A stretch of DNA of 64,000 nt from Pseudobdellovibrionaceae bacterium (GTDB lineage Bacteria > Bdellovibrionota > Bdellovibrionia > Bdellovibrionales > JAMPXM01), in the NCBI GenBank assembly GCA_947462815.1, contig CANHQR010000006.1:1-64000 (forward strand), in the 5' to 3' direction. Below, one piece after another: positions 1 to 64,000 of this stretch. A model generated the notes under the pieces. That model made no database searches and had not been told where the DNA came from. It saw only the letters and a program-made list of their open reading frames with translations. How positions within the stretch are numbered: position 1 is the first letter of the stretch; each line of letters opens with the position of its first letter. Made by a program: the position numbers and the translations under genes.

Positions 1-2
1 TC

Positions 3-527
3 ATCGCCCACTTCGCCTTGTTTCCCGACAGCCCGCATCCGCCAGACGCGAGCATCGTGAACATCCACATCATGGCCTGGAACGCCTTCTTGGCCGTGAT
101 CTTCTCCGACTTCTTGATCTATTGGCTGGGTAAACGGCTCGGGCCCAAAGCTTTTGAGTTGAGAATCTTTCGCCGAATGGTTTCGGAAGAGAGGCTCGCC
201 AAGGTCAAAACTTGGATGCAAAAGTATGGATACTGGACCGTCATCGTCTTCCGCTTCACGCCTGGAGTTCGATTTCCTGGCCACCTCATGTGCGGCGCCA
301 TGGGGCTTTCACCCGTCAAATTTATCGCCGTTGATTCCATCGCCGCACTGATCTCAGTTCCCACGCAGATTTATTTTGTCGGCTACTACGGCCGCGAAAT
401 TCTCAAACACCTCCAGACGGCCAAGATCTACCTCTTCTCAGCTCTTGCTGTGGGCTTGTTGATCTTCATTTATCGACGCTGGAAGGAAAGACAGAGTCTT
501 GGAGCCAGCGCTCCCAAAGAATCCTAA
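3..527 (+). CDS. DedA family membrane protein (5' end outside window)
   Basis: C-terminal part of a DedA/SNARE-associated integral membrane protein; the reading frame is open to the window edge, so the true start lies upstream. Visible are a hydrophobic segment followed by the charged stretch SDFLIYWLGKRLG, the family motif RFTPGVRFPGH (the conserved Arg-Phe...Pro-Gly-x-Arg re-entrant segment), and a last hydrophobic helix (YLFSALAVGLLIFIY) with a short basic cytoplasmic tail. DedA proteins act in membrane homeostasis, as undecaprenyl-phosphate or phospholipid flippases in characterised members; which lipid this one moves cannot be read from sequence. About 250 bp separate it from the next gene, so it is probably not part of the efflux operon. 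Confidence 0.85.
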   Translation: MAHFALFPDSPHPPDASIVNIHIMAWNAFLAVIFSDFLIYWLGKRLGPKAFELRIFRRMVSEERLAKVKTWMQKYGYWTVIVFRFTPGVRFPGHLMCGAMGLSPVKFIAVDSIAALISVPTQIYFVGYYGREILKHLQTAKIYLFSALAVGLLIFIYRRWKERQSLGASAPKES

Positions 528-722
528 TTTCTGAGGTCCGCGGCGTGGCCGCAGAAGCGCCCATCTCCCCCGCGGGAGTCGGCTGGCCCCTCTCTGGCCG
601 CGCCGGGAGCCCATTTCTAATTCGGGCCAATATCACAAATACCTATTGATTTAAGGTGCTTACGGACGAATCCAAGAGGAGCCGAAGCCTCGCTTTATCC
701 AAAATTAAAACGCCATTTGACC

Positions 723-744
723 TTTTCAAACGTTTATTTGAAAA
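723..744. promoter_or_regulatory. palindromic operator candidate upstream of the TetR gene
   Basis: A perfect inverted repeat with 8-bp arms (TTTTCAAA and TTTGAAAA) and a 6-bp spacer lies 31 bp upstream of the TetR start codon. A second, overlapping palindrome (TTGAA-AAA-TTCAA) covers 738-750. A -35-like TTGACC sits at 717-722, so a bound dimer would block the promoter. TetR repressors commonly bind such sites and repress themselves and the linked efflux genes; binding here is inferred. Confidence 0.5.
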
Positions 745-774
745 ATTCAAAAATTCGTCCGATGATAACCAGAT

Positions 775-1458
775 ATGAATGCGTCCAAACACGGTGCCGC
801 TCCAAGCCCTGAAGAGAAAATTCACTCGCGCCAAGCTCTGCTCGACGCAGCTAAACCCATATTCGCGGATCGCGGCTACGACGCCGCCACGGTAAAAGAG
901 CTGGCGGAGGCCGCCAACGTTAACATCAGCCTGATCAGCTACTACTTCGGCGGCAAAGAAGGTCTCTACCGCGCCTGCATTCTGAACTTCGCACAAAGTC
1001 GCATGGAAGCCATGGACCGCATTCTCTGCGAACCCAAGTCGCGCGAAGAGTTTCGTTTGCGACTTAAAATGTTCGCTGAAGAAATGATCGATGTGCACCT
1101 GCGAGAGCCCGATCTCTGCACCATCATCCATCGCGACATCGATATGGGCCAACCGGTCGCCACCGAAATCTTTAAGGACGTTTTTTTCCAGCTCTTCCTT
1201 CGACTGGAAAACTTTCTCCGCCACGCCGAAAAGGTGAAGTTGATTGAAAAGCCGCGTCGCCTTGAAATCACCACCTCACTCGTCTTTGGTTCATTGATTG
1301 AATTTCTAAAGTCCGAAAAGAAACGACTTCTTCTTGGACGCGATTCGATCGCCGACAAAAAATATCGCGATGACTTCGTCGAAACTTGGCTCGATTTGCT
1401 GGAATTTGGCCTACGCCCTCATCGCCAAGACGACTTGCGAGAACGGAGCCGATCATGA
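775..1458 (+). CDS. TetR/AcrR family transcriptional regulator
   Basis: A 227-residue repressor-like protein. Residues about 20-66 form the TetR DNA-binding domain (RQALLDAAKPIFADRGYDAA, then VKELAEAANVNISLISYYFG, then KEGLY), with the typical helix-turn-helix recognition segment ISLISYYF. The remaining 160 residues are the helical ligand-binding and dimerisation domain, too divergent to name a ligand. It is the first gene of an operon: its TGA overlaps the ATG of the TolC-like gene in an ATGA junction and the RND pump follows. A palindrome 31 bp upstream is the likely autoregulatory operator. The expected role is ligand-relieved repression of the downstream efflux genes. Confidence 0.9.
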   Translation: MNASKHGAAPSPEEKIHSRQALLDAAKPIFADRGYDAATVKELAEAANVNISLISYYFGGKEGLYRACILNFAQSRMEAMDRILCEPKSREEFRLRLKMFAEEMIDVHLREPDLCTIIHRDIDMGQPVATEIFKDVFFQLFLRLENFLRHAEKVKLIEKPRRLEITTSLVFGSLIEFLKSEKKRLLLGRDSIADKKYRDDFVETWLDLLEFGLRPHRQDDLRERSRS

Positions 1459-2903
1459 AATCTCAAGTTTACTATCTTCAAGCGCTCTCGGTAGGCCTTG
1501 CGCTCATCGCACCGCTCGTCTGGTCTTTGCCGGTCAGCGCCCAGTCCCCGACTTTACAACTCGAAGGCTATCTGTTCGAAGTGCAGAACCAAAGCTCGGC
1601 TTATAAGGCGGCTGATCTTGGCGCTCAAGCCGCACGCGCGACGGCCGATGAGGCGACGGTCGCCTTTAAGCCTCACTTCTTTGCGAACGCCGTTCTTAAT
1701 TCGGAGGCCAAGCCTTCGCCATTTTTCAACTACGAACGCATTGACACGAACACTATGGCCGCCGGCCTGAGCCAGCAGTTTCGCTTCGGCCTGCAAACCA
1801 AACTCAGCTATCAATACACCGAATCGAACTATGTGGGTATCCGCCCCAAGTTCTTTGAAGCTCGACCGGCGGTGGAAGCCTCGCTCCCACTTTGGCGAAA
1901 TTGGGGCGGCCGCGAAACCGCGAATCAAATTGATGCCGCCGTGCTGGCGGGGAACGCAAAGAGCAAAGCTCAAGAGGCCCAACGCGAAGGCACGCTCCTC
2001 GAAGCAGAAGTCCTCTACTGGCGACTCGCACTAGCTCGCGAAGCCAAGAAAGTCGCGCAAGATGCTCTTGCTCGCGCGCAAGCCATGCACGATTGGACCT
2101 CGCGTCGCGTGCGTTTGAATTTGTCAGATCGTACCGAGCAACTCCAGTCCGACGCTCAATTGAAAGCCCGTCGGCTCGAGATGCTGCAAGCTGAAGACGA
2201 CGAAAGATCCGCGCGCCTCAACTTTAATCTGGCTCGCGGGCGCGGCGACGACGTCGTGCCGGAGGCACTCGTGGAGATCAACGCCGCTCGAATTCAGAAG
2301 TGGAAAAAGCTCACTCGCTCGCATTCTCGCTCGGAGATCGAGGCTCTGCGCCTGCAAGCTCAAGCCGCTGAACTCCAGGCCCAAGCATCGCGGGAGCGCA
2401 CGCGACCCCAATTGGAACTCTTCGGACAGTATGCGTGGAACTCACCCCTGCGAGCGACCTCATCGGATGCACTCGCCGACTCCTGGCGCACGGATAAACC
2501 CACACAGACCGTGGGACTACGCTTGCAGTTACCCTTGGATTTCGCACTTAGGTCTCGCACAGAGAAAGGCTGGGACTTGGAGGCTCAGGCCGCGCGCGAG
2601 CAGCTTCAGCGACGAAACCAAGAGGAAGAGCGCGACTGGATCGATCTGGCTTCTCGATATCAAACATCTAAAGAACGCGCCCTGCTGTTTGAGGAACTGG
2701 AGCGCGCTCAGAAAGCTAAGCTCGAGCACGAGCGCGCGCGCCATCGGGTGGGCCGCGCTATTCTTGCCCAAGTGATTCAGTTTGAAACTGAGTATCAACA
2801 GACACAATTGGGTCGATTGCGAAGCCTCGCTGAAGCTCTCAGTCTCTATGCACAAATGAAGCTCTATGGCCCCAAAGCCGATGCCCGCTCGGAGCAGGAG
2901 TAA
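1455..2903 (+). CDS. TolC family outer membrane efflux protein
   Basis: A 482-residue outer-membrane factor. The start at 1455 was chosen because it overlaps the TetR stop (ATGA) and gives a clean signal peptide (about residues 1-29, ending PVSAQ). The body has the TolC layout: two long alternating alpha-helical and strand halves with heptad-rich Ala/Gln/Glu/Arg segments (for example LRLQAQAAELQAQASRERTRPQLEL) and a C-terminal helix ending at LYAQMKLYG. TolC proteins form a trimeric channel across the outer membrane and dock onto an inner-membrane pump. The RND gene starts 3 bp downstream, so the two are co-translated. No periplasmic adaptor (HlyD/AcrA type) gene lies in this operon. Confidence 0.85.
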   Translation: MKSQVYYLQALSVGLALIAPLVWSLPVSAQSPTLQLEGYLFEVQNQSSAYKAADLGAQAARATADEATVAFKPHFFANAVLNSEAKPSPFFNYERIDTNTMAAGLSQQFRFGLQTKLSYQYTESNYVGIRPKFFEARPAVEASLPLWRNWGGRETANQIDAAVLAGNAKSKAQEAQREGTLLEAEVLYWRLALAREAKKVAQDALARAQAMHDWTSRRVRLNLSDRTEQLQSDAQLKARRLEMLQAEDDERSARLNFNLARGRGDDVVPEALVEINAARIQKWKKLTRSHSRSEIEALRLQAQAAELQAQASRERTRPQLELFGQYAWNSPLRATSSDALADSWRTDKPTQTVGLRLQLPLDFALRSRTEKGWDLEAQAAREQLQRRNQEEERDWIDLASRYQTSKERALLFEELERAQKAKLEHERARHRVGRAILAQVIQFETEYQQTQLGRLRSLAEALSLYAQMKLYGPKADARSEQE

Positions 2904-2906
2904 TCA

Positions 2907-5900
2907 ATGGATCTCTCAGAACTTTCAATTCGCCGTCCGATCTTTCTGACCTGTGTGGTGATCCTGACTCTCGTGGTCGGCCTTGGCGCGATGTCGCGCA
3001 TGGGCGTCGATCTCTTCCCGGACGTCACCTTTCCCGTCGTCACCGTCAGCACGCCCTACCCGGGAGCCGGACCCGCCGAAGTCGAAACCTTGGTGTCTAA
3101 GCCGATCGAAGACGAGCTTTCCACTCTTTCGGGTATTAAACGCTTGTCCTCACAGAACCGCGAAGGTCTCTCTGTGGTGATCGCCGAGTTCACTCTGGAA
3201 ACCGATGTGAAGTACGCCGAACAACAAGTCCGTGATCGTGTCGGCGCCACGAAACGCAAACTGCCGACGGACATTCGCGAGCCCGTGATCCGACGGATCG
3301 ATCCCGCCGATCAACCGGTATTGATCGTGGGCGTCAGCGCCCAGCTTCCCGAGGGTCAACTGTTCGATTTGGTGAACGAGCGCATCAAACCAAAGATTGA
3401 GCAAGTCCCACAGATTGGCTTAGTGGAAATCTTGGGCGGCCGAAAACGCGAAGTGCAAGTGCAGCTCGACCGTCGAAAGCTCAAAGAGCACGAACTCTCC
3501 GCCAGTCTTGTTGCCGCCCGTCTCGCCGGCGCAGGCAACGACATTCCCTCCGGGAAAAAGTCGGAGGGAGAAACCGAAACTATTTTCCGCACAGTCGGCC
3601 AGTTCAAATCATTTCAGGACATCGAGAACCTCGTGCTGAATTTTTTCGGAAACGATGTTCCTGTTCGCATCGGTGATGTCGCACGGATCCAGGACACGCT
3701 CGCCGATGAAAACTCACGAGCCTTCTTAAACGGCGAAAAATCGCTCTTCCTTTACATCTTCCGGCAATCCGGCGCGAACACCATTCGCGTCGCCGATGGC
3801 GCGATCGCCGCCATCAACAAAGCCAACGCCGAGCTCGCCAAAGAAGAGGGCTCCCCCAAGCTCACGATCGTACGAGATGGATCCATCTGGATTAGAAACA
3901 ACATCTTCGACGTGCAGGAATCGATTCTCATCGGCGTCATACTGGCCGTCGTGACCGTCTTTTTCTTCCTCGCCAACGGCCGCTCCACCATAATCACTGG
4001 CCTAGCTCTCCCCAACTCTTTGATCGGCGCCTTCATCCTCATGGCGATCAGTGGATTCACGATCAACATCATGACTTTGTTGGCGCTCTCGCTCTCGGTA
4101 GGTCTATTGATCGACGACGCGATCGTGGTTCGAGAGAACATCTTCCGCCACATCGAAATGGGCAAATCGCCCCTGCAAGCGGCCCGCGAGGGAACTAATG
4201 AGGTGAGGCTTGCCGTCATTGCGACGACCTTGGCCGTCATTGCCGTCTTCGGGCCCTTGGGCTTCCTCAGTGGCGTCGTCGGACAATTTTTCAAACAGTT
4301 TGGACTCACGGTTTGCTTTGCAATGGCGATCTCGCTGTTTGACGCACTCACCATGGCACCCATGCTCTCCGCCTACTTCGCTGGTCGAACCCACGCCAAG
4401 CCTGGCGAAGGTCATTCACTCTATGACCGAAGCGTCGGACGCATGCTGAAGGGGTTCTCGAATTTTCAAGACCGACTTGAAGATCGCTATGAGCGGCTCC
4501 TGCGACTGGTTCTTCGTCGACCGATGGCCTCGCTTGGCGTTTCGTTTGTGATTTTCCTCTTGTGTATGGGCCTCGCCAAGTTTGTTCCCTTCACTTTCCT
4601 TCCAACGCAGGACGCCGGTGAGTTCGTTGTCAGTGTCGACCTTCCGCCTGGAACCAATCTCGAGGCCATGTCGAAACTTGCCCTCGATGTGGATCAAAAA
4701 GTTCGCGAGAATCCTGAAGTCGAAGTCGCCGCTCTCACCGTCGGGTCGCGCGAGGGCGATCCAAACTACGCGGATCTCTACGTGAAGCTCGTTCCACGAG
4801 CTCAGCGGAACGTTAACACCAGCCAATTCAAGGCTCGCTTGCGTGAACAGTTACAAGCCTTTGCCCACGCCCAACCTAAGGTGAAGGATTACGATGCCGT
4901 CGGCGGAGGCCAGCGGCCCTTTGTTCTCGTCATTCAAGGCACCGATCAAAAGCAACTTGAAGAAGTCAGTCTGGCGACCATGGCAAAGATTCGCGAATAC
5001 AAGCCGCTCCTCGACGCCGACATCAACTTCCGCACCGGGAAACCTGAGTTCCAAGTCGTTCCCGACCGAGCTCGCGCCCAGATGCTCGGCGTTTCGACGG
5101 CCTCGATCGGGCAAGAGTTGCGAACTCAAATTGAAGGTGTCGTACCGGCGAAGTATCGCGAAAAGGGCATCGAGTATGACATCCGAGTTCGCTTGCGCGA
5201 CGATCAGCGCGATCTGAAGGCCGGCTTCAATGAGATTTTCGTTCCCAACCTCAACCAGAGTATGATTCGCCTGGCGACGGTTGCAGCACCTGTGGATGCC
5301 ACGGGACCCAGCGCCATCAATCGAATGGATCGAATGAAAGCCGTGCAAATCACGGCGGATATCGCGCCAGGTGCAGGTCTCGCGGCCATCCTCAAAGACG
5401 TCGAAAAGATGATGAAAGACGACATCAAGCTCCCCAAAGACATGCGCTTTCAATTCATCGGCCAAGCTGAGAACTTCGCCGAGCTGGGCCAGTCGATGGC
5501 CTTTGCCATGGGAGCCGGCGTGATCTTCATTTTCCTTGTGCTCGCTTCGCTCTATGAATCCTTCGTGACACCCTTCACCATTATGTTGGCTCTTCCGCTC
5601 GCGATCTGTGGAGCCTTCGTGGGCCTCTTCATCGGCCAAGAGACGATGAATCTATTTTCGATGATCGGCCTGGTTATGCTGCTGGGAATCGCCTCGAAGA
5701 ACTCCATCTTGCTCGTGGATTACGCGAACCAACTGATCAGCGAAGGCATGGATCGAAGTGAGGCCATGATTAAGGCAGGCCGCACGCGGCTTCGTCCCAT
5801 TTTGATGACGACGATGGCGCTGATCGCGGGAACTGTGCCGATCGCGATTGGCCTCAACGAAGCTTCGAAACAGCGCACTTCAATGGGCTGGGCCATCATC

Positions 5901-6092
5901 GGTGGCCTGGTTTCATCGACCCTGCTCACTTTGATCGTTGTGCCAGCAGCGTACGCCTACATCGATCGATTCCGAGTTTGGTCTTCGGAGAAACTCAAGA
6001 CGCTCTTTATGCCTGAGCTTACGGAAAACACGGCGCATACGGGATCAGCATCGACTCACGCTGGGGCCCAGCCGCAAGATCGCATGCGATAG
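2907..6092 (+). CDS. RND superfamily efflux transporter, AcrB/MdtC-like
   Basis: A full-length 1061-residue inner-membrane proton-driven RND pump. The N-terminus (LSIRRPIFLTCVVI...) is the standard first helix; periplasmic porter segments follow (FPDVTFPVVTVSTPYPGAGP). The proton-relay aspartates are present in TM4 (SVGLLIDDAIVV, D403-D404) and the TM10 lysine is present (LGIASKNSILLVDYAN, K931), matching D407/D408 and K940 of AcrB, so the pump should be active. A four-residue Gly-rich loop and twelve hydrophobic segments fit family length. It belongs with the preceding TolC and TetR genes; the substrate is unknown (drug, bile-like compound or lipid), since HAE-type sequence does not fix it. 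Confidence 0.95.
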   Translation: MDLSELSIRRPIFLTCVVILTLVVGLGAMSRMGVDLFPDVTFPVVTVSTPYPGAGPAEVETLVSKPIEDELSTLSGIKRLSSQNREGLSVVIAEFTLETDVKYAEQQVRDRVGATKRKLPTDIREPVIRRIDPADQPVLIVGVSAQLPEGQLFDLVNERIKPKIEQVPQIGLVEILGGRKREVQVQLDRRKLKEHELSASLVAARLAGAGNDIPSGKKSEGETETIFRTVGQFKSFQDIENLVLNFFGNDVPVRIGDVARIQDTLADENSRAFLNGEKSLFLYIFRQSGANTIRVADGAIAAINKANAELAKEEGSPKLTIVRDGSIWIRNNIFDVQESILIGVILAVVTVFFFLANGRSTIITGLALPNSLIGAFILMAISGFTINIMTLLALSLSVGLLIDDAIVVRENIFRHIEMGKSPLQAAREGTNEVRLAVIATTLAVIAVFGPLGFLSGVVGQFFKQFGLTVCFAMAISLFDALTMAPMLSAYFAGRTHAKPGEGHSLYDRSVGRMLKGFSNFQDRLEDRYERLLRLVLRRPMASLGVSFVIFLLCMGLAKFVPFTFLPTQDAGEFVVSVDLPPGTNLEAMSKLALDVDQKVRENPEVEVAALTVGSREGDPNYADLYVKLVPRAQRNVNTSQFKARLREQLQAFAHAQPKVKDYDAVGGGQRPFVLVIQGTDQKQLEEVSLATMAKIREYKPLLDADINFRTGKPEFQVVPDRARAQMLGVSTASIGQELRTQIEGVVPAKYREKGIEYDIRVRLRDDQRDLKAGFNEIFVPNLNQSMIRLATVAAPVDATGPSAINRMDRMKAVQITADIAPGAGLAAILKDVEKMMKDDIKLPKDMRFQFIGQAENFAELGQSMAFAMGAGVIFIFLVLASLYESFVTPFTIMLALPLAICGAFVGLFIGQETMNLFSMIGLVMLLGIASKNSILLVDYANQLISEGMDRSEAMIKAGRTRLRPILMTTMALIAGTVPIAIGLNEASKQRTSMGWAIIGGLVSSTLLTLIVVPAAYAYIDRFRVWSSEKLKTLFMPELTENTAHTGSASTHAGAQPQDRMR

Positions 6093-6108
6093 AAATACCG
6101 CAGCCCGA

Positions 6109-6122
6109 GCCCAAGCTTGGGC
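6109..6122. terminator. palindrome between convergent genes, possible bidirectional terminator
   Basis: The 66-bp gap between the RND stop and the stop of the converging barrel gene holds a perfect 14-bp palindrome (GCCCAAGCTTGGGC). As RNA it can only make a short stem with a 4-nt loop and there is no strong T-run, so a terminator role is only suggested by position. Confidence 0.25.
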
Positions 6123-6158
6123 CGCAGTTTAAGATCAGTCGATTTAAAGGCAGAAGCT

Positions 6159-7145
6159 TCAGAATCTGTAGAAGGATCGGACGTAGTACGAGGTCTCTTC
6201 GTCGTGGAAAACGCGCAAGCCGCGCCGCGGTCTGAGGACGTCATGTTTTTGCGATAAGCCAACTGCAGAGATCAAACCCTTATAGAAGACCGACACAGAA
6301 GCATCTGCCCGCAACTCTTCATTGCGAAACTCACTTTGACCATTGACGACTGAAGAGTGACTCCACATCTGATCGTGACCAAAACTTCCCGCCGCTGCGA
6401 AGTAGCGGTTGATGCGGTAGTTCACTTCAGCAAAAGCCTCATATCCATAATGACGATTGGTGTTGATGAAGCCGCGATCATTCACAAAGGCAGTACGGTC
6501 GTTGACGTAGTAGTCGGGCTGAAAGTGCAGATTCAAAGACCATCGGGGAGCCATCACGCGACTCGCGATGAAGTAAGGACGAATTCGCGTCATCATCCCG
6601 CGATCGCGACTCGCATTGCTCGTGGGCGCATACACCTTCAGCTGTGAGATCACATCGAAATCAAAGGGTAGATTGAACAAGTCGTAGTGGGTGTAATTGA
6701 TGAAGGCATCGCCCCACTGAAAGCTTTCATCGCGATAGAAGCCGCGATCGTCGGTGCCAGCGAAGGCATACATGAAGACCGGCCGGAACGAAATCTTGTG
6801 TTGGCGACCCAATCGATATTCGAGCGAGAGGTAATTGTAAGTGAAGACCTGCCCGCCGCCGAGATTGGTGTACTTCATCGGCGCCGTCGCAAAGTTGAAG
6901 AAACCCGAGCCAAAGTTTCGTCGAGCTTCATTGAACCAAAGACGCGCCTTGGAGAGCCCATCGGCGGACGTATTGATGGAGGCTGTCGTCGGAGCCGAGG
7001 AGGTGAGGCTTTGCGTCCGATCGGATTCAGCCTCCATGATGGCTTCGGATTGCGCGAAGGCGGGAGCGCCGGCCAATACACCTGCCATCGACAGAACACA
7101 GATCTGGAATCCGGCGAAAACAGTCAGCTTGCCCATGCGGCGCAT
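6159..7145 (-). CDS. outer membrane beta-barrel protein, unknown function
   Basis: A 328-residue exported protein. The start at 7145 follows GGAGG by 4 nt and gives a signal peptide MRRMGKLTVFAG...APAFAQ; a longer frame starting at 7175 is possible. The mature part alternates polar and aromatic residues in amphipathic strands (NFASGFF-like segments, TYNYLSLEYRLGRQHKISFRPVFMY, RWSLNLHFQPDYYV) and ends in Phe (YYVRSFYRF), the C-terminal signature recognised by the BAM machinery. I therefore call a beta-barrel of roughly 12-14 strands. No close family is recognised. It converges on the RND gene and is transcribed away from the endonuclease-fold lipoprotein gene at 7437. Confidence 0.7.
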   Translation of the reverse strand: MRRMGKLTVFAGFQICVLSMAGVLAGAPAFAQSEAIMEAESDRTQSLTSSAPTTASINTSADGLSKARLWFNEARRNFGSGFFNFATAPMKYTNLGGGQVFTYNYLSLEYRLGRQHKISFRPVFMYAFAGTDDRGFYRDESFQWGDAFINYTHYDLFNLPFDFDVISQLKVYAPTSNASRDRGMMTRIRPYFIASRVMAPRWSLNLHFQPDYYVNDRTAFVNDRGFINTNRHYGYEAFAEVNYRINRYFAAAGSFGHDQMWSHSSVVNGQSEFRNEELRADASVSVFYKGLISAVGLSQKHDVLRPRRGLRVFHDEETSYYVRSFYRF

Positions 7146-7436
7146 AAGACCTCCAAAGCCCGAGTTTTCTCTCAAGAAGCCCTGGTTTTCTCAAGCTCAA
7201 AAACTGACCCCGAGCCCTCGCCAACGGGAAACTGACAAAGACGTGGAGGCACTGAGCTTTTTGCCCTGAGCGATTGGCCTAACCCCTTGAAACAAGACAA
7301 GGATGCTCAGCCCATGACCCAGGTCCGAAACTCGCCTCTCTTGGCGATCAACAAGCCTGCTCGCAAAGGAGCAGTTGCTTCGCTATAGCGCTTACATTAT
7401 CGCTAGGCCCGTCGACTCCATCCGAAAGGAATCCTC

Positions 7437-8684
7437 GTGCAAGCGAACAACTCGAACTCAGCCTTTGCCCACTCACCTTCACCACGTCGTTGGCTCTGGG
7501 CCAGCCTGGGATTTGTCGCTCTGATCGGACTGGTGATCTCGTGCACTTCGGCACCTAAAAAAGTGCGCGCACCGGGCGAGAGGGTGTCGGTCATGTCCTA
7601 CAACGTCGAAAACCTCTTTGACACCGAACACGACGAAGGCACCAAAGACTTTACCTACCTTCCGCTGGGTCGAAAAATGGACAAGAAGATTCGCGAGGGC
7701 TGCATGGCCAACGATAGCGAGTACCGCCGTCGCGAGTGTCTAGAAACGGATTGGGACGTCACTTCACTCCGAAAGAAGCTGGAGCGGATCAAAGCCGTCA
7801 TTCGCCAAGTCAATGAAGGTCGCGGGGCTGACGTGATGACGCTTCCTGAGGTGGAAAACCAGCGGGTTCTTGATCTTCTCGTTGAGGAGCTCAACGCCTC
7901 TCTTCCCGACAATGCTCAGTACGTCACGGCTCAACTCATCGACAGCTTTGACCCGCGGGGAATCGACCCCGCCATCGTGTCCCGCTTTCCAATGTGGCGC
8001 CAGCCCAAGATCCATCGCATCCCGATGAAAGCTCTCGACCCCGCCGGAGAGTACGGCTCGAAGTTCACACGCGGCATTCTCGAGGTCCCGATCACTTTGC
8101 CGGATGGCACACAAGCTGTGGTGTACTCCCTGCACTTCCCTTCGCAAGGCAACCCCTCCTACCTTCGTCAACAAGCCGTAGAGTTTCTCAATGTCCTGGA
8201 AAAGGAACTACCTCCGCAAATTCTGGCCATCGCGGGAGGCGACTTCAACATCACGCGGGCCGAGGACAACGAAAAGGGCTACTACAAGCAGATTCTCAAC
8301 GAACGCTGGCAAGTCGCGCATCTCGAAGGATGCAAGTCCTGCGATGGAACGCACTACTACCACCCCAAAACAGAGTGGAGCTTTCTCGACAGCATCCTCG
8401 TTCGTCGCGCAAGCATCGAGACCACGGGCTGGAGGCTGGATCCCGAATCCGTTTCGGTGCCGAACGAACATCGCTATCAGGTGAATCACTACGGTAGTCC
8501 GGCGCGCTTCGATGCGCGAAGCGGAATCGGCGTTTCCGACCACTACCCCATCTACGCGGAACTCTTGCGACCTCCACGACCTGCGCCCGTTCTCAAGGCT
8601 GAACCGGTTCTCACGGCGACGCCCGCTCCCCTCGCCCCAGCCAAGATCCAGGCGCCCGCAGCGACACCCGCAACTCAACCCTAA
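7437..8684 (+). CDS. endonuclease/exonuclease/phosphatase family lipoprotein
   Basis: A 415-residue protein starting with GTG, preceded at good spacing by AAAGGAA. Residues about 20-36 are a hydrophobic signal ending in a lipobox (GLVISC), so it should be lipid-anchored and exported. The rest is an EEP (DNase I-like) fold with its catalytic blocks: VMSYNVENLFDTEHDEG (Asn), LPEVENQRV (metal-binding Glu), GGDFNITRAEDN (Asp/Asn) and GVSDHYPIYAEL (Asp-His). All key residues are present, so a metal-dependent phosphodiesterase, nuclease or phosphatase is expected outside the cytoplasm, perhaps scavenging nucleic acid. The tail (about 370-415) is Pro/Ala-rich and disordered. Substrate is not predictable. 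Confidence 0.85.
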   Translation: MQANNSNSAFAHSPSPRRWLWASLGFVALIGLVISCTSAPKKVRAPGERVSVMSYNVENLFDTEHDEGTKDFTYLPLGRKMDKKIREGCMANDSEYRRRECLETDWDVTSLRKKLERIKAVIRQVNEGRGADVMTLPEVENQRVLDLLVEELNASLPDNAQYVTAQLIDSFDPRGIDPAIVSRFPMWRQPKIHRIPMKALDPAGEYGSKFTRGILEVPITLPDGTQAVVYSLHFPSQGNPSYLRQQAVEFLNVLEKELPPQILAIAGGDFNITRAEDNEKGYYKQILNERWQVAHLEGCKSCDGTHYYHPKTEWSFLDSILVRRASIETTGWRLDPESVSVPNEHRYQVNHYGSPARFDARSGIGVSDHYPIYAELLRPPRPAPVLKAEPVLTATPAPLAPAKIQAPAATPATQP

Positions 8685-8721
8685 GCTCCGAGCGGGGGGG
8701 CCCTTACCGAGCCCGCCTAAC

Positions 8722-8750
8722 AAAAACGGCCATCCCTTTTGGGATGGCCG
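8722..8750 (-). terminator. Rho-independent terminator of the minus-strand lipoprotein gene
   Basis: A perfect 10-bp stem (CGGCCATCCC / GGGATGGCCG) with a 4-nt loop; on the minus strand it is followed by TTTTT. It lies about 45 bp after the stop of the gene at 8794. On the plus strand it lacks a T-run, so it serves the endonuclease-fold gene poorly. Confidence 0.85.
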
Positions 8751-8793
8751 CTCTGGCGATCGATTCATGACCCGACTTTAAAATTTCAAGATT

Positions 8794-9909
8794 TCAATAC
8801 AGCAGACCATCAAACTGATCGACCCAATTAGGCTCGCCGCTTGTCAGACAAGCCTTTGTTGTGCGGCTCGACTCACCATCGGCTTTCCTCAGCTCACCCG
8901 CACGAACTTCGATCTCACTGGACACGTCCGTTGAAAAAGGCACCGTTTCACCGCGCTGAGCGCGTTTGCGAACGGTGAAACGCGTGTTCACAACACCCTC
9001 GGGTAAACTGCAATCAACCAAGTTCAACAAATCACTCCGACCTGTCGCCCGAAACTCTTGATCGACGCCGCGTCCCTGACTTCGGGGCCGACGACGGCTC
9101 TCGACCTGCACATTGAAACCGCCCTGCTGGTCTTCGCGGAAGTAGCTGACGACTCGTCGGCTCGCACGATCGTACTTCAACTGACCGCTCACTTCGATTT
9201 TGAGATCACCCAGATCCGTCATATTCTTCAGATCTAAGTTGTAATTGATGTGCGTCTCCGTCCAGAATTTATAAACGGCTTGTTCGGCATCGCCACGTAC
9301 AAATTCGGCGTTGATGTAGCGGAACACCTTCATGCGCAAGCTGTCTTTCGCGTTCGCCTTGGGCGTGAGCTCATAGGACAAGGCTTTTCCCTCGAACAGA
9401 ATTTGCTCCAAATCATGAGTCGCGACTGCCGCTGCTTCGGTCGTTATTTCTGGGGTTCGCTGCAAAGGCGTCACGAAAGTGAATTCACGACCCGATCGGC
9501 GACCGCGGAAGGCTTGGCCCTCTTGCTCACAGTTCGTCTGACTACGAATGATCTTTCGCGAGGCACCGACGCCCGTGGATACCGATAATTTGGCGCAAGC
9601 CGGTAACACAGGCGCTGCCGCCGCGGAATCCGCCGACAACACCAATTCAATCTGGCGCGCACTCTCTTGAACTTCCATCAGCATGGCCTGCGCGTATTCC
9701 AAATCTCGCGCGGGAAAACCCTCGGCCAAATCTTGACCGGTTGTCGAGCCTCGGGGCCCGCCGGATCTGGCGCCCTGAAGTCGCTCATCCTTCGGCTGAC
9801 AAGCTGAAATCAGAAACCCCAGCGCCGCCACCAGAGCCAAGCCCGAAAGGCTTCGTGGGTTGAGACACGCAACCTGCATGCTTCGATTTGGAATGGGTGA
9901 ACCTGCCAT
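8794..9909 (-). CDS. lipoprotein of unknown function
   Basis: A 371-residue protein with an AGGGGG ribosome-binding site 6-7 nt before its ATG and a lipoprotein signal whose lipobox is LISAC (Cys near residue 36). The mature part begins with a polar, Arg/Gly-rich linker (KDERLQGARSGGPRGSTTGQ) and continues as a mixed alpha/beta domain with several Cys (CAKLSVS, SQTNCEQ, NLVDCSLPEG, TKACLTSGEP) that could form disulfides in the periplasm. I recognise no family. It is a single transcription unit closed by a strong terminator, so it is probably expressed independently. Confidence 0.65.
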   Translation of the reverse strand: MAGSPIPNRSMQVACLNPRSLSGLALVAALGFLISACQPKDERLQGARSGGPRGSTTGQDLAEGFPARDLEYAQAMLMEVQESARQIELVLSADSAAAAPVLPACAKLSVSTGVGASRKIIRSQTNCEQEGQAFRGRRSGREFTFVTPLQRTPEITTEAAAVATHDLEQILFEGKALSYELTPKANAKDSLRMKVFRYINAEFVRGDAEQAVYKFWTETHINYNLDLKNMTDLGDLKIEVSGQLKYDRASRRVVSYFREDQQGGFNVQVESRRRPRSQGRGVDQEFRATGRSDLLNLVDCSLPEGVVNTRFTVRKRAQRGETVPFSTDVSSEIEVRAGELRKADGESSRTTKACLTSGEPNWVDQFDGLLY

Positions 9910-10062
9910 GCTTTGCCCCCTGGTCGTGGTGAACTTGCCTCAAGCGTCTAACAGCACCATCTGCCCTTGTCGAGGTCGCAGGCTCAACGTCGACAAACTC
10001 GCAAAAAAGCTGACGAGAACCTGACGTCGACTCTGAAAGAAATCTCGTGAGGTCGCGCGGAC

Positions 10063-11244
10063 CTAGCGCGGAAGGCGGGCGCGGACTTCAAAAAAACGCG
10101 CCACGACCGGAAGGCCTCCGACCTTAAACTGCAGCGGCTTCATTTCGCGCCAACCCGCCGGAGCACCGGCTAAGCCCTCGCGCGTGCGTGGAAAAACCAC
10201 AGCGACGATCGCCGGACCAAAGTTCTTCTCCAAATCTTCGAGGAACTCGGCCTGCTTCGCGCGTGTCGGGACGGCCTCCGGGGACTTCAGTCGCACTCCC
10301 CAAGGAGGGTTGACCACCACCACGCGTGGCAGGGCCGCCTGGATCCCCGACGATGAACTCGCCAGAACCCCGATTAGAATCTCACCCAGTTGTCGACTCG
10401 ACTCCGCCAGGGTCGCCGACTCCTCTTCGGCGAGCCAAACCTTCAAGCCTTGACGACGAGCGGGATTCGATTCGGCAAAGCACCAATGCGCAATCGGATC
10501 CACGGACAAGGTACCATGGGCCGTTTGGTCGCTCTCACTCGCGAGCTCGGCTTGTTGTCGGAACAAGATCATACGGCCCAAGGCCCAATCTCGCTGGGGT
10601 CGCTCCGCGCGCCACTCTCGGGCGAAAACAGCTGTGCCCGCCATCGGCTCAATCCACATCCAAGAACTCTCCGCAGTTCGATCGAGCAGGGCACGCAACC
10701 GCTGCACCACCGCCGCCGCCCAGGTCTCACGGAGCGGGGCTCGCCCCACCTCTTCACGATCGCCGCGCTTATGCATCAATTCGCCGGAGGCATCCACGCT
10801 GATCATCGCGCGATCTTGATCGAGTCGAACGTAAATCTGCGCCGCGAGCGACGAAGAGGTCTTGAGGCCTCGGGTCGGAGGGCGCGATTCCTCAATAGCT
10901 TCGGCGACCACCTCTTCAACGCGCCTTTTGATTTTAAGCCGCGAAGCTTGCGAGGCCACTTTCACCTTCACTTCGGCATCTTTCGCCAACCAGTGCCGCC
11001 AGCCGAGGGCCAACGTACGTTTATGGAGTTTGGGAAAATCCTTGGCTACAAATTCGGCGACGCGAATCAGAACTCGCGTGGCGACACGTAACTCAGGTAA
11101 TCGGCGGTGAAGGTCGCCAAGGGTCACCTGAAAAGTGACGCCGCCCCGCTCGGCTTGTGGCTGAGAGGCTGGCCAGAGGTTGACGACCTCATGCTCGACG
11201 AGATCTTCCAGGCCGGGGTTGGCGATGGCAAAGGCCGTCACCAT
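10063..11244 (-). CDS. THUMP-domain SAM-dependent RNA methyltransferase, RlmL-like
   Basis: A 393-residue enzyme of the RlmL/Trm14 group. Start at 11244 (MVTAFAIANPGLEDLV) is preferred because GGAGG precedes it by 8 nt and because family members begin with this first beta strand; the frame is open to 11364. Residues about 40-150 form the THUMP RNA-binding domain (LRVATRVLIRVAEFVAKDF...). The methyltransferase half has the SAM-binding loop (WIEPMAGTAVFAREW) and the catalytic NPPWG motif typical of N2-guanine methyltransferases acting on RNA. The likely substrate is a guanine in 23S rRNA, but the fused second domain of enterobacterial RlmKL is absent, so exact specificity is inference. Confidence 0.85.
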   Translation of the reverse strand: MVTAFAIANPGLEDLVEHEVVNLWPASQPQAERGGVTFQVTLGDLHRRLPELRVATRVLIRVAEFVAKDFPKLHKRTLALGWRHWLAKDAEVKVKVASQASRLKIKRRVEEVVAEAIEESRPPTRGLKTSSSLAAQIYVRLDQDRAMISVDASGELMHKRGDREEVGRAPLRETWAAAVVQRLRALLDRTAESSWMWIEPMAGTAVFAREWRAERPQRDWALGRMILFRQQAELASESDQTAHGTLSVDPIAHWCFAESNPARRQGLKVWLAEEESATLAESSRQLGEILIGVLASSSSGIQAALPRVVVVNPPWGVRLKSPEAVPTRAKQAEFLEDLEKNFGPAIVAVVFPRTREGLAGAPAGWREMKPLQFKVGGLPVVARFFEVRARLPR

Positions 11245-11587
11245 GTCCCCCGCCTCCAGCGACCGATCGGGCCAAGCCAAGATTTGCGAAAGGGGTTCGG
11301 TCTTTTCCGAAGCTTGATGAGTTATTTTTGAGTTCCGCTGAGGAGCCGAGGCCTGTGATTTCACAAACTTCCAATCTTTTCGACAAATTCGACGAAACGA
11401 CCTGGGTTTGAACTTGCGTGCTTCGAGAAAAACTCCTAGGACGAGTCGCGAAGGCTGTCAGTGTATTTCAATCGTCTGTGAAAAGTGTCTGTGGAAATTT
11501 GGAAAGTTAAGTCAAACGCGACTCTCAATCCAGAACGCCATCGAGACCCTAATTAGGACCCCAATTAGGACCAAAAGGAGGCCCAAA

Positions 11588-12112
11588 ATGAACGAAGTGA
11601 ATTTAAAAATTCATCTCACTCCCCATTCGTCGCCCATCAGCCGTGTTCAGGCTCGCAAGGCCCTCTCGATGCTGAGCCTCGCCTTTTCGGCTCTGCTGAG
11701 CTTGTCCACTCTGATCGGGGCCTCGGCTTCGGCGAATGAATTGGATTCGGAAGCAGGTATCGTCAACGAGCAAGCTCTGCGCGCGAAAGATCTCCCGCAA
11801 ACAATCGTGGTGCGTGTGAATGAAAGCACGGGCGAAGCATCCGTCTTGAATCTGAGTGCGCGTCTGGCTCCGACGGAGTCCAACGCGAACTTGGTGGTGA
11901 GCAATCATGCTGACGACTTCCGTAGCGTACCAGCTTCTGGCGTTTCGGAATTGGATCGCGAGTCATCGGCATCGTCTTGGTACGTTTGGTACGACTACTC
12001 TTACTGGTACGCGCCGACGTATTACTACTGGGGTTACACCTACGCTTATCGCCACTACTACTCTTCGTATTGGGGCGGCTACTCCTACTACTGGTACGCC
12101 TGGTATCGATAG
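11588..12112 (+). CDS. small secreted protein with Tyr/Trp-saturated C-terminus
   Basis: A 174-residue protein. The start at 11588 follows AAGGAGG with ideal spacing and yields a signal peptide cleaved after ASASA (about residue 47); the frame is open further upstream without support. After a polar middle region the last 48 residues contain 19 Tyr and 7 Trp with Ser, Gly and Ala (segments such as YSYWYAPTYYYWGYTYAY). No family is recognised. Such composition suggests a surface-exposed, aggregating, cross-linkable or carbohydrate-binding tail, but that is inference. A 13-bp direct repeat (AATTAGGACC core, about 11549-11574) lies directly before the ribosome-binding site, and a strong terminator follows, so it is monocistronic and probably well expressed. 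Confidence 0.75.
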   Translation: MNEVNLKIHLTPHSSPISRVQARKALSMLSLAFSALLSLSTLIGASASANELDSEAGIVNEQALRAKDLPQTIVVRVNESTGEASVLNLSARLAPTESNANLVVSNHADDFRSVPASGVSELDRESSASSWYVWYDYSYWYAPTYYYWGYTYAYRHYYSSYWGGYSYYWYAWYR

Positions 12113-12141
12113 TTCAGAATCGGTGATCGCTCGATCTACAA

Positions 12142-12179
12142 GAACCCAAGCCCCTCAAAGGCTTGGGTTCTTGCTTTTT
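12142..12179 (+). terminator. Rho-independent terminator after the Tyr/Trp-rich gene
   Basis: A perfect 11-bp stem (GAACCCAAGCC / GGCTTGGGTTC) with a 7-nt loop at 12142-12170, followed by TTGCTTTTT, 29 bp after the stop codon. Confidence 0.9.
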
Positions 12180-12236
12180 GAACTCAAAGCTCAATTGCCC
12201 CCATACAAACTTCCCGCCCCTGCAGACCTTGGTTGG

Positions 12237-12284
12237 GTCACTTTTTCGTTTCACGAGTCACTTTTTCAAGTGCCCCGCGGGCAC
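12237..12284 (+). promoter_or_regulatory. direct and inverted repeats upstream of the subtilase gene
   Basis: GTCACTTTTTC occurs twice exactly 20 bp apart (12237-12247 and 12257-12267), i.e. on the same face of the helix, followed at once by a perfect inverted repeat GTGCCC-CGC-GGGCAC (12270-12284). TGCAGACC flanks the whole block on both sides (12221 and 12287). The gene starts at 12338. The arrangement looks like an activator or repressor region; no regulator is identified. Confidence 0.35.
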
Positions 12285-12337
12285 TCTGCAGACCATCTGA
12301 ATACGAGTAAATTCACGCCTCTACCCGAGGAGCGCGT

Positions 12338-14077
12338 ATGCGAAACTGGCTTCGAGCGCAGATTGGTCTTCAATTCCTAGGCGGACGAACTCTTTTGTTG
12401 GCTGTGCTTCTGGTCAGCTCCGCCTGCACACAGAATACGCCCAGCTCATCGCGACGGCAGGCCGCTCAAGACTTCGAGCCTTTACAATCCGTCTCCGCCA
12501 GCGAAGCCGCAGGCGACAATCAATCGGCTCCAGTCAGTCGTAACTTGCGAGATTTGAGCAGCCTGCGCACGGACGACTTGGACCGCTGGGCTCAGGATCT
12601 GGGTCTATGGCCGATCCGCGAGCCTTCGCAACGGCGAGTGAAAATCGCCATCCTCGATAACGGCTTTGCGGGAGCCGCCGAGCAAATCGGCCGCAATCTA
12701 CCCAGCCGCACACAGATTCGCCCGGGGCCTGTGCCCGTCGACCCTAAATCCGAAGACGTTCACGGAACTAAAATGGCCGAGATTCTCGCAGGGCTCCTCG
12801 ATCGCGGCGGCGTCGACTATGAGCTGCATCTGTTTTCGGCATTTGGTTATTCGAATCTCAAAGCTGCCACAGAGACCGTGGTGCGCGAAGACTTTCAGCT
12901 GGTGCTGTACGCTCAAGTCTGGGAGTATGGCGGCAATGGCGACGGCCGAGGCTTCATCAACGCTCTCGTCACGCCGGTCGTTCAAGCGGGCATTATTTGG
13001 GTGAACGCCGCCGGCAACTTCAATCAATTGATGTACCGTGGACGTGTTGAGCGCGCCTTCGATGATTGGGCAAGCTTGCCGAGCCCGAACCAATCAGTCC
13101 GAGTTCGCTGCGAACGAACTCCGACTGGAAAATGCCCGCTTCGCGCCGTACTCGCATGGAATGACTTCAAGGACGATGTTCGCACCGGCACCCTCAAAGA
13201 TCTGGACTTGGTGCTGACGGACGACACCACGAGAGTTTTGCAAACTGCAGGACTGCGCCAGAGACAAACGAGCGAGGCGTCCGCTCCCGGCACTTCGCTG
13301 TATCCGCGCGAAATTTTGGAGGCTGAGCTCACGCCGGGTCTTTACCATCTGCGCGTGAAGCTCCGCTCAACGGATTGGACGGAACAGGATGAGCTCCGCA
13401 TCAGCCTGCAGGGTGAAGGTTTGCGCCTGTTGGATGCCAGCGTCGGAGAAAGTCTCCTGGCTCCGGCGGATCATCCCGATGTGATCGTGGTCGGAGCTTC
13501 AGATTCGGATCGCAGCTCCTTCAGTCAGCGACTGGGGCGACCAGATTTGACGCTCGCATCTTTGATCCGCACCGAAAGCGGCCAAGCTTACAAAGGTTCG
13601 TCCAATGCTGCAGCTGCCGCCGTCGCTCGACTGGCGGGTCTGTTTTCGAAATTGAATGTCAATGTGGCTTGGCCTCGAACACGTGATGAGGCGCGAGCCC
13701 TTTGGTCACGTAGCGGAGCTCATCGGCTCAGCCCTCCCTCGCGACCTCAGCCGGGGCGACCGGTGGAGTTTGCTCCCACGCACCCTTTGGGCTGCTATCA
13801 ATTGATCACCCTGCAAACGCGGCTTGGTTTTTTGAATTTGTTTTTTCAGGCCGGCGGCCATTACGTCGCCACAAGCTTAGGGCCCAAACTGTTGGTACCG
13901 GCAGATCCCTGGCAGATCTTGTCGCAGGCCGGTGTGAGTGTTCCAGGCCAAGGCGACATGCTCATCGCCCATAAGACGGGACTGCAACGCTTGCCCCTGG
14001 AACGACGCCTGAGTCTGCCGGGTGATGTGTTGGAAGTCGTTCAAGCCCCTCGTCACGCACGAATTTGCCGCTTCTAA
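12338..14077 (+). CDS. subtilisin-like (S8 family) serine protease lipoprotein
   Basis: A 579-residue exported protein; GAGGAGC precedes the ATG. The lipobox SSAC (Cys near residue 30) predicts lipid anchoring. The catalytic triad of subtilases can be followed: Asp in VKIAILDNGFAG, His in DVHGTKMAEILAG, oxyanion Asn in IIWVNAAGNF, and Ser in YKGSSNAAAAAVARLAG, where the usual GTSMAAP block is changed to GSSNAAA. Between them (about 290-390) sits a beta-rich insertion (ECRCERTPTGKCPLRAV region to LRISLQGEG) like a P/jelly-roll module. The C-terminal 120 residues are unassigned. The altered Ser block could still be active. Envelope or prey-surface proteolysis is a plausible role; substrate unknown. 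Confidence 0.75.
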   Translation: MRNWLRAQIGLQFLGGRTLLLAVLLVSSACTQNTPSSSRRQAAQDFEPLQSVSASEAAGDNQSAPVSRNLRDLSSLRTDDLDRWAQDLGLWPIREPSQRRVKIAILDNGFAGAAEQIGRNLPSRTQIRPGPVPVDPKSEDVHGTKMAEILAGLLDRGGVDYELHLFSAFGYSNLKAATETVVREDFQLVLYAQVWEYGGNGDGRGFINALVTPVVQAGIIWVNAAGNFNQLMYRGRVERAFDDWASLPSPNQSVRVRCERTPTGKCPLRAVLAWNDFKDDVRTGTLKDLDLVLTDDTTRVLQTAGLRQRQTSEASAPGTSLYPREILEAELTPGLYHLRVKLRSTDWTEQDELRISLQGEGLRLLDASVGESLLAPADHPDVIVVGASDSDRSSFSQRLGRPDLTLASLIRTESGQAYKGSSNAAAAAVARLAGLFSKLNVNVAWPRTRDEARALWSRSGAHRLSPPSRPQPGRPVEFAPTHPLGCYQLITLQTRLGFLNLFFQAGGHYVATSLGPKLLVPADPWQILSQAGVSVPGQGDMLIAHKTGLQRLPLERRLSLPGDVLEVVQAPRHARICRF

Positions 14078-14117
14078 TCTCGCTCAACGCCAAACCGGTG
14101 TCCGCACGGGATGCGGT

Positions 14118-15749
14118 TTAGAAGACAAATCGCAGCTCGCTCATCACGCGATCATTGCCGCGGAAACGCGAGATGGTCCCGACATTTTCATTGGGCGGCA
14201 GTCGCGTACCGAGCACATCCACCATCAGTGCAAATTGCCAAAGCTTTGCAAAATCGACGGTGGCCTCGGCCATAAGGAGCGATCCGTTTTCGCTCAACTC
14301 TTCGAGCCAACGCCCGCCGAGACTCCACTCGGTGCGACGACCTCGGCCGACCACGGTGCGAGCATCCACCATTGCGGCCTTTTTCCAAGGAGTGCGCGGA
14401 CCAAACACAGCTTTGTCAGTAGCGAAGGGCCCCTTCAAGGATTGGGCGCCTCCGAATGAATCCAAATACGAGATTTGCAGTTGCAGTTCAGAGCTACCGG
14501 CAAAAGGCAGGCGCGCTTCCACCGACGGCGACACAAAGGTCTGCGGCTGCATCTCGGGATAAGTCAGATTTGGTCCATAGGCCCGCGCCAGCGGAGCATC
14601 CACCAGAGCCGAAACCGCAACGCCCCACTGGGGCCGACGATAGGCGAGCTCAGCACCCATCAATTGATGATAGACAACCACCGGCTCGATATTGACCTGC
14701 GCAAAACTCGTCGTATCGGTGAGATTGAGAGAGCCTTCAAAGGGCGTGGCCAATTGGTTGCGCGGCTTGAAGGCGTACGAGGCTTGTGCAAATACCCCGT
14801 CGGTGAGCTCACCGTAACGAGCGATCAGGCCACCTGAGGGGTGATTGATCACGGACCCGATACTGGGAGTGCGGATGTCGTACTGCACTTGCGTGGTTTC
14901 GCTAAAGAGAATCAGCCGGTCTGTCGGTTCTGTGAACCAGGGCGACGTGCTCTGGAAGCGACCGTTTTGGAGGCGAAAGCCACCTCCCTGTTCCGGGATA
15001 TAGATATTCGAAATAAAAAAGATCAGGCGCGATTGACCGTAAGCCCCCTCCAGGAAAACCCCTGTGAGGCCTTGATCGACGGGGCGAATGGAATCGTAGC
15101 GATTGAGAGGTTCCCAAAGTCCGAGGTCAAAGTTTCGATCGAGTTGGCTCCAAGTTTCGAGCCGACGACCGACGTTCACCCGCACGCGCGGAGCACCATC
15201 CAACTCTCCTTCGTACCACTTGGCGGTGCGCCACTCGAGAAAAGCCTCGGGGACGAAAAGATTGGAGTCATTTTCCACACTGGTCGCGAAGCTGCCGCCG
15301 AGCTCAAGTCGACCTCGAAAAATTCGACCGACACCTTCGGTTTTAAAATGCGCGCCGATGCGTGTGTAGTCCGGCACACCAGCCGGAGGCTCTTCTCGAT
15401 TGAGGAAGCTCTCTTGACGAATGTTGAATGACAACGCGTCCAGGAAGGGCGAGGAGGGCTGTGCAGCTCGAAGTGTGGAATTTGGAAACTCGAGGCTTTC
15501 AGCAGCGGGCGGCGCCGAGGCCTTCGGGAGGCGCGGCATCTTGTTGGTCACAGAGGGGTTGGACTCGGAGGACGAGTCGCTGCGGCTTTGGGCATCGGCC
15601 GAACTCGGATCAATTAAAAGGCAGATCGAGATCAATAAAGCAGAACTCGTGGCCCAAAAGACCCTCATCGGACGATCGCGGCGCACGACTTCTTCAAGTC
15701 TGTGGGCCGAAGTCGTTTTGAAAAACTGCATCGAGCTCCGCATCGCCAT
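14118..15749 (-). CDS. outer membrane beta-barrel protein, porin-like
   Basis: A protein of about 543 residues. Start choice is uncertain: ATG at 15749 has GAGGGG/GAAGG upstream; the hydrophobic signal segment lies at MRVFWATSSALLISICLLID, so an internal ATG at 15668 (no ribosome-binding site) is an alternative. The signal ends near SSADAQ. After a Ser/Pro-rich linker the body shows repeated amphipathic strands and turns (RLELGGSFATSVENDSNLFVPEAFLEWRTAKW in pieces, LQLQISYLDSFGG, WSLGGRWLEEL) and ends MSELRFVF, a barrel-type C-terminus. The layout resembles alginate-export or DUF1302-type porins, but similarity is not strong enough to name it. Converges with the subtilase gene 40 bp away. Confidence 0.65.
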   Translation of the reverse strand: MAMRSSMQFFKTTSAHRLEEVVRRDRPMRVFWATSSALLISICLLIDPSSADAQSRSDSSSESNPSVTNKMPRLPKASAPPAAESLEFPNSTLRAAQPSSPFLDALSFNIRQESFLNREEPPAGVPDYTRIGAHFKTEGVGRIFRGRLELGGSFATSVENDSNLFVPEAFLEWRTAKWYEGELDGAPRVRVNVGRRLETWSQLDRNFDLGLWEPLNRYDSIRPVDQGLTGVFLEGAYGQSRLIFFISNIYIPEQGGGFRLQNGRFQSTSPWFTEPTDRLILFSETTQVQYDIRTPSIGSVINHPSGGLIARYGELTDGVFAQASYAFKPRNQLATPFEGSLNLTDTTSFAQVNIEPVVVYHQLMGAELAYRRPQWGVAVSALVDAPLARAYGPNLTYPEMQPQTFVSPSVEARLPFAGSSELQLQISYLDSFGGAQSLKGPFATDKAVFGPRTPWKKAAMVDARTVVGRGRRTEWSLGGRWLEELSENGSLLMAEATVDFAKLWQFALMVDVLGTRLPPNENVGTISRFRGNDRVMSELRFVF

Positions 15750-16007
15750 CACCTTCGACCCCTCATAACGAGGGCTTGGATCCCGCAACTTGGCGAGAAC
15801 GCCAACCCAACTCATTGGCCAGAATTGACTTATAGTTAACTCACGTTAGCCAGAAATTCAGGGCGCAAGCAAATGGAGCAAAGTCGGCACCGGAAATCCC
15901 GGGGGTGAGATCGCTTAAAGTGGAGATGGAGCTCTGAGGACAGAGCAAAAGTGACAAAGTTTGGCAGGGCCCGCCCAATCGAGCGCGACCGCATGAAGCT
16001 CGTAAAG

Positions 16008-16149
16008 TGGGCCACTTGATTGTGCTTAGCCCAATCTCTCTCCATAGCCCCAGTCGTGCAGGCGTATTTTCGAGGCCATCGCAAGTGGCCGAAGTGAATG
16101 GAATCACTTGTAATTCTGGGGTCTCGCGCACAATCAAGGGGCCCAGTTT
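16008..16149 (-). repeat. 142-nt inverted-end intergenic element, copy A
   Basis: First of two related elements in the window (other copy 41455-41596). Both are exactly 142 nt and align without gaps at about 74% identity by my hand count, with the ends nearly identical and the middle diverged. The termini are complementary: left TGGGCCACTTGATTGTGC matches the reverse complement of the right end in 17 of 18 positions, so a transcript could fold into a long hairpin. The element begins 7 nt past the stop codon of the ChaN-like gene on the minus strand. It could be a non-autonomous mobile repeat (MITE-like) or a structured 3'-UTR. No target-site duplication is evident. Confidence 0.7.
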
Positions 16150-16156
16150 CTGAAGA

Positions 16157-17122
16157 TCACGGGGGACTTTGGCTCAGCCAGATTGCATCGGCGCGGGAGC
16201 CATAACGAGTATGTGGCCCCAGCTCCGCAGTTAATTCGGCCTCGGTGAGATCGCGAGTTTCAACCTGGGAAATCACTAGAACTCGCTTTGCACCGCGGGC
16301 TCGTAGGCGATCCGGCAATCCCCCGCCCCAGGCCGCATGAAAATCTCCCACCACAATCGCCACGCAATGTGTGGGGTTGAGACGAAGATGCTCGGTGGCC
16401 GTGTAAGCCATGTTCTCATCCCAAGTGCTTTGCGCTTCAAAGTACCGCTGCAGAGCGGCTGCCGGCACGTGACCTCCCATGATGGCGTCAAAGCGCTCTC
16501 GATAGCCGGCTGAGCCAAGGGTAAACTTTGGCGGCAAGAGCGCGCTTTCCTCAGGTGTCAGACCCGCAACGCCAACTTTCGAAATTCTCCCGGTGAGACT
16601 TCGCGGAGCATTGAGGGCAAGCCCTCGCCCCCCCGTTTGCCGGACCAAGAGGAGTTGTTCGCGATAATCATCGAAGGGATTTCCGCCCCAACCCACCTGC
16701 TTCAAAAAGTCCGCCTCGTTCAACTGCCCCGCAATATAAGCGTCGACCAGGTTCTGCTTCGGAGATTCGAGAAACTCCAAGCCGACACTGAGCGTGCAGT
16801 TTGCTTTTTGAGCTAAGGCTTTTAACCCCACTCGCTGACGTTCGTGGTGGATTTGGTTGCCGTGGAGTTCGCTGATAATGAGCACATCACCTGCTGTGAA
16901 GCCCGCCGTGAGTGCATCAAAGTTGCTCGCTTGCAAAGTGTCGCCGCGAAAGAAACCGTCGCGCGGCAATTGACCCGTGCGCACCACACCGCGATCGCCC
17001 ACATCGGGCGACGTCGAGGATGATCCGGACAAATTCGTCCGAGCGCAAGCGGCCGAGCTTAGGGTGAGACTGACTCCGAGGATGACTTTGAGGCCGAGGT
17101 CGCGAAGTTTTGACTGTTCCAT
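16157..17122 (-). CDS. ChaN family lipoprotein (haem-binding-uptake/Tiki-like fold)
   Basis: A 321-residue protein with a lipoprotein signal (LTLSSAAC). The ATG at 17122 is preferred over a GTG at 17146; either way its 5' end overlaps the end of the alpha/beta hydrolase gene by at least 64 bp, a strong sign of translational coupling. The ChaN/DUF399 domain is recognised from GDVLIISELHGNQIHHERQ (the conserved Glu-His near the start), LSVGLEFLE, QVGWGGNPFDDYREQLLLVR and the late GDFHAAWGGGLPDRLR. In Campylobacter ChaN binds two haem groups at the outer membrane; whether this one binds haem is unproven. A 142-nt inverted-end element lies directly downstream. Confidence 0.85.
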   Translation of the reverse strand: MEQSKLRDLGLKVILGVSLTLSSAACARTNLSGSSSTSPDVGDRGVVRTGQLPRDGFFRGDTLQASNFDALTAGFTAGDVLIISELHGNQIHHERQRVGLKALAQKANCTLSVGLEFLESPKQNLVDAYIAGQLNEADFLKQVGWGGNPFDDYREQLLLVRQTGGRGLALNAPRSLTGRISKVGVAGLTPEESALLPPKFTLGSAGYRERFDAIMGGHVPAAALQRYFEAQSTWDENMAYTATEHLRLNPTHCVAIVVGDFHAAWGGGLPDRLRARGAKRVLVISQVETRDLTEAELTAELGPHTRYGSRADAIWLSQSPP

Positions 17123-17928
17123 TCCGCGATCATCGTCGCAGCCCACCCCCCGGCGTCAAGGGGCAGGTCGTGTCCAGCCACCGGGTGGTGAAGAATTTTG
17201 GCTCCCCAGGCCTGAGCGATGGACTCTGAACAAGAAAAACTCACCATGCGGTCCCCGCGTCCACACAATAGGAGGGCCGGAACCGCAGGAACCTTGTTGG
17301 GCTTGTAGCGTGCAGCGGCCGCGAGCTGGATCGCGAGATTGGCGGGAGATACGGGGCGAGTCAGCTGAATCTTCACCCACTCCTGGAGAACTTCGGCTCG
17401 ACGATCCGGTCGATTGGAGATCCACTCGAGAATGCGACGCTCTCGAGTTTCAGGGTCGCGCTCTTTAAGGATCAGTGGAATTCTCCACCATTGATCGACA
17501 CGTAAACGGTCTGTGGGCTTGGAGAGACCTCGCAAACTCGAGTTCATGAGAACCACGGAGTTGAAGTCGTTAGGAAAGCGAGTCACCCAACTGGTGGCGA
17601 TCATGCCTCCTAAAGAAATGGTGACAAGGCTTCGCCGCGTGGCCTTCGGCAAACCGCTTTCCATTTCTTGCGCCAATTGGTCGCGGAATCGATCGCGCAC
17701 AAAGTCGGCGATGGCATCAATGCTCGTCGGGGAAATCATCTCCGAGTGGGCACCTGCCCCCGGGAGATCCACAAGATTGACGCGAAGATCGATGCCTTGA
17801 GCCTCGTAAGCGCGCCGCAATTCTTCAGGGAAGTCGCCCCAGTGCCGTGCCTCTCTAGTCAAGCCTCGCAGCAACAAAATTTGATGAATCGAGCCATGAT
17901 TCTTCCCGCCGTGACCTTGGGTTTTCAT
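17059..17928 (-). CDS. alpha/beta hydrolase
   Basis: A 289-residue alpha/beta-hydrolase fold protein. The oxyanion region is LLLRGLTREARHWGDFP, the nucleophile elbow is VTISLGGMIA (Ser), the acid is in LLLCGRGDRMVSF (Asp) and the His in VAGHDLPLDAGG, so the triad looks complete. Family members are esterases, lipases or amidases; the substrate cannot be predicted. It has no signal peptide. The start overlaps the stop of the upstream M14 peptidase-like gene by 4 bp, and its 3' end overlaps the ChaN-like lipoprotein gene, making a tightly coupled three-gene operon. The Ser-rich last 15 residues (TSASKSSSESVSP) are encoded where the two genes overlap. Confidence 0.85.
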   Translation of the reverse strand: MKTQGHGGKNHGSIHQILLLRGLTREARHWGDFPEELRRAYEAQGIDLRVNLVDLPGAGAHSEMISPTSIDAIADFVRDRFRDQLAQEMESGLPKATRRSLVTISLGGMIATSWVTRFPNDFNSVVLMNSSLRGLSKPTDRLRVDQWWRIPLILKERDPETRERRILEWISNRPDRRAEVLQEWVKIQLTRPVSPANLAIQLAAAARYKPNKVPAVPALLLCGRGDRMVSFSCSESIAQAWGAKILHHPVAGHDLPLDAGGWAATMIAEWNSQNFATSASKSSSESVSP

Positions 17929-19031
17929 ATTTTGCCCTCATACCAAAGATCTAAAGCGCGACGACGGAGCTGTCGTCGAGTATCCGGATCGAGATCCAGC
18001 CAGTTGCCATGAGAAAGCACGGCACGGTGGAGAAAATCGAGCAGCGTGATGTGTCGTCGAAGAATACGCTTTAGACGATGCGGCTGCATAGGGTGAAATC
18101 CACCGAGAGAGTTGAATAACTGCCGCGGATTTTTCTTAAGCCAAATCCAACTGCCAAGTTCCAGCGTGAACGGAATGAATACGGATTTCTTGTCGGTTTG
18201 AGCTGGGGACTGAAGATGCTGATCGTAAAGCCAATCCCACAGATCACCGTGCGTCGTGTAGTTCTTCGCCTGCGGCTCGATCTCATAGAAGTGATTGGGA
18301 TAGCTTCGATCAAAGAGGCGTTTGAGAGCCGTGATCTCCTCGATATGCGGCGGCGGCTTGAGCGACTTAGCCCAGGGAAACCAGAACCTGTCTTTGGAGC
18401 CGAATCCCGAATGCACATCCACAGTCAAAGCGACCTTGGCTTGAAAAAGTTCGCGCTGCACCACACGCACCAAGGCCTTCGCTTCCACTTCCATGTCTTG
18501 AGCGGCCTGAACCGGAGGTGAGAAGTACGGCAAGCGGTTGGAAATCGAGTGACCTCCCACGAGAAACCAGGGCTGATCCTCAGCTCGCGTCGGCGAGTTC
18601 CGCATCAAATCGACGCCGCGTCCATTGGCTCGAGTCATCTCGTAAACACCCACGGGATTCACAATGGGAAAAAACACAACTCGCGAATGCTGAAGTCGCT
18701 CTCGCACGGTATGATCCCAAGTCAGAGTTTCAGTGAGTGTCTGCAACCATGAGATCACGACATCAGAACCGATTCGCTCGAGCCCATGCACGCCGCCAAA
18801 TATACCGAGAGTGGGGGCCGTCGGGTCTTCGGATCCAAGGGCAATTGTAATGAGTGGGAATTGCCTTCCCTTGTGCTCGACATGGTCCTCCACACGAATT
18901 CGTGCGCGACCCTCTAGGGAGCGAACAAGTCGATGCAGAGTCACCATTTCGGGCATCTTGCGTTCGAGATCGCGTTCAAACGCAGGATCGTCGGCGAGAA
19001 TTTGCAGAGCTGAGCGCGAGTTATCCGCCAT
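17925..19031 (-). CDS. M14 family zinc carboxypeptidase-like / DUF2817-type deacylase
   Basis: A 368-residue enzyme of the M14 superfamily. The zinc ligands are visible: His and Glu in FGGVHGLERIGSD (HxxE) and the third His in LTVDVHSGFGSKDRF. NPVGVYEMTRANGRGVDLMRN holds the substrate-binding Asn-Arg pair, and FTLELGSWIW supplies the catalytic Glu. M14 relatives cleave C-terminal amino acids, muropeptide gamma-glutamyl bonds or N-acyl groups. There is no clear signal peptide, so action in the cytoplasm is expected. It is the first gene of the operon with the hydrolase and the ChaN-like lipoprotein; the promoter must lie in the 47-bp gap to the divergent pseudouridine synthase gene. Confidence 0.85.
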   Translation of the reverse strand: MADNSRSALQILADDPAFERDLERKMPEMVTLHRLVRSLEGRARIRVEDHVEHKGRQFPLITIALGSEDPTAPTLGIFGGVHGLERIGSDVVISWLQTLTETLTWDHTVRERLQHSRVVFFPIVNPVGVYEMTRANGRGVDLMRNSPTRAEDQPWFLVGGHSISNRLPYFSPPVQAAQDMEVEAKALVRVVQRELFQAKVALTVDVHSGFGSKDRFWFPWAKSLKPPPHIEEITALKRLFDRSYPNHFYEIEPQAKNYTTHGDLWDWLYDQHLQSPAQTDKKSVFIPFTLELGSWIWLKKNPRQLFNSLGGFHPMQPHRLKRILRRHITLLDFLHRAVLSHGNWLDLDPDTRRQLRRRALDLWYEGKI

Positions 19032-19078
19032 GTTCCTTTAGGATAAACATTTCTTTGACGAAGTGCTAGACCGGCTTG

Positions 19079-19777
19079 GTGAGCATTCAAATACTCTTCA
19101 TGAACGACGAACTGCTGGCCGTTGCCAAACCGAGTGGTCTGCCATCGCAAAGCACTCGAGATCCACGTCGGCCGAGTCTAGATGTGGTTTTGAAGCAACA
19201 ATTGTCTCTACCTGGGATCTTTCCTGTGCATCGGTTGGACGTCGGCACATCGGGCGTGATGCTTTGGGCTCGAACTTCGAGCGTGGCCCACGAACTCAGC
19301 GCCGGCCTTCAGAGTCGTTCTTGGACTAAAGTCTATTGGGCGATTGCCGCCCAAAACCCGAAGGCAAATCCCAAGACTTGGCTGAGCGAACCCTGGCGAG
19401 TGGACAACCATCTCAAATTGAGACGGTCCAAGGCTCGCGGCCAACAGCTCAATTTGAATTTGCCCACCCGAAGCGGAGGCGATCGGGCGATCACGGAGTT
19501 TCGCTGCCTGCTTCATTCAGGGCGCGCGGCGCTGATCGAAGCCCGACCGCTGACCGGAAGAAGACACCAAATTCGAACCCACCTCGCAAGCCATGCGGCA
19601 CCGATCGTGGGCGATCTCGACTACGGCGGCGAATCCGCGCCAAGGCTCATGCTGCATGCCTATCAGTTGCGATGGCCTTGGCGAGGCGAGGTCATGGAAG
19701 TGATCGCTCCGCCGCCTCATGATTTTCAGAACGAGGCCAAAGCTCGAGGCCTCGATTTGCTCGGTCAAAGCTGCTGA
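19079..19777 (+). CDS. RluA family pseudouridine synthase
   Basis: A short (about 232-residue) RluA-type enzyme that isomerises uridine to pseudouridine in rRNA or tRNA. The catalytic motif is VHRLDVGTSGVMLWA with its Asp, and the second family motif is LTGRRHQIRTHLASH. There is no N-terminal S4 domain, as in RluA/TruC-type stand-alone enzymes. GTG at 19079 is chosen (TTG at 19076 is equally possible): the first beta strand IQILFMNDELLAVAKPSG precedes the internal ATG at 19100 and is needed for the fold. The target uridine is unknown. Divergent from the M14 gene. Confidence 0.9.
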   Translation: MSIQILFMNDELLAVAKPSGLPSQSTRDPRRPSLDVVLKQQLSLPGIFPVHRLDVGTSGVMLWARTSSVAHELSAGLQSRSWTKVYWAIAAQNPKANPKTWLSEPWRVDNHLKLRRSKARGQQLNLNLPTRSGGDRAITEFRCLLHSGRAALIEARPLTGRRHQIRTHLASHAAPIVGDLDYGGESAPRLMLHAYQLRWPWRGEVMEVIAPPPHDFQNEAKARGLDLLGQSC

Positions 19778-19783
19778 AGCCGA

Positions 19784-20032
19784 TCAGAGTTTCACGCGAC
19801 CGGATTCAAGACCTGTCACCAAATCCGTGTAACCACCGATGAACTCATCATTGATGAGGATCATCGGCACGGTGGCGTGTTGATATTGGTCTTTCAAACG
19901 CAAGAGCTCATCGATTTGGTGGGTGAGATCGATTTTCTCAAACTGCAGCCCACGCGCCTTAAACAAGGCTTCCGCCCGATCGCAGTAGGGACAGGGCTTC
20001 TTCACATACATGAGAATTTTAGGTTGGGACAC
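19784..20032 (-). CDS. glutaredoxin
   Basis: An 82-residue dithiol glutaredoxin with active site KKPCPYCDRAEALF, the cis-Pro loop ATVPMILINDEFIGGYTDL and the usual length for Grx3/GrxC. GTG at 20032 is the start because GGAGGAGG precedes it by 5 nt; an ATG at 20053 would place this site inside the gene. It reduces protein disulfides and mixed disulfides using glutathione, which agrees with a glyoxalase II gene elsewhere in the window and so with a glutathione-using cell. Lies 85 bp downstream of mutM, same strand; likely co-transcribed. Confidence 0.92.
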   Translation of the reverse strand: MSQPKILMYVKKPCPYCDRAEALFKARGLQFEKIDLTHQIDELLRLKDQYQHATVPMILINDEFIGGYTDLVTGLESGRVKL

Positions 20033-20117
20033 CGTGACCTCCTCCAAACTCATATCGTAACATAGGGCTGAACTGACGAACATTCTCGAGCCGTGTTCAA
20101 GTTTTACCGGACAGCGC

Positions 20118-20963
20118 TCAGTGCTGACACTTCGGACACCAGAACGTCGAGCGCCCCGCCATGACTCGGCTGACGAGGCGGTTTCGACAAACTCGGCAAG
20201 GCTGCCCCGCCCGATCGTAGACAAAGTGTCGCTCCTGGTACTCACCGACCCGCCCATCGGCCCCACGATAGTCGCGAATCGTCGAACCACCGGAGTCAAT
20301 GGCCTCACTCAAGACCTGACGAATCGCTTCGATAAGTCTCTGCAGATCTTCCCGTTTTAGACTTCGCGGTCGCCGCGTGGGCCTTAAAGCCGCACGGAAC
20401 AAAGCTTCACTGGCATAGATATTACCAACACCCACAACGACCCGTGCATCCATCAAAAGGACTTTGATCGGAACCTTGCGCGGCTGACCTTGTCGAGTCC
20501 GAAGTGCTTGCCAAAGCCGGTCCACGTTGAAGTCTTCACTCAGGGGCTCAGGTCCCAAGTGCGCAAGAAAACTCTGCTGCGCCTCTTTTTCCGCAGGATA
20601 CCAATCCACGAAACCAAAGCGCCGCGGGTCGTGAAAAATGAGTGCCCGTCCATCTTCAAATTCAAGGCGCAAGTGATCGTGCTTCAAGCTCTGTCCATCA
20701 TCGACTCTCCACGAACCCGTCATTCCGAGATGCGACAACAAAACCCCGTGATCCGTATCGATCAAGAGGTACTTGGAGCGGCGACGCACGCTGAGAATCC
20801 GCGCGCCCTGAATTTCACGGACCAGCGCTCGAGGGATCGGGAAACGCAAGTCCGGCCGATAGAGCCTGAGTCGTTTGACGATCACCGCCTGCTTTTGCGG
20901 CGGAGACACGAGGAGAGGTTGGATCTCACGTCGTAAACTTTCAACTTCAGGCAATTCCGGCAT
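20118..20963 (-). CDS. mutM: formamidopyrimidine-DNA glycosylase
   Basis: A 281-residue Fpg/MutM protein (typical length about 270). The N-terminal MPELPEVE supplies the catalytic Pro (after Met removal) and Glu; SHLGMTGSWRVD is the DNA-binding loop (its usual Lys position should be checked), GVGNIYASEALFRA is the H2TH motif, and CRVCRNRLVSRVMAGRSTFWCPKC is the C-terminal four-cysteine zinc finger, given here in parts. It excises 8-oxoguanine and formamidopyrimidines and cleaves the abasic strand. Followed by the glutaredoxin gene, a common oxidative-damage context. Confidence 0.96.
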   Translation of the reverse strand: MPELPEVESLRREIQPLLVSPPQKQAVIVKRLRLYRPDLRFPIPRALVREIQGARILSVRRRSKYLLIDTDHGVLLSHLGMTGSWRVDDGQSLKHDHLRLEFEDGRALIFHDPRRFGFVDWYPAEKEAQQSFLAHLGPEPLSEDFNVDRLWQALRTRQGQPRKVPIKVLLMDARVVVGVGNIYASEALFRAALRPTRRPRSLKREDLQRLIEAIRQVLSEAIDSGGSTIRDYRGADGRVGEYQERHFVYDRAGQPCRVCRNRLVSRVMAGRSTFWCPKCQH

Positions 20964-21012
20964 GGCGACTCTCCGATGGGCTTCCCAACATCGGGCGGGA
21001 GTCCGCGAGAGG

Positions 21013-21387
21013 TCAAGCGGATAGGTGAGTCACGATCATCCAAACAATCCACATATGCGTGAGGTGGTGGAACATTTGATCGAAACCGAGTGCGATCCAA
21101 AACGGTGTACGCGTCATATCGGCATAACGACCTAAATACCGCGGCCCCGCTTTGACTCGATCCATGACAAAGTGACTGACAAAATCAACGAGCGAAAGCC
21201 ACCAGAGCTCCGGTGCCATATAGAGGATGATGGCGAAGGTCATGGCGGAGTGGACAAAGCAATGTAAAGCGAGGGGCGGTATAAAGTCCCATCCCGCTTT
21301 CGTCTTCTTCAACATGTAGCGAGTCTGCAATGGAAAGTCGGCCAGGAAGTGCTTCACTTGAAACACTCCCATCAACACAAAAGCCAT
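21013..21387 (-). CDS. DUF3307 family membrane protein
   Basis: A small polytopic membrane protein of about 124 residues (a TTG at 21414 would add nine). Three to four hydrophobic helices are visible (LLMAFVLMGVFQ, IPPLALHCFVHSAMTFAIILYM, LWWLSLVDFVSHFVMD, HMWIVWMIVTHL) with the DUF3307 signature VKHFLADFPLQT and several conserved His (HSAM, SHFVMD, FHHLTH). The function of the family is unknown. It is on the same strand as, and 50 bp upstream-oriented from, mutM. Confidence 0.7.
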   Translation of the reverse strand: MAFVLMGVFQVKHFLADFPLQTRYMLKKTKAGWDFIPPLALHCFVHSAMTFAIILYMAPELWWLSLVDFVSHFVMDRVKAGPRYLGRYADMTRTPFWIALGFDQMFHHLTHMWIVWMIVTHLSA

Positions 21388-21492
21388 GAGTAAATGACTC
21401 TGTTGCCCTGCCAAGCCGCGGCTCCCTAGATGCCCATCACGTTGTCACACTCGTCTCATCGTCATTTCGTCGCTGACGACTTAACGGAACCT

Positions 21493-22020
21493 TCACTTCG
21501 TCCCCAGAACCTTTCGCTCCGGCGCGATATTTGGCTGAAGGTCGAGTTCTCGATAGACATCCACCCGATCCATTCGATCCGCCAAATCTCGCATCAGATC
21601 TCGCTTGTAGATGTAGCGACGTCGTCGCGCCTCTTGGCGTCGTTCTCGAGACTCTCGACGCTGCTCATCTCGCTGCTCGAGTCGCTCTGCAACCGCCATG
21701 GAGTAGACTTGTCGCGTGCGAATATGCTCCCGTCGTGCCGCCTCACGTGTCGCCTCTTCGCGTTGGCGCTCCTGCTTAATCTGTTCGATCATCTCGTGTT
21801 CACGAGCCGGACGCTTGGATCGCATCTGCAAGAAATTTTGAAAATCATAATTCCGCTGGCTCAATCGACGCGACTCTTCACTGAGCGAATTGACTTCGAG
21901 AAGATCCGACTCCGATGCCGCGGCACGCTCGCCGGCAAGCACCCAAGCCACGAGAACCCCAGCAAGGATCAATGCACGGATGACCAGCTCCTGTCGTCGA
22001 TGGCTCGATCGTCGGTACAT
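21493..22020 (-). CDS. exported Arg/Glu-rich helical protein
   Basis: A 175-residue protein; the ATG at 22020 follows GGGGAGG by 8 nt and starts a basic N-region (MYRRSSHRRQELVI) plus a hydrophobic segment ending GERAAASES, so a signal peptide or membrane anchor is expected. The mature part is an almost purely charged, probably coiled-coil helix (EQIKQERQREEATREAARRE, RRESRERRQEARRRR). No family is recognised; a periplasmic structural or nucleic-acid/LPS-contacting role would be guesswork. Divergent from the SohB gene, so both promoters lie in 22021-22138. Confidence 0.6.
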   Translation of the reverse strand: MYRRSSHRRQELVIRALILAGVLVAWVLAGERAAASESDLLEVNSLSEESRRLSQRNYDFQNFLQMRSKRPAREHEMIEQIKQERQREEATREAARREHIRTRQVYSMAVAERLEQRDEQRRESRERRQEARRRRYIYKRDLMRDLADRMDRVDVYRELDLQPNIAPERKVLGTK

Positions 22021-22138
22021 AGACGTGGCCTCCCCTACCCCTTTTCGGTAAGATGCTTCGCCGCATTGAAGAAACCCTGTGCCACGGCCTCCATAAGTCT
22101 GGAAACTAGACTCTCGTCCAATGGACCAAGGTCGGTTC

Positions 22139-23296
22139 ATGAACGAACCTCGAAGGATGAGTTCATTCACAGATTCGCTCCTTAAAGCTCTGGCTGAAAA
22201 CGTACTTCCCGAAACGCTGCAGTTTCTTTTAACCCTACTCATCCTGGGTCTGTTTTTGCTGGCGATGATCGTCGTGGTCACCGGCTTCTTTGCCCAGCAA
22301 CAAGCGCAAGCTCGCGGCTTCCGTCGCATGAAAGGGCAGCTCTGGGCGAGATCTCTGAATGATGAATGGCATGAGCGCAAACGCAGCCTCGAATCCATGT
22401 TTCTATCGAAGCGCGAATGGAAAGAGCGAGAAAAAGCCGATCGCGAGGACGATAAGCGTCGAGATCAAGACGGTCTCACGGCCGCATCTCGAGTTTGGGT
22501 CCTCGAATTCGAAGGCGATCTTGAGGCCACAGCTGTTGAAAAACTGCGCCATGAGATCACCGCCATCCTCGAAGTTGCATCTGCGGATCGCGATCAAATC
22601 GTGCTTCGTTTGAACTCTCCGGGCGGCACGGTCACGGGCTATGGACACGCCGCCGCTCAGCTCGAACGCGTGCGCCGCGCAGGTCTACGTTTAACGGCTG
22701 CCGTGGATGAAATCGCCGCAAGCGGCGGCTATATGATGGCGTCCGTAGCTGATCGCATCGTCGCAGCTCCCTTTGCCATTCTCGGATCGATTGGCGTCAT
22801 CGCCGAACTTCCTAACCTCAATCGACTGCTCAAACGTGCGGATGTGGACTGGTATCAATTCACTGCGGGAGAAGCCAAGCGCCCCATCAGCGTATTCGGT
22901 GAAGTGAAGCCCGAAGGCATTGCGATTTTTCGCGCGCAGATTGAATCCACACATCAGCTGTTTCAGGAACATGTGCGTCGCTATCGACCACAGTTGGATC
23001 TCGCGCGCGTCTCCACAGGAGAGATTTGGCATGCTCGACAAGCTCAAGAATTGGGCCTGATCGACGAAATCAAAACCAGTGATGAACTTATCATGGACTT
23101 GCGCCGCGGGGGACCGTCAGTCCCAGGAGCCGAGGTCTTTGCTCTGGAGTGGCGACCCCACCAATCATGGAAAGAAAGAATCGGACCGCTTTTGAGCCAG
23201 ACTGTCGGCCGAGGCGTGATTCGATTGCTTCGCATGGCCCTGCAAAGGACGGACGTGGCGACGCCCGCCCTGCTCAAGGGACCAGAAAAATTCTAG
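22139..23296 (+). CDS. sohB: SohB-like S49 family inner membrane peptidase
   Basis: A protein of about 385 residues, inner-membrane serine peptidase of the SppA/SohB group. ATG at 22139 has CAAGG upstream; 22121 and 22157 are alternatives. N-terminal TM helix LQFLLTLLILGLFLLAMIVVVTGFF, then a charged linker, then the protease core: NSPGGTVTGYGHAAAQL, the nucleophile segment DEIAASGGYMMASVADRI (Ser) and the Lys segment FTAGEAKRPISVFGE, followed by THQLFQEHVRRYRP and STGEIWHARQAQELGLIDEI, which match SohB closely. It probably degrades signal peptides or damaged membrane proteins at the periplasmic face. The 3' end overlaps the convergent Mpo1-like gene by 4 bp. Confidence 0.92.
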   Translation: MNEPRRMSSFTDSLLKALAENVLPETLQFLLTLLILGLFLLAMIVVVTGFFAQQQAQARGFRRMKGQLWARSLNDEWHERKRSLESMFLSKREWKEREKADREDDKRRDQDGLTAASRVWVLEFEGDLEATAVEKLRHEITAILEVASADRDQIVLRLNSPGGTVTGYGHAAAQLERVRRAGLRLTAAVDEIAASGGYMMASVADRIVAAPFAILGSIGVIAELPNLNRLLKRADVDWYQFTAGEAKRPISVFGEVKPEGIAIFRAQIESTHQLFQEHVRRYRPQLDLARVSTGEIWHARQAQELGLIDEIKTSDELIMDLRRGGPSVPGAEVFALEWRPHQSWKERIGPLLSQTVGRGVIRLLRMALQRTDVATPALLKGPEKF

Positions 23297-23730
23297 GCCC
23301 GTTTCTCGTCGCGCGGAAACAGTCGTTCGACCTCCGCCTGCATTTGCCCCATCAACATGAGGCGAAACATGCGCCCGTCGCCCCGCAAGCTCAGCCAGGG
23401 AGCCTTGAACGTGGCCGGTCGATTTCCCTCCACGGCAAAATGCCCCAACCAAGCGAAGAAATAGCCGGCTATGGGAGCGGCAAGTAAAAGCATCGGCTCT
23501 CGGCCCACAACAGCACTCAAGATCAACAGGAGAGCGAGCGCCGAGCCGACAAAGTGAAGCCGTCGGTTAAGGGGGTTCAGATGTTCGCCCACGTAAAAGG
23601 GCCAAAATTTTTCAAAGCTTTCTCGGTCCATCGGATATCGCCCGGTATGGCTCAAACTTTCGCCCGCTTGACCTGAAATCCCCGGATCCAAAGTCTCTTT
23701 TCCAAACGACTGAGTCGACTTTTCAGGCAC
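23293..23730 (-). CDS. Mpo1-like / DUF962 membrane protein
   Basis: A 145-residue protein starting with GTG at 23730 behind a strong GGGGGAGGG site (6-nt spacing). FWPFYVGEHLNPLNRRLHFVGSALALLL contains the conserved HxxxxNRxxHFxG motif and AWLGHFAVEGNRPATF the second His block; two hydrophobic helices lie between. The yeast homologue Mpo1 is a Fe-dependent 2-hydroxy-fatty-acid dioxygenase using these His residues, so a lipid-related oxidation at the membrane is the best guess. Bacterial members are uncharacterised. Confidence 0.85.
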   Translation of the reverse strand: MPEKSTQSFGKETLDPGISGQAGESLSHTGRYPMDRESFEKFWPFYVGEHLNPLNRRLHFVGSALALLLILSAVVGREPMLLLAAPIAGYFFAWLGHFAVEGNRPATFKAPWLSLRGDGRMFRLMLMGQMQAEVERLFPRDEKRA

Positions 23731-23791
23731 GTTGACCCTCCCCCAAAGAAGTTATTGACGCCACCTGGCCCGTCAGCGATTTAGTGATCTC

Positions 23792-24127
23792 ATGTCACCT
23801 CAACCTCTGCTCGATAGCCTTTGGCCGATTTCGATCTCCGCTCGCTCCCATGCTAGCGGCTTCGAATGGAATTCGCCATTCCGCATGCAGGCTCAGACCG
23901 TGACGATCTCCACTCTTCAGTATGCGTCCGCGATCACAGGGGTCACCATCTGCCTGGCGCTGGTCCTGTGGACTCTGGGACGTATGCCCATGCCGTCGAC
24001 GATGAAGCTCGAAGACACCAAGATCACAGATGAGGTGGTGACGGAGGGCTCTTTCGTGCCGCCCCAGCAAGGCGAGTGGATCTCCGACTGCGCCTCGACA
24101 ACGGACGAGAACGATGGCTGTCATTGA
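23792..24127 (+). CDS. possible small membrane protein, doubtful
   Basis: A 111-residue frame with one clear membrane segment (YASAITGVTICLALVLWTLG) and an acidic, Cys-containing tail (SDCASTTDENDGC). No ribosome-binding site precedes either the first ATG or the internal ATG at 23885. It fills the 400-bp gap between the Mpo1-like and AsmA-like genes. The hydrophobic helix makes it more credible than the antisense frame, which is His/Arg-rich and featureless. Confidence 0.35.
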   Translation: MSPQPLLDSLWPISISARSHASGFEWNSPFRMQAQTVTISTLQYASAITGVTICLALVLWTLGRMPMPSTMKLEDTKITDEVVTEGSFVPPQQGEWISDCASTTDENDGCH

Positions 24128-24146
24128 GTTCGAGGCACCCAGACCT

Positions 24147-26471
24147 TTAGGGAACTCCGAGGGTCTTCGGCTCAATCAACTCCGCTGAACGCAACAAATC
24201 CTCTTGCGGTGTTTCGGCATCACCTCCGCGGCCAGATCGCGACAGAAGTTGCTTCAGCTCACTTGAAAGCGGACGCCACTTCGCCGCATACCATGAGCCC
24301 TTTAGCCCCCAAACCAAATTCCGAGCGGCCGGATAGTCGGCCGCAATTTCCATATCGACCTCCGCGATCCGCGAAACCGAACCTCGCGCGGTGAGCAGCA
24401 CGCGACCTGCCCCCTGCCCCAAGGACAGGGTCAGCTTTTCCCATCGAAAGCCTTGGCTTTCGATCAAACCGCGCAACTGAACATCTTGGGCTTTCAACAC
24501 GTCGCGGTCGCCAGGTCCCGCCCAGCCCAAAAGGGCCGGGCGCAAGTTCTGAAAACTCGTACCGTCGCGGCGAAACGAAAGTTCAGAGGCCTTAGCCAAC
24601 AAACGAACAGCAGGCGGAGTCTTCGCGGCGCCGCGATCAGTTTGGAACTCGCGCACGCGGGATGCTTCAATTTCCAACCGAGGTGCAGAGAATTCATCCA
24701 AGTTAAGATCTTTAGCTTCTATCTGCGCCTGAACATCCGCGAGGCCCAAATCTCGAAGGCCGAACTCGAGCTGGCCTCTGAGTTTCGCGATCGGACCGCC
24801 CCACATCACACGCTCGACTTTCGGGCTCAAGCGAAGCTGCGTGAAGTTCATTTGCAGGCGACCATCTTGTAAATTGCGGTCAAAGGACCAAGTCACCTGA
24901 CCATCGAACTCGCCTTCATCCAAGACGATGTCACTCAACTCGCCTTGCCAGCCACGCGGCGTGAGCTCTGCGCGTGTTGTTAACTGCTGAAGCTTTTGCT
25001 GAACATGCTGGCTTCGACCCTGAACGCCCAGATGCAAGCGCGTCCACAATCCCTCGAGCACAGCGGACTGAGGACCTGCGACGACAGCTTGGCCGTCAAA
25101 CTGGCCAGGGTCTTGAACGACACCCTTGGGTACTTTGAGATCGAAGGTCTCAATCAAACGCGCCAGCGATACCGCGTGGACCTTCAATGTAAATGGCGAC
25201 CAACTGCCATCTGGCCGACGAATCGCTTCTTCGACGCGGATTCGACCCAGCTGTCCACTCACCTCACAAGCCCGAATCTTCACCGGCTGGTCCACCAACA
25301 TCTTTTGAAATAAACCTGCAACCGAGGCCTGACAGTCGAGCCACGCAAACTTCGGTTGAAAGGCACCTTCGACGATCGAAGCCTTGTGAAACAAGGGCGT
25401 GAGAATCGAAAGCGGCAGGCTTTTGAGTTCGACCACCACCTCACTCAACAGATCTCGCCGCGCTTTGAGCTCGACGGGCTTAAGCTGCGCTCGGGCACTG
25501 AGACTTCCCTCATTAAGCTCGGCGCGAACGTCCAATTCCGCCAGGCTCGCGCGAACATCGCCCTGAATTTTAAAGGGCGGTAAGTGTTCACCATAGACTG
25601 TCGCGGGTGGAAGTTGCAGGCGCGTCTTCAGCTGAAAGCCGGGCTCGCCACCCGCATAGTCTCGCCAAGTGAGGAGAAGATCCTCGATCACCACACTCTT
25701 GGAACGACGCTCGAAAATCACCTCTGCTCGATCGATCCGGACGCCTTCAATACGTGGACGGATGCGATCAAAGTCCTCGGCTCGCCAAAACTTGGAGGCC
25801 TGAGTGGTCGAAGGCGCATCCTCGACCGGAAGTGCTCGCAAAGTATCACGAACCGTCTCGCCCGTGGCGCGCAGAACTTGGCCGATCGTGACCGGCCCCG
25901 CAGCCGCATCATTGGCGCCCGAGGCCGACGCCGAACAGGCGCGTTTGACCTCGTCCACATCAATGACAAAATCTTCCAGCGCGACCTCGCCCAGCGAAAG
26001 AGACGAAGCGAAATCGCCCGCAACACCGGATCGCAACAAAGATCCCACCGATAATGGCAAGCGAATCGAGCGAGCTCGAACTGGCACAAATTCAGGGCAA
26101 GTCTGCGGCGCCTGCCACTCGATTCGCTCAAAGACTAAGGCGAACTCGGGCCATGCGCCGTTGGCCAGGGACAGACGGGCCGATGCGAACTGAATGCCTT
26201 TGAGCTCGGGCGAAGCTTCGGCGATTCGCAGGAGAGCTTCCTCGGCAATGGCCTTGACCTGCTTAGGGGACAAGGCCGCGCGAAAGGCCCAGCCCAAGCC
26301 CATAGCCAGGACAAGTGCGAGTAAGAACCAGCGCAGACCATTTTGTTCATTGACTTCATCCAAACCAGCGACATTTCGTCGCACACGGCGACGCGGCGAT
26401 TCGGTAATCCGAGTCGGCGATGAAGACCCCAGAGATCTCCGATTGTTTTCCGGCGGGCGTCGCGAGTTCAT
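24147..26471 (-). CDS. AsmA/YhdP-like periplasmic lipid-transfer-type protein
   Basis: A 774-residue protein anchored by one N-terminal helix (WFLLALVLAMGLGWAFRAAL, about residue 48) after a basic cytoplasmic region, with the rest predicted periplasmic. The long beta-rich body of repeated short strands (IEGVRIDRAEVIFERRSKSVVIEDLLLTW in parts; LQMNFTQLRLSPKVERVMWGG; LRGQLEFGLRDLGLADVQAQIEA) is typical of AsmA-like/TamB-like proteins, which form grooves moving phospholipids to the outer membrane. No single domain can be matched with certainty. ATG at 26471 has AGGTGA upstream; a GTG at 26483 is possible. Preceded by greA on the same strand, about 115 bp away. Confidence 0.6.
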   Translation of the reverse strand: MNSRRPPENNRRSLGSSSPTRITESPRRRVRRNVAGLDEVNEQNGLRWFLLALVLAMGLGWAFRAALSPKQVKAIAEEALLRIAEASPELKGIQFASARLSLANGAWPEFALVFERIEWQAPQTCPEFVPVRARSIRLPLSVGSLLRSGVAGDFASSLSLGEVALEDFVIDVDEVKRACSASASGANDAAAGPVTIGQVLRATGETVRDTLRALPVEDAPSTTQASKFWRAEDFDRIRPRIEGVRIDRAEVIFERRSKSVVIEDLLLTWRDYAGGEPGFQLKTRLQLPPATVYGEHLPPFKIQGDVRASLAELDVRAELNEGSLSARAQLKPVELKARRDLLSEVVVELKSLPLSILTPLFHKASIVEGAFQPKFAWLDCQASVAGLFQKMLVDQPVKIRACEVSGQLGRIRVEEAIRRPDGSWSPFTLKVHAVSLARLIETFDLKVPKGVVQDPGQFDGQAVVAGPQSAVLEGLWTRLHLGVQGRSQHVQQKLQQLTTRAELTPRGWQGELSDIVLDEGEFDGQVTWSFDRNLQDGRLQMNFTQLRLSPKVERVMWGGPIAKLRGQLEFGLRDLGLADVQAQIEAKDLNLDEFSAPRLEIEASRVREFQTDRGAAKTPPAVRLLAKASELSFRRDGTSFQNLRPALLGWAGPGDRDVLKAQDVQLRGLIESQGFRWEKLTLSLGQGAGRVLLTARGSVSRIAEVDMEIAADYPAARNLVWGLKGSWYAAKWRPLSSELKQLLSRSGRGGDAETPQEDLLRSAELIEPKTLGVP

Positions 26472-26586
26472 GACCTCGATCACCTGTATCTAGCAATTTT
26501 TTTTTGGCCAAATCCTTCGAAGCAGTTTCCTTGAAGCCGCACATGGAGTCTCGCCAATGTCGAGACCATGGGCTGAGCCAACAAAC

Positions 26587-27102
26587 CTACTGAAACTTTA
26601 GCCCTGTGATCTCCAACTCGCGATCACCCTTCGGGGATCGGACCGTGACCACATCGCCGACCTTCTTGCCAATCATGGCTCGGGCAATCGGCGACAAGAT
26701 CGAAATTCGACCCTCTTTCACGTCCGCTTCGTCGACGCCGACGATCTGCACCTTCATGACCTCTTCAGTTTCTGTATCAATCGTTTCGACGAAAGCACCA
26801 AAGATCACGCGATCTCCGCCCAGAGTGGACGGATCGACGATCTCCGCTCCAGCGAGTCTTCCCTGAATCTCGGCGATCCGGCCTTCGACAAGCGCTTGGC
26901 GCTCTTTGGCCGCATCATATTCGGCGTTTTCGGAAATATCGCCGTGAGCTCGGGCTTCTTCAATGGCGCGAATAACCGAGGGCCGCTCGACCGTAATCAA
27001 ACGTTTCAACTCTTCTTCGAGCTTCTGCTTGCCGCGAATTGTAATGGGCAGTCGCTCAGGTAAGCCGCGGCCCAAATCGTTTTTGCTATCTTGTTCGGCC
27101 AT
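26587..27102 (-). CDS. greA: transcription elongation factor GreA
   Basis: A 171-residue GreA. Start at 27102 follows AAAGGAG by 8 nt; the frame is open upstream but without homology. N-terminal coiled coil (about 20-85) carries the tip ARAHGDISENAEYDAAKERQ with the acidic residues that enter the RNA-polymerase secondary channel and stimulate transcript cleavage; the C-terminal FKBP-like domain is visible as FGAFVETIDTETEE...ISILSPIARAMIGKKVGD. It rescues backtracked polymerase. A 680-bp upstream region full of short tandem repeats is unusual for this gene. Confidence 0.96.
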   Translation of the reverse strand: MAEQDSKNDLGRGLPERLPITIRGKQKLEEELKRLITVERPSVIRAIEEARAHGDISENAEYDAAKERQALVEGRIAEIQGRLAGAEIVDPSTLGGDRVIFGAFVETIDTETEEVMKVQIVGVDEADVKEGRISILSPIARAMIGKKVGDVVTVRSPKGDRELEITGLKFQ

Positions 27103-27287
27103 CTTGCAGGCTCCTTTACTCAGTACGTAAAAATAAACCAGCGTGACCGTTGTGCGGCCACGCTCATTCTTGCTGAATTCGTTTTGCTCCAACAATTCTC
27201 TTCAGCTCGTTTTCTCAAAGTCGTCTTCTCAAAGTCCTTTTCTCAAGCTCAGGCTTTCTCGTTCAAAGTTTCTAACTCGATGCTTTT

Positions 27288-27365
27288 AGCCCGATCTTTT
27301 TAGCTCGACTTTCTGGCTCGACTTTCTGGCTCGAACTTCTGGCTCGAACTTTTGGCTCGAACTTT
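27288..27365. repeat. 13-bp tandem repeat, six copies
   Basis: Six contiguous 13-bp units with consensus TGGCTCGAACTTT: the first two are more diverged (AGCCCGATCTTTT, TAGCTCGACTTTC) and the last copies nearly identical, a gradient expected from slippage-driven growth. Non-coding, about 190 bp upstream of greA. Confidence 0.85.
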
Positions 27366-27512
27366 TGCCCCCCCATCGCGCCCTGCTCACTCTTCGGAGT
27401 CCGGCTTGCGATCTGGGCGGGTCGGGCACTGATCATGGGTTTACTCCTCAGTCCCAGCGCTGGTTTGCCCTTTTGGGCTTACCTTTTTGCCTTACCTATT
27501 GTGCCTTATCTA

Positions 27513-27556
27513 TTTTAACTCCGCTTTGACTCCGTTTTAACTCCGCTTTGACTCCG
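27513..27556. repeat. 22-bp direct repeat made of 11-bp half units
   Basis: Two identical contiguous 22-bp copies, each made of TTTTAACTCCG plus CTTTGACTCCG, so four 11-bp units in all (one helical turn each). Non-coding, between greA and nrnA. Confidence 0.85.
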
Positions 27557-27785
27557 TCACACTCGCCTTTTGTCGAGCGTGCCGAGCAATAGGCCGTATC
27601 ACGCTAAATTCAAAAACCCGCTTTGTCAGCAGTTGCCGAGGGATAGAGCGAGAAGTTTTATATTTGACGCATTGTGTTCAAGGGGAAGGCTGAGCCTATC
27701 CAACACTCTCGCTATCCTAATCGCAGCTCAGACTTGCACGCGGCCTGATCCCAGCGGTCGTCGGCAGGAACCCTCAGGAGAATCC

Positions 27786-28829
27786 ATGGTCCCCCCACCT
27801 CGCCGCTCCAACATCGCATATCGATCTGCTCCACAAAAACTTGTCGAAAGTATCCGTCGTGCCCAAAACATTTGGCTCACAACACATCGGCAAGCTGACG
27901 GAGATGGACTAGCTTGTCAGTCCGCCATGTTTTCAGCCTTGGGCTCGCTCGGCAAATCCGCCAAGATCTTAAACTTCGAGAATCCCGCACGCAAATATCG
28001 ATTTCTGTTTGAAGACGCAGCTCCGCGGATCTTTGATGCCGATCTCAATCCCGATCCGCCCGATCTCATCATCGTTTTCGACACCAACGATCCTCGGCTC
28101 GTCACACCACTTGCTGAATGGGCCGCCGAGCGCGGCGTGCCACTCGCGATGCTCGATCATCACCAAGCCCTCAGTGCGCCTGTGGCGGGCTTTGATCCCG
28201 AGCTTTCGTGGATCGATATTCAAGCGGCCTCGACAGGCGAGGTCACGCTCGCCCTGATCGACGCTCTCGGAATTCAATTAACGCCCAAGATCGCGACCGC
28301 TCTCTATGCAAGCCTAGCTTTCGACACGCAGCTCTTTCGCTTTGTGCGCGGCTCAGCTCGTTCGCACTTGATGGCGGCACGACTGCTGCCACTGGTCGAG
28401 GATCCAGCACGAGTGCAGGAGTCACTCTTTGCCAACCTCACGCCGAGCAAATTGCACTTTATGGCTGAAGCGCTTGCAGCCCTGCGAATTGAGCACGAGG
28501 GCCAATTGGCCGTCGTGATTCTTCGCCGATCACTTTTCGACCGCACGGGAGCCGAGGCCTCGGATTCAGGCGATGTGGTGGACCTCGCCTTGAATGTCGA
28601 GTCGGTGCGAATTGCACTGCTCCTTCGCGAAGAGAAAGAAGGCATTTGGAAAATCTCACTCCGAAGTAAACGCAACGTCAGCGTTTCGGAAATCGCCGAG
28701 GCCATGGGCGGCGGCGGTCATCGGCACGCCGCGGGGGCCAGCGTGAGAGGTCAAGCGAGCGAAATTGAAGCACGCCTTCGGCCTCTTTTGATCGAGGAAC
28801 TGCGCAAAGCTAACCTGGAGCACGGGTGA
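27786..28829 (+). CDS. nrnA: NrnA-like oligoribonuclease / pAp phosphatase (DHH-DHHA1)
   Basis: A 347-residue DHH phosphoesterase. The ATG at 27786 follows AGGAG by 5 nt. Motif I is THRQADGDGLA (H34, D38, D40), the metal-binding Asp of motif II lies in LIIVFDTND, motif III is LAMLDHHQ (D124-H126), and the DHHA1 domain ends with MGGGGHRHAAG, so all Mn-binding residues are present. NrnA hydrolyses short oligoribonucleotides and 3'-phosphoadenosine 5'-phosphate. That fits the CysQ-like gene 3 kb away only loosely, since both can remove pAp. A BFD-type gene follows 4 bp downstream. Confidence 0.93.
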   Translation: MVPPPRRSNIAYRSAPQKLVESIRRAQNIWLTTHRQADGDGLACQSAMFSALGSLGKSAKILNFENPARKYRFLFEDAAPRIFDADLNPDPPDLIIVFDTNDPRLVTPLAEWAAERGVPLAMLDHHQALSAPVAGFDPELSWIDIQAASTGEVTLALIDALGIQLTPKIATALYASLAFDTQLFRFVRGSARSHLMAARLLPLVEDPARVQESLFANLTPSKLHFMAEALAALRIEHEGQLAVVILRRSLFDRTGAEASDSGDVVDLALNVESVRIALLLREEKEGIWKISLRSKRNVSVSEIAEAMGGGGHRHAAGASVRGQASEIEARLRPLLIEELRKANLEHG

Positions 28830-28833
28830 TATT

Positions 28834-29145
28834 GTGAATTCAGATTCAAAGTTTCCGAAATCCCCTCACAAGCGTTCCGATTTGCGTGACCCTCGCACAC
28901 GTCAAGAACGCGAGCGCGATGAAGAGGTTATTTGCCTCTGCAACGAGGTCCGACGCGAGACGATTGAGAAAGCCATTCGCGAGGGCGCGCACAGCATGAA
29001 TGAAATCTTCGATAAGACCACTGCCGGTGTCGGTCCCTGCGGCGGCAGCTGTCGACGCATTTTACAGCCTTTGCTTGAAGGCTATTTGAGAGACGGGCAG
29101 TTTCCGGAAGGCTCACTGCGACGAGGTAAAGGCCGTAAATCCTAG
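28834..29145 (+). CDS. BFD-like [2Fe-2S] domain protein
   Basis: A 103-residue protein with GTG start and no good ribosome-binding site, 4 bp after nrnA and so probably coupled to it. Residues about 30-85 are a bacterioferritin-associated-ferredoxin-like domain: ICLCNEVRRETIEKAIREGA then GVGPCGGSCRRILQPLL. Four Cys are positioned to bind a [2Fe-2S] cluster, but the second pair is spaced CxxxC rather than the usual CxxC. N-terminal 28 residues are charged and disordered. An electron-transfer or iron-release role is inferred. Its 3' end overlaps the convergent gene, which carries the same domain type. Confidence 0.75.
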   Translation: MNSDSKFPKSPHKRSDLRDPRTRQERERDEEVICLCNEVRRETIEKAIREGAHSMNEIFDKTTAGVGPCGGSCRRILQPLLEGYLRDGQFPEGSLRRGKGRKS

Positions 29146-29630
29146 CGCGTTTCGTAGCGAAATCTAATCCAGGCTTCAAGATCGGGCCGACAGGTACCGC
29201 AGCTTGTGCTCGCCGTGGTCTCACCGGCGACTTCGCGGGCGCTCTGACAGCCGGCGATGACCGCTCGATCCACTTGCGCCGTCGAGATCACCCGACAGTG
29301 GCAAATCTCCTCTTCCGTGTAAGGAGGTCGGAACTCGTTTCGCAGCCGCAGCGAAACTTCGCGAACCAACATTGAGGCATGATCTTGACCTAACGGACCT
29401 TCGAGCACTTGACCGGCTTGTAAGCAGGACTGCATCCATATGGCCAAGGCTTTGGTCGCTGATTCACACAGCACCGACTGCACCGGCTTAAGCCCCACCA
29501 GCTTGCCGCCTTGCCAGTTAGCGCGGATCTCGACTTCATCTCGCCCCAACCAGTTCACATGCACGACTTCAACAGGACGCTGTAAGTTCGCATTGGAGTC
29601 GGCTGTTGACGCTGCTGGCTTTGTCGTCAT
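29142..29630 (-). CDS. [2Fe-2S]-binding protein with C-terminal BFD-like domain
   Basis: A 162-residue protein. The C-terminal 60 residues carry EEEICHCRVISTAQVDRAVIAGC and STSCGTCRPDLEAWI, the canonical CxC...CxxC arrangement of BFD/NirB-type [2Fe-2S] domains. The N-terminal 90 residues (VEVVHVNWLGRDEVEIRANWQGGKLVGLKPVQSV in parts) look like a small beta-rich domain with a helical Cys-containing second part, similar in idea to NifU-like scaffolds. It converges with and overlaps by 4 bp the neighbouring BFD-like gene. Iron-sulfur assembly, sensing or electron transfer is possible; no pathway partner is visible. Confidence 0.7.
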   Translation of the reverse strand: MTTKPAASTADSNANLQRPVEVVHVNWLGRDEVEIRANWQGGKLVGLKPVQSVLCESATKALAIWMQSCLQAGQVLEGPLGQDHASMLVREVSLRLRNEFRPPYTEEEICHCRVISTAQVDRAVIAGCQSAREVAGETTASTSCGTCRPDLEAWIRFRYETR

Positions 29631-29849
29631 CTAAGTTTATCCTCATGTTTTGACTCTCAAGATCCCGATGCTCTCTGAAACCATGTCCGATGCGAGACCG
29701 GATTGGACCTCGACGTTGAACGCCGGAGTCGCCCCCCACTTAGCTCGGGGGCCTCTCGCCAATTCTAGTGACGAACCGGCCTCACGCAAGCAAAGATCAA
29801 AAGAGTGGTCGAGACCAACACCGACCAGAAGGCCACACGTTAAAATCTT

Positions 29850-30893
29850 ATGACGACTCTCTCGAGCCAAACGCCCCCGCACGTGAATGGCCCCCTCAGT
29901 TTCGCGCAAACCCTCGCCTTGCCTTTGGCCCTCATCTTACTCTCCCACGCCGCCATCTTTATTCGCTTGGCCGAAGCTCACGCGCTGGCCATTTTGTTTT
30001 GGCGCCTTTTGATGGCGTGGCCCATTATGGCTCTTTTGGTGATCTATGAATCCCGAGCGAAAGCCGCTCAGACCACACACGCCTTCAACGCAAACTTCGC
30101 CCCGTCGCAAGAGATTTCGACGACACCGGTACAGAGCTTTAGAGAACGTCTTCAACTTTGGGCTGCAGGCGTCTTACTGTTTGTGCACTTTGTGAGTTTC
30201 TTTGTCGCCGTACAGCGCACGAGCGTGGCCGCCAGCAACATCCTCTTCACCCTGAACCCCGTGACAACCGCCGTAGGCGCTTGGCTTCTGCATCGTCACG
30301 CGCTCAGCAACCTTTTGGCCGGCTCAATGGGACTCGGAATTCTAGGTGTTCTCAGTTTGTTTGGGCCTTTGTTTTGGCAATCCACTTCCGATCCAACACT
30401 TCGCTTCAATGTCGGCGGCGGCTTGATGGGTGTTTTGAGTGCCGTGAGTTTTTCGGCCTACTTGCTGACCAGTCGGCATGTTCGACGTCGTCTCAGCAAT
30501 CCGCGGTTTACGCTCGAGCTCTGGACCGTAGCGATGATCTTGGCCGGGATCGGCATGTGGATGCTGGACGTTCCATTTTTCGAATACTCCGAAAGGACCT
30601 GGTGGTCTTTCCTCGCTCTGGCGTGGCTTCCAACCCTTCTTGGGCATGCGATCTTCACTTGGTGTTTGAATCACTACGATATCAATGCCTTGAGCTGTGC
30701 CACTCTCAGCGAACCGGTCATCGCAGCCGCGGTGGCTTACTGGATGTTCGGTGAAAACTTGAGCATGTCGGAGATCTTGTCCTTTGCATTGACTTCAGCG
30801 AGCATCGCCCTACTGACCTGGCCTTGGATTCAGATTCAGTTGCGAGCGCGAGTCCTCACCCGGCAAAACCACGACAAAGCCGCTTCAAGGTGA
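29850..30893 (+). CDS. EamA/DMT family permease
   Basis: A 347-residue inner-membrane protein with ten hydrophobic segments in two EamA halves; the second begins with VGGGLMGVLSAVSFSAYLLTSRHVRRR and contains LGHAIFTWCLNHYDINALSCATLSEPVIAAAVAYWMFGE, the strongly conserved helix 9 and loop of the drug/metabolite transporter superfamily, quoted here to show placement only. Members export amino acids, nucleotides or small metabolites. Substrate unknown. The glyoxalase II gene starts 2 bp after its stop, so the two are translated together. Confidence 0.9.
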   Translation: MTTLSSQTPPHVNGPLSFAQTLALPLALILLSHAAIFIRLAEAHALAILFWRLLMAWPIMALLVIYESRAKAAQTTHAFNANFAPSQEISTTPVQSFRERLQLWAAGVLLFVHFVSFFVAVQRTSVAASNILFTLNPVTTAVGAWLLHRHALSNLLAGSMGLGILGVLSLFGPLFWQSTSDPTLRFNVGGGLMGVLSAVSFSAYLLTSRHVRRRLSNPRFTLELWTVAMILAGIGMWMLDVPFFEYSERTWWSFLALAWLPTLLGHAIFTWCLNHYDINALSCATLSEPVIAAAVAYWMFGENLSMSEILSFALTSASIALLTWPWIQIQLRARVLTRQNHDKAASR

Positions 30894-30895
30894 TC

Positions 30896-31669
30896 ATGAA
30901 GGTCAAGACACTCCGATGCTTGAAGGATAATTGGACGTTTCTGCTTCACTTTCCGTCCGCTTCAGCCACCACATCGTCGAAGGAGAGCGTAGTTTCAATT
31001 GATCCAGGCGAAGTGACCGATGAAATGTGGAGCGAGCTTAAGGGTCGTGAGTTAGAAGCCATTCTGCTGACACATCATCATCACGATCATGTCGGTGGCG
31101 TAGAGGCTCTCTTGCAAAAGTATCCCTCCGCCCTGGTATTCGCCTCAGATCGAGATGCGACCCGTTTGAAGTTTCTAGGCCGCTCACCTCACAACTTCAG
31201 CGAACTCGGCCTACTGACCACCGAGCTACCGGCTGCGTTGAGCACGCATTCGATGCGAATCCTCGCTCACCCTATTCCCGGCCACACCGAAGGTCAGGTG
31301 GCCATCGAGATTCAGGAGGGTACATCGCCCGCCCACGTCTTTGTGGGCGACACGCTCTTCGCATTTGGCTGTGGCCGCTGTTTTGAAGGAACTCCGGATC
31401 AGCTCTTCGAAAGCTTGCAGTTCCTCAAATCCCTGCCCGCCGACAGTCTGCTCTACTTTGGCCATGATTATGAATTGCGAAACATGGAGTTTTGGAGGAC
31501 CTGGCAGGAGGAAGCCGGCCCCGAACTCGTCACACAGGAAGCTTTAGCAACAGCGACCAGCGGAAGGGCCTGCGCACGTCTCGACTTTGAACTTCAGCGC
31601 AATCCCTTCTTGAAAATTCGAGACGTCGAAAGCTTTCGCCTGTGGCGAGATCGTCGCAATCACTTTTGA
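30896..31669 (+). CDS. gloB: hydroxyacylglutathione hydrolase (glyoxalase II)
   Basis: A 257-residue metallo-beta-lactamase-fold enzyme. ATG at 30896 is preceded by AAGG and sits 2 bp after the permease stop. Metal ligands: LLTHHHHDHVGG (H60, H62, D64, H65), PIPGHTEGQV (His), VGDTLFAFGCGRCFEGTPDQ (bridging Asp) and YFGHDYELRN (His). The C-terminal ELQRNPFLKIRD is the glyoxalase II signature that distinguishes it from other MBL enzymes. It hydrolyses S-D-lactoylglutathione to D-lactate and glutathione in methylglyoxal detoxification. The 3' end overlaps the convergent MazG-like gene by 10 bp. Confidence 0.93.
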   Translation: MKVKTLRCLKDNWTFLLHFPSASATTSSKESVVSIDPGEVTDEMWSELKGRELEAILLTHHHHDHVGGVEALLQKYPSALVFASDRDATRLKFLGRSPHNFSELGLLTTELPAALSTHSMRILAHPIPGHTEGQVAIEIQEGTSPAHVFVGDTLFAFGCGRCFEGTPDQLFESLQFLKSLPADSLLYFGHDYELRNMEFWRTWQEEAGPELVTQEALATATSGRACARLDFELQRNPFLKIRDVESFRLWRDRRNHF

Positions 31670-32034
31670 TCGAACTCGCTATACTTCAAGTTCGATCCAC
31701 GAGCGAGATCGACCGGATATTTGCGCGCATTCTTTGCAAGCTTTCGCTCGAAGGCCTGCGCCAAGTCGATGTCGGCGCGAGTGGCGAGGCGGAGTAAAAA
31801 GAAAAGCACATCGGCAATTTCGTCTTCGACGGCTGACTTGCGTTCCGGTTGCTCGATGATGGCCTTCGACTCTGCATCGTTCTTGAAGCGAAAGAGCTGC
31901 AACAATTCATTGCTCTCTGTACTCAAGCCTATAGCCAGATCTTTCAAACCGTGAAATTGATCCCAGTCGCGCTCTTCACAGAACCGATCGGCCAACTGAC
32001 GGAGCTCAATGATACGTGCCTCTTGCTCGGTCAT
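31660..32034 (-). CDS. MazG-like nucleotide pyrophosphohydrolase
   Basis: A 124-residue all-alpha NTP pyrophosphatase of the dCTPase/RS21-C6 type. ATG at 32034 follows AAAAGGAG by 6 nt and overlaps the CysQ-like stop (ATGA). The metal-binding motif is visible as LSTESNELLQLFRF (ExxE) and EDEIADVLFFLLRLA (ExxD). It probably sanitises the nucleotide pool by converting non-canonical or excess (d)NTPs to monophosphates. The frame upstream of 32034 is the CysQ gene read in another frame. Confidence 0.88.
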   Translation of the reverse strand: MTEQEARIIELRQLADRFCEERDWDQFHGLKDLAIGLSTESNELLQLFRFKNDAESKAIIEQPERKSAVEDEIADVLFFLLRLATRADIDLAQAFERKLAKNARKYPVDLARGSNLKYSEFDQK

Positions 32035-32936
32035 GCTTTCTCCTTTTGCGAGCGGTCGCGCTCGCGCTTGAGACGCGAGGCCTCGGCCACGACTTCCTCG
32101 GCGCGATCCCCACCTCGCAAGGCCAAAAAACCGCCTCGATTTTCCCAATCCGCTTTCAGATATCCCAATCGCTTTTGCGTGGCGAGATCCCAGAGGCCTC
32201 CGCCCGTGGCCTCGAGCAAGGCTTGCCCAGCCGCCGTGTCCCACTCTGAGGTTGCTCCAAATCGCGGATAGAGCTCTGCCTCGCCGACAGCGAGGAGCGC
32301 AAACTTGAGCGCCGAGCCCATGCGTTGCACCGGCGGAGCTTCGCCGAGCCCAAGACGAGCCGCAAGAGCCGTGAGTCTCTCCAACGACATACCTCGCGAA
32401 CCCAACACACGCCATGCCGAGGGCAATGCCCCGGGATCATATCTTTGCCATCGACCCGCACGCCTCGACCACAACTCTTGACGGTCCACCCAAGCCATCC
32501 ACACATCGTGGGTAGGCGGGTGCCAAATCAACCCGAAGTGAGGCGCATAGAATCCTTCGCGGGTTCGGCGCAGCTCCCCCGCCACCACGGCGAAAGTCAA
32601 TTCACCTTGAATCAAATCGCGTGTTCCATCGAGGGGGTCGACAAGCCAAAGACTCTCCGCACCGATGGCCTGAAACTCCTCGGGTGTCAGGCGCGCGGAG
32701 GCTTCCTCGGAAATCAAATGTCGCCAGCCGAGTTCCACGAAGGCTTGGTGGGCCGCGAGGTCGGCCGCGGTCACCGGCGATGCGTCGGATTTAGTCTGAA
32801 CCCGCAGATCACCCTGAAGTCGAATTTGTTCGATGCGGGACGCGGCCAAGCTCGCGGCCTGGTAAACTTGCTGCTGCTCGAAAGACAGGCGATCAAAGGG
32901 GGCCGCGCTCGAGTCGAAAGAGTCCGGGGTTGCCAA
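32031..32936 (-). CDS. cysQ: 3'(2'),5'-bisphosphate nucleotidase, CysQ/IMPase family
   Basis: A 301-residue member of the inositol monophosphatase superfamily. SDASPVTAADLAAH is the family's DxSxVTxAD block, HLISEEAS carries the metal-binding Glu, LWLVDPLDGTRDLIQG the DPLDGT motif, and SEWDTAAGQALLEATGGG the second metal site. The DPLDGTRDLI form and the overall arrangement favour CysQ, which removes the 3' phosphate of pAp from sulfate assimilation, over inositol phosphatase. It forms a two-gene operon with the MazG-like gene (4-bp overlap). tRNA-Val lies divergently upstream. Confidence 0.85.
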   Translation of the reverse strand: MATPDSFDSSAAPFDRLSFEQQQVYQAASLAASRIEQIRLQGDLRVQTKSDASPVTAADLAAHQAFVELGWRHLISEEASARLTPEEFQAIGAESLWLVDPLDGTRDLIQGELTFAVVAGELRRTREGFYAPHFGLIWHPPTHDVWMAWVDRQELWSRRAGRWQRYDPGALPSAWRVLGSRGMSLERLTALAARLGLGEAPPVQRMGSALKFALLAVGEAELYPRFGATSEWDTAAGQALLEATGGGLWDLATQKRLGYLKADWENRGGFLALRGGDRAEEVVAEASRLKRERDRSQKEKA

Positions 32937-32989
32937 TTCGCTTCTCCTCCGCTAAAGTTGAGCCCCTGTCATGGGCCTCAAAGCCCGAT

Positions 32990-33064
32990 GGGCGCGTAAC
33001 TCAGCGGTAGAGTACCACCTTCACACGGTGGGAGTCAGAGGTTCAAGTCCTCTCGCGCCCACCA
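32990..33064 (+). tRNA. tRNA-Val (anticodon CAC)
   Basis: Complete cloverleaf: acceptor GGGCGCG/CGCGCCC, D-arm ACTC..GAGT, anticodon stem CCACC/GGTGG around the loop TTCACAC, T-arm AGAGG-TTCAAGT-CCTCT, discriminator A and encoded CCA. The anticodon CAC reads GTG. Confidence 0.97.
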
Positions 33065-33158
33065 ATTTCAACATCCGCCCCCTCGACAGGGACCGTCAAA
33101 GCACTCGAAGCCTCAGCGCTCGAGCCATGAACTCACGAAGGATCATAGCACCGAGAGT

Positions 33159-36100
33159 TTAGAGCCCACCGTTGGAGGCAATTTCCCTGAGATACAAAGC
33201 GTTTCGACCTCGATAAGTCGTAAAGACTCCGCCGCAGGTGAGGCGCGCGGTCGACGAATTCCAAGAAAGAGCATAGACCGTAGAGTTAAATCCGTTCGCA
33301 CCGCTTGGCGGGCTCAGAGTCGTATCTAAAGCGCCATCAGCCAAACTCACCCGAGCCAAGCGATTGGCGACCTGACCTCGATAACTCGTAAACTGTCCGC
33401 CCACATAGAGATGCGTGCTATCCATTTCCAACACCCAAGCCGTCGCCGCCACGCCATTGCCACCCGTCGCCGGGTTGAAGACAAGATCCACACTTCCATT
33501 GAGGCGATTCACTCTGGCCACACGATTGGCAACAGACCCGCGATGGCTGGTGAAGGCGCCGACGAGATAGAGCCAGTCTCCCGAACGTCGTAGGGCATAG
33601 ACGATCCCATTGGCTCCCGTCGTGACCGAGTGGAAGGTCGAATTCAAAACACCACTGCTGGAGTTCACTTTCGCCAATCGCGTCACCGTTGTTCCTCGGT
33701 AGGTGGTGAAATTCCCACCGATATAAAGATCAACACCGTCAAGCCAGAGAGCATACACAAAGCTGTTGGCACCATTTGCTCCGGTCGGTGGATTGAATGT
33801 GGTATCGAGTGCTCCGGTTTGGGCATGCACTTTTGCCACGCGGTTCGCGGCTGAACCTCGATAGGACGAGAAGTTTCCTCCGAGGTAAAGGGTCAATCCA
33901 TCACCGCTGAGCTGGAGAGCGCGGATCTCCGCGCTCGCTCCGTTACCGCCGCTCGATGGGCTGAACGTGGTGTCGGGGGCACCCGTGCTCAAACTCAGTT
34001 TGGCCACCCGATTGGCGACAGCCCCGCGATAGCTTGTGAAGGCTCCGCCGACATAGACCGTGTCGCCCGATGCCAAAATGGCGTAGACGGTGTTGTTGGT
34101 GCCATTCGCACCACTTTGCGGAGAAAAAGTCGTGTCGACAGTGTCATCCGCCGCAAGTCGCGCAATGTTGAGTGCGGTGTACTCGGGCGGACCTGCTGTG
34201 AATGGCCCACCCATTAAAACTTCGTCATCCGAAGCGACGCGACTCAAATCGAAAGCGTAAACCGCATTGTTGATCAGCGTGGCGCCACTTGCAGGAGAAA
34301 TGTCGAGATCGGCCTCACCCGTCGTTGTGTCCAATCTCGCCAGATAGCTTGCCGAAGCTCCTCGATAAGCGACAAATGTTCCTCCCACCCACACAGAACT
34401 TCCTTCTAAGCCCAAGGCGTAGACAGCGCCCGAACTGAAACCATTTCCACCGGCGGGAGGATTAAAGGCCGTGTCCACGCCAAAGTTGGCCCGAGAGACT
34501 TTGGTGATGCGATTCACGGTGACCCCTCTATAGGTCGTGAAGTCGCCGCCGATGTAAAGATGTGTGGAATTGATGGCCAAGGCTCGCACGGTATTGTTGA
34601 CGCCGTTGCCACTGGTAGCAGGATTGAAATTCGTGTCGAGAGCTCCGGTTGCCGAGTCGATTTTCGCCACACGATTTGCAACGAGTGTGCGATAAGCTGT
34701 GAAAGTACCTCCCAAGTAAACGTCGGCACCGTCCACAGCGATCGCAAGAACTGTATTGCCGGCGCCGTTATCGCCAACCTGAGGACTCACGCTTTGATCC
34801 AAGATTCCTGAGTCGCGATTCACCTTTGCCACTCGATTGGCAACCAAACCGCGATAAGCCGTGAAGGCTCCCCCCACCCACAAGGATCCGCCATCGCTCC
34901 CGAACGCCAGAGCATTGACGGTTCCGCCAGCTCCATTGGCTCCTATCTGAGGCGAGAACGCGGTATCAATCTGCCCCGAAGCGAGACTGATTTTGGTCAG
35001 ACGATTGGCGACCGCACCTCGATAGGTCGTGAACGCACCTCCGAGCCAAACACCATCACCATCAACCAGAAGCGCGTTCACCGTATCATTTGTGCCATTA
35101 GCTTGATATTGAGAATTGAAACTTAAGTTCAATGAACCATCCGCTTCGAGCAACGCAATCCGGTTGGCGATCAAACCTCGATAAGTGGTGAACGCGCCAC
35201 CCACCAAAGTCTGCCCGTTCGACAATCGCACCATGGCATTCACTGTTCCATTAAAGCCACCACTGAAACCACCCTCCACGCGAGAGGCATCGCTCGCTTT
35301 GAGCTTTGCGATGTAGCGTGTGGTGTATCGGCTCAAACCACTGAAGGATCCCCCAATGAGCCTGCCCCCATCCGGCAGGTTCAACACCGACCATACCGTA
35401 CCGTGAGTAAACTGCGTGAGGAGCAGATCGTAACTCACTTGCGCGGTGATGGTTCCAAATAAGCTGTCCACCATTGACAATTCGATTTCTCGCGTACCGT
35501 TCGCGCCAGAGCTCGTTGCAGCGAATCGATACGTACCGTTTGGCTCACAGACAATAGCAGCTGGTCCCGAGACATCTCCGGTGTAGCTGACACTGATCAG
35601 CCGTCCAGCTTCGCAGGCGCCGATGATCGGCTGGTCAATTTCGGTGGTCACAAGTCCATTTGCCGGTGAAGTTATGGTCAAGACGGGTGCCACAATATTC
35701 ACAAGCCAGCCCGTCGTATGCGGTACCACAAGCTGGTTTCCCGCCACATCGCGAACCCGCATATGCAAATAATACGTCGCTCCGATCGACAAACTGAGCC
35801 CGGTGACTTGAAAGGGCGAGGAGCCCGCTTCAGTCCACGCCAAAACATCGGACTGTGCCGTACCAGAGGTACCTGTGCCAATTGCGTATTCATAGGTATC
35901 GACGCCACTCTCATCGTCGGTCGCATCCGCATTAAAGGTCACCCAGGGTGATAAATTGATCGAATTGTAGCTCGATGGATAACTCGCTCCGACTGTCCAT
36001 GTCGGTGCAATCGTGTCGTGCCAAATGTCATCGGATACGCAGGCCGACTCATTCAGCGCCGAGTTCCTGAACTTCACATACACTTCGTTGAGAGAATTTG

Positions 36101-38711
36101 CTGCAGGAAGCGTCCACGCGCGCGAGGTCGCATAAGCTTGCCAAGTTCCGCCCGAGGCGCAACCGGCGGTGTTCGTCACGTACATTTGCGTGGCGCCCGT
36201 CGCGGCCAACGTCAGCGTCACCGAAGTTGAGACCACAGCCTCAGTTCCGCCGGCGATCACTAAACTCACACTCGTCGGCACGGATGTGTCTTTAACAAAG
36301 CTTCGGCTGGCAGTTCCGATATTGCCGACCAGATCCGTTTGCGAAACCGTGAGCGAGACCGTACCGTCGGCGACAGCCGACAGATCCAGCACCACGCTGA
36401 AGCTTCCTGAACTGCAAGCCGCGGTGGCGGTCACAGCACCACTGATCTCGACTGAAGCTCCTGGCTCACTGCAGGTCCCGCTCAAAGCGAAAGCTGAAGC
36501 GGCTGCGACGTTGATCGTGCTTCCCGCGGCAGGCGACGTGATTGTGATCGCTGGCGCAACCGTATCCTTCGTGAAGACTCGTGAAGCTGATGAGGAGTTG
36601 CCGGCTGCATCTGTCTGCGACAAAGTTAAATTGACGGTTCCATCGGCGACCCCTGTCAGATCAAGATCCGCATGCGCGACTCCCGCAACACAAAGAGCTG
36701 TCGTCGACACAGAACCTGAGACGCTCACATTCAACCCAGCTTCGCAACTCGCCTCGATTGCAAAGCTTGCGGCTTCAATCGCGTCCATCGCCGTACCGGC
36801 CAGAGGCGACACCCACAACAGGGTTGGAGCCACGGTATCTTTGGAGTAAGAGCGCGACACACTCGCCGAATTGCCCGCTGCATCGGCATGTGTCACTGTG
36901 ATCGCCACACTTCCATCGACGATACCGCTCAAGTCCAAATCGACAGACCAAGCCCCACCCATACAGCTCACGCTGCCTGATACCGCACCGGAGAAGTTGA
37001 TGTCGCGTCCTTCCTCCGAGCAACTGCCACTCATCAACCAGTTCGCCGCATTTGCAGAATTGATCCAGGCACTTGCCAAGGGAGCCGCTATGCTGACGGT
37101 TGGAACGCTCACATCTTTATTGAAACTACGGCTGACAGTCCCGCTGTTTCCGGCGAGATCCACCTGCGTGAAGTTCAGGTTCACGCCACCATCGCTCACC
37201 GAGGTAAGATTCAGATCCACCGACCAAGTCCCCGATACGCAAGCGGTCGATGCCGTCACAGCGCCTGTGACACTCACCTGACGACCTGCCTCTGAACATG
37301 TTCCGCTCACTGTGAAGGAAGCGACATTCGCGGGCGTGATCCACGACCCGGTGGCCGGCGCTGCGATGGCCAAAGTCGGCAACACCGTATCTTTGGTGAA
37401 ATTGCGAGTTACCGGGTCCGCAGCTCCACCCGAAGCATAGCTGTGATTGACGGTCAGTGAGATTAATCCATCACTCAGGCTCGTCAGATTGAGCGAAGTC
37501 GACCACTGGCCCGAGGCACAAGTCGCGGATGCTGAAACAGCACCCGAAATCAACACCGCCTGCCCCTCAGCACCACAATCGCCGCCGACTGTCCAAGCTG
37601 CAGCATTTGCAGCATTGACATAGGTACCCGCCAACGGAAGCGTGAAAGTGAGGACGGGCTTCGCTTGATGCACAAAGCTTCGTGTTGCAACCGCTGAAGA
37701 GTTGCCCGCGACGTCTTGCTGAATCACGGAGATACTCACCGCTCCGTTCGGTGCCGAACTAAAATCCAAATTCGCCGACCAACTACCGCTGGAACAAGTC
37801 GCCGTCCCCGCCGCGTCGCCTGTGATGATCACCGTGCCGCTTTCGGAACACGTTCCCGTCACAGCATAGGCGGCATGCTGGGTCTGATCGATCAGGCTTC
37901 CAGCTGCGGGCGAGATGACCGCCACCGAGGGAGCGACCGTGTCTTTCTGTAATTGGCGAGTCACCACACTTGCTGGATTCCCGGCCGCATCGACATGACG
38001 AAACTCCAAATTCACCGCACCATCGGATGCCGAGGATACGTCGATGGGCCAAGTGAAGGCGCCGGCGCTACATGGAACCGAACTTGTTCCCTGTGGACCC
38101 ACAACGCTGACATAGCGTCCGTCTTCACTACAACTTCCACTCACCGCCAAGGCCGTTGCATTGCCCGAGTTCACCCATGAAGCCTCGAGAGGAGAACTCA
38201 CACTCATGATGGGTGCGATGTCGTCGTGGGTGATCGAAACCGAAAGACACTCCGACACGGGTCCACCAAAACCACCATTGCGAAACTGCACGTAGACCGT
38301 GTTCACCGCATTCGCTTGGGTCAGGGTGTAACTAAAAGGCGAACGGATCGGCTGCCAGAGTCCGCCGCGTGTACAACCCGGAGTTGAGGTGACGTACATC
38401 TCCGTCATGTTGGCGCCGGTGACTTGCACGACAACGTTGAGGTTTTGGGTGTAGTAAACGCCTTGTTCGAGTTTACCGTTCTCAAGCTTGACGGAGGCTC
38501 GAAACGGCGCCGGTAAAGCCGCCCCGTCTTGCGGCGGCTCTTCCTCCTGATAACAACCGGTCAGCACCAAGAGGGAGCTCAGCGCCAAAGCGGCAACGCG
38601 GGTGACTTGGGCCCAGAGGCTGAAATGCGAACAGCGCAAGGCCGAGCCTGAAGCTCGGGCCAGGCTGCGCAAATCTGTCGTGTTTTCAAAAAACGGGCGG
38701 CGAAACGACAT
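33159..38711 (-). CDS. giant lipoprotein with Ig-like and delta-60 propeller repeats
   Basis: An 1850-residue exported protein with lipobox LVLTGC near residue 53. The first half carries seven Ig-like modules of about 85-90 residues, each with pattern ISPAAGS...SGTCSE.G..V.VSG...C..G.W...LDLS...DG.V.L...Q.D.AGN and a linker KDT-AP, plus interspersed beta-sandwich segments and an eighth degenerate Ig-like module. The second half has 14 delta-60 repeats of about 53-56 residues, core GGAFTTYRGAVANRVAKL...TG.LDT.F.P..GANG....V.AL, the 14th ending at the C-terminus; 14 would suit two seven-bladed propellers. Conserved Cys pairs per Ig module suggest disulfides. Probably surface-displayed adhesion or recognition protein. 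Start is ATG 38711 (GTG 38714 possible). Confidence 0.88.
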   Translation of the reverse strand: MSFRRPFFENTTDLRSLARASGSALRCSHFSLWAQVTRVAALALSSLLVLTGCYQEEEPPQDGAALPAPFRASVKLENGKLEQGVYYTQNLNVVVQVTGANMTEMYVTSTPGCTRGGLWQPIRSPFSYTLTQANAVNTVYVQFRNGGFGGPVSECLSVSITHDDIAPIMSVSSPLEASWVNSGNATALAVSGSCSEDGRYVSVVGPQGTSSVPCSAGAFTWPIDVSSASDGAVNLEFRHVDAAGNPASVVTRQLQKDTVAPSVAVISPAAGSLIDQTQHAAYAVTGTCSESGTVIITGDAAGTATCSSGSWSANLDFSSAPNGAVSISVIQQDVAGNSSAVATRSFVHQAKPVLTFTLPLAGTYVNAANAAAWTVGGDCGAEGQAVLISGAVSASATCASGQWSTSLNLTSLSDGLISLTVNHSYASGGAADPVTRNFTKDTVLPTLAIAAPATGSWITPANVASFTVSGTCSEAGRQVSVTGAVTASTACVSGTWSVDLNLTSVSDGGVNLNFTQVDLAGNSGTVSRSFNKDVSVPTVSIAAPLASAWINSANAANWLMSGSCSEEGRDINFSGAVSGSVSCMGGAWSVDLDLSGIVDGSVAITVTHADAAGNSASVSRSYSKDTVAPTLLWVSPLAGTAMDAIEAASFAIEASCEAGLNVSVSGSVSTTALCVAGVAHADLDLTGVADGTVNLTLSQTDAAGNSSSASRVFTKDTVAPAITITSPAAGSTINVAAASAFALSGTCSEPGASVEISGAVTATAACSSGSFSVVLDLSAVADGTVSLTVSQTDLVGNIGTASRSFVKDTSVPTSVSLVIAGGTEAVVSTSVTLTLAATGATQMYVTNTAGCASGGTWQAYATSRAWTLPAANSLNEVYVKFRNSALNESACVSDDIWHDTIAPTWTVGASYPSSYNSINLSPWVTFNADATDDESGVDTYEYAIGTGTSGTAQSDVLAWTEAGSSPFQVTGLSLSIGATYYLHMRVRDVAGNQLVVPHTTGWLVNIVAPVLTITSPANGLVTTEIDQPIIGACEAGRLISVSYTGDVSGPAAIVCEPNGTYRFAATSSGANGTREIELSMVDSLFGTITAQVSYDLLLTQFTHGTVWSVLNLPDGGRLIGGSFSGLSRYTTRYIAKLKASDASRVEGGFSGGFNGTVNAMVRLSNGQTLVGGAFTTYRGLIANRIALLEADGSLNLSFNSQYQANGTNDTVNALLVDGDGVWLGGAFTTYRGAVANRLTKISLASGQIDTAFSPQIGANGAGGTVNALAFGSDGGSLWVGGAFTAYRGLVANRVAKVNRDSGILDQSVSPQVGDNGAGNTVLAIAVDGADVYLGGTFTAYRTLVANRVAKIDSATGALDTNFNPATSGNGVNNTVRALAINSTHLYIGGDFTTYRGVTVNRITKVSRANFGVDTAFNPPAGGNGFSSGAVYALGLEGSSVWVGGTFVAYRGASASYLARLDTTTGEADLDISPASGATLINNAVYAFDLSRVASDDEVLMGGPFTAGPPEYTALNIARLAADDTVDTTFSPQSGANGTNNTVYAILASGDTVYVGGAFTSYRGAVANRVAKLSLSTGAPDTTFSPSSGGNGASAEIRALQLSGDGLTLYLGGNFSSYRGSAANRVAKVHAQTGALDTTFNPPTGANGANSFVYALWLDGVDLYIGGNFTTYRGTTVTRLAKVNSSSGVLNSTFHSVTTGANGIVYALRRSGDWLYLVGAFTSHRGSVANRVARVNRLNGSVDLVFNPATGGNGVAATAWVLEMDSTHLYVGGQFTSYRGQVANRLARVSLADGALDTTLSPPSGANGFNSTVYALSWNSSTARLTCGGVFTTYRGRNALYLREIASNGGL

Positions 38712-39103
38712 CACTCCGAGCTTATCAGTGTTTTGGCATAAAAAATTTAATAAAACTTAGTCATTTCAATTGCTTGTGCTATTCTGAGACAGCCTATCTA
38801 AGGCTTCTGAACCGCAATTTCGAACGCGAGGCGATCGCGGCCGTCCCGAAGCTGCCCTTGCTCAGAAATGAAACAACTCATTGTCTCAATGCGAGATTTG
38901 CTTTTCAGGGGACAGGGCCCTGTGTTAAGACCCTGAGTTCGTTTTGAAATGCTGCAGAGGCTGCCGTTGCGGATCACACTGAAAAACCGCAATCTGAACC
39001 GGCGATGTAGCGGACTAATTCAACTCGTCTCGACTCGGTGGAATGAATCGGCAAAGCAAGAGGCCGAGCGCCGATTTCGAGATGAAAAATTTCGGAGAGT
39101 CTC
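38712..39103. other. 392-bp gene-free divergent spacer
   Basis: Lies between the giant lipoprotein gene and rpmG. An AT-rich block (38735-38790) probably holds both promoters: on the plus strand an extended -10 (TGCTATTCT, 38777-38785), on the minus strand a TTGAAA about 60 bp before the giant gene. The 300 bp before rpmG contain no credible coding frame. Confidence 0.45.
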
Positions 39104-39283
39104 ATGGCAAAGAAGGGCAAAGTTCGAATCATCACGCTGGAGTGCACTGAGGCCCGCAAAGAAGGCAAATCGCCCAGCCGTTATACAACTAAGAAGAACA
39201 CGCAGACTCACCCCGAGCGTCTTGAGAAGAAGAAGTACAATCCGAGCTTGCGTCGTCACACGATGCATCGCGAACTGAAGTGA
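39104..39283 (+). CDS. rpmG: 50S ribosomal protein L33 (bL33)
   Basis: A 59-residue basic protein starting [20 protein letters not shown], continuing through SRYTTKKN and ending [17 protein letters not shown], which is bL33 over its whole length. GGAG lies 6 nt before the ATG. Only one Cys is present, so this is the zinc-free (C-minus) form. Component of the 50S subunit near the E site. Monocistronic, closed by a strong terminator. Confidence 0.96.
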
Positions 39284-39346
39284 TCGGCTTCGATCAATTT
39301 ACAGGGCGATCTTGAGGGCGAGTTTCAGGGCCTGCTTCTCAAAACA

Positions 39347-39378
39347 AATCCCAGCCACTTAGGCTGGGATTTTTTTTT
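39347..39378 (+). terminator. Rho-independent terminator of rpmG
   Basis: A perfect 10-bp stem (AATCCCAGCC / GGCTGGGATT), 5-nt loop, followed by seven more T residues, 64 bp after the rpmG stop. It also separates rpmG from the convergent methyltransferase gene. Confidence 0.95.
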
Positions 39379-39446
39379 ACGATCCGCCCACATGACGAGC
39401 CCGACGAAGCGAGCCGATCGGCTTCGAGACACCGATTGGCGCGATC

Positions 39447-40568
39447 TTAAGGCTTTCTCGCCACGCACAGCTTAGCGAAGAAACCTGTCCCCGACTCCTG
39501 AACCTCAAATCCGGCCTCCCTCGCGAGATCTGCCAAAGGATGCGCCAGGTAGTTCTTGTAGAAGGGCTCGTGATACTGAACTGGGAACTCATCGAGAGCC
39601 TCTTGCAACTCGGGGCGATCGCCACTTTGCAAACTATCGACGATGGCCAACACTCCCCCGCTTCGCAACACGCGAAACGCTTCAGCCAAGACACGACGTC
39701 GCTCCTCGAGGGGAAGTTCATGAAAGAGAAAGACCGAGGCCACCGCATCAAAACTCGCATCGCGAAAGGGCGTCGACGCCGCATCAGCCTGCACATAGTC
39801 AATGCCGTCGAAGCGCTGCCACGGCAGATCGCGGAGCCGCTCGGCGGCCACTCGCAAATAAGGCGAGCTCAAATCGAGAGCTGTCAATCGAGCTTGCGGT
39901 AGAGCCATCTTCAAAAAGCGCGTGCTGCGCCCGGTGCCCGCACCGAGTTCCAACACACGTTGCGGCTGTGCGCGAACGAGAGGCGGTAACAGCAGTCGCC
40001 GCATAGCATCTGCAGCTCCTGCGAACAAAACTTCCACTTGGTGGTCGTAGAGCTCCGCCGAATCGCGCGATAAGTACCCATCGATTTGAAAATGGAAGTT
40101 ACGACGATAGTAATCGGGAGTCTCTTCGGCCAAAGCCCGAGCTTCCGGGGAGAAAGTTTTCGACTCTTGCTGATGCTTTTGTAGACGACTCTTGTAGCCC
40201 GTCCAAAACAGCTTCGGCATGCGGCGAAGATGCGATCGCGGACTTTCGGGTAGCAGCACCTGCCACGGGTAGATCTCGCTGCGAATATTCGCGAGATCTT
40301 CTTCAATCAGTTCAGTCAAAGCGCGACGGGCGGCACGGAAGAGCTCGGGTCGATCCGTCGGAAGCTGGGGACGTTGTCCCGAGGCTAAAAACTCCACGAT
40401 CGGCAAAAAGCCGCCCTCCAAGGTGAACACAACGGACCGCCCATGCGCCCACACGCGCAGCGCTTGTCCCCAGCCCTTCTGTACGCCGTCTCGCAATTGC
40501 GGGTTCTGCGCCAGGTTCGAAAGCTGGGGCCAAATTCGTTTGAAATCCAATATATCCAATGTCGCCAT
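39447..40568 (-). CDS. class I SAM-dependent methyltransferase
   Basis: A 373-residue protein. ATG at 40568 follows GAGG by 6 nt. The first 200 residues are an unassigned helical domain (FKRIWPQLSNLAQNPQLRDG, FTGYKSRLQKHQQ-like charged segments). The C-terminal half is a Rossmann methyltransferase: VLELGAGTGRSTRFLKMALPQ (motif I), LTALDLSSPYLRVAAERL (acidic loop), DYVQADAASTPFRDASFDAVASVFLFHELP (motifs II-III) and VLRSGGVLAIVDS. This UbiE/Methyltransf_11 type acts on small molecules or lipids; the substrate is unknown. Confidence 0.85.
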   Translation of the reverse strand: MATLDILDFKRIWPQLSNLAQNPQLRDGVQKGWGQALRVWAHGRSVVFTLEGGFLPIVEFLASGQRPQLPTDRPELFRAARRALTELIEEDLANIRSEIYPWQVLLPESPRSHLRRMPKLFWTGYKSRLQKHQQESKTFSPEARALAEETPDYYRRNFHFQIDGYLSRDSAELYDHQVEVLFAGAADAMRRLLLPPLVRAQPQRVLELGAGTGRSTRFLKMALPQARLTALDLSSPYLRVAAERLRDLPWQRFDGIDYVQADAASTPFRDASFDAVASVFLFHELPLEERRRVLAEAFRVLRSGGVLAIVDSLQSGDRPELQEALDEFPVQYHEPFYKNYLAHPLADLAREAGFEVQESGTGFFAKLCVARKP

Positions 40569-40734
40569 GCTCAACCTCAAAGGGGATCTTGTCGAGAGCT
40601 CGCGGGTGCTTTCCCCTCGGATTATTTTATCCGAGTTCTCGGCCCTCGACCAAAACTTCAACCTGAGGTGACTTTTTCGTAAAGTTTTGCTGAACTTAGG
40701 GGCATGATCTCAAGTCCATCCTGAGGAGGTTCAG

Positions 40735-41397
40735 ATGTCGAAAAATCGCAGGGCTCTATTCGCCCTAGCTGGGATTGCTGCCGGCTACATGATCGGCCTC
40801 CCCTCGGGGCAGGCTGCGACTCCGCCGAAACCCACACTGAAAACCGGCCTCGATGCGCAGATTCCCCAGGGTGTCGCGGCAACGGGTCGACCCAACTCGC
40901 CCTTTTCCTGCGCCGATGTTCGCCGTGCCGCCATGCGACTGTCGACTCACGCGACCAATCTCGCCAACCGCAACACCACACGTACACCTGCAGGTGGTCC
41001 CTACAAGCGCCTTGAAGTGAGTTGCGCCGTAGCGGGCGGAGCCTTCTGCAGCGTCGAGCAGAAAGGCGAAATACGTGTCGCCTATGACCCGAAGCACCCG
41101 GATGCTGATGGGACAGGCTATGTGCGCTTCCCGGTCGTGAATGTGGGAACGGAGTTCGCCGGCGTGAATTCGGCGGCCACTGAATTAAAGCTTCTCTCCA
41201 GTCAGAACGTCTGCGGCACGGCCAGCATCTCGCAAGGCAATGGCGTATTGATTCGCTACTTGCCCGACTTTGACGTGATCAGCGACACCATTGCGTTTGG
41301 AGCCGACGGTAAGATCGTGTCGTGGACGCGATTGAGCAAAGACGGCAAGATCTCCAACATGGCTTTCAATCCCGACGGCAGTATTGCCGGGTTTTGA
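40735..41397 (+). CDS. exported protein of unknown function
   Basis: A 220-residue protein behind an excellent ribosome-binding site (GAGGAGG, 5 nt before ATG). A signal peptide ends near GLPSGQA (about residue 28). The mature part has four Cys (SCADVRRAA, VSCAVAGGAFCSVEQ, QNVCGTAS), probably two disulfides, and a C-terminal run of short Asp-Gly turns (GADGKIVSWTRLSKDGKISN, FNPDGSIAGF) that resemble beta-propeller or MORN-like hairpins. No family recognised. Divergent from the methyltransferase; the 142-nt element B lies 57 bp downstream. Confidence 0.65.
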   Translation: MSKNRRALFALAGIAAGYMIGLPSGQAATPPKPTLKTGLDAQIPQGVAATGRPNSPFSCADVRRAAMRLSTHATNLANRNTTRTPAGGPYKRLEVSCAVAGGAFCSVEQKGEIRVAYDPKHPDADGTGYVRFPVVNVGTEFAGVNSAATELKLLSSQNVCGTASISQGNGVLIRYLPDFDVISDTIAFGADGKIVSWTRLSKDGKISNMAFNPDGSIAGF

Positions 41398-41454
41398 TCT
41401 CGCTTCGTCCGTAACGGGGCCGCATGAGGATCGGCGCTAGAGTCGCTTATCGAT

Positions 41455-41596
41455 TGGGCCACTTGATTGTGCTCAGCCCAATCCGATCCAAAAGCACCCG
41501 TCGCAACGGCGTCTTCTCGAGCCCCCTGTAGGCAGCCTAAGTATATAAAATAACTTGTGATTCTGGCATTTCGAGCCCAATCAACGGGCCCAGTTT
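41455..41596 (-). repeat. 142-nt inverted-end intergenic element, copy B
   Basis: Second copy of the element at 16008-16149, same length and same orientation to its neighbour: it starts 7 nt past the stop codon of the minus-strand barrel gene at 41604. The left end (TGGGCCACTTGATTGTGC) is identical to copy A; the right end (GCCCAATCAACGGGCCCA) pairs with it at 15 of 18 positions. The other flank is 57 bp after the stop of the plus-strand gene at 40735. Highest conservation is in the outer 25-30 nt and in AACTTGTRATTCTGG (41552-41566). Confidence 0.7.
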
Positions 41597-41603
41597 AAAT
41601 CGT

Positions 41604-42404
41604 TTAGAATCTATAGGCGATGCTGATCCGGCCGAGAGTCCATCGCGGGAACAGACGCACCACCCGAATCGCTTGCTCGACCGCCTCGCGATCGCTCGAG
41701 TCCGATACAGCATCTAAAAATGGCGCCGAATTCTTTGTCGTGATCAGCGGCTGCGCCCAACTGAAGACATCAATACCCCAACCCCAATGAGCTTGATCCG
41801 CAGGTGCCCAAAGTCCTCGATACCCCAAAGCTCCGACCACACCGAGAGTTTGCAGATCCACGAGATCAAGGCTCGGATAGAGTCCGCCACTCAAACGATT
41901 GAGCAAAGCATCGCCGAGGCGAATCTCAAAACTATTGAAACTCAATCCCCAACGAAAGTTCCAGCCATGGAGAGCCGTGGCGGAGCTGCCGATGGGACTG
42001 ATGACCGAAAGTTGGAGACGCTTTTCCGACATCGAGCCCAAGTCCTTGAGGATCCAAGGCACACTCACACTGGCACTGGAATAATCCAATTCCACAACTT
42101 CATCTACCAACTCACCTTGGAAGGCCACACCCCACTTGCTCGGCAAGAGCAGATCGATCGGGGCATATTGTAGGCGTACAGCCCGCATGGATTGAAGAGC
42201 CTCACTGGCCTGTTGGGAAGCCGGGTTGTCCACAGCGACGGGCGACGGATCTCGTAACTGACTCGGCTCGGTGTGCGCCCGCGCGGATCCGAATACGATG
42301 AGTAGCGCGGCCATCAGAGTCCGAGGAATTGGAATTCGGATTCGAGTTCGGCTCACCAAATTGAGCGCACGCATCAAGACATTTTTGAAGTCATACAACA
42401 GCAC
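41604..42404 (-). CDS. probable outer membrane protein, unknown function
   Basis: A 266-residue protein, GTG start at 42404 with GGGGG 5 nt upstream. A hydrophobic signal (IPRTLMAALLIVFGSARA) follows a basic N-region. The mature chain has amphipathic strands (WGVAFQGELVDEVVELDYSS, LHGWNFRWGLSFNSFEIRLG, ALGYRGLWAPADQAHWGWGI) and ends GRISIAYRF, a barrel-like Phe terminus. I favour a small beta-barrel or barrel-associated protein. The 142-nt element B follows its stop codon. Confidence 0.6.
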   Translation of the reverse strand: MLLYDFKNVLMRALNLVSRTRIRIPIPRTLMAALLIVFGSARAHTEPSQLRDPSPVAVDNPASQQASEALQSMRAVRLQYAPIDLLLPSKWGVAFQGELVDEVVELDYSSASVSVPWILKDLGSMSEKRLQLSVISPIGSSATALHGWNFRWGLSFNSFEIRLGDALLNRLSGGLYPSLDLVDLQTLGVVGALGYRGLWAPADQAHWGWGIDVFSWAQPLITTKNSAPFLDAVSDSSDREAVEQAIRVVRLFPRWTLGRISIAYRF

Positions 42405-42511
42405 CTGGTCCCCCCTCCACGCGATGTGGAGGAGATTCTCAAGCGTCAGGAGTGGGTGACAACACTTAATTGGCCGCAGCGCAGATGGATGGCCGTTTGA
42501 AATGCATGCGT

Positions 42512-43831
42512 TTAGTTGGATGCCGGCGCACGCACGGCCTCGGTTTTAACCGCTGTGCGGGGCTGCTCGACTTGCCGATTGCCCTTAGCTTGCTTGCGCG
42601 CAGGTTGAGCTGATGACTTCATCTGTATGGCCTCGACCGTCTCACCTTGCGGCCCAAACCACACATCGATCACCTGTACCGACTTGCCCTTGACCAGCGC
42701 CGTACTTCGTTCGCGAAGTTCGGCACGCGCCGCGACCGGCGTCACAATGTTCTTTTCATATATCAAAGAAATTTCCGATAGGCCTTCCTCAGCTAGCGAC
42801 TTCAATTCGCCCGGATCCGAAACGCCGTTCGCGTTAGCATCTCGCCAAAGCAAGAGTCTGCCGAAGTTCTTGTCCTTTGCATTCATCTTGCGATCTTTGT
42901 TCGAATCGAGTTTTGCGAGAGCATCAAATCCGTTGGCGATTTTTCGTGTCTCATCTTCACCAAATAGCTCATCTTTCTCGGAGATCTGACCATCGCCGTT
43001 TCGATCCATTGCCAAAATAGCCCAGTTCCCTGCCTCAGGCCAATAGATGCTGCCCTTGGTAGGGCTAAGAGGAAAGCGACTGACGGATGTGAATTGCGGA
43101 CGCTCATCGCCAAAGAAAACCATGATGGGCGAGAAATATCCGCCGCAAAATCCCGTCTGTCCCGGGAAGGCAGAGCGAATCTCAAGAGAGGAGTGGTCGG
43201 AACTCAAGGCCCAAGTCGTCGATGAAGACAGAGGACCGGTGTTGGCCATGTAGGTCCCGCCGCTCACACCTTCTTGATAAAATGAAATCGAGCGAACCGG
43301 GTGCGCCTGAGACTTTACCGTCACTTCGCCGTTCGCTGACAGCGATTCAGTCACGCGAATCCCATCCGGAATCACCATGCTCACAACATTGCCCGCACGT
43401 GTCGCACGCAAGCCAGAGCTGCTCAGACCCGTGGCGGTGATCGACAAATTCTGTTCGCTGTTGTCTGCGGTCGGCACAACGAGATCGCCCTTAAATTGGA
43501 CTTCAACTGACGCGTCCTTATCGTCATTCGTCTTGAGGCCAATCGTCATCTTCACATTTGCATCGGGCGAAAGCGGGTTGGCGACACTGCGAAGATTCGT
43601 TCCGAAGCATGAAGCATAGAAACGAACCTGCAAAGTTTTGGTCGCGTCGTAACTGCGGGCTAAACTCCCGTTCATCACGATATCACCCATGTTAGCGGAC
43701 GGCGCAGGGAGCACATCCCCCGCCCAAGATTTTTGACTGAGATAAAACGAAGCCAAGAGTCCCGCGCCCATCAAGGAAAATCGGAGCCACATCAGTCGAT
43801 GCGAATCGATCGCGACTTGCGCTTTTGCCAT
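42512..43831 (-). CDS. secreted protein with EF-hand/dockerin-like calcium motifs
   Basis: A 439-residue exported protein; ATG at 43831 follows GGGGGG by 4 nt. Signal-like helix LMWLRFSLMGAGLLASFYLS ends at KSWAG. The N-terminal 250 residues are beta-rich with a few Cys and no known domain. Residues about 290-350 contain calcium-loop repeats: MDRNGDGQISEKDELFG, LDSNKDRKMNAKDKNFG and WRDANANGVSDPGEL, in the DxDxDG style. The tail is basic and disordered. It is the last gene of the pilin operon (41-bp gap), so a calcium-stabilised surface or pilus-associated protein is plausible. Confidence 0.75.
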   Translation of the reverse strand: MAKAQVAIDSHRLMWLRFSLMGAGLLASFYLSQKSWAGDVLPAPSANMGDIVMNGSLARSYDATKTLQVRFYASCFGTNLRSVANPLSPDANVKMTIGLKTNDDKDASVEVQFKGDLVVPTADNSEQNLSITATGLSSSGLRATRAGNVVSMVIPDGIRVTESLSANGEVTVKSQAHPVRSISFYQEGVSGGTYMANTGPLSSSTTWALSSDHSSLEIRSAFPGQTGFCGGYFSPIMVFFGDERPQFTSVSRFPLSPTKGSIYWPEAGNWAILAMDRNGDGQISEKDELFGEDETRKIANGFDALAKLDSNKDRKMNAKDKNFGRLLLWRDANANGVSDPGELKSLAEEGLSEISLIYEKNIVTPVAARAELRERSTALVKGKSVQVIDVWFGPQGETVEAIQMKSSAQPARKQAKGNRQVEQPRTAVKTEAVRAPASN

Positions 43832-43872
43832 ATTGCCCCCCACGTCACGATGCTCGAAGATGCGACCGCCCA

Positions 43873-44847
43873 TCACGGTCGCTTTCGGAAGGTGACTTCA
43901 TATGAAAGTGTACCAAGATTTGTCGCACGACGATGAATAATCAATTGATCGATGTCGACGCCTACGACCATCGGCGACTGAAAAGCTGAGTTACTCCAAG
44001 TACTTCGAACGAGCTCGTAAGTTCCTTGGACAGAGGCCCTTTCGCGCAGAGTGTACCGTACTGGAACAACTTTAGTCGCCATCATCATCACGGAAGCGCC
44101 GCCGACGGGTGGTGCCAAACGAAGAAACCGATCGGGATCTATGGCACTGACCTGATCAATGGGAAAGCGAAAGTCGAACACCCCACCGAGATCATTGGCG
44201 ATCAGTGTGTTTCCGTCGTGAATACCGAGCCAAGACGGTTGCCTTGGTGGCACCGTAGGATCTTGAGTTCGACCTGCGGGTTTGAGCCACACCGGAGCAA
44301 ACAACAAGAACACATCGCCTTTAACCCAATGCGAGCCAAAGAGATTCTTCATGTAGTCCATGTATTGAAATCCGCGAAACTCGAGTTTGCCCGATGTGCC
44401 GAGCGATGTCGGTGGCTCACTCAGATACATCGCCGCTGGATCAATCATCTTTAGTGGTGCATCATTGGGCGACGTGAGAAAAGTGATTTCTTTGACCTTG
44501 CTGGTCGCGGAGATCGTCAGCTTCCGTGTGCGAAGATTTTCAGGAATTGCCGAGATCTCCGCATCCACGTACCAATCGAACAACCCACGCCCCTCATCAT
44601 CTTTTGTGTTGAGACCGCTAAACGACATGGACGCTTGACTGAAGTCACGCCACAGAAACTGATCGACGACCACGCCCGTCAATCGATCCTCAAGCTTGGC
44701 GGTGATGTTGCGAACACGCTGAGTGTTGTCCACAAACATATAGAGAAGCGCGACGACGACGATGAGACCGATGGCACTGGTCATCATCACTTCTGTAATT
44801 GTGACACCGCGCCGCGATCGCAGAGCTCGTGAATGCATCAAACTCAT
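43873..44847 (-). CDS. PilW-like minor pilin (prepilin-type N-terminus)
   Basis: A 324-residue protein with a type IV prepilin leader: basic MSLMHSRALRSRRG, cleavage after Gly, then VTITEVMMTSAIGLIVVVAL with the conserved Glu at position +5. The globular part (280 residues) is larger than a major pilin and typical for PilW/GspJ-like minor pilins. It overlaps the upstream PilV-like gene by 4 bp. Minor pilins of this kind prime assembly at the pilus tip. Confidence 0.85.
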   Translation of the reverse strand: MSLMHSRALRSRRGVTITEVMMTSAIGLIVVVALLYMFVDNTQRVRNITAKLEDRLTGVVVDQFLWRDFSQASMSFSGLNTKDDEGRGLFDWYVDAEISAIPENLRTRKLTISATSKVKEITFLTSPNDAPLKMIDPAAMYLSEPPTSLGTSGKLEFRGFQYMDYMKNLFGSHWVKGDVFLLFAPVWLKPAGRTQDPTVPPRQPSWLGIHDGNTLIANDLGGVFDFRFPIDQVSAIDPDRFLRLAPPVGGASVMMMATKVVPVRYTLRERASVQGTYELVRSTWSNSAFQSPMVVGVDIDQLIIHRRATNLGTLSYEVTFRKRP

Positions 44848-45290
44848 GAGCCACCGCCGATGATGTAGGTGTAATCTCGCGCCTGATCACCAATCGACGG
44901 ATGTTTGATACGAACACGCAAGCGATAAGCACCGGGAACAAGTGCGTGAGGCTGAAGTACAAAGCCTAAACGCCCTGCGCATTCTGGGCATTGATCTGCA
45001 GGCAACACACGACCGTCATCCCAAGCCCAAGGCAGCTTGGATGGATCAAGCAATTTCGCCACATGAGCTTCTGAAGTGTCAAAGTTCACTTGGTAAGATG
45101 GCGCATTCTTGATGATAGTCTGCAGCACAGACTGCAAAGCTTTTTCACGACCGCGCGTCGCATTGACCTTGGAAGCTGCGCTCAGGGTCGTTTGCGCCGA
45201 AGAAATCATAACAAAGATGGCAATGCCCGAGATCGCCAGCGCCATCAACAACTCGACCAAGCTCAAACCTCTGCGCGATCGCCACATCAT
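44844..45290 (-). CDS. PilV/GspI-like minor pilin (prepilin-type N-terminus)
   Basis: A 148-residue prepilin: MMWRSRRG leader, cleavage before LSLVELLMALAISGIAIFVM, with Glu +5. The mature domain contains one Cys pair (DQCPECAGRLG, CxxC) that may bind metal or form a disulfide. Overlaps both neighbours by 4 bp (ATGA junctions), so all three pilin genes are translationally coupled. Size and place fit PilV or GspI-type minor pilins. Confidence 0.85.
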   Translation of the reverse strand: MMWRSRRGLSLVELLMALAISGIAIFVMISSAQTTLSAASKVNATRGREKALQSVLQTIIKNAPSYQVNFDTSEAHVAKLLDPSKLPWAWDDGRVLPADQCPECAGRLGFVLQPHALVPGAYRLRVRIKHPSIGDQARDYTYIIGGGS

Positions 45291-48031
45291 AGGACGACCT
45301 CGCTGGAAAGAAACTTGATCTTCAGCCTCTGTGGTCGACTTTTACACGAGGTCGAAGAGGCTCCGGGCAACAAGCCACAATCCGGATCAACCGTCGACCA
45401 CTGCATGGGATTCGATTTATCGCGAAGTGAAATCGGCAAGCAGCGGTACTGATCAGCCAAACGACTCAGGTTCGGGTAGGGATGCCAAAGCGGGTTATTG
45501 ATGTCGATGCCGGGGCATGGGCTAGTGGTCCCATACAAAATGCCCAAGCGTCGCAACTCATCCATAGCGGACTGATTGTGAATCGAACTCATGGTCACGC
45601 CGTATCGAAGAGCCGAGTCGTCGATGACCGAGTTGAGCGCGATGATGGTACCGATCACACGCAGAGGTCGATCACGGGCCTCAATTCTTAGCAAATCACA
45701 AGTGAGAAAGCCGGCGACGACTTCAGCCGAAGCCTTGATTCGACACTCAGTCACCGTCGAATAGATGAGGAAGTCCCGCTTGGCGACGGGAGTGGCACTT
45801 GAGTTGGACGCGTCGAACTCGAGCACACCGTCGATGGGGCGATATCGCCACGAATGACGACTTGCCGCTGCAAACGAAACATCCCAAGCCACTGGGGAGA
45901 ATGAGCTCACAGGCGAGCTTGGCGCACAGGCTTCGTTCAATGCGGCGTAGTCTTCGATCACATCGAGAGTCTCCGGCGTCACGGGCAGCTTGCCGTCCGT
46001 GCGCGCGTAGCTCGTCGGAACGGTGTAATCCTTCTCTATGGTGCCGAAGTCATAGGCCGAGTTGCTATCTTTGTAGTTCAGGGTCAATAGATTATTGTAA
46101 CGAGACTTAGCCGGCTCTTTGCTCAAATCGCGGTTCTGCTGACCCTTACTAAATCCAACATCCAATCCCCAGACTCGCGCACGAAAACCCGTCAACATGT
46201 TGAACTGATTTTCGACGCTCACACGCACATCCACCTGGTGAGGCTGATCTTTAGAGTTGAAGACGACTTTGAAAATCTCAACTCGAATTCGAGGTGGATT
46301 CTTCTCTGCGGCGATTGCACGATCACGAAGCACCATCAGATCATTGATCTCGCTGTTGATCGCATTTATCTGATTTTGCAGGGCAGTCGCTTTCTTGGCG
46401 TCTTTCTCATCCTCAAGTTTGTCTTTGAGCTTTTCGCGATCGTCCTGCAGATCTTCGATGCGTTTGACATAAACATCTCGATCGAGAAATTTGGGAGTCA
46501 GAACCACTGAACCGCCTGGCCCCAGATCGACACGCACCTGGGCGTTCTCAGCCTTGCTGGGATCTTTGGCATATTGCTTGACGTAGTTTTCGTTGAAACT
46601 TTCGATATCCACCGTGACCAGATAGTCACCGCCCTTAACGATGGTCGGTTCCTGCACATGAGCGGAGTTGTCAGCGCTCTTATGATTGTGATCTACTTTA
46701 TGCGGTGTTGTTTGTTCGCTAAAAAAGTTCAGTTCCGTCCAGCTCAGCCTAAAAGTTTCTTGCGACATATTCGAAGACATCGACTTCCAAACCAGCGAGG
46801 ACGTATCTGTGGCTGAAAGGTTACTGAGGACTTGATTGCGACGGATACACATTTGCAAGAGTGAAGGATCCGGATTGTACGCGGGAACGTCGCCGTTCAA
46901 GGCTTGCAAGCCACGATCAAATTCCCCGTCTCTCTCGACTCCGGCCAGCAATCCTGAATAACCTCGAATCGATGCGAAATAATCGTCGCCGGCACCGCCC
47001 GCTGTCTGCGTGGCGAAGGGCTGATCTTTGCGACGTAGAATTCCGTTACCGAGAACGAGTTTCTCGACAAAAGTTGCCGTGGTGGTTCGCAACTCTTTCT
47101 CATCGGGAATATGAACATCGCCATTGACGAACACGGGACTTTCAAAACGCAAGCCTTTGACCTGCGACCTCTCGTAGCCCACAACCGGAAACACATTATT
47201 CCCCGGCTTTAAATCTAAAGGCACGGGGCGATCGAGGTATAAGTCGCGAGGCAGAATCAGCGCAAAGGCAGATAACTCACGAGGCATCACCGCGAATTGC
47301 GTCACCAAACTGACCTTTCGCTCTTCTGTGCTTTCAGCATCAGCGATGGTTCCCGTCACGGTCAAACGCACATAGCCCTCTCGGCCGCGGATCGGCAAAC
47401 GCAGATCCGAAGTCCGCTGCACTTTGATCTCGAGCTTTGAAAGTTTGCCGGCACCTGATTGCTGAAGTGCCGAGGCGAGTGGGTGAGAAACCGGCAGAGC
47501 GGAAGGCGTCAATACCGCCGAGAACTCATCCAGTGTGACGGGGCTTCCGATCTTCAGATCAGGATTGGCCGCCTTGAGTTCATTGATGTAAGCCACCTGT
47601 GGCGGAGTGAGCAAAAGTCTTTCCGTGCTGCGCGGATGATCCAGTAAGCAAACCTCATCACGCACCCAGTTATCTGTGAAACACCAGCGCCGCTTCATGC
47701 CTGCCGCTGTGTAATTCGCAACACTTTCTAAAACGGCTCGCGATAAAATCAAATCACTTCCCCGCTCCGCCGTATTCTTGAGCGAGGTCATTGTTTGCAG
47801 CATCATGTTGCCGGCAAAAATGGCCACGCCCGCGATCACCACGACGATAGGGAGAACATTAGCCCTTTGAGACCGAAGACGCCGAGGAAGAGCGAATTCG
47901 GGTCGGAGTCTGAACTGTTTGGAGCAGAGAAATCTTCGCATCGCGATGGTGCATCGGCTTAGCCGCAGCGAGTGACGAAAACCGAAGAGCCTCGCTCCTA
48001 GAATGTCCCGTGATGTTTCCGATGCCTTCAA
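45287..48031 (-). CDS. giant PilX/GspK-like pilus-assembly protein
   Basis: A 914-residue protein, first gene of the minor-pilin operon. TTG at 48031 is preferred because GGGGAG precedes it by 5 nt; the next ATG (47941) has none. After a 58-residue basic N-terminus comes ANVLPIVVVIAGVAIFAGNMM, a PilX-type membrane helix lacking the usual cleavage Gly-Phe and Glu +5. The soluble part is far longer than PilX (about 200 aa) or GspK (about 320 aa): a beta-rich region, a long coiled coil (VKRIEDLQDDREKLKDKLED to LMVLRDRAIAAEK, about 515-575) and a Cys-rich C-terminal domain. A tip-complex or adhesin role is inferred. Confidence 0.7.
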   Translation of the reverse strand: MKASETSRDILGARLFGFRHSLRLSRCTIAMRRFLCSKQFRLRPEFALPRRLRSQRANVLPIVVVIAGVAIFAGNMMLQTMTSLKNTAERGSDLILSRAVLESVANYTAAGMKRRWCFTDNWVRDEVCLLDHPRSTERLLLTPPQVAYINELKAANPDLKIGSPVTLDEFSAVLTPSALPVSHPLASALQQSGAGKLSKLEIKVQRTSDLRLPIRGREGYVRLTVTGTIADAESTEERKVSLVTQFAVMPRELSAFALILPRDLYLDRPVPLDLKPGNNVFPVVGYERSQVKGLRFESPVFVNGDVHIPDEKELRTTTATFVEKLVLGNGILRRKDQPFATQTAGGAGDDYFASIRGYSGLLAGVERDGEFDRGLQALNGDVPAYNPDPSLLQMCIRRNQVLSNLSATDTSSLVWKSMSSNMSQETFRLSWTELNFFSEQTTPHKVDHNHKSADNSAHVQEPTIVKGGDYLVTVDIESFNENYVKQYAKDPSKAENAQVRVDLGPGGSVVLTPKFLDRDVYVKRIEDLQDDREKLKDKLEDEKDAKKATALQNQINAINSEINDLMVLRDRAIAAEKNPPRIRVEIFKVVFNSKDQPHQVDVRVSVENQFNMLTGFRARVWGLDVGFSKGQQNRDLSKEPAKSRYNNLLTLNYKDSNSAYDFGTIEKDYTVPTSYARTDGKLPVTPETLDVIEDYAALNEACAPSSPVSSFSPVAWDVSFAAASRHSWRYRPIDGVLEFDASNSSATPVAKRDFLIYSTVTECRIKASAEVVAGFLTCDLLRIEARDRPLRVIGTIIALNSVIDDSALRYGVTMSSIHNQSAMDELRRLGILYGTTSPCPGIDINNPLWHPYPNLSRLADQYRCLPISLRDKSNPMQWSTVDPDCGLLPGASSTSCKSRPQRLKIKFLSSEVVL

Positions 48032-48303
48032 CGCTGCTCCCCAAATGCAAGTTGCCTAAAATAGAATTGAAAATCACTACTTTCGGAACCGCCGCCAAAC
48101 GAGTCCTCGATCCACCAGTCCCTCTATCCTAAGCGTCTCTGGGTATTTCGAAAACTCAGCGACTCAAAATAAGACTCGACCTTAGTCCGAGAGTCGTCAG
48201 AAGCAAAACCAATGAGTCAGGTTCCGAGTTCAAGGTTCCACAAATGCCAACCGCAACTCGTCCGCGGCTAGCTCAAACATTCCCCGCTCGCTAGAATCTC
48301 GAA

Positions 48304-49608
48304 ATGAGACGAAATCTGCCGCTCTCTCAAAGCTCCGCTCGGACTCTCGTCGCCAAACTCAGGCCGATGATTCTGATTTTCGCGTGCTGGGCCACTTGGG
48401 TTGAAGCGGAAGAGGTCGCGCCGGAATTTCACACCTTCCCAACTTGGAGAGGTCTCCAACTTTTGGATCCGCGTCTGATCGACTCCGAATACCAAAGCGA
48501 TCTCGAAGCTTACAGCGAGTCACCGCTTCGACGCTCATGGCTTAATGCAAAGAACTTTTTTGCCGTATCAGCTGGGAGTCTCTCGGCGACTCAGTTCGAC
48601 AGTCGCCTTCAAGCGCAACTGGCGACGGAACTTTCAGATCGATTGGAATTCCGCTTTCATCGCCTCGAGAATGAAAACTATGAAGAGACTCTCAAAGCGA
48701 GCCTATTGGAACTCGCCTACCGTTTGGATCAAGAGTGGTGGATCTCTGCCTATGGAAGTTTGGAGCGTTTTAAGAAAGAAGATGACGTCGGCTTTGCCCT
48801 GATTTGGCGACAACGCGACGCCTTTGCTTCCAACCCAAGCCCTGACGGAGCGGCCTCTGTGAACTCGGCGGTATTGGCACAAGAATTTCGTCTCTTTGCC
48901 ACGCAAGTGGACTTCACGCGCTCGGAACGCAGCGATTCGGGCGACACCTTCACCCGCGGCAAGGCCCCTTGGTCATTCGGCTACGTGTACCGCATGCCCC
49001 ACTTACAGACTTACCTGCGCCGCGAGAGCAAGACGGAGTGGGTGTCGCCAACCGACGATCGACGCATGACCCATGAGAAAACGGCTTGGGGTTATGCACG
49101 TCGCGATGCCGATCGAGGCCAGGCGATTCGACTTTTTGCCGATCGACTCACACAGAGCCTCGCCACAATTTCAACTGGGGCCACCCGAAGCTGGCGACGA
49201 GATCGACTCGAAGCCGAGTATCGCCGCCGCTATGCACTTGAAACTTCGAACCCGAAGGGTTCGCAAATTGATGTTGGACTCAGCTGGGTCCGCCGAGAAT
49301 GGGAAAACGAAGTTTCATCGCGGATGATTCACCAGCAGACCTCGCCCCTCATCTCTTGGCTTGAAAATGGCGATACCCCAGGCTGGGAAGTGTCCTACGG
49401 TGGAACGTGGTTCCGCGCCTTTGAAGATCTCAGCCTGGGTCCTGCCCAACTCAAATCTACCGCTTGGGAGTCCCGACTCAATCTGCGCCGACACATTCAC
49501 TTTGAACGCCGAGGCCGACTCGAACTGGCGCTGACCTTCGACCTCGATGGCGGAGGCGAATTCGGAACTTTTGAGGGAGGCCACGGGCAGTTTGTCGTGG
49601 AGTTCTAA
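48304..49608 (+). CDS. outer membrane beta-barrel protein, unknown function
   Basis: A 434-residue exported protein with signal RPMILIFACWATWVEAEE. The mature chain is dense in alternating amphipathic strands with many Arg/Trp/Glu (LATELSDRLEFRFHRLENEN, WWISAYGSLERF, RLEAEYRRRYALE, LNLRRHIHFERRGRLELALT) and ends GGHGQFVVEF, a barrel C-terminus. It resembles the other unassigned barrels in this window in style but not in sequence. Divergent from the pilin operon across a 272-bp spacer in which I see nothing specific. Confidence 0.65.
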   Translation: MRRNLPLSQSSARTLVAKLRPMILIFACWATWVEAEEVAPEFHTFPTWRGLQLLDPRLIDSEYQSDLEAYSESPLRRSWLNAKNFFAVSAGSLSATQFDSRLQAQLATELSDRLEFRFHRLENENYEETLKASLLELAYRLDQEWWISAYGSLERFKKEDDVGFALIWRQRDAFASNPSPDGAASVNSAVLAQEFRLFATQVDFTRSERSDSGDTFTRGKAPWSFGYVYRMPHLQTYLRRESKTEWVSPTDDRRMTHEKTAWGYARRDADRGQAIRLFADRLTQSLATISTGATRSWRRDRLEAEYRRRYALETSNPKGSQIDVGLSWVRREWENEVSSRMIHQQTSPLISWLENGDTPGWEVSYGGTWFRAFEDLSLGPAQLKSTAWESRLNLRRHIHFERRGRLELALTFDLDGGGEFGTFEGGHGQFVVEF

Positions 49609-49630
49609 TCGAACAGTCTTCGAAAAACTT

Positions 49631-49730
49631 CGCCTGCTCGCTAAATTTCGATGGATTGAACGCAGAGGCGGGTCCGTCCAACCCGCCGCCACTTCGTGGC
49701 GCCTGCTCGCTCAGCTCGCAGAGGCGGGTT
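49631..49730 (-). repeat. partial duplication with hairpin next to tRNA-Cys
   Basis: CGCCTGCTCGCT and CGCAGAGGCGGGT each occur twice (49631/49701 and 49661/49719). AACCCGCC (49680) pairs with GGCGGGTT (49723) and encloses a small GCCAC-TTC-GTGGC hairpin. Directly after tRNA-Cys on the minus strand, so it may act as processing or termination signal. Confidence 0.4.
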
Positions 49731-49803
49731 GGAGGTGGTAGAGGGATTCGCACCCCCGTACGCGGATTTGCAGTCCGCTGCCTAACTCCTCGGCCATACC
49801 ACC
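49730..49803 (-). tRNA. tRNA-Cys (anticodon GCA)
   Basis: On the minus strand: acceptor GGTGGTA/TACCACC, anticodon arm GCGGA-CTGCAAA-TCCGC with anticodon GCA, T-arm GAGGG type with TGCGAATC (GTGCGAATC in place of GTTCGAATC), discriminator T and encoded CCA. Lies 16 bp upstream-side of the ComM-like gene end. Confidence 0.95.
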
Positions 49804-49819
49804 ATGGATTCCAGAGTCC

Positions 49820-51535
49820 TCACAATGTAGGGGCTTCGTCGCCCGAGGTCAAATCCGGCGTCGCCGAAGTTGCCCATGGACTCGGCAATTCACGCCTCCC
49901 CAACTCCGCAAAGCTGAGGACCGTCCAGAGCCGGGCCTCTTGGCGATGCTCCTCACTGACGTCCTCCCTCTGATCCAAATCCGCCAAGGCCCGGGCGACC
50001 CGCTCCTGCGCCCAATACCGTCGGCCCCGAGTCAAAATCATGGCCTCGGGATGCACCTCTCGATCAACGCCCGCCCGAAGGCCTCGGAACTGAAGCCCGG
50101 CACCACAAAGCGAGCGGAGCTCCGCAATCGAGTAGGTGCAATCGTGTTGAGGACCGAAGAGGCTCCAAGCGGTCTCGCCCGCCATTCGCTGAGCGCCAGA
50201 GTCATCTGACGTCACACACAAGCCACTCGGTAGACCCAGCATCAAAAATTGATCGAGCACCGGGGAGCGCCAGCTTTGCTCGCGAAGCGCCCGCAGTCGA
50301 GAGGGACACCGGCAAGCCGAGCTCAGACTTAAATCGCTCTGTCCGCAAGCGCAGAGGCTTCCGGAAGCCAAAATCTGCACCTGGTGGGTGCGGGGCTCAA
50401 ATGAAGTGCTGCAGGAAAGATCACCCCCACCATCCCTGGCGCAGGCCATAAGACTCATTCGCACGTCTTCCGGCCACCGCTCCCAATTCTGTAAGATGAA
50501 GCAGCCTCCTCGAACACGCTCCAAAACTCCCGCATGACGTGCGGCGGTCCCGCCCCGTAGTGCAGATTCCGTGAGAGGCGAACTCGGTGCGATCAAAGGC
50601 AGAGGTCTCTTGTATCTCTCATTCGCTGAGTCTCCCCACTCCGCTGAGGATCGCAAATCGTAGATGAGTCGCAAAAGCGAGGTGAGCCCCAAGGAGTCGG
50701 GACCCAGGATGAGAGCGGGGAATCGTCCGATTGCAGCGGCCATCACAAAACGAGCGGCGCGCCGATTCAAACTCAGCCCCGCCCACGCCTCCGCTCGCTC
50801 GCGATCCTTCGGGTACTCGCCCAAGGAGCGAGCGGCCTGCTGAGCTTCGATCTCCGGCAAATCCACACGATGTCGCTCCAGGCTGAGGAGATCTCGCAAA
50901 CTTTTGGGCGCATACAAGGTCGGCTGAGGACACAACTGAAGACTGTGCCTCAATTCAGTCGCCCCGATAAGAGTCGCGGCATGCCGCCATCGTCGCGCCA
51001 ACTCATGCGGTACGACGAACGGAAGTTTTGTTGATGGCTCATGAGGCGGTTTTTCTTGTGTGGGCTCCTCGAAGGCGCCTTCTCCCAAGATCTCATCGAG
51101 ATCCTCCAAGAAAACGGCCATGACATCGTCCACAACATCCTTCATGAGTTCCTCGATTTGCCGATCGCGAAGCTCAGGCATTTTGATTTCGCCATCGAGA
51201 CTCAAATCACCCCAGACGCAGGGCTCCCGACCTCGAGTCTCGGATCGCTTCACTTGCTCCGTGAGCCACAGGATGCCCAGAGCCACGGGCAAATCCAAAC
51301 CATTGAGAGTCATTCGCTCCACCCGCGGACTCACATCGACCAAGAGCTTCAAACCTCGGGGAAAGCGAAAGCCCATGGACCGAAGAGCGGACTTCACACG
51401 CAGAGCGACGTCGCGAAGTGCGGGATCTCGAGCTCCCAAAAACACAATCTGCGGAAGTCCTGGTACCCAACGCATCTCGAGCCGCATGAGCTTCCAACTC
51501 GGCCCTATTTTCCCCCAAGTCCTCAGCCTGATCAT
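49820..51535 (-). CDS. ComM/YifB family protein with degenerate ATPase motifs
   Basis: A 571-residue protein; ATG at 51535 follows GGGGAGGAG. The ComM N-domain is clear (GLPQIVFLGARDPALRDVAL, FRFPRGLKLLVDVSP, DLPVALGIL, WGDLSLDGEIK). The Mg-chelatase ATPase core follows, but the Walker A position reads ALILGPDSLGLTSL (about 275-288), without GxGKT, and the Walker B position CFILQNWERW, without DE. An acidic insertion (about 130-165) separates the domains. The C-terminal domain keeps two Cys-rich clusters (CACGQSD, CRCPSRL) and VLDQFLMLG in place of LLDRIDL. ComM is a DNA branch-migration helicase in natural transformation; this copy should lack ATP hydrolysis. Confidence 0.82.
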   Translation of the reverse strand: MIRLRTWGKIGPSWKLMRLEMRWVPGLPQIVFLGARDPALRDVALRVKSALRSMGFRFPRGLKLLVDVSPRVERMTLNGLDLPVALGILWLTEQVKRSETRGREPCVWGDLSLDGEIKMPELRDRQIEELMKDVVDDVMAVFLEDLDEILGEGAFEEPTQEKPPHEPSTKLPFVVPHELARRWRHAATLIGATELRHSLQLCPQPTLYAPKSLRDLLSLERHRVDLPEIEAQQAARSLGEYPKDRERAEAWAGLSLNRRAARFVMAAAIGRFPALILGPDSLGLTSLLRLIYDLRSSAEWGDSANERYKRPLPLIAPSSPLTESALRGGTAARHAGVLERVRGGCFILQNWERWPEDVRMSLMACARDGGGDLSCSTSFEPRTHQVQILASGSLCACGQSDLSLSSACRCPSRLRALREQSWRSPVLDQFLMLGLPSGLCVTSDDSGAQRMAGETAWSLFGPQHDCTYSIAELRSLCGAGLQFRGLRAGVDREVHPEAMILTRGRRYWAQERVARALADLDQREDVSEEHRQEARLWTVLSFAELGRRELPSPWATSATPDLTSGDEAPTL

Positions 51536-51921
51536 GCACTCCTCCCCTTTCGATGCGGTTGATTCGGAACACTCAGCGTGAGGCATCACAGGCCCCAACT
51601 GAGCTCTCCGCCCCACGCAACCGAGGGTCCATTTTGGGTATCGAATCCTTCTGGCCATGAAAGCTCTTCAGGTCCGGGCGACGGACGGCGATTGGATTGC
51701 ACGCCAGACTGGCTCCAGACTTTGCAAGGCCTGTCTGAGTTAAAACAGACTGAGCCAAAACAGACTGTGCGAAAAATGCTCTTCATTCTTTCGATGTGCT
51801 CGATCTCAAAAAGTTGAGCCCTAAGAGGCAGGGCCTGTGGTGTTCCATGAGATCATCCGGCTTGGCGCTTTCATCGACGGAAGAAAAGAGTCCGTTAAAC
51901 TTTGCTACGAGGAATCCACAC
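51536..51921. other. 386-bp gene-free divergent spacer
   Basis: Between the ComM-like gene and the exported protein gene. It holds a 15-bp direct repeat (AAAACAGACTG core, 51742 and 51757) next to GTCTG, which pairs with CAGAC to make a small inverted repeat (51733-51750). This could be an operator. No credible coding frame seen. Confidence 0.45.
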
Positions 51922-52767
51922 ATGATCGTCGCCCCGCGCCTGACACAGAAACTTCAGCAGCGTCGCATCTATGTCCGTGCGCTACTGTTTATTTGCCTGC
52001 TGCTGGCCTCTTCACTGATCATTTCGCTTCTCTCGCTCTCAGCTCAGGCTCAGACACAGAGCTCGACCACCGAGGGCGTCACACTCGAGACCTCGCGACG
52101 CAGCTTTTGTCAGCTTCGCGAATTCCGTTTGTTGAATTCGAGCTCGATCGGCTCCGCCGTCAAAGCGATCGCCGCTCTCGATACGCGCGGCGAGGCTCGC
52201 TTCCTACGTAGGATTCCCGAACTTTGTCCCGGCGCACGCACGCAACACGAAGCCCAGCTCCTCACTTTCCTACGTGCGAGCCTCGTGAGCGCCAATCTGA
52301 ACGAAGACATGGGTGTCCGCAATTTACTCGATATCCTCGGCACTCAGGGGCTCAAAGAAATTACGCCCTCAGCCTTGGCCACTCAGTTAATCATGGCCGT
52401 TGCTGAGCTTCGCCAGTGGGAGAAGTCGCCAAGAGAACTCGCACAGCTTCGCCGGAATCCCGCCCAATTCGAGCAGTTGATGCGAGATGCGAGTCCCATG
52501 GCCGAGAGCACGGCGGCGCAACGCGATCGACTCATCAATGGTGATCGCGGGAGTTTGACAGAATCTTCGGCGCAATCGAGTTCGACTCTCCCCGGCCTGG
52601 CGGGATCGACTCGACAGCCGGTACTTCCCGGTCGAAGTGATCAAGAGATGCACCGAAGTCGTGAGCTAGGAGCTCGCTTGAACGCAGGTCCGAGCGCCCT
52701 TCGCCGCGAGGTTTGCGAGCAAGCGAAGCAAGCCGGTCGCTTGCCCTCTGAAACTGACTGCGAATAA
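51922..52767 (+). CDS. exported protein of unknown function
   Basis: A 281-residue protein; ATG at 51922 follows GAGGAA. Basic N-region then a long hydrophobic segment (ALLFICLLLASSLIISLLSL) ending SAQAQT: signal peptide or anchor. The mature part is mainly helical: SFCQLREFRLLNSSSIGSA, FLRRIPELCPGARTQHEAQL, then a disordered Ser/Arg-rich stretch (about 200-255), and ends with REVCEQAKQAGRLPSETDC. Four Cys suggest two disulfides. No family recognised. Its stop is 10 bp from the stop of the convergent recombinase gene. Confidence 0.6.
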   Translation: MIVAPRLTQKLQQRRIYVRALLFICLLLASSLIISLLSLSAQAQTQSSTTEGVTLETSRRSFCQLREFRLLNSSSIGSAVKAIAALDTRGEARFLRRIPELCPGARTQHEAQLLTFLRASLVSANLNEDMGVRNLLDILGTQGLKEITPSALATQLIMAVAELRQWEKSPRELAQLRRNPAQFEQLMRDASPMAESTAAQRDRLINGDRGSLTESSAQSSSTLPGLAGSTRQPVLPGRSDQEMHRSRELGARLNAGPSALRREVCEQAKQAGRLPSETDCE

Positions 52768-52777
52768 TTTTTGAGAC

Positions 52778-53698
52778 TTAAGAAATCGATTTATCCGTCG
52801 AGAGCGGATGATGGGAAATCGCCTCGACCAAGGCGGGAGTGGCCACGCTCGTGTAAATCTGCGTGGTTTGGATCGAAGCATGCCCCAGCAAAATTTGAAT
52901 GCTGCGCAGATCAGCTCCCGATTCGAGCAGCGCCGTTGCGCAGCCGTGACGAAAGCGATGCGGGTGAACCGTCTCCGCAAAACCCGCCGCCTCAGACCAG
53001 CTGGCGAGCCAACGCCACACATCGACGCGTGAAGGACGATGGCCTCGATCATTCAGGAGCAGAGCTTCCGCTTCACCCGTCTTGCGCACAAGCTCTGGGC
53101 GGATGCGCTGCAAGTACGTGCGAAGCTCATCGGCTAGGCCTTGAGTGAGTGGAACGGCCCGCTCTTTATCGCCTTTCCCGAGGATCGAGAGCCAAGAATC
53201 GGTGTCATGAAAGTCGCGCAGATTCAAACCGCACAACTCACTCACGCGACAGCCCAAGCCGTAGAGCAGATAAAGTGTGAGCCGATTTCGGCCGCGACGG
53301 ACGGGATCCTCGACGCTTTCGGCAGCGGCCAACAATTGATCGAACTCGGTCGGTAAGAGAGGCTTCGGCAGACCCGCCTTCACCTTCGGCGGGCGAAGCT
53401 CTTTCAATTCGGGTGCTGTAAAGCCTTGAGCCTCGCAAAATCGAAAATAGGTTCTGAGCGAAGAGATGACGCGAGCCTGCGAACGTGTCGAAAGCCCCTG
53501 CTCCTTCATGAACTGATAGAAGCCCGAAACACTCTGATTCTTGGCCCGATAGGCCTCCCAGAGTTCGAGGTCGCGGCGATAGGCCATGACGGTGTTGTGA
53601 GAACGACCTCGCACATGTTGTAGGTCATCGAAAAACTCCACCCACAAACGCAAGGCCGGCCGATCCATCGACGTGTTCCATGACTCGCGAGATGACAT
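52778..53698 (-). CDS. XerC/XerD-type tyrosine recombinase
   Basis: A 306-residue recombinase with the usual two domains: an N-terminal SAM-like core-binding domain (WVEFFDDLQHVRGRSHNTVMAY in part) and the catalytic domain with all residues: Arg in YGLGCRVSELCGL, Lys in LGKGDKERAVPL, His-Arg in HPHRFRHGCAT, His in LLGHASIQTT, and the nucleophile Tyr in IYTSV. Length and motifs match chromosome-dimer resolvases XerC/XerD acting at dif rather than phage integrases. Which of the two cannot be fixed without the genome. ATG at 53698 gives the family length. A terminator separates it from the upstream lipoprotein gene. Confidence 0.9.
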   Translation of the reverse strand: MSSRESWNTSMDRPALRLWVEFFDDLQHVRGRSHNTVMAYRRDLELWEAYRAKNQSVSGFYQFMKEQGLSTRSQARVISSLRTYFRFCEAQGFTAPELKELRPPKVKAGLPKPLLPTEFDQLLAAAESVEDPVRRGRNRLTLYLLYGLGCRVSELCGLNLRDFHDTDSWLSILGKGDKERAVPLTQGLADELRTYLQRIRPELVRKTGEAEALLLNDRGHRPSRVDVWRWLASWSEAAGFAETVHPHRFRHGCATALLESGADLRSIQILLGHASIQTTQIYTSVATPALVEAISHHPLSTDKSIS

Positions 53699-53752
53699 GC
53701 AGAAATCAGAACAGAACTCAGGCGCGGACGCAACTTCCGTCAGCCGAAAAAG

Positions 53753-53791
53753 AAAACGGCGGTACCGAGCCCATCTCGATACCGCCGTTTT
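53753..53791 (-). terminator. Rho-independent terminator, possibly bidirectional
   Basis: A perfect 12-bp stem (AAAACGGCGGTA / TACCGCCGTTTT) with a 15-nt loop. On the minus strand it is followed by CTTTTT and ends the lipoprotein gene at 53833; the plus strand also has a T-run. Confidence 0.88.
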
Positions 53792-53832
53792 TGGAAGGGG
53801 GATTGGGGACAAAAGACTAACCGAACACGAAA

Positions 53833-54471
53833 TTAGAGAGAAAAGATGAACTCGTCGGGATACATACATCCCGCCATCGAATTCACCTGGGCGAAACCAT
53901 TGAGCGAAAAGGGGAACTGACGTCCATCGATTCCGACAGCTGCTGGCATCGCCGAATTCAACCAATTGTTGAAGAGATTCAGAGTCAACTGCGTGGGACC
54001 ATTAGCTTGCAGCTGTAGATTCCAAAAGCTCTGCATGTTCCACTGACCGGGCACCAACGTGTTGACCGAGTAGTCACCAGCAGGAATGTTGCAAATCGTG
54101 TTTTGCGTCGCCTGGCGAACCCGTAAAGTTCCGACGGCCACTACTCTGCCTGAGTAAGAGGGAATTACCCCTGCCATGACTTGACCGGGCTGCTGCAAAT
54201 AGGCCGATTCGCCTCGGAACTCCAAAGTGATCTCAGCCTTCAACACTCCACCTGAGTAGTGGCGACCGACTGCCGACGCGAGCAACGACGTGTTCCTCGG
54301 GCAGTTCACACAAGCTGGGTTGACAGCTCCCGGACCCGTTGCGGGTCCACCACCGTTATTCTTTGAACCGCAGGCCGTGAAGACCATGGCCGAGGCCACC
54401 GCGAGCATCGAGAGCGCGCTTCCCTTCATCCACCAGCGGAGATTCTGCCACCAAGGTCTAAAGTGTTTCAT
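53833..54471 (-). CDS. lipoprotein of unknown function
   Basis: A 212-residue lipoprotein; ATG at 54471 follows AGGGAG by 6-7 nt. Lipobox FTAC after the helix GSALSMLAVASAMV. A Gly/Asn/Pro linker with CVNC (NPACVNCPRN) follows, then a beta-rich domain (LKAEITLEFRGESAYLQQPG, LRVRQATQNTICNIPAGDYSV, LQLQANGPTQLTLNLF). No family recognised. The neighbouring upstream lipoprotein has the same architecture (lipobox, Cys-containing Gly/Pro linker, one globular beta domain), so the two may work together. Confidence 0.65.
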   Translation of the reverse strand: MKHFRPWWQNLRWWMKGSALSMLAVASAMVFTACGSKNNGGGPATGPGAVNPACVNCPRNTSLLASAVGRHYSGGVLKAEITLEFRGESAYLQQPGQVMAGVIPSYSGRVVAVGTLRVRQATQNTICNIPAGDYSVNTLVPGQWNMQSFWNLQLQANGPTQLTLNLFNNWLNSAMPAAVGIDGRQFPFSLNGFAQVNSMAGCMYPDEFIFSL

Positions 54472-54532
54472 GACAAGCTCCCTTCCCATTTCCTTACATC
54501 AGTCTTTTTCAAATCGAGTCTTCGGACAGATC

Positions 54533-55321
54533 TCACAATCCTGCAGCCGCGCGAGACAAGCCCACAAAGTCCCCAAGTTTCTGATAGTTCACCGTGCGAG
54601 TTTCACCTTTGTTGTTCGGAAACAAGCTCGACGTCATACTGACAGTTCCGCCTGGACCACCGGGCACGATGAAGGTGCGGCAGTCATAGGGACCATACGT
54701 GATCTGCCAGCACATCAAATTCGGACCCTGGAGCGGGTTGTTCGGATATCCGTTATCAAAGTTCTGGAAATAAACCGATCCACCGACAAACGTTGCGGGT
54801 GTGCCGTCACCTGTGTTGACGGTCTTATCGATCACCAAAACCACAGCTCCGTACTGATCTTGGAAAAAGCCCTTGTACACTGGCGTGGAGTTGTGGCTCA
54901 CCCAACCGTTGTACGATTCATTCGTTACACCCGAGTAAGGATGGACGACACCCAAGCCGGCCTCGATCACCCGACCGCCATCCACAAAGCTGAGCACCAC
55001 AACATCCGACTTGCGATTGATATCGATGTTGATTCGCACCTGCTGCGGATTGTTGGGATGCGAATTGTAGAACATCTGCGCCAACGCACCCGCTGAGGCT
55101 GTGAGAGTTGCGGTTGCACCGGAGTAGGTGTCGCCACCACCGCCACCGCCGCCTCCACCAGGAGGAGGAGTTGGCAATGTGCCGCCGGGACCGGGATCAC
55201 AGGCGCCGCGTGAGCAGTCGAGTGTGACCGGCGGAGGAACATTGGCCGTCGCGGGCTTGCTCTCTTTCGCGCAGCCGGACAACGCCAGCAGTGCGGTACA
55301 GAGTAAAGTTGCGCGTTTCAT
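54533..55321 (-). CDS. lipoprotein with poly-glycine linker
   Basis: A 262-residue lipoprotein with lipobox LALSGC (residue 17). The linker is Pro/Gly-rich with two Cys (LDCSRGACDPGPGG) and a run of nine Gly; the globular part (about 70-262) is beta-rich with DVVVLSFVDGGRVIEAGLGV and a probable disulfide pair (LMCWQITYGPYDCRTF). No family recognised. First of two consecutive lipoprotein genes (62-bp gap), ended by one terminator, hence likely co-transcribed. The 284-bp spacer behind it (55322-55605) shows nothing specific. Confidence 0.65.
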   Translation of the reverse strand: MKRATLLCTALLALSGCAKESKPATANVPPPVTLDCSRGACDPGPGGTLPTPPPGGGGGGGGGDTYSGATATLTASAGALAQMFYNSHPNNPQQVRINIDINRKSDVVVLSFVDGGRVIEAGLGVVHPYSGVTNESYNGWVSHNSTPVYKGFFQDQYGAVVLVIDKTVNTGDGTPATFVGGSVYFQNFDNGYPNNPLQGPNLMCWQITYGPYDCRTFIVPGGPGGTVSMTSSLFPNNKGETRTVNYQKLGDFVGLSRAAAGL

Positions 55322-55605
55322 GACTCATCCCCGTTTCTCGGTCTGTTGGTCGACCGCCACCTTCCGCTGGACTTGAAATGCGAAGGCAGTGCCGAGCGCC
55401 TCAGGACGAGAGCCTTGCGAACAAAGTCACGAAACCTCTGGAGAATTGGCGAAGTGTCTCAAAGTGAGACAGCTCAAGAAGGATTACAGGGTGACCATTT
55501 GTGCTCGAGAATGTGTCAAAGTGCGCCAAAAAGCGGCTCCGAACACTCTAAATCAGGGAAAGTTTCCAGGGGGCTTGTCTCCTCCAATCGACGAGGAGAA
55601 GGAGC

Positions 55606-56913
55606 CTATTCCAACTCAGGACTTAAGGTCGCCAATGAGCCTTCGACAGGAGGGCGGATCGCGTAGTCGGGATAGTAGTGAGCCAAAATCTGCTCAGCCG
55701 TCTTCCCTTTCTCTGCCAGGTGCCGAGCCCCCCACTGACATAGCCCCACTCCATGGCCAAACCCGCGACCATTAAACTGCACGCCCGAGGCCTCACCTTC
55801 GATGCTAAATTCCTGCATCTCAAAGCGCGTACTCTTCAGCGCACCATACCCCAGTGCAGAGCGCAGACGCTCGCCGCTCAAATCCACGAGACGACCGTCT
55901 TTCAATTTCGCCCGCATTCGGCGTGCACGCGAACTCGCGTCGCGCTCCGCAATAGAAATTGAAATGAGCTCATCGCCCGGTTTCAAAACTCCCTCGCGCT
56001 TGAGCTCACGCGCGATCACCGCGAGACTGCGCACCAAACTCCAACGAGCTTTGGGGTTTTGCGGGCAAGCCGCATCTTGAGTCGTGCCTCCGAAATGTCC
56101 TCCGCCCCAGACGTCCACCGTACGCGCCGTCGCTCCTCCGCAATCCGAGTGATAAAACGCCATCGCCACATGGCCTTGCTGATCCACCAAGACACGACCC
56201 TTGGTTTCCTCCACAGCCTGTCGCGAGCGCGTCGCCACATGCTGATGTTCGAAGACTTGATCGAGAATCGTCGACTTGAGTTCCGGCGAGAGGCCAAAGC
56301 GGCCCCGATCGGCCAAGCGCGCCAACGTGAAGCTTCGCACAGCGATGGCTTGGGCCTTGAGCATCTCCATCGGCCAATTCGCCGGGGCCTCACTCGACAC
56401 TACACCGGCCACGTAGCGCTCGAGATCGAAGAGCCCGACCACGTCGGTCTCGCGACCGACAGCACCGCGCAAAATCATGCGCTCGGGAGCCTTTTCGTCG
56501 GCAAGACGAAGCTTCTCGCCGCGGATCTCGACTTCATGGCCGGAGGCCTCGGCCAACACAACACCTGTCGAGGCATCGAGAAGATGCCAGAGAGGGCGAC
56601 CATCGGAGCGTGAAAATCGAGCGCGAAAACGCCGCGCTGTGGCCTGGGAAAACTTGTGCTCGGCAAACTCTAAGCGTTCCGCGCGCAAACTCAACTCATG
56701 ACTGCGATGGGCTTTGAGGTGCACACGAATCGCAGACTCAGGCGGCGCAGCACTCTCTGGCGCGATGGCGGCGCAAGCTTCGCCGATGCTCCATGCCGCG
56801 ACAAAGACCAGAAACAAAGGCATCGCAACGATCGCGCGAGCGAGGGCCGCGGGCTGCACTCGGCGCGCAGCCTGTGAAAATTCGTGATGAAAGATCGAGT
56901 CTGCAAGTCCCAC
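55606..56913 (-). CDS. SpoIID/LytB domain protein
   Basis: A 435-residue exported protein. GTG at 56913 directly follows the slipin stop; the signal helix is AIVAMPLFLVFVAAWSIGEACAA. Residues about 170-400 are the SpoIID/LytB domain: VGLFDLERYVAGVVSSEAPANWPMEMLKAQAIAVRSF (in parts), AFYHSDCGGATARTVDVWGG and GRGFGHGVGLCQWGARHLAEKG. The catalytic Glu of SpoIID lies in the segment SSEAP. Sporulation SpoIID is a lytic transglycosylase cutting denuded glycan; non-sporulating diderms use relatives in wall turnover or, in predators, possibly on prey or own peptidoglycan. Third gene of the NfeD-slipin operon. Confidence 0.88.
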   Translation of the reverse strand: MGLADSIFHHEFSQAARRVQPAALARAIVAMPLFLVFVAAWSIGEACAAIAPESAAPPESAIRVHLKAHRSHELSLRAERLEFAEHKFSQATARRFRARFSRSDGRPLWHLLDASTGVVLAEASGHEVEIRGEKLRLADEKAPERMILRGAVGRETDVVGLFDLERYVAGVVSSEAPANWPMEMLKAQAIAVRSFTLARLADRGRFGLSPELKSTILDQVFEHQHVATRSRQAVEETKGRVLVDQQGHVAMAFYHSDCGGATARTVDVWGGGHFGGTTQDAACPQNPKARWSLVRSLAVIARELKREGVLKPGDELISISIAERDASSRARRMRAKLKDGRLVDLSGERLRSALGYGALKSTRFEMQEFSIEGEASGVQFNGRGFGHGVGLCQWGARHLAEKGKTAEQILAHYYPDYAIRPPVEGSLATLSPELE

Positions 56914-57663
56914 TTAGGACTTATTCGACGTCATCGCCTTCAACAAATCAATAGGCACGGGAAAGATAATCGTGCGCGTGTTGTCGTTGTTGGAGATCTC
57001 CGACAGTGTTTGCAAGTAAGCCAACTGCAAAGCCGAGGGCGAAGCCGCCAACTTATTGGAAGCTTCAGCCAGCTTTTCAGCTCGCTGCAATTCACCTTCG
57101 GCCGAGATCAATTTGGCGCGGCGTTCGCGCTCGGCTTCAGCCTGGCGAGCGATGGCCGACTGCATCTCTTTGGGGAGGTCGATGTTCTTAACTTCGACAG
57201 CGGAAACTTTGACACCCCAAGGCTCAGTCTGCTTGTCGATCAACTCTTGCAGGCGAAGGTTAATCTTCTCGCGCTGATCCAAAATCTCATCCATCTGAAA
57301 TTGACCCAAGACACTTCGCAATGTCGTCTGCGCCAGCTGGCTCGTCGCGTACAAGTAGTCCGTCACTTTCGAGATCGCTTGCTCGGCATCCGTCACACGA
57401 AAGTAAACGACCGCATTCACCTTGAGCGAAATGTTATCTTGCGTGATCACATCTTGAGGCGGCACATCCATGGTCACGGTTCGCAAATCGACGCGATAAA
57501 GTCGGTCAATGAAGGGGATGACAAAGACCAAACCCGGTCCGCGCGCCCCCACGCTTCGTCCCAGTCGCAAGATCACGCCTTTTTCCCATTCGCTCAAAAC
57601 TTTGATTGCCGAAAACATCAACGAAGCGCCAAACACCAGCGCGAACATCAAAAGTGAACCCAT
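56914..57663 (-). CDS. slipin (stomatin-like SPFH/band 7 protein)
   Basis: A 249-residue slipin: one N-terminal membrane hairpin ([17 protein letters not shown]), then [36 protein letters not shown] (in parts) and the coiled-coil [20 protein letters not shown] region that ends SPFH domains. ATG at 57663 has GAGGAG 8 nt upstream. Slipins assemble microdomain-scaffolding rings and are cleaved or regulated by the NfeD partner, whose gene ends 30 bp upstream. Confidence 0.93.
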
Positions 57664-57693
57664 CTTCACATCTCCTCGTTCAAGTTGAAAACC

Positions 57694-59049
57694 TTAGACC
57701 TTTGTAACTTTGAGTTTGAGTCCTTCACGACCGACGACCTTCACCGCGTCGCCGATCGCGAGTATCGAGTCGCACTCCACTTGCCAGATCTCTCCACGCA
57801 GCTCGACCGAGCCCTGTCGCGAGGCGATTCCTCCGCCCGATTTCACTTCATTGATTTGAACCGTCATACCAGTGAAATCATCTTCGGCGAGACTGCCCCT
57901 TCGACGGCGCACCGGTGCAAACACAAAGTAGCCAAACGCCAACAGCGTGATGCCGAACACAGCTGGCACACCCAGAGAGAGCCAAGGCGAGAGTTGAAGT
58001 CCTCCGCTGGCGGGATCAAACAAAAATACTGAGCCGATGCCGATGGCGATAATGCCGCCCACACCCAACGCGCCAAAACTCGGGATGAAAGCTTCCGCAA
58101 TGAGAAATCCGACGCCCAAGCCAATGAGGCCCACCCCCCCCCACCCCACATCGAGCTTATGGAAGGCGACGAGCGAAATGATCAGCAGCACGGCTCCGGC
58201 AACACCAGGAACCGTCGCGCCCGGATGTGTGATCTCAAAGTAGAGAAGTCCAAGCGCCGCGAGAAAAAGTAAATACGCCAGTTCGGGGTCAGCAAACAGA
58301 CTCAGTGCCTTTTCTCGTAGATCCTTCTGCAGTCTCTCAACAGGAAGCGGTGAGAGATCCTGAAGTACGAGCTTCTGATCATTGGGCATGGCGACACTTC
58401 GCCCTTGCGAGCGCTGCAGGAATTCTTCGCGACTAGCGACCACGAGATCCAGCCCCCCCGCGCGAAGTGCCGCTTCCGCGTCCAGACTCTGCGCCTCGGT
58501 GACGATCTTCTCGGCGAACTCGACACTGCGACCACGAAGTTTCGCGAGACCCGCCGAAAAACTGCGCGTGTCCTCCACCATTTTTTTTCGCAGATCATCC
58601 GAGAGCACTTGCCCATTGCCTAAAATCGGCGTTGCCGCTCCGAGGTTCGTCGCACGCACGGCACCGGCCACATGACAGGCCTGAAGGATCAATGCTCCCG
58701 CACTGCCCGCATGCCCTCCCGCCGGAGCCACAAGGCACAACACCGGGCGAGGCGAAGCTAGAATTCGCTCTACAATTCGGCGCGTGGTCTCCAAAGACCC
58801 ACCCGGCGTATTGATCTCAAGAAGCAAAGCCTCACAGCCCTTGATCTCTGCCTGACGCTCACCACGCTCGATGAAGTCCAAAGTTGCCGCGGTGATCGCC
58901 CCTTGCACTGGAATCTCGTAAACACAGTTGGCCCGCGCCAAACTTTCGCCGAAGAGAGTCAGACCGAACATCAAGTTGAGAGCCCATGCTCGACGTCCAT
59001 TGATTTTGGTCCAAAGCTTCTTGATCAGGTCGCTGCGCCCCAAAACCAC
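57694..59049 (-). CDS. NfeD family membrane serine protease
   Basis: A 451-residue long-type NfeD. GTG at 59049, with GGGAGG 4 nt upstream, gives a proper signal peptide (KKLWTKINGRRAWALNLMFG..ARA); an upstream TTG at 59115 is less likely. ClpP-like protease domain: LLLEINTPGGSLETTRRIVERI, with nucleophile region PAGGHAGSAGALILQACHVA (Ser) and a catalytic Lys near DLRKKMVEDTRSF. Four to five membrane helices follow, then the OB-fold C-terminal domain (GMTVQINEVKSGGG to VKVVGREGLKLKV). NfeD proteins cleave slipin C-termini; the slipin gene is next in the operon. Confidence 0.93.
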   Translation of the reverse strand: MVLGRSDLIKKLWTKINGRRAWALNLMFGLTLFGESLARANCVYEIPVQGAITAATLDFIERGERQAEIKGCEALLLEINTPGGSLETTRRIVERILASPRPVLCLVAPAGGHAGSAGALILQACHVAGAVRATNLGAATPILGNGQVLSDDLRKKMVEDTRSFSAGLAKLRGRSVEFAEKIVTEAQSLDAEAALRAGGLDLVVASREEFLQRSQGRSVAMPNDQKLVLQDLSPLPVERLQKDLREKALSLFADPELAYLLFLAALGLLYFEITHPGATVPGVAGAVLLIISLVAFHKLDVGWGGVGLIGLGVGFLIAEAFIPSFGALGVGGIIAIGIGSVFLFDPASGGLQLSPWLSLGVPAVFGITLLAFGYFVFAPVRRRRGSLAEDDFTGMTVQINEVKSGGGIASRQGSVELRGEIWQVECDSILAIGDAVKVVGREGLKLKVTKV

Positions 59050-59205
59050 CAAGCCTCCCGTGCCCCGCTGCTCTTGAATTTCCTGGGGGAAACATTCCCC
59101 CGAAACCGCCCGCAATCATGCGGAGGCCCAAAACCAGCGGCTCGAGAAACTCTATTCGCTGGACTTTAGGCTAAACAAATCAGATGCAACGCAATATGAA
59201 GCAAA

Positions 59206-59751
59206 TCACGTTCGCTTAAACGAAGCACAGGCCGAGCGGATTTCCGCCCATGCTTGTTTTTTAAGCGCCGGACTCTGAAACAGCTCGGCCAATGAAGGCA
59301 GGAGGCGAAGCTGCGATCCCCAGCGCCCTGAGGCCTGAGAGTCCGCTCCAAATCCGATAATCACATCATTCGAAGCCAAGGCGGAAAGATCCGTCTCCTC
59401 GGCACACCAGTGAAGATGGGGAGGCGACGGGTTGGGCCACTGAGGAGCCTTTGCCGGATCAGCCAACGGCGCGGTCACCACCAGTTGCGCGATCGCTTGC
59501 TCCAATTTTTCAGCCATCTCTCGCAACTTAAGAAGATGTGCACTCGGCCTTTTGAGGTGCCCTCCACAATCCCAAAGCCAGATCCTCGGCGCCGAGCTCT
59601 CCAGGTTGCCAGAAGCACTGGCCGACACACTGGCCGACACACTGCTCGATGCACGAACTGAACTTCGCGAGGCGTCGATGACTAAGACTTCAGTCGAGAG
59701 GCGCTCCACACCTAAGACGCGCTCCAAATAGTTTTGTAGATCAGCTCGCAT
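59206..59751 (-). CDS. hypothetical protein with Ser/Ala repeat
   Basis: A 181-residue protein without signal peptide or known domain. It begins like a folded domain (LQNYLERVLGVERLSTEVLVIDAS), passes a Ser/Val/Ala linker produced by a 12-bp tandem repeat (CACTGGCCGACA, plus strand 59616-59651), then RIWLWDCGGHLKRPSAHLLKLREMAEKLE and a hydrophobic alpha/beta part (LVVTAPLADPA, VIIGFGADSQ). The layout is reminiscent of small DNA-replication or partner proteins with a nucleotide-like fold, but I cannot name it. Could be a DNA polymerase III psi-like or uracil-glycosylase-relative; both are guesses. Confidence 0.5.
   Translation of the reverse strand: MRADLQNYLERVLGVERLSTEVLVIDASRSSVRASSSVSASVSASASGNLESSAPRIWLWDCGGHLKRPSAHLLKLREMAEKLEQAIAQLVVTAPLADPAKAPQWPNPSPPHLHWCAEETDLSALASNDVIIGFGADSQASGRWGSQLRLLPSLAELFQSPALKKQAWAEIRSACASFKRT
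59616..59651. repeat. 12-bp tandem repeat inside a coding region
   Basis: Three 12-bp units (two identical CACTGGCCGACA, one diverged CACTGCTCGATG). In frame, adding four-residue SVSA-type units to the hypothetical protein on the minus strand. Confidence 0.8.
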
Positions 59752-59919
59752 GCGCTGGTCATAACCAGCTGTTGCCGGCGCGGCAAATTTTTCCTCTCGA
59801 GTTCAAGACCCACTGCGCCGAAAGAGACTTTGTGCAGGATGGCGAGCGACCGCCGAAGGATTCGGTGAGCTTCGAGCCAGGCACGAGCTTCTTTGACTCA
59901 GCAGCCAGCAGGAGGACAC

Positions 59920-60210
59920 ATGGCCAACGACAACATCACAGGACGAGCTCCCGTAATTCCGACATCCGATGAAACGCCGCTAGAAGCGCGAATTTTGGAG
60001 GCGTCTCAAGCCGCCGGCGATTCTCCGATCAATCGCCGCGAGGAATTCCTTCGCGATCAAACACAATGCTGCCTATGCGGCGAGGCTTTGACGTTCACTC
60101 ACAAAATTGAAATGAGCGAAGAGCCCATCCCGAAAATGCTCATGCGAGAAGAAGCCCATTGCCCCACTTGCCGAATTCCCTTGCGACGCGAGCGTCACGC
60201 CATTCAGTAA
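59920..60210 (+). CDS. small zinc-ribbon-like protein
   Basis: A 96-residue protein; ATG at 59920 follows AGGAGG by 4 nt, an ideal site, so it is surely translated. Two CxxC pairs (QCCLCGEALTF and HCPTCRIPLR) separated by about 35 residues form a probable structural zinc ribbon, after a disordered, acidic N-terminus. No signal peptide; cytoplasmic. No named family. The TPR lipoprotein gene starts 11 bp downstream, so the two may be co-transcribed. Confidence 0.75.
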   Translation: MANDNITGRAPVIPTSDETPLEARILEASQAAGDSPINRREEFLRDQTQCCLCGEALTFTHKIEMSEEPIPKMLMREEAHCPTCRIPLRRERHAIQ

Positions 60211-60221
60211 GGGTCTCCCGC

Positions 60222-61046
60222 ATGCGTTTCTCTCACGAAATGCTTCGCACCCTCAGGTGTCGAATCCCGACGCGGATCGCGTTGGCTTGGATCCTGAAGG
60301 CTTGGATCCTGAAGCTGAATTTGAAGCTGAATTGGAAGCTGAATTGGAAGCTGATTGGGATCCTGAATTGCGTACTGAAATGCATACTGATTTGCGTACT
60401 GATTTGCACATCCATAGCGTGCACGAAGGGCTTCAAACCCGATGACACTTGCTCACCCCATGTGGCTCAAGGCGAAGACCTCATGGACGATCAAAAATGG
60501 ACTGAGGCCGAGCGGACTCTCCTGCAAGCCTTGGAGCATTGCCGCGAGGTCCGTCAAGGCGGCACCTATCCCTCCATGACCTTGGCGACGCTCTACTTTC
60601 GGCAGCGCCGGTTTGTCGACGCTGTTCCTTACTTCGAATCTGCCATTCAAAGCGACCCGCAACTTGCTTTGGCCCACGTGAACTTATCCGCCAGTCTGCT
60701 GGAGGCAAAACGCTACGATGAGAGCATTCGCGGCGCTCAGCGCGCCCTCAAAATCTTGCAAGGTCAACCCGGCAGCGAGGCGAGCAAAGGCAAGCTCAAC
60801 TACAACATCGGTCTGGCGATCTACGACAAATTTGCCGAACAACAGCCCCGCCGGGTGGGCCAAGCCGAGCCCTACCTCAAAGAAGCCTCACGCTTGCTTC
60901 CGGACTTTGGCGGCGCTGACTTTTTGCTCGGTACGATCGCCGAGATCATTCACGAAAACACCGATTTGGCTCGCTCCCACTTCGCCAAGGCCTGCGAACG
61001 CGGCGATCAAATTGCCTGCTCCGCCAAACGCCGCGGTTCAAACTAA
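60222..61046 (+). CDS. TPR-repeat lipoprotein
   Basis: A 274-residue lipoprotein starting at ATG 60222. The signal region is unusual: residues 29-63 are written as four-residue units (KLNL, KLNW, KLNW, KLIG, ILNC, VLKC, ILIC, VLIC) from a 12-bp tandem DNA repeat and end in TSIAC, the lipobox. The mature part (about 68-274) has at least three tetratricopeptide repeats (WTEAERTLLQALEHCREV, FVDAVPYFESAIQSDPQLALAHVNL, YDESIRGAQRALKI, PYLKEASRLLPDF), a protein-interaction scaffold. Possible role in outer-membrane assembly or envelope complexes. Overlaps the convergent cyclase by 4 bp. Confidence 0.82.
   Translation: MRFSHEMLRTLRCRIPTRIALAWILKAWILKLNLKLNWKLNWKLIGILNCVLKCILICVLICTSIACTKGFKPDDTCSPHVAQGEDLMDDQKWTEAERTLLQALEHCREVRQGGTYPSMTLATLYFRQRRFVDAVPYFESAIQSDPQLALAHVNLSASLLEAKRYDESIRGAQRALKILQGQPGSEASKGKLNYNIGLAIYDKFAEQQPRRVGQAEPYLKEASRLLPDFGGADFLLGTIAEIIHENTDLARSHFAKACERGDQIACSAKRRGSN
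60285..60410. repeat. 15-bp and 12-bp tandem repeats in signal-peptide coding region
   Basis: Two identical 15-bp units (60285-60314) then eight 12-bp units (60315-60410) with consensus CTGAATTGNAAG, more alike at the left, more diverged to the right. In frame with the TPR lipoprotein gene. Confidence 0.9.
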
Positions 61047-63748
61047 AATTTTGTGGAAGCCGGCGGCTCGCCTAAAAGACGGCGACTTGGACCATCTTGG
61101 GGATAGCGCTTTAAAAACTCCAGAAGAAATTCTCGAGCCTCTTGCTTCGCGTTTCTTTCCGAAGCTTGCAGCGCCTGCTCAAACAGCTTGAGATCTTCAT
61201 CCGTAAAGGGATGTCGATCACCAAACTCAGGATGATCCAATAGCTCATAGACCTGCACGGCGTCCTGCTTACCCCGTAAGGTCACTCGCTCAATTCGTCG
61301 CACGCGAAACCGGGAATCGCGCCGCGAGAGTTCCGCTAAAGTACCCTGACTGATGAGAATTCGGACTCCATACTCTTTCGTGAGACCTTGAATCCGCGCC
61401 GCCGTATTCACTCCATCACCCATGATGGTGTAATTCCGAAGCCGCTCGGAACCAACGTTGCCCACCGCCATATCGCCAGAATGTAACCCGATGCCGATCT
61501 CAAGACTCGGTAGCCCCTCAAGCTTGAACTTCTCATTCACACCACGCAAACGACCCAAGGACTCCAGCGCGCAACGGGCCGCTCTCACGGCATGATCTTC
61601 TTGACGACCTGGCGCTCCAAAAAATGCCATGATGCCATCGCCGAGAAACTTATCCAAAGTTCCACCATTGGTGAAAATCACTTCGGTCATCGGCTCGAAG
61701 TAGGAGTTCAACATCTCGACAAGCCGCGCCGGATCCAGAAATTCCGAGAGGCTCGTGAACTGACGAATGTCGGAGAAAAAAGCGGTTAACTCGCGTTTTT
61801 CTCCGCCCAACTCAACTTGTCGACCTTCGCTCGTCAGAAGCTCCACAACGCTTGGAGCCACGTAGCGAGAAAACGTCGCACGAATCGTCTTGGTCCTCGC
61901 CGATTCAATCGCCGTCTTAAACAGCAAGAGAGTGAAGGCGCTCAAACCGATTTGCAAAATGACCGGTAGTAACGTGGTCTCCGCGTGGAGCTGACGGAAC
62001 AACCATGCGACATCGATCGCCCAGAGTCCGCCGACCAAAAAGGTCGCCACCCCCAACAAGACAAAGCCGCCAGACTTCCACGCGGTCCACGTCAACATAA
62101 GGCCGACCGACAGACTCGCCAAGAGAAGAATCCACGTCTCGGTCTTGAGTGAGCGCAAACCATCTCCACTGAGCAGATTGTCGAGGGCGTGGGCGTGAAT
62201 CTCCACACCCGGAAAATCCTTGAGAAAGGGGGTGGGCCGCAAGTCATAGTTTCCAATCGCGGTCACACCTAAGATGACAATTGAATCTTCCAACAGTTCG
62301 CGCTGGTCTTCACCCACGGCATCGGTGGATCCCGCCCGATGCACCGTCACCGACTTTCTCTCACGTAAAATATCCGACGCTTGAAGATGCGGAAACGAGT
62401 AGCGTGATCCTCGCCAATTCAAACGCAAGCTTCCTTGAACATCCGTATCGATCACTTCGCCCCGCTCAAAGCCTTCATCGGCACGAGCCACCTTAACTTG
62501 CCCAATTCCCCGCACGCGATCTTTGCGTTGCTGAGTTTCAACGCGCCATTGGCGATCTCGCAAGAGGCTGAAGGTTTTTGAGGCCAAGGGCAGTACACCC
62601 TGATCGCCGATCAGGAAGAATAACGGATAGCGGCGGCATTGCCCGTCCTGATCCAACTCGAGATTAAACATCGCATGATGCCGAGCCACTTCGGCGATTC
62701 GCGTGACGTTCGGCACGAGCTCCGAATAGACAGGATACAAGAGCTTTCCGGAGAGCTCTTTAAACTTCTCGATACTTTCCCGTGTCGGCAAGGACTGGAG
62801 CAGTTGATGCTCAGGCGTTTTCTCTCGACCCACCAAGACCGACCAGTCCTTCATCCAAACATTTTCAAAGTAGGGATCGGCCGTACCCAGTTCGATGCTT
62901 TCGGCATTGGGCGCTTGCAAAAAACGCCGACAGTACTCAGCCCAAATTCTTCGCCTTCGATCAATGCTTTCAGACTGTCCTTGATCCCTGAAGATATCTT
63001 GAAAGTAGCGATCAAAATAAACGCGGTACTCAATACTCTGCCAGAGCTGAACGCTAAGATGATCCAAATCAGCCATCATCAAGGCGGCCGCGGGATCTGT
63101 CGAAGTGGCCGCCACAAAACACGGGATCTTGTAGGCGGGCTCATTCTGCGCGCCCAAAAACGTGTTGCCGAGTATGATCTTGTCTTTGTGTTTTTCAATC
63201 ACTCGTCGGAGCTGCTCATCGCCATCTAAGCGCTGAACTTCGTCTGCTGTCAGCTGCAAGCGCTCCGGCCCCACCACGGCCTGAAGGCGCTCAACGAGGT
63301 TGTGTTCTTCTTCGCTAAAGGTCATATCGAGAGCGATGACTTTTGGATTGTAAAATGCGACTCGCTCGATGAGCTCAGCCATCACCGAACGCGGCCAGGG
63401 CCAGCGTCCTTGATCGCGAACGGACTCGTCATCGATGGCGACGATGCGAATCTTGTGTCGATCATCCGTCGGGCGGCGAAACTCTTTGCGATAGACGTAG
63501 GCCCAATCTTCAAGCTGCCTCAGCCAGGCTCGACGAGGGTGTCCCGAGTCCTCTTGAAGGCTCCACCCCAAAGTGAGGCAACTGATCAGGGTCAAAAGAA
63601 GTCCAACACTCAGGATCGTCCATCTTTCTGTGAGTTGATTGAGCTGGGAGCGAGACCCCGCTCGCGAGGAGGCTGGAGCTCCTCGCCCGACCCTAGAGAG
63701 TGCGGAGATCACTTGTTGACCGAGCTTCGCCAATCTCGCCAAGGCCAT
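61043..63748 (-). CDS. CHASE2-domain class III adenylate cyclase
   Basis: A 901-residue sensor cyclase. One N-terminal helix (SVGLLLTLISCLTLGW), a large extracytoplasmic CHASE2 sensor (about 75-510; IRIVAIDDESVRDQGRWPWPRSVMAELIERV, NPKVIALDMTFSEEE), three to four further helices (about 535-610), and a C-terminal cyclase domain (about 645-840). The metal Asp residues are present (AFFSDIRQFT, DKFLGDGIMAFFG), as is the transition-state pair in GVNTAARI; the Lys before FLGD and Thr in YTIMGD favour ATP. It should convert ATP to cAMP in response to an unknown periplasmic signal. A charged tail of 60 residues follows. Confidence 0.93.
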   Translation of the reverse strand: MALARLAKLGQQVISALSRVGRGAPASSRAGSRSQLNQLTERWTILSVGLLLTLISCLTLGWSLQEDSGHPRRAWLRQLEDWAYVYRKEFRRPTDDRHKIRIVAIDDESVRDQGRWPWPRSVMAELIERVAFYNPKVIALDMTFSEEEHNLVERLQAVVGPERLQLTADEVQRLDGDEQLRRVIEKHKDKIILGNTFLGAQNEPAYKIPCFVAATSTDPAAALMMADLDHLSVQLWQSIEYRVYFDRYFQDIFRDQGQSESIDRRRRIWAEYCRRFLQAPNAESIELGTADPYFENVWMKDWSVLVGREKTPEHQLLQSLPTRESIEKFKELSGKLLYPVYSELVPNVTRIAEVARHHAMFNLELDQDGQCRRYPLFFLIGDQGVLPLASKTFSLLRDRQWRVETQQRKDRVRGIGQVKVARADEGFERGEVIDTDVQGSLRLNWRGSRYSFPHLQASDILRERKSVTVHRAGSTDAVGEDQRELLEDSIVILGVTAIGNYDLRPTPFLKDFPGVEIHAHALDNLLSGDGLRSLKTETWILLLASLSVGLMLTWTAWKSGGFVLLGVATFLVGGLWAIDVAWLFRQLHAETTLLPVILQIGLSAFTLLLFKTAIESARTKTIRATFSRYVAPSVVELLTSEGRQVELGGEKRELTAFFSDIRQFTSLSEFLDPARLVEMLNSYFEPMTEVIFTNGGTLDKFLGDGIMAFFGAPGRQEDHAVRAARCALESLGRLRGVNEKFKLEGLPSLEIGIGLHSGDMAVGNVGSERLRNYTIMGDGVNTAARIQGLTKEYGVRILISQGTLAELSRRDSRFRVRRIERVTLRGKQDAVQVYELLDHPEFGDRHPFTDEDLKLFEQALQASERNAKQEAREFLLEFLKRYPQDGPSRRLLGEPPASTKF

Positions 63749-63784
63749 CCCCCACTCATCACTTGCAACGACGCTCGCTCAGAT

Positions 63785-63904
63785 GATCTCGAACGTGATC
63801 TCGAACGTGATCTCGAACGTGATTTCGAGCGTGATTTCGAACGTGATCATTGAACCGATTCTTGAGCCGATTCTTGAACCGATTCTTGAACCGATCCGGA
63901 ACCT
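63785..63904. repeat. 12-bp tandem repeat array upstream of the cyclase gene
   Basis: Ten contiguous 12-bp units with period kept throughout: five of GATCTCGAACGT type (63785-63844), five of GATTCTTGAACC type (63845-63904). The array sits 36 bp before the cyclase start codon. The window ends 96 bp further, with no other gene seen in 63749-64000. Confidence 0.9.
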
Positions 63905-64000
63905 CAGTCTTCAAAGAGCCGATCAAGCGATTGGCCAATCGACCGATCCATAGTCCAGATTTCAACCTGTTCTCTCTTGCAGCTCAAGACGCAGTGCTTT

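Follow-up and report, generated by a model that had tools for sequence, protein, structure and literature searches.

Paired-end repeats behind genes of a Pseudobdellovibrionaceae bacterium are MITEs of a distantly IS1-like family that probably inserts at surviving stop codons

Analysis of a 64,000-nt stretch of the genome of a Pseudobdellovibrionaceae bacterium (the window, positions 1 to 64,000 of contig CANHQR010000006.1) showed that two repeats lying behind genes, copies A and B, are non-autonomous MITEs. Our results make it probable, at roughly 80%, that they belong to a distantly IS1-like IS family that is widespread in Bdellovibrionota and that inserts at stop codons which survive the event. 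The two are members of a larger family of copies, have their ends in common with a resident IS whose first frame starts like a transposase, are bordered by 9-bp target duplications, and are placed at stop codons of host genes.

The gap-free alignment of copy A (16008-16149) with copy B (41455-41596) has 104 of 142 positions identical, or 73%, which agrees with the original prediction of two gap-free elements of equal length (142 nt) with about 74% identity. The true boundaries lie slightly outside those first drawn, at 16003-16150 and 41450-41597, and each copy is bordered by a decayed 9-bp duplication. The features of the two loci are as follows.

16003..16150, minus strand (that of the host gene in front of it): MITE copy A, full extent of 148 nt, TAAAGTGGGCC...GGGCCCAGTTTC, from the 9-bp duplication scan and the copy family
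16003..16025, no strand: left terminal inverted repeat of copy A, TAAAGTGGGCCACTTGATTGTGC, sharing its core with the resident IS end
16128..16150, no strand: right terminal inverted repeat of copy A, reverse complement GAAACTGGGCCCCTTGATTGTGC, matching IS end B
15994..16002, no strand: left target-site duplication of copy A, TGAAGCTCG, 7/9 identical to the right one
16151..16159, no strand: right target-site duplication of copy A, TGAAGATCA, on the minus strand TGATCTTCA, the first 3 nt of which are the host gene stop codon
16157..17146, minus strand: host gene A, which codes for 329 aa and retains its own stop codon
41450..41597, minus strand: MITE copy B, full extent of 148 nt, from the 9-bp duplication scan
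41441..41449, no strand: left target-site duplication of copy B, AGTCGCTTA, 7/9 identical to the right one
41598..41606, no strand: right target-site duplication of copy B, AATCGTTTA, on the minus strand TAAACGATT, which starts with the host gene stop codon
41604..42404, minus strand: host gene B, 266 aa, C terminus ...ISIAYRF

Both copies have the same orientation and follow shortly after the stop of a minus-strand gene, as had been noted; measured from the true element boundary, the stop is exactly 6 nt away. The spacing of 7-8 nt first reported after the stop arises because the duplicated 9-mer, read on the gene strand, begins with the host stop codon in both cases. Host gene A has eight orthologues of the same family in eight relatives, all without an element behind them, and three of these end near the same residue. 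The link to envelope genes is incidental, as the neighbouring genes are varied, although gene ends of the form ...F-TAA do recur beside IS ends, and several host genes reading into the resident IS end in ...F and then TAA, as in outer-membrane proteins. The tRNA genes at 32990-33061 (plus strand) and 49733-49803 (minus strand) were the sole Rfam matches in the window, and a trace of sequencing adapter suspected near 18.4 kb proved to be absent.

The window genome (3.43 Mb in 107 contigs) contains at least 23 dispersed copies, including A and B, far more than chance would give, so the whole-genome search for further copies was positive. A plain DNA search returned 22 matches, most copies having E values of 1e-23 to 1e-11. 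A covariance model based on 18 of the copies, which match it by construction, found 23 places with E values down to 1e-42; many of these places also match the model on the reverse strand, more weakly, because the ends are paired. The copies are short and have terminal inverted repeats, and every frame is interrupted by stops in most of them. End-to-end length is 147-149 nt in 19 of the 23, the other four being longer or more divergent, and the interiors have a mean pairwise identity of 62%, the closest pair reaching just 78%. Relatives that are longer or more diverged, measuring 151-168 nt from end to end (L024:3001-3163, L061:2001-2182, L062, and L063) have the MITE ends in common, the interior less so. 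A pattern scan of the named genomes for the window MITE gave no match.

The ends of the MITE are also those of an IS resident in the same genome. Seven contig ends coincide with this element (L026, L027, L028, L029, L100, L101, and L102): four contigs break inside a sequence starting TAAACTGGGCCAGTTGATTGTGC and three inside one starting CTGGGCCCTTTGATTGTGC, and each set is identical between contigs over the approximately 110-165 nt present. These two sequences represent the opposite ends of an IS whose several copies the assembly collapsed (A end, TGGGCCAGTTGATTGTGC; B end, TGGGCCCTTTGATTGTGC), and their left/right asymmetry is that of the MITE. About 80 nt inside the A end an open frame begins MPRPCPHCFPLGATSEQRTAVVRRG; the frame from this end reads MPRPCPHCFPLG... 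and is the start of a zinc-ribbon (DDE) transposase. Just 25 N-terminal residues of it are visible in the window genome, and the full gene is unassembled, because the resident IS was not assembled through. In relatives, elements of about 1 kb with matching ends (TAAACTGGNCC..TTnATTG) enclose a transposase of about 290-330 aa (287-303 aa in the full IS) with the same zinc ribbon, which supplies the matching transposase expected of a MITE partner. The transposase is present in 70 of the 141 genomes of the order; among the named genomes it is found almost only in Bdellovibrio-like bacteria (Bdellovibrio, Pseudobdellovibrio, Bacteriovorax, Halobacteriovorax, and Oligoflexia), outside which there are two loci in one Fibrobacteria bin.

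The partner transposase is of the DDE type and is a distant relative of IS1, not an IS1 member. D117, D197, and E230 are invariant, CPxC/CxxC motifs are present, and the AlphaFold model (pLDDT 87) has the ISCth4 transposase and retroviral integrases as its top structural matches. With IS1 it has in common the N-terminal zinc ribbon, the DDE (RNase H-like) catalytic fold, and a target duplication in the 8-10 bp range (here 9 bp), as well as a C-terminal signature of the NHT..R..RL.R.T..TK type, which we take to resemble that of IS1. It differs in its single frame of 287-330 aa, in its placement at stop codons, and in its score against the curated family: NCBIfam NF033558 (IS1) was matched by 10 of 11 transposases, all below the cut-off, the best reaching 55.3 bits against a cut-off of 100. 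These low scores, and a search of Pfam that gave no convincing family, are the reason that we do not call it an IS1 member. Paralogous IS1-like transposases with other terminal repeats (AGCTGGCCCAC.. and CCAACTGGCCTCGC..) occur on further contigs of the window genome (C21, C5, C9, C11, and C71; L133-L137), and the different repeats indicate that several IS1-like subfamilies coexist there.

The near-invariant complementary ends described originally were confirmed: deviation from the consensus per cell is 4.4% in the left terminal core and 6.7% in the right, against 25% in the interior. This contrast, together with strong single-copy folding (z of -4.3 and -3.5), would suit a structure co-opted by the host, in which the elements, as small RNAs or 3'-UTR structures, act on the preceding gene. 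So would the finding that right ends have an incoming gene stop close by more often than left ends do (within 40 nt on 16 sides as against 8, some of them counted through stops inside the repeat). We consider such co-option improbable. Any sequence with 18-nt paired ends would fold as well as single copies do, interior structure is not common to the copies, and no compensatory change was seen in any of the 14 predicted end pairs. The ends are not exact mates, since most copies have TGGGCCACTTGATTG on the left and, inverted, TGGGCCCnTTGATTG on the right, and the same mismatches recur as fixed, end-specific features. The element has no Rfam match and no terminator or promoter signature, and by the test for a structured RNA family (a covariance-model match or compensatory changes) it does not qualify; the earlier suggestion of a structured 3'-UTR or 3'-derived small RNA thus found no backing. 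Given the fixed mismatches and the absence of covariation, the paired ends look, from their sequence, like binding sites for an end-specific protein, the transposase, rather than an RNA helix selected for pairing.

That the ends are better conserved than the interior is in keeping with repeated rounds of mobilisation by a transposase dependent on them. That the ends were instead kept by selection after old insertions, most copies being without a duplication, was considered and weakened, as the young, near-identical copies of genome G054 often also lack one. The lack of near-identical copies and the mostly decayed duplications leave room for some post-insertion selection. The conceptual peptide common to the two copies on the minus strand is not coding, as each minus-strand frame is interrupted by stops in 14-18 of the 19 copies and there is no codon periodicity.

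To look for target duplications, the flanks on the two sides of each copy were compared for repeats of various lengths and offsets. A clear excess over chance was confined to repeats of 9 bp located precisely at the TAAAC...GTTTA boundary, which 10 of 73 copies carry (identity of at least 7/9) against 0.49 expected. In genome G029, which has young IS copies, 6 of 10 show 8-9/9 identity; just 4-5 of the 23 window-genome copies keep a recognisable duplication, both window copies being among the positives of the flanking check. The 9-bp target duplications, and a partner enzyme that is a DDE protein and not a Y1 HUH one, refute a further reading of these palindromic repeats between genes, namely, as REP/BIME-type (REP-like) palindromes moved by a RAYT (Y1) transposase, to which we give next to no credence. 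With flanking duplications and a matching transposase both found, the suggestion of a MITE with preferred insertion behind genes was borne out. One MITE of G054 (L045) has inserted within a terminator-like hairpin stem (AAGAGAGCAATTGCTCTCTT), and its 9-bp duplication, TGCTCTCTT, is perfect.

The duplicated 9-mers show a weak palindromic TRA...TYA preference. All five window-genome copies with a duplication matching at 6/9 or better (A, B, L009, L015, and L023) agree in the location of the stop, at -6. A first count of stops at IS boundaries (18 of 19 IS) was set aside because the terminal repeats themselves contain stops, with TAA at the outer edge and TGA or TAA about 15 nt in, so that every gene running into an element terminates there. 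For this reason the decisive tests used rebuilt empty sites, in which the flanks were joined and one 9-mer was removed; genes were called from open reading frames and not by homology. In G029, the gene stop ends 0 to +4 nt from the cut in 6 of 6 copies with a duplication. At rebuilt sites of the held-out genomes, an independent set of named genomes, a stop falls within -6 to +3 in 9 of 10 cases by a simple scan and in 8 of 10 by a stricter gene call. In several cases the repeat's outer base and the last target bases together complete the stop (T|AA, T|GA, or TA|G).

These counts bear on the possibility that the elements are MITEs whose stop placement is a by-product, with a TAA/TGA...TTA-like 9-mer preferred and insertions within genes lost to selection. 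The palindromic preference speaks for it, as does the bare TRA...TYA motif, which predicts 29% of window insertions at stops. So, too, do the duplication-bearing MITEs of G022 and G054, an exception to the pattern, with 0 of 5 at stop codons; TAA or TGA is often found at the start of the 9-mers that they duplicate but is not a gene stop there. We nevertheless regard a by-product as unlikely. A model that allows insertion anywhere outside gene bodies, weighted by a target motif derived from genomes other than the one tested, gives 1.16 of 6 for G029 and 1.68 of 10 for the held-out genomes, against 6 and 8 observed (P of about 3e-7 and 5e-7, respectively). The G029 targets mostly lack a TRA start, yet every one touches a stop. 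In the window genome, a stop lies no more than 10 nt away from 14 of the 23 copies, for some of them by virtue of stops supplied by the repeat, versus 29% predicted by motif plus avoidance (P of 0.001). Target choice, and not survival alone, therefore appears to produce the stop-codon placement. Genome G022 (a UBA6502 MAG; L145, L149, and L181-L197) contains 17 or more MITEs, which are about 150 nt long and have TAAACTGGCCCCTTTAATTGCGGAT as their ends; the end variants (CCCCTTT, CCCACTT, and CCCCCTT) are often the same at both ends of one copy, some copies are arranged in tandem, and no copy that was tested lies where a gene ends.

The IS1-like MITE reading suggests the following course of events. 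The resident-IS transposase, which probably moves the MITEs, would bind the paired ends TAAACTGGGCC..TTGATTGTGC and pick a weak palindromic TRA...TYA-like target, apparently favouring sites registered on the sense/stop junction. The target would be cut with a 9-bp stagger, the 9 bp usually containing or touching the host stop codon, and the host stop would be kept either through the duplication or through outer repeat bases (TAA, AAA, or GAA) that complete a new one. As the stop of the host gene is kept, insertions would be nearly silent and able to persist. A stronger form, which we put forward tentatively and at somewhat less than even odds, is that of a one-protein IS family whose transposase actively selects reading-frame stops and makes its 9-bp cut in register with the sense/stop junction, the outer bases rebuilding the stop. 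A DNA enzyme might conceivably sense stops through some connection with expression complexes that are translating or terminating.

Pairings of a MITE with an IS are well documented, among them the Correia elements of Neisseria, ERIC of enterobacteria, and RUP (PMC10969869, PMC2229807). Correia elements lie mainly upstream of genes, most such MITEs have TA termini, and ERIC insertions at gene 3' ends are reported to affect transcripts (PMC10969869, PMC2229807). The RUP elements of pneumococcus resemble the present family in that the MITE ends match those of a resident IS, whereas the RUP partner is of the IS630 type with a TA target (PMC2229807). Like Correia and ERIC, the elements described here are MITEs of 100-200 nt that have paired ends and occur between genes as diverged copies; their sequence, their partner transposase, and their target are different. 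Most IS and MITEs either happen to be tolerated where they land or rely on a short DNA motif. Tn7 and others insert at a harmless gene-end site, so that the gene is not lost (a safe-harbour strategy), and Tn7 does so with one site and a dedicated targeting protein. Insertion at a gene end with the gene retained is similarly safe-harbour-like in the present family, but here many genes are used and a single protein is coded. We found no description of a stop-codon-targeting IS or MITE family in the searchable open-access literature, which does not prove its absence.

If our interpretation is correct, a family that lands on stops and restores them would represent a general safe-harbour strategy, with many genes and one protein, and would explain these repeats behind Bdellovibrionota genes. 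It could also be a lead for harmless C-terminal gene tagging. For annotators, it means that the last codons and 3'-UTRs of some genes in these predators should be expected to be transposon derived.
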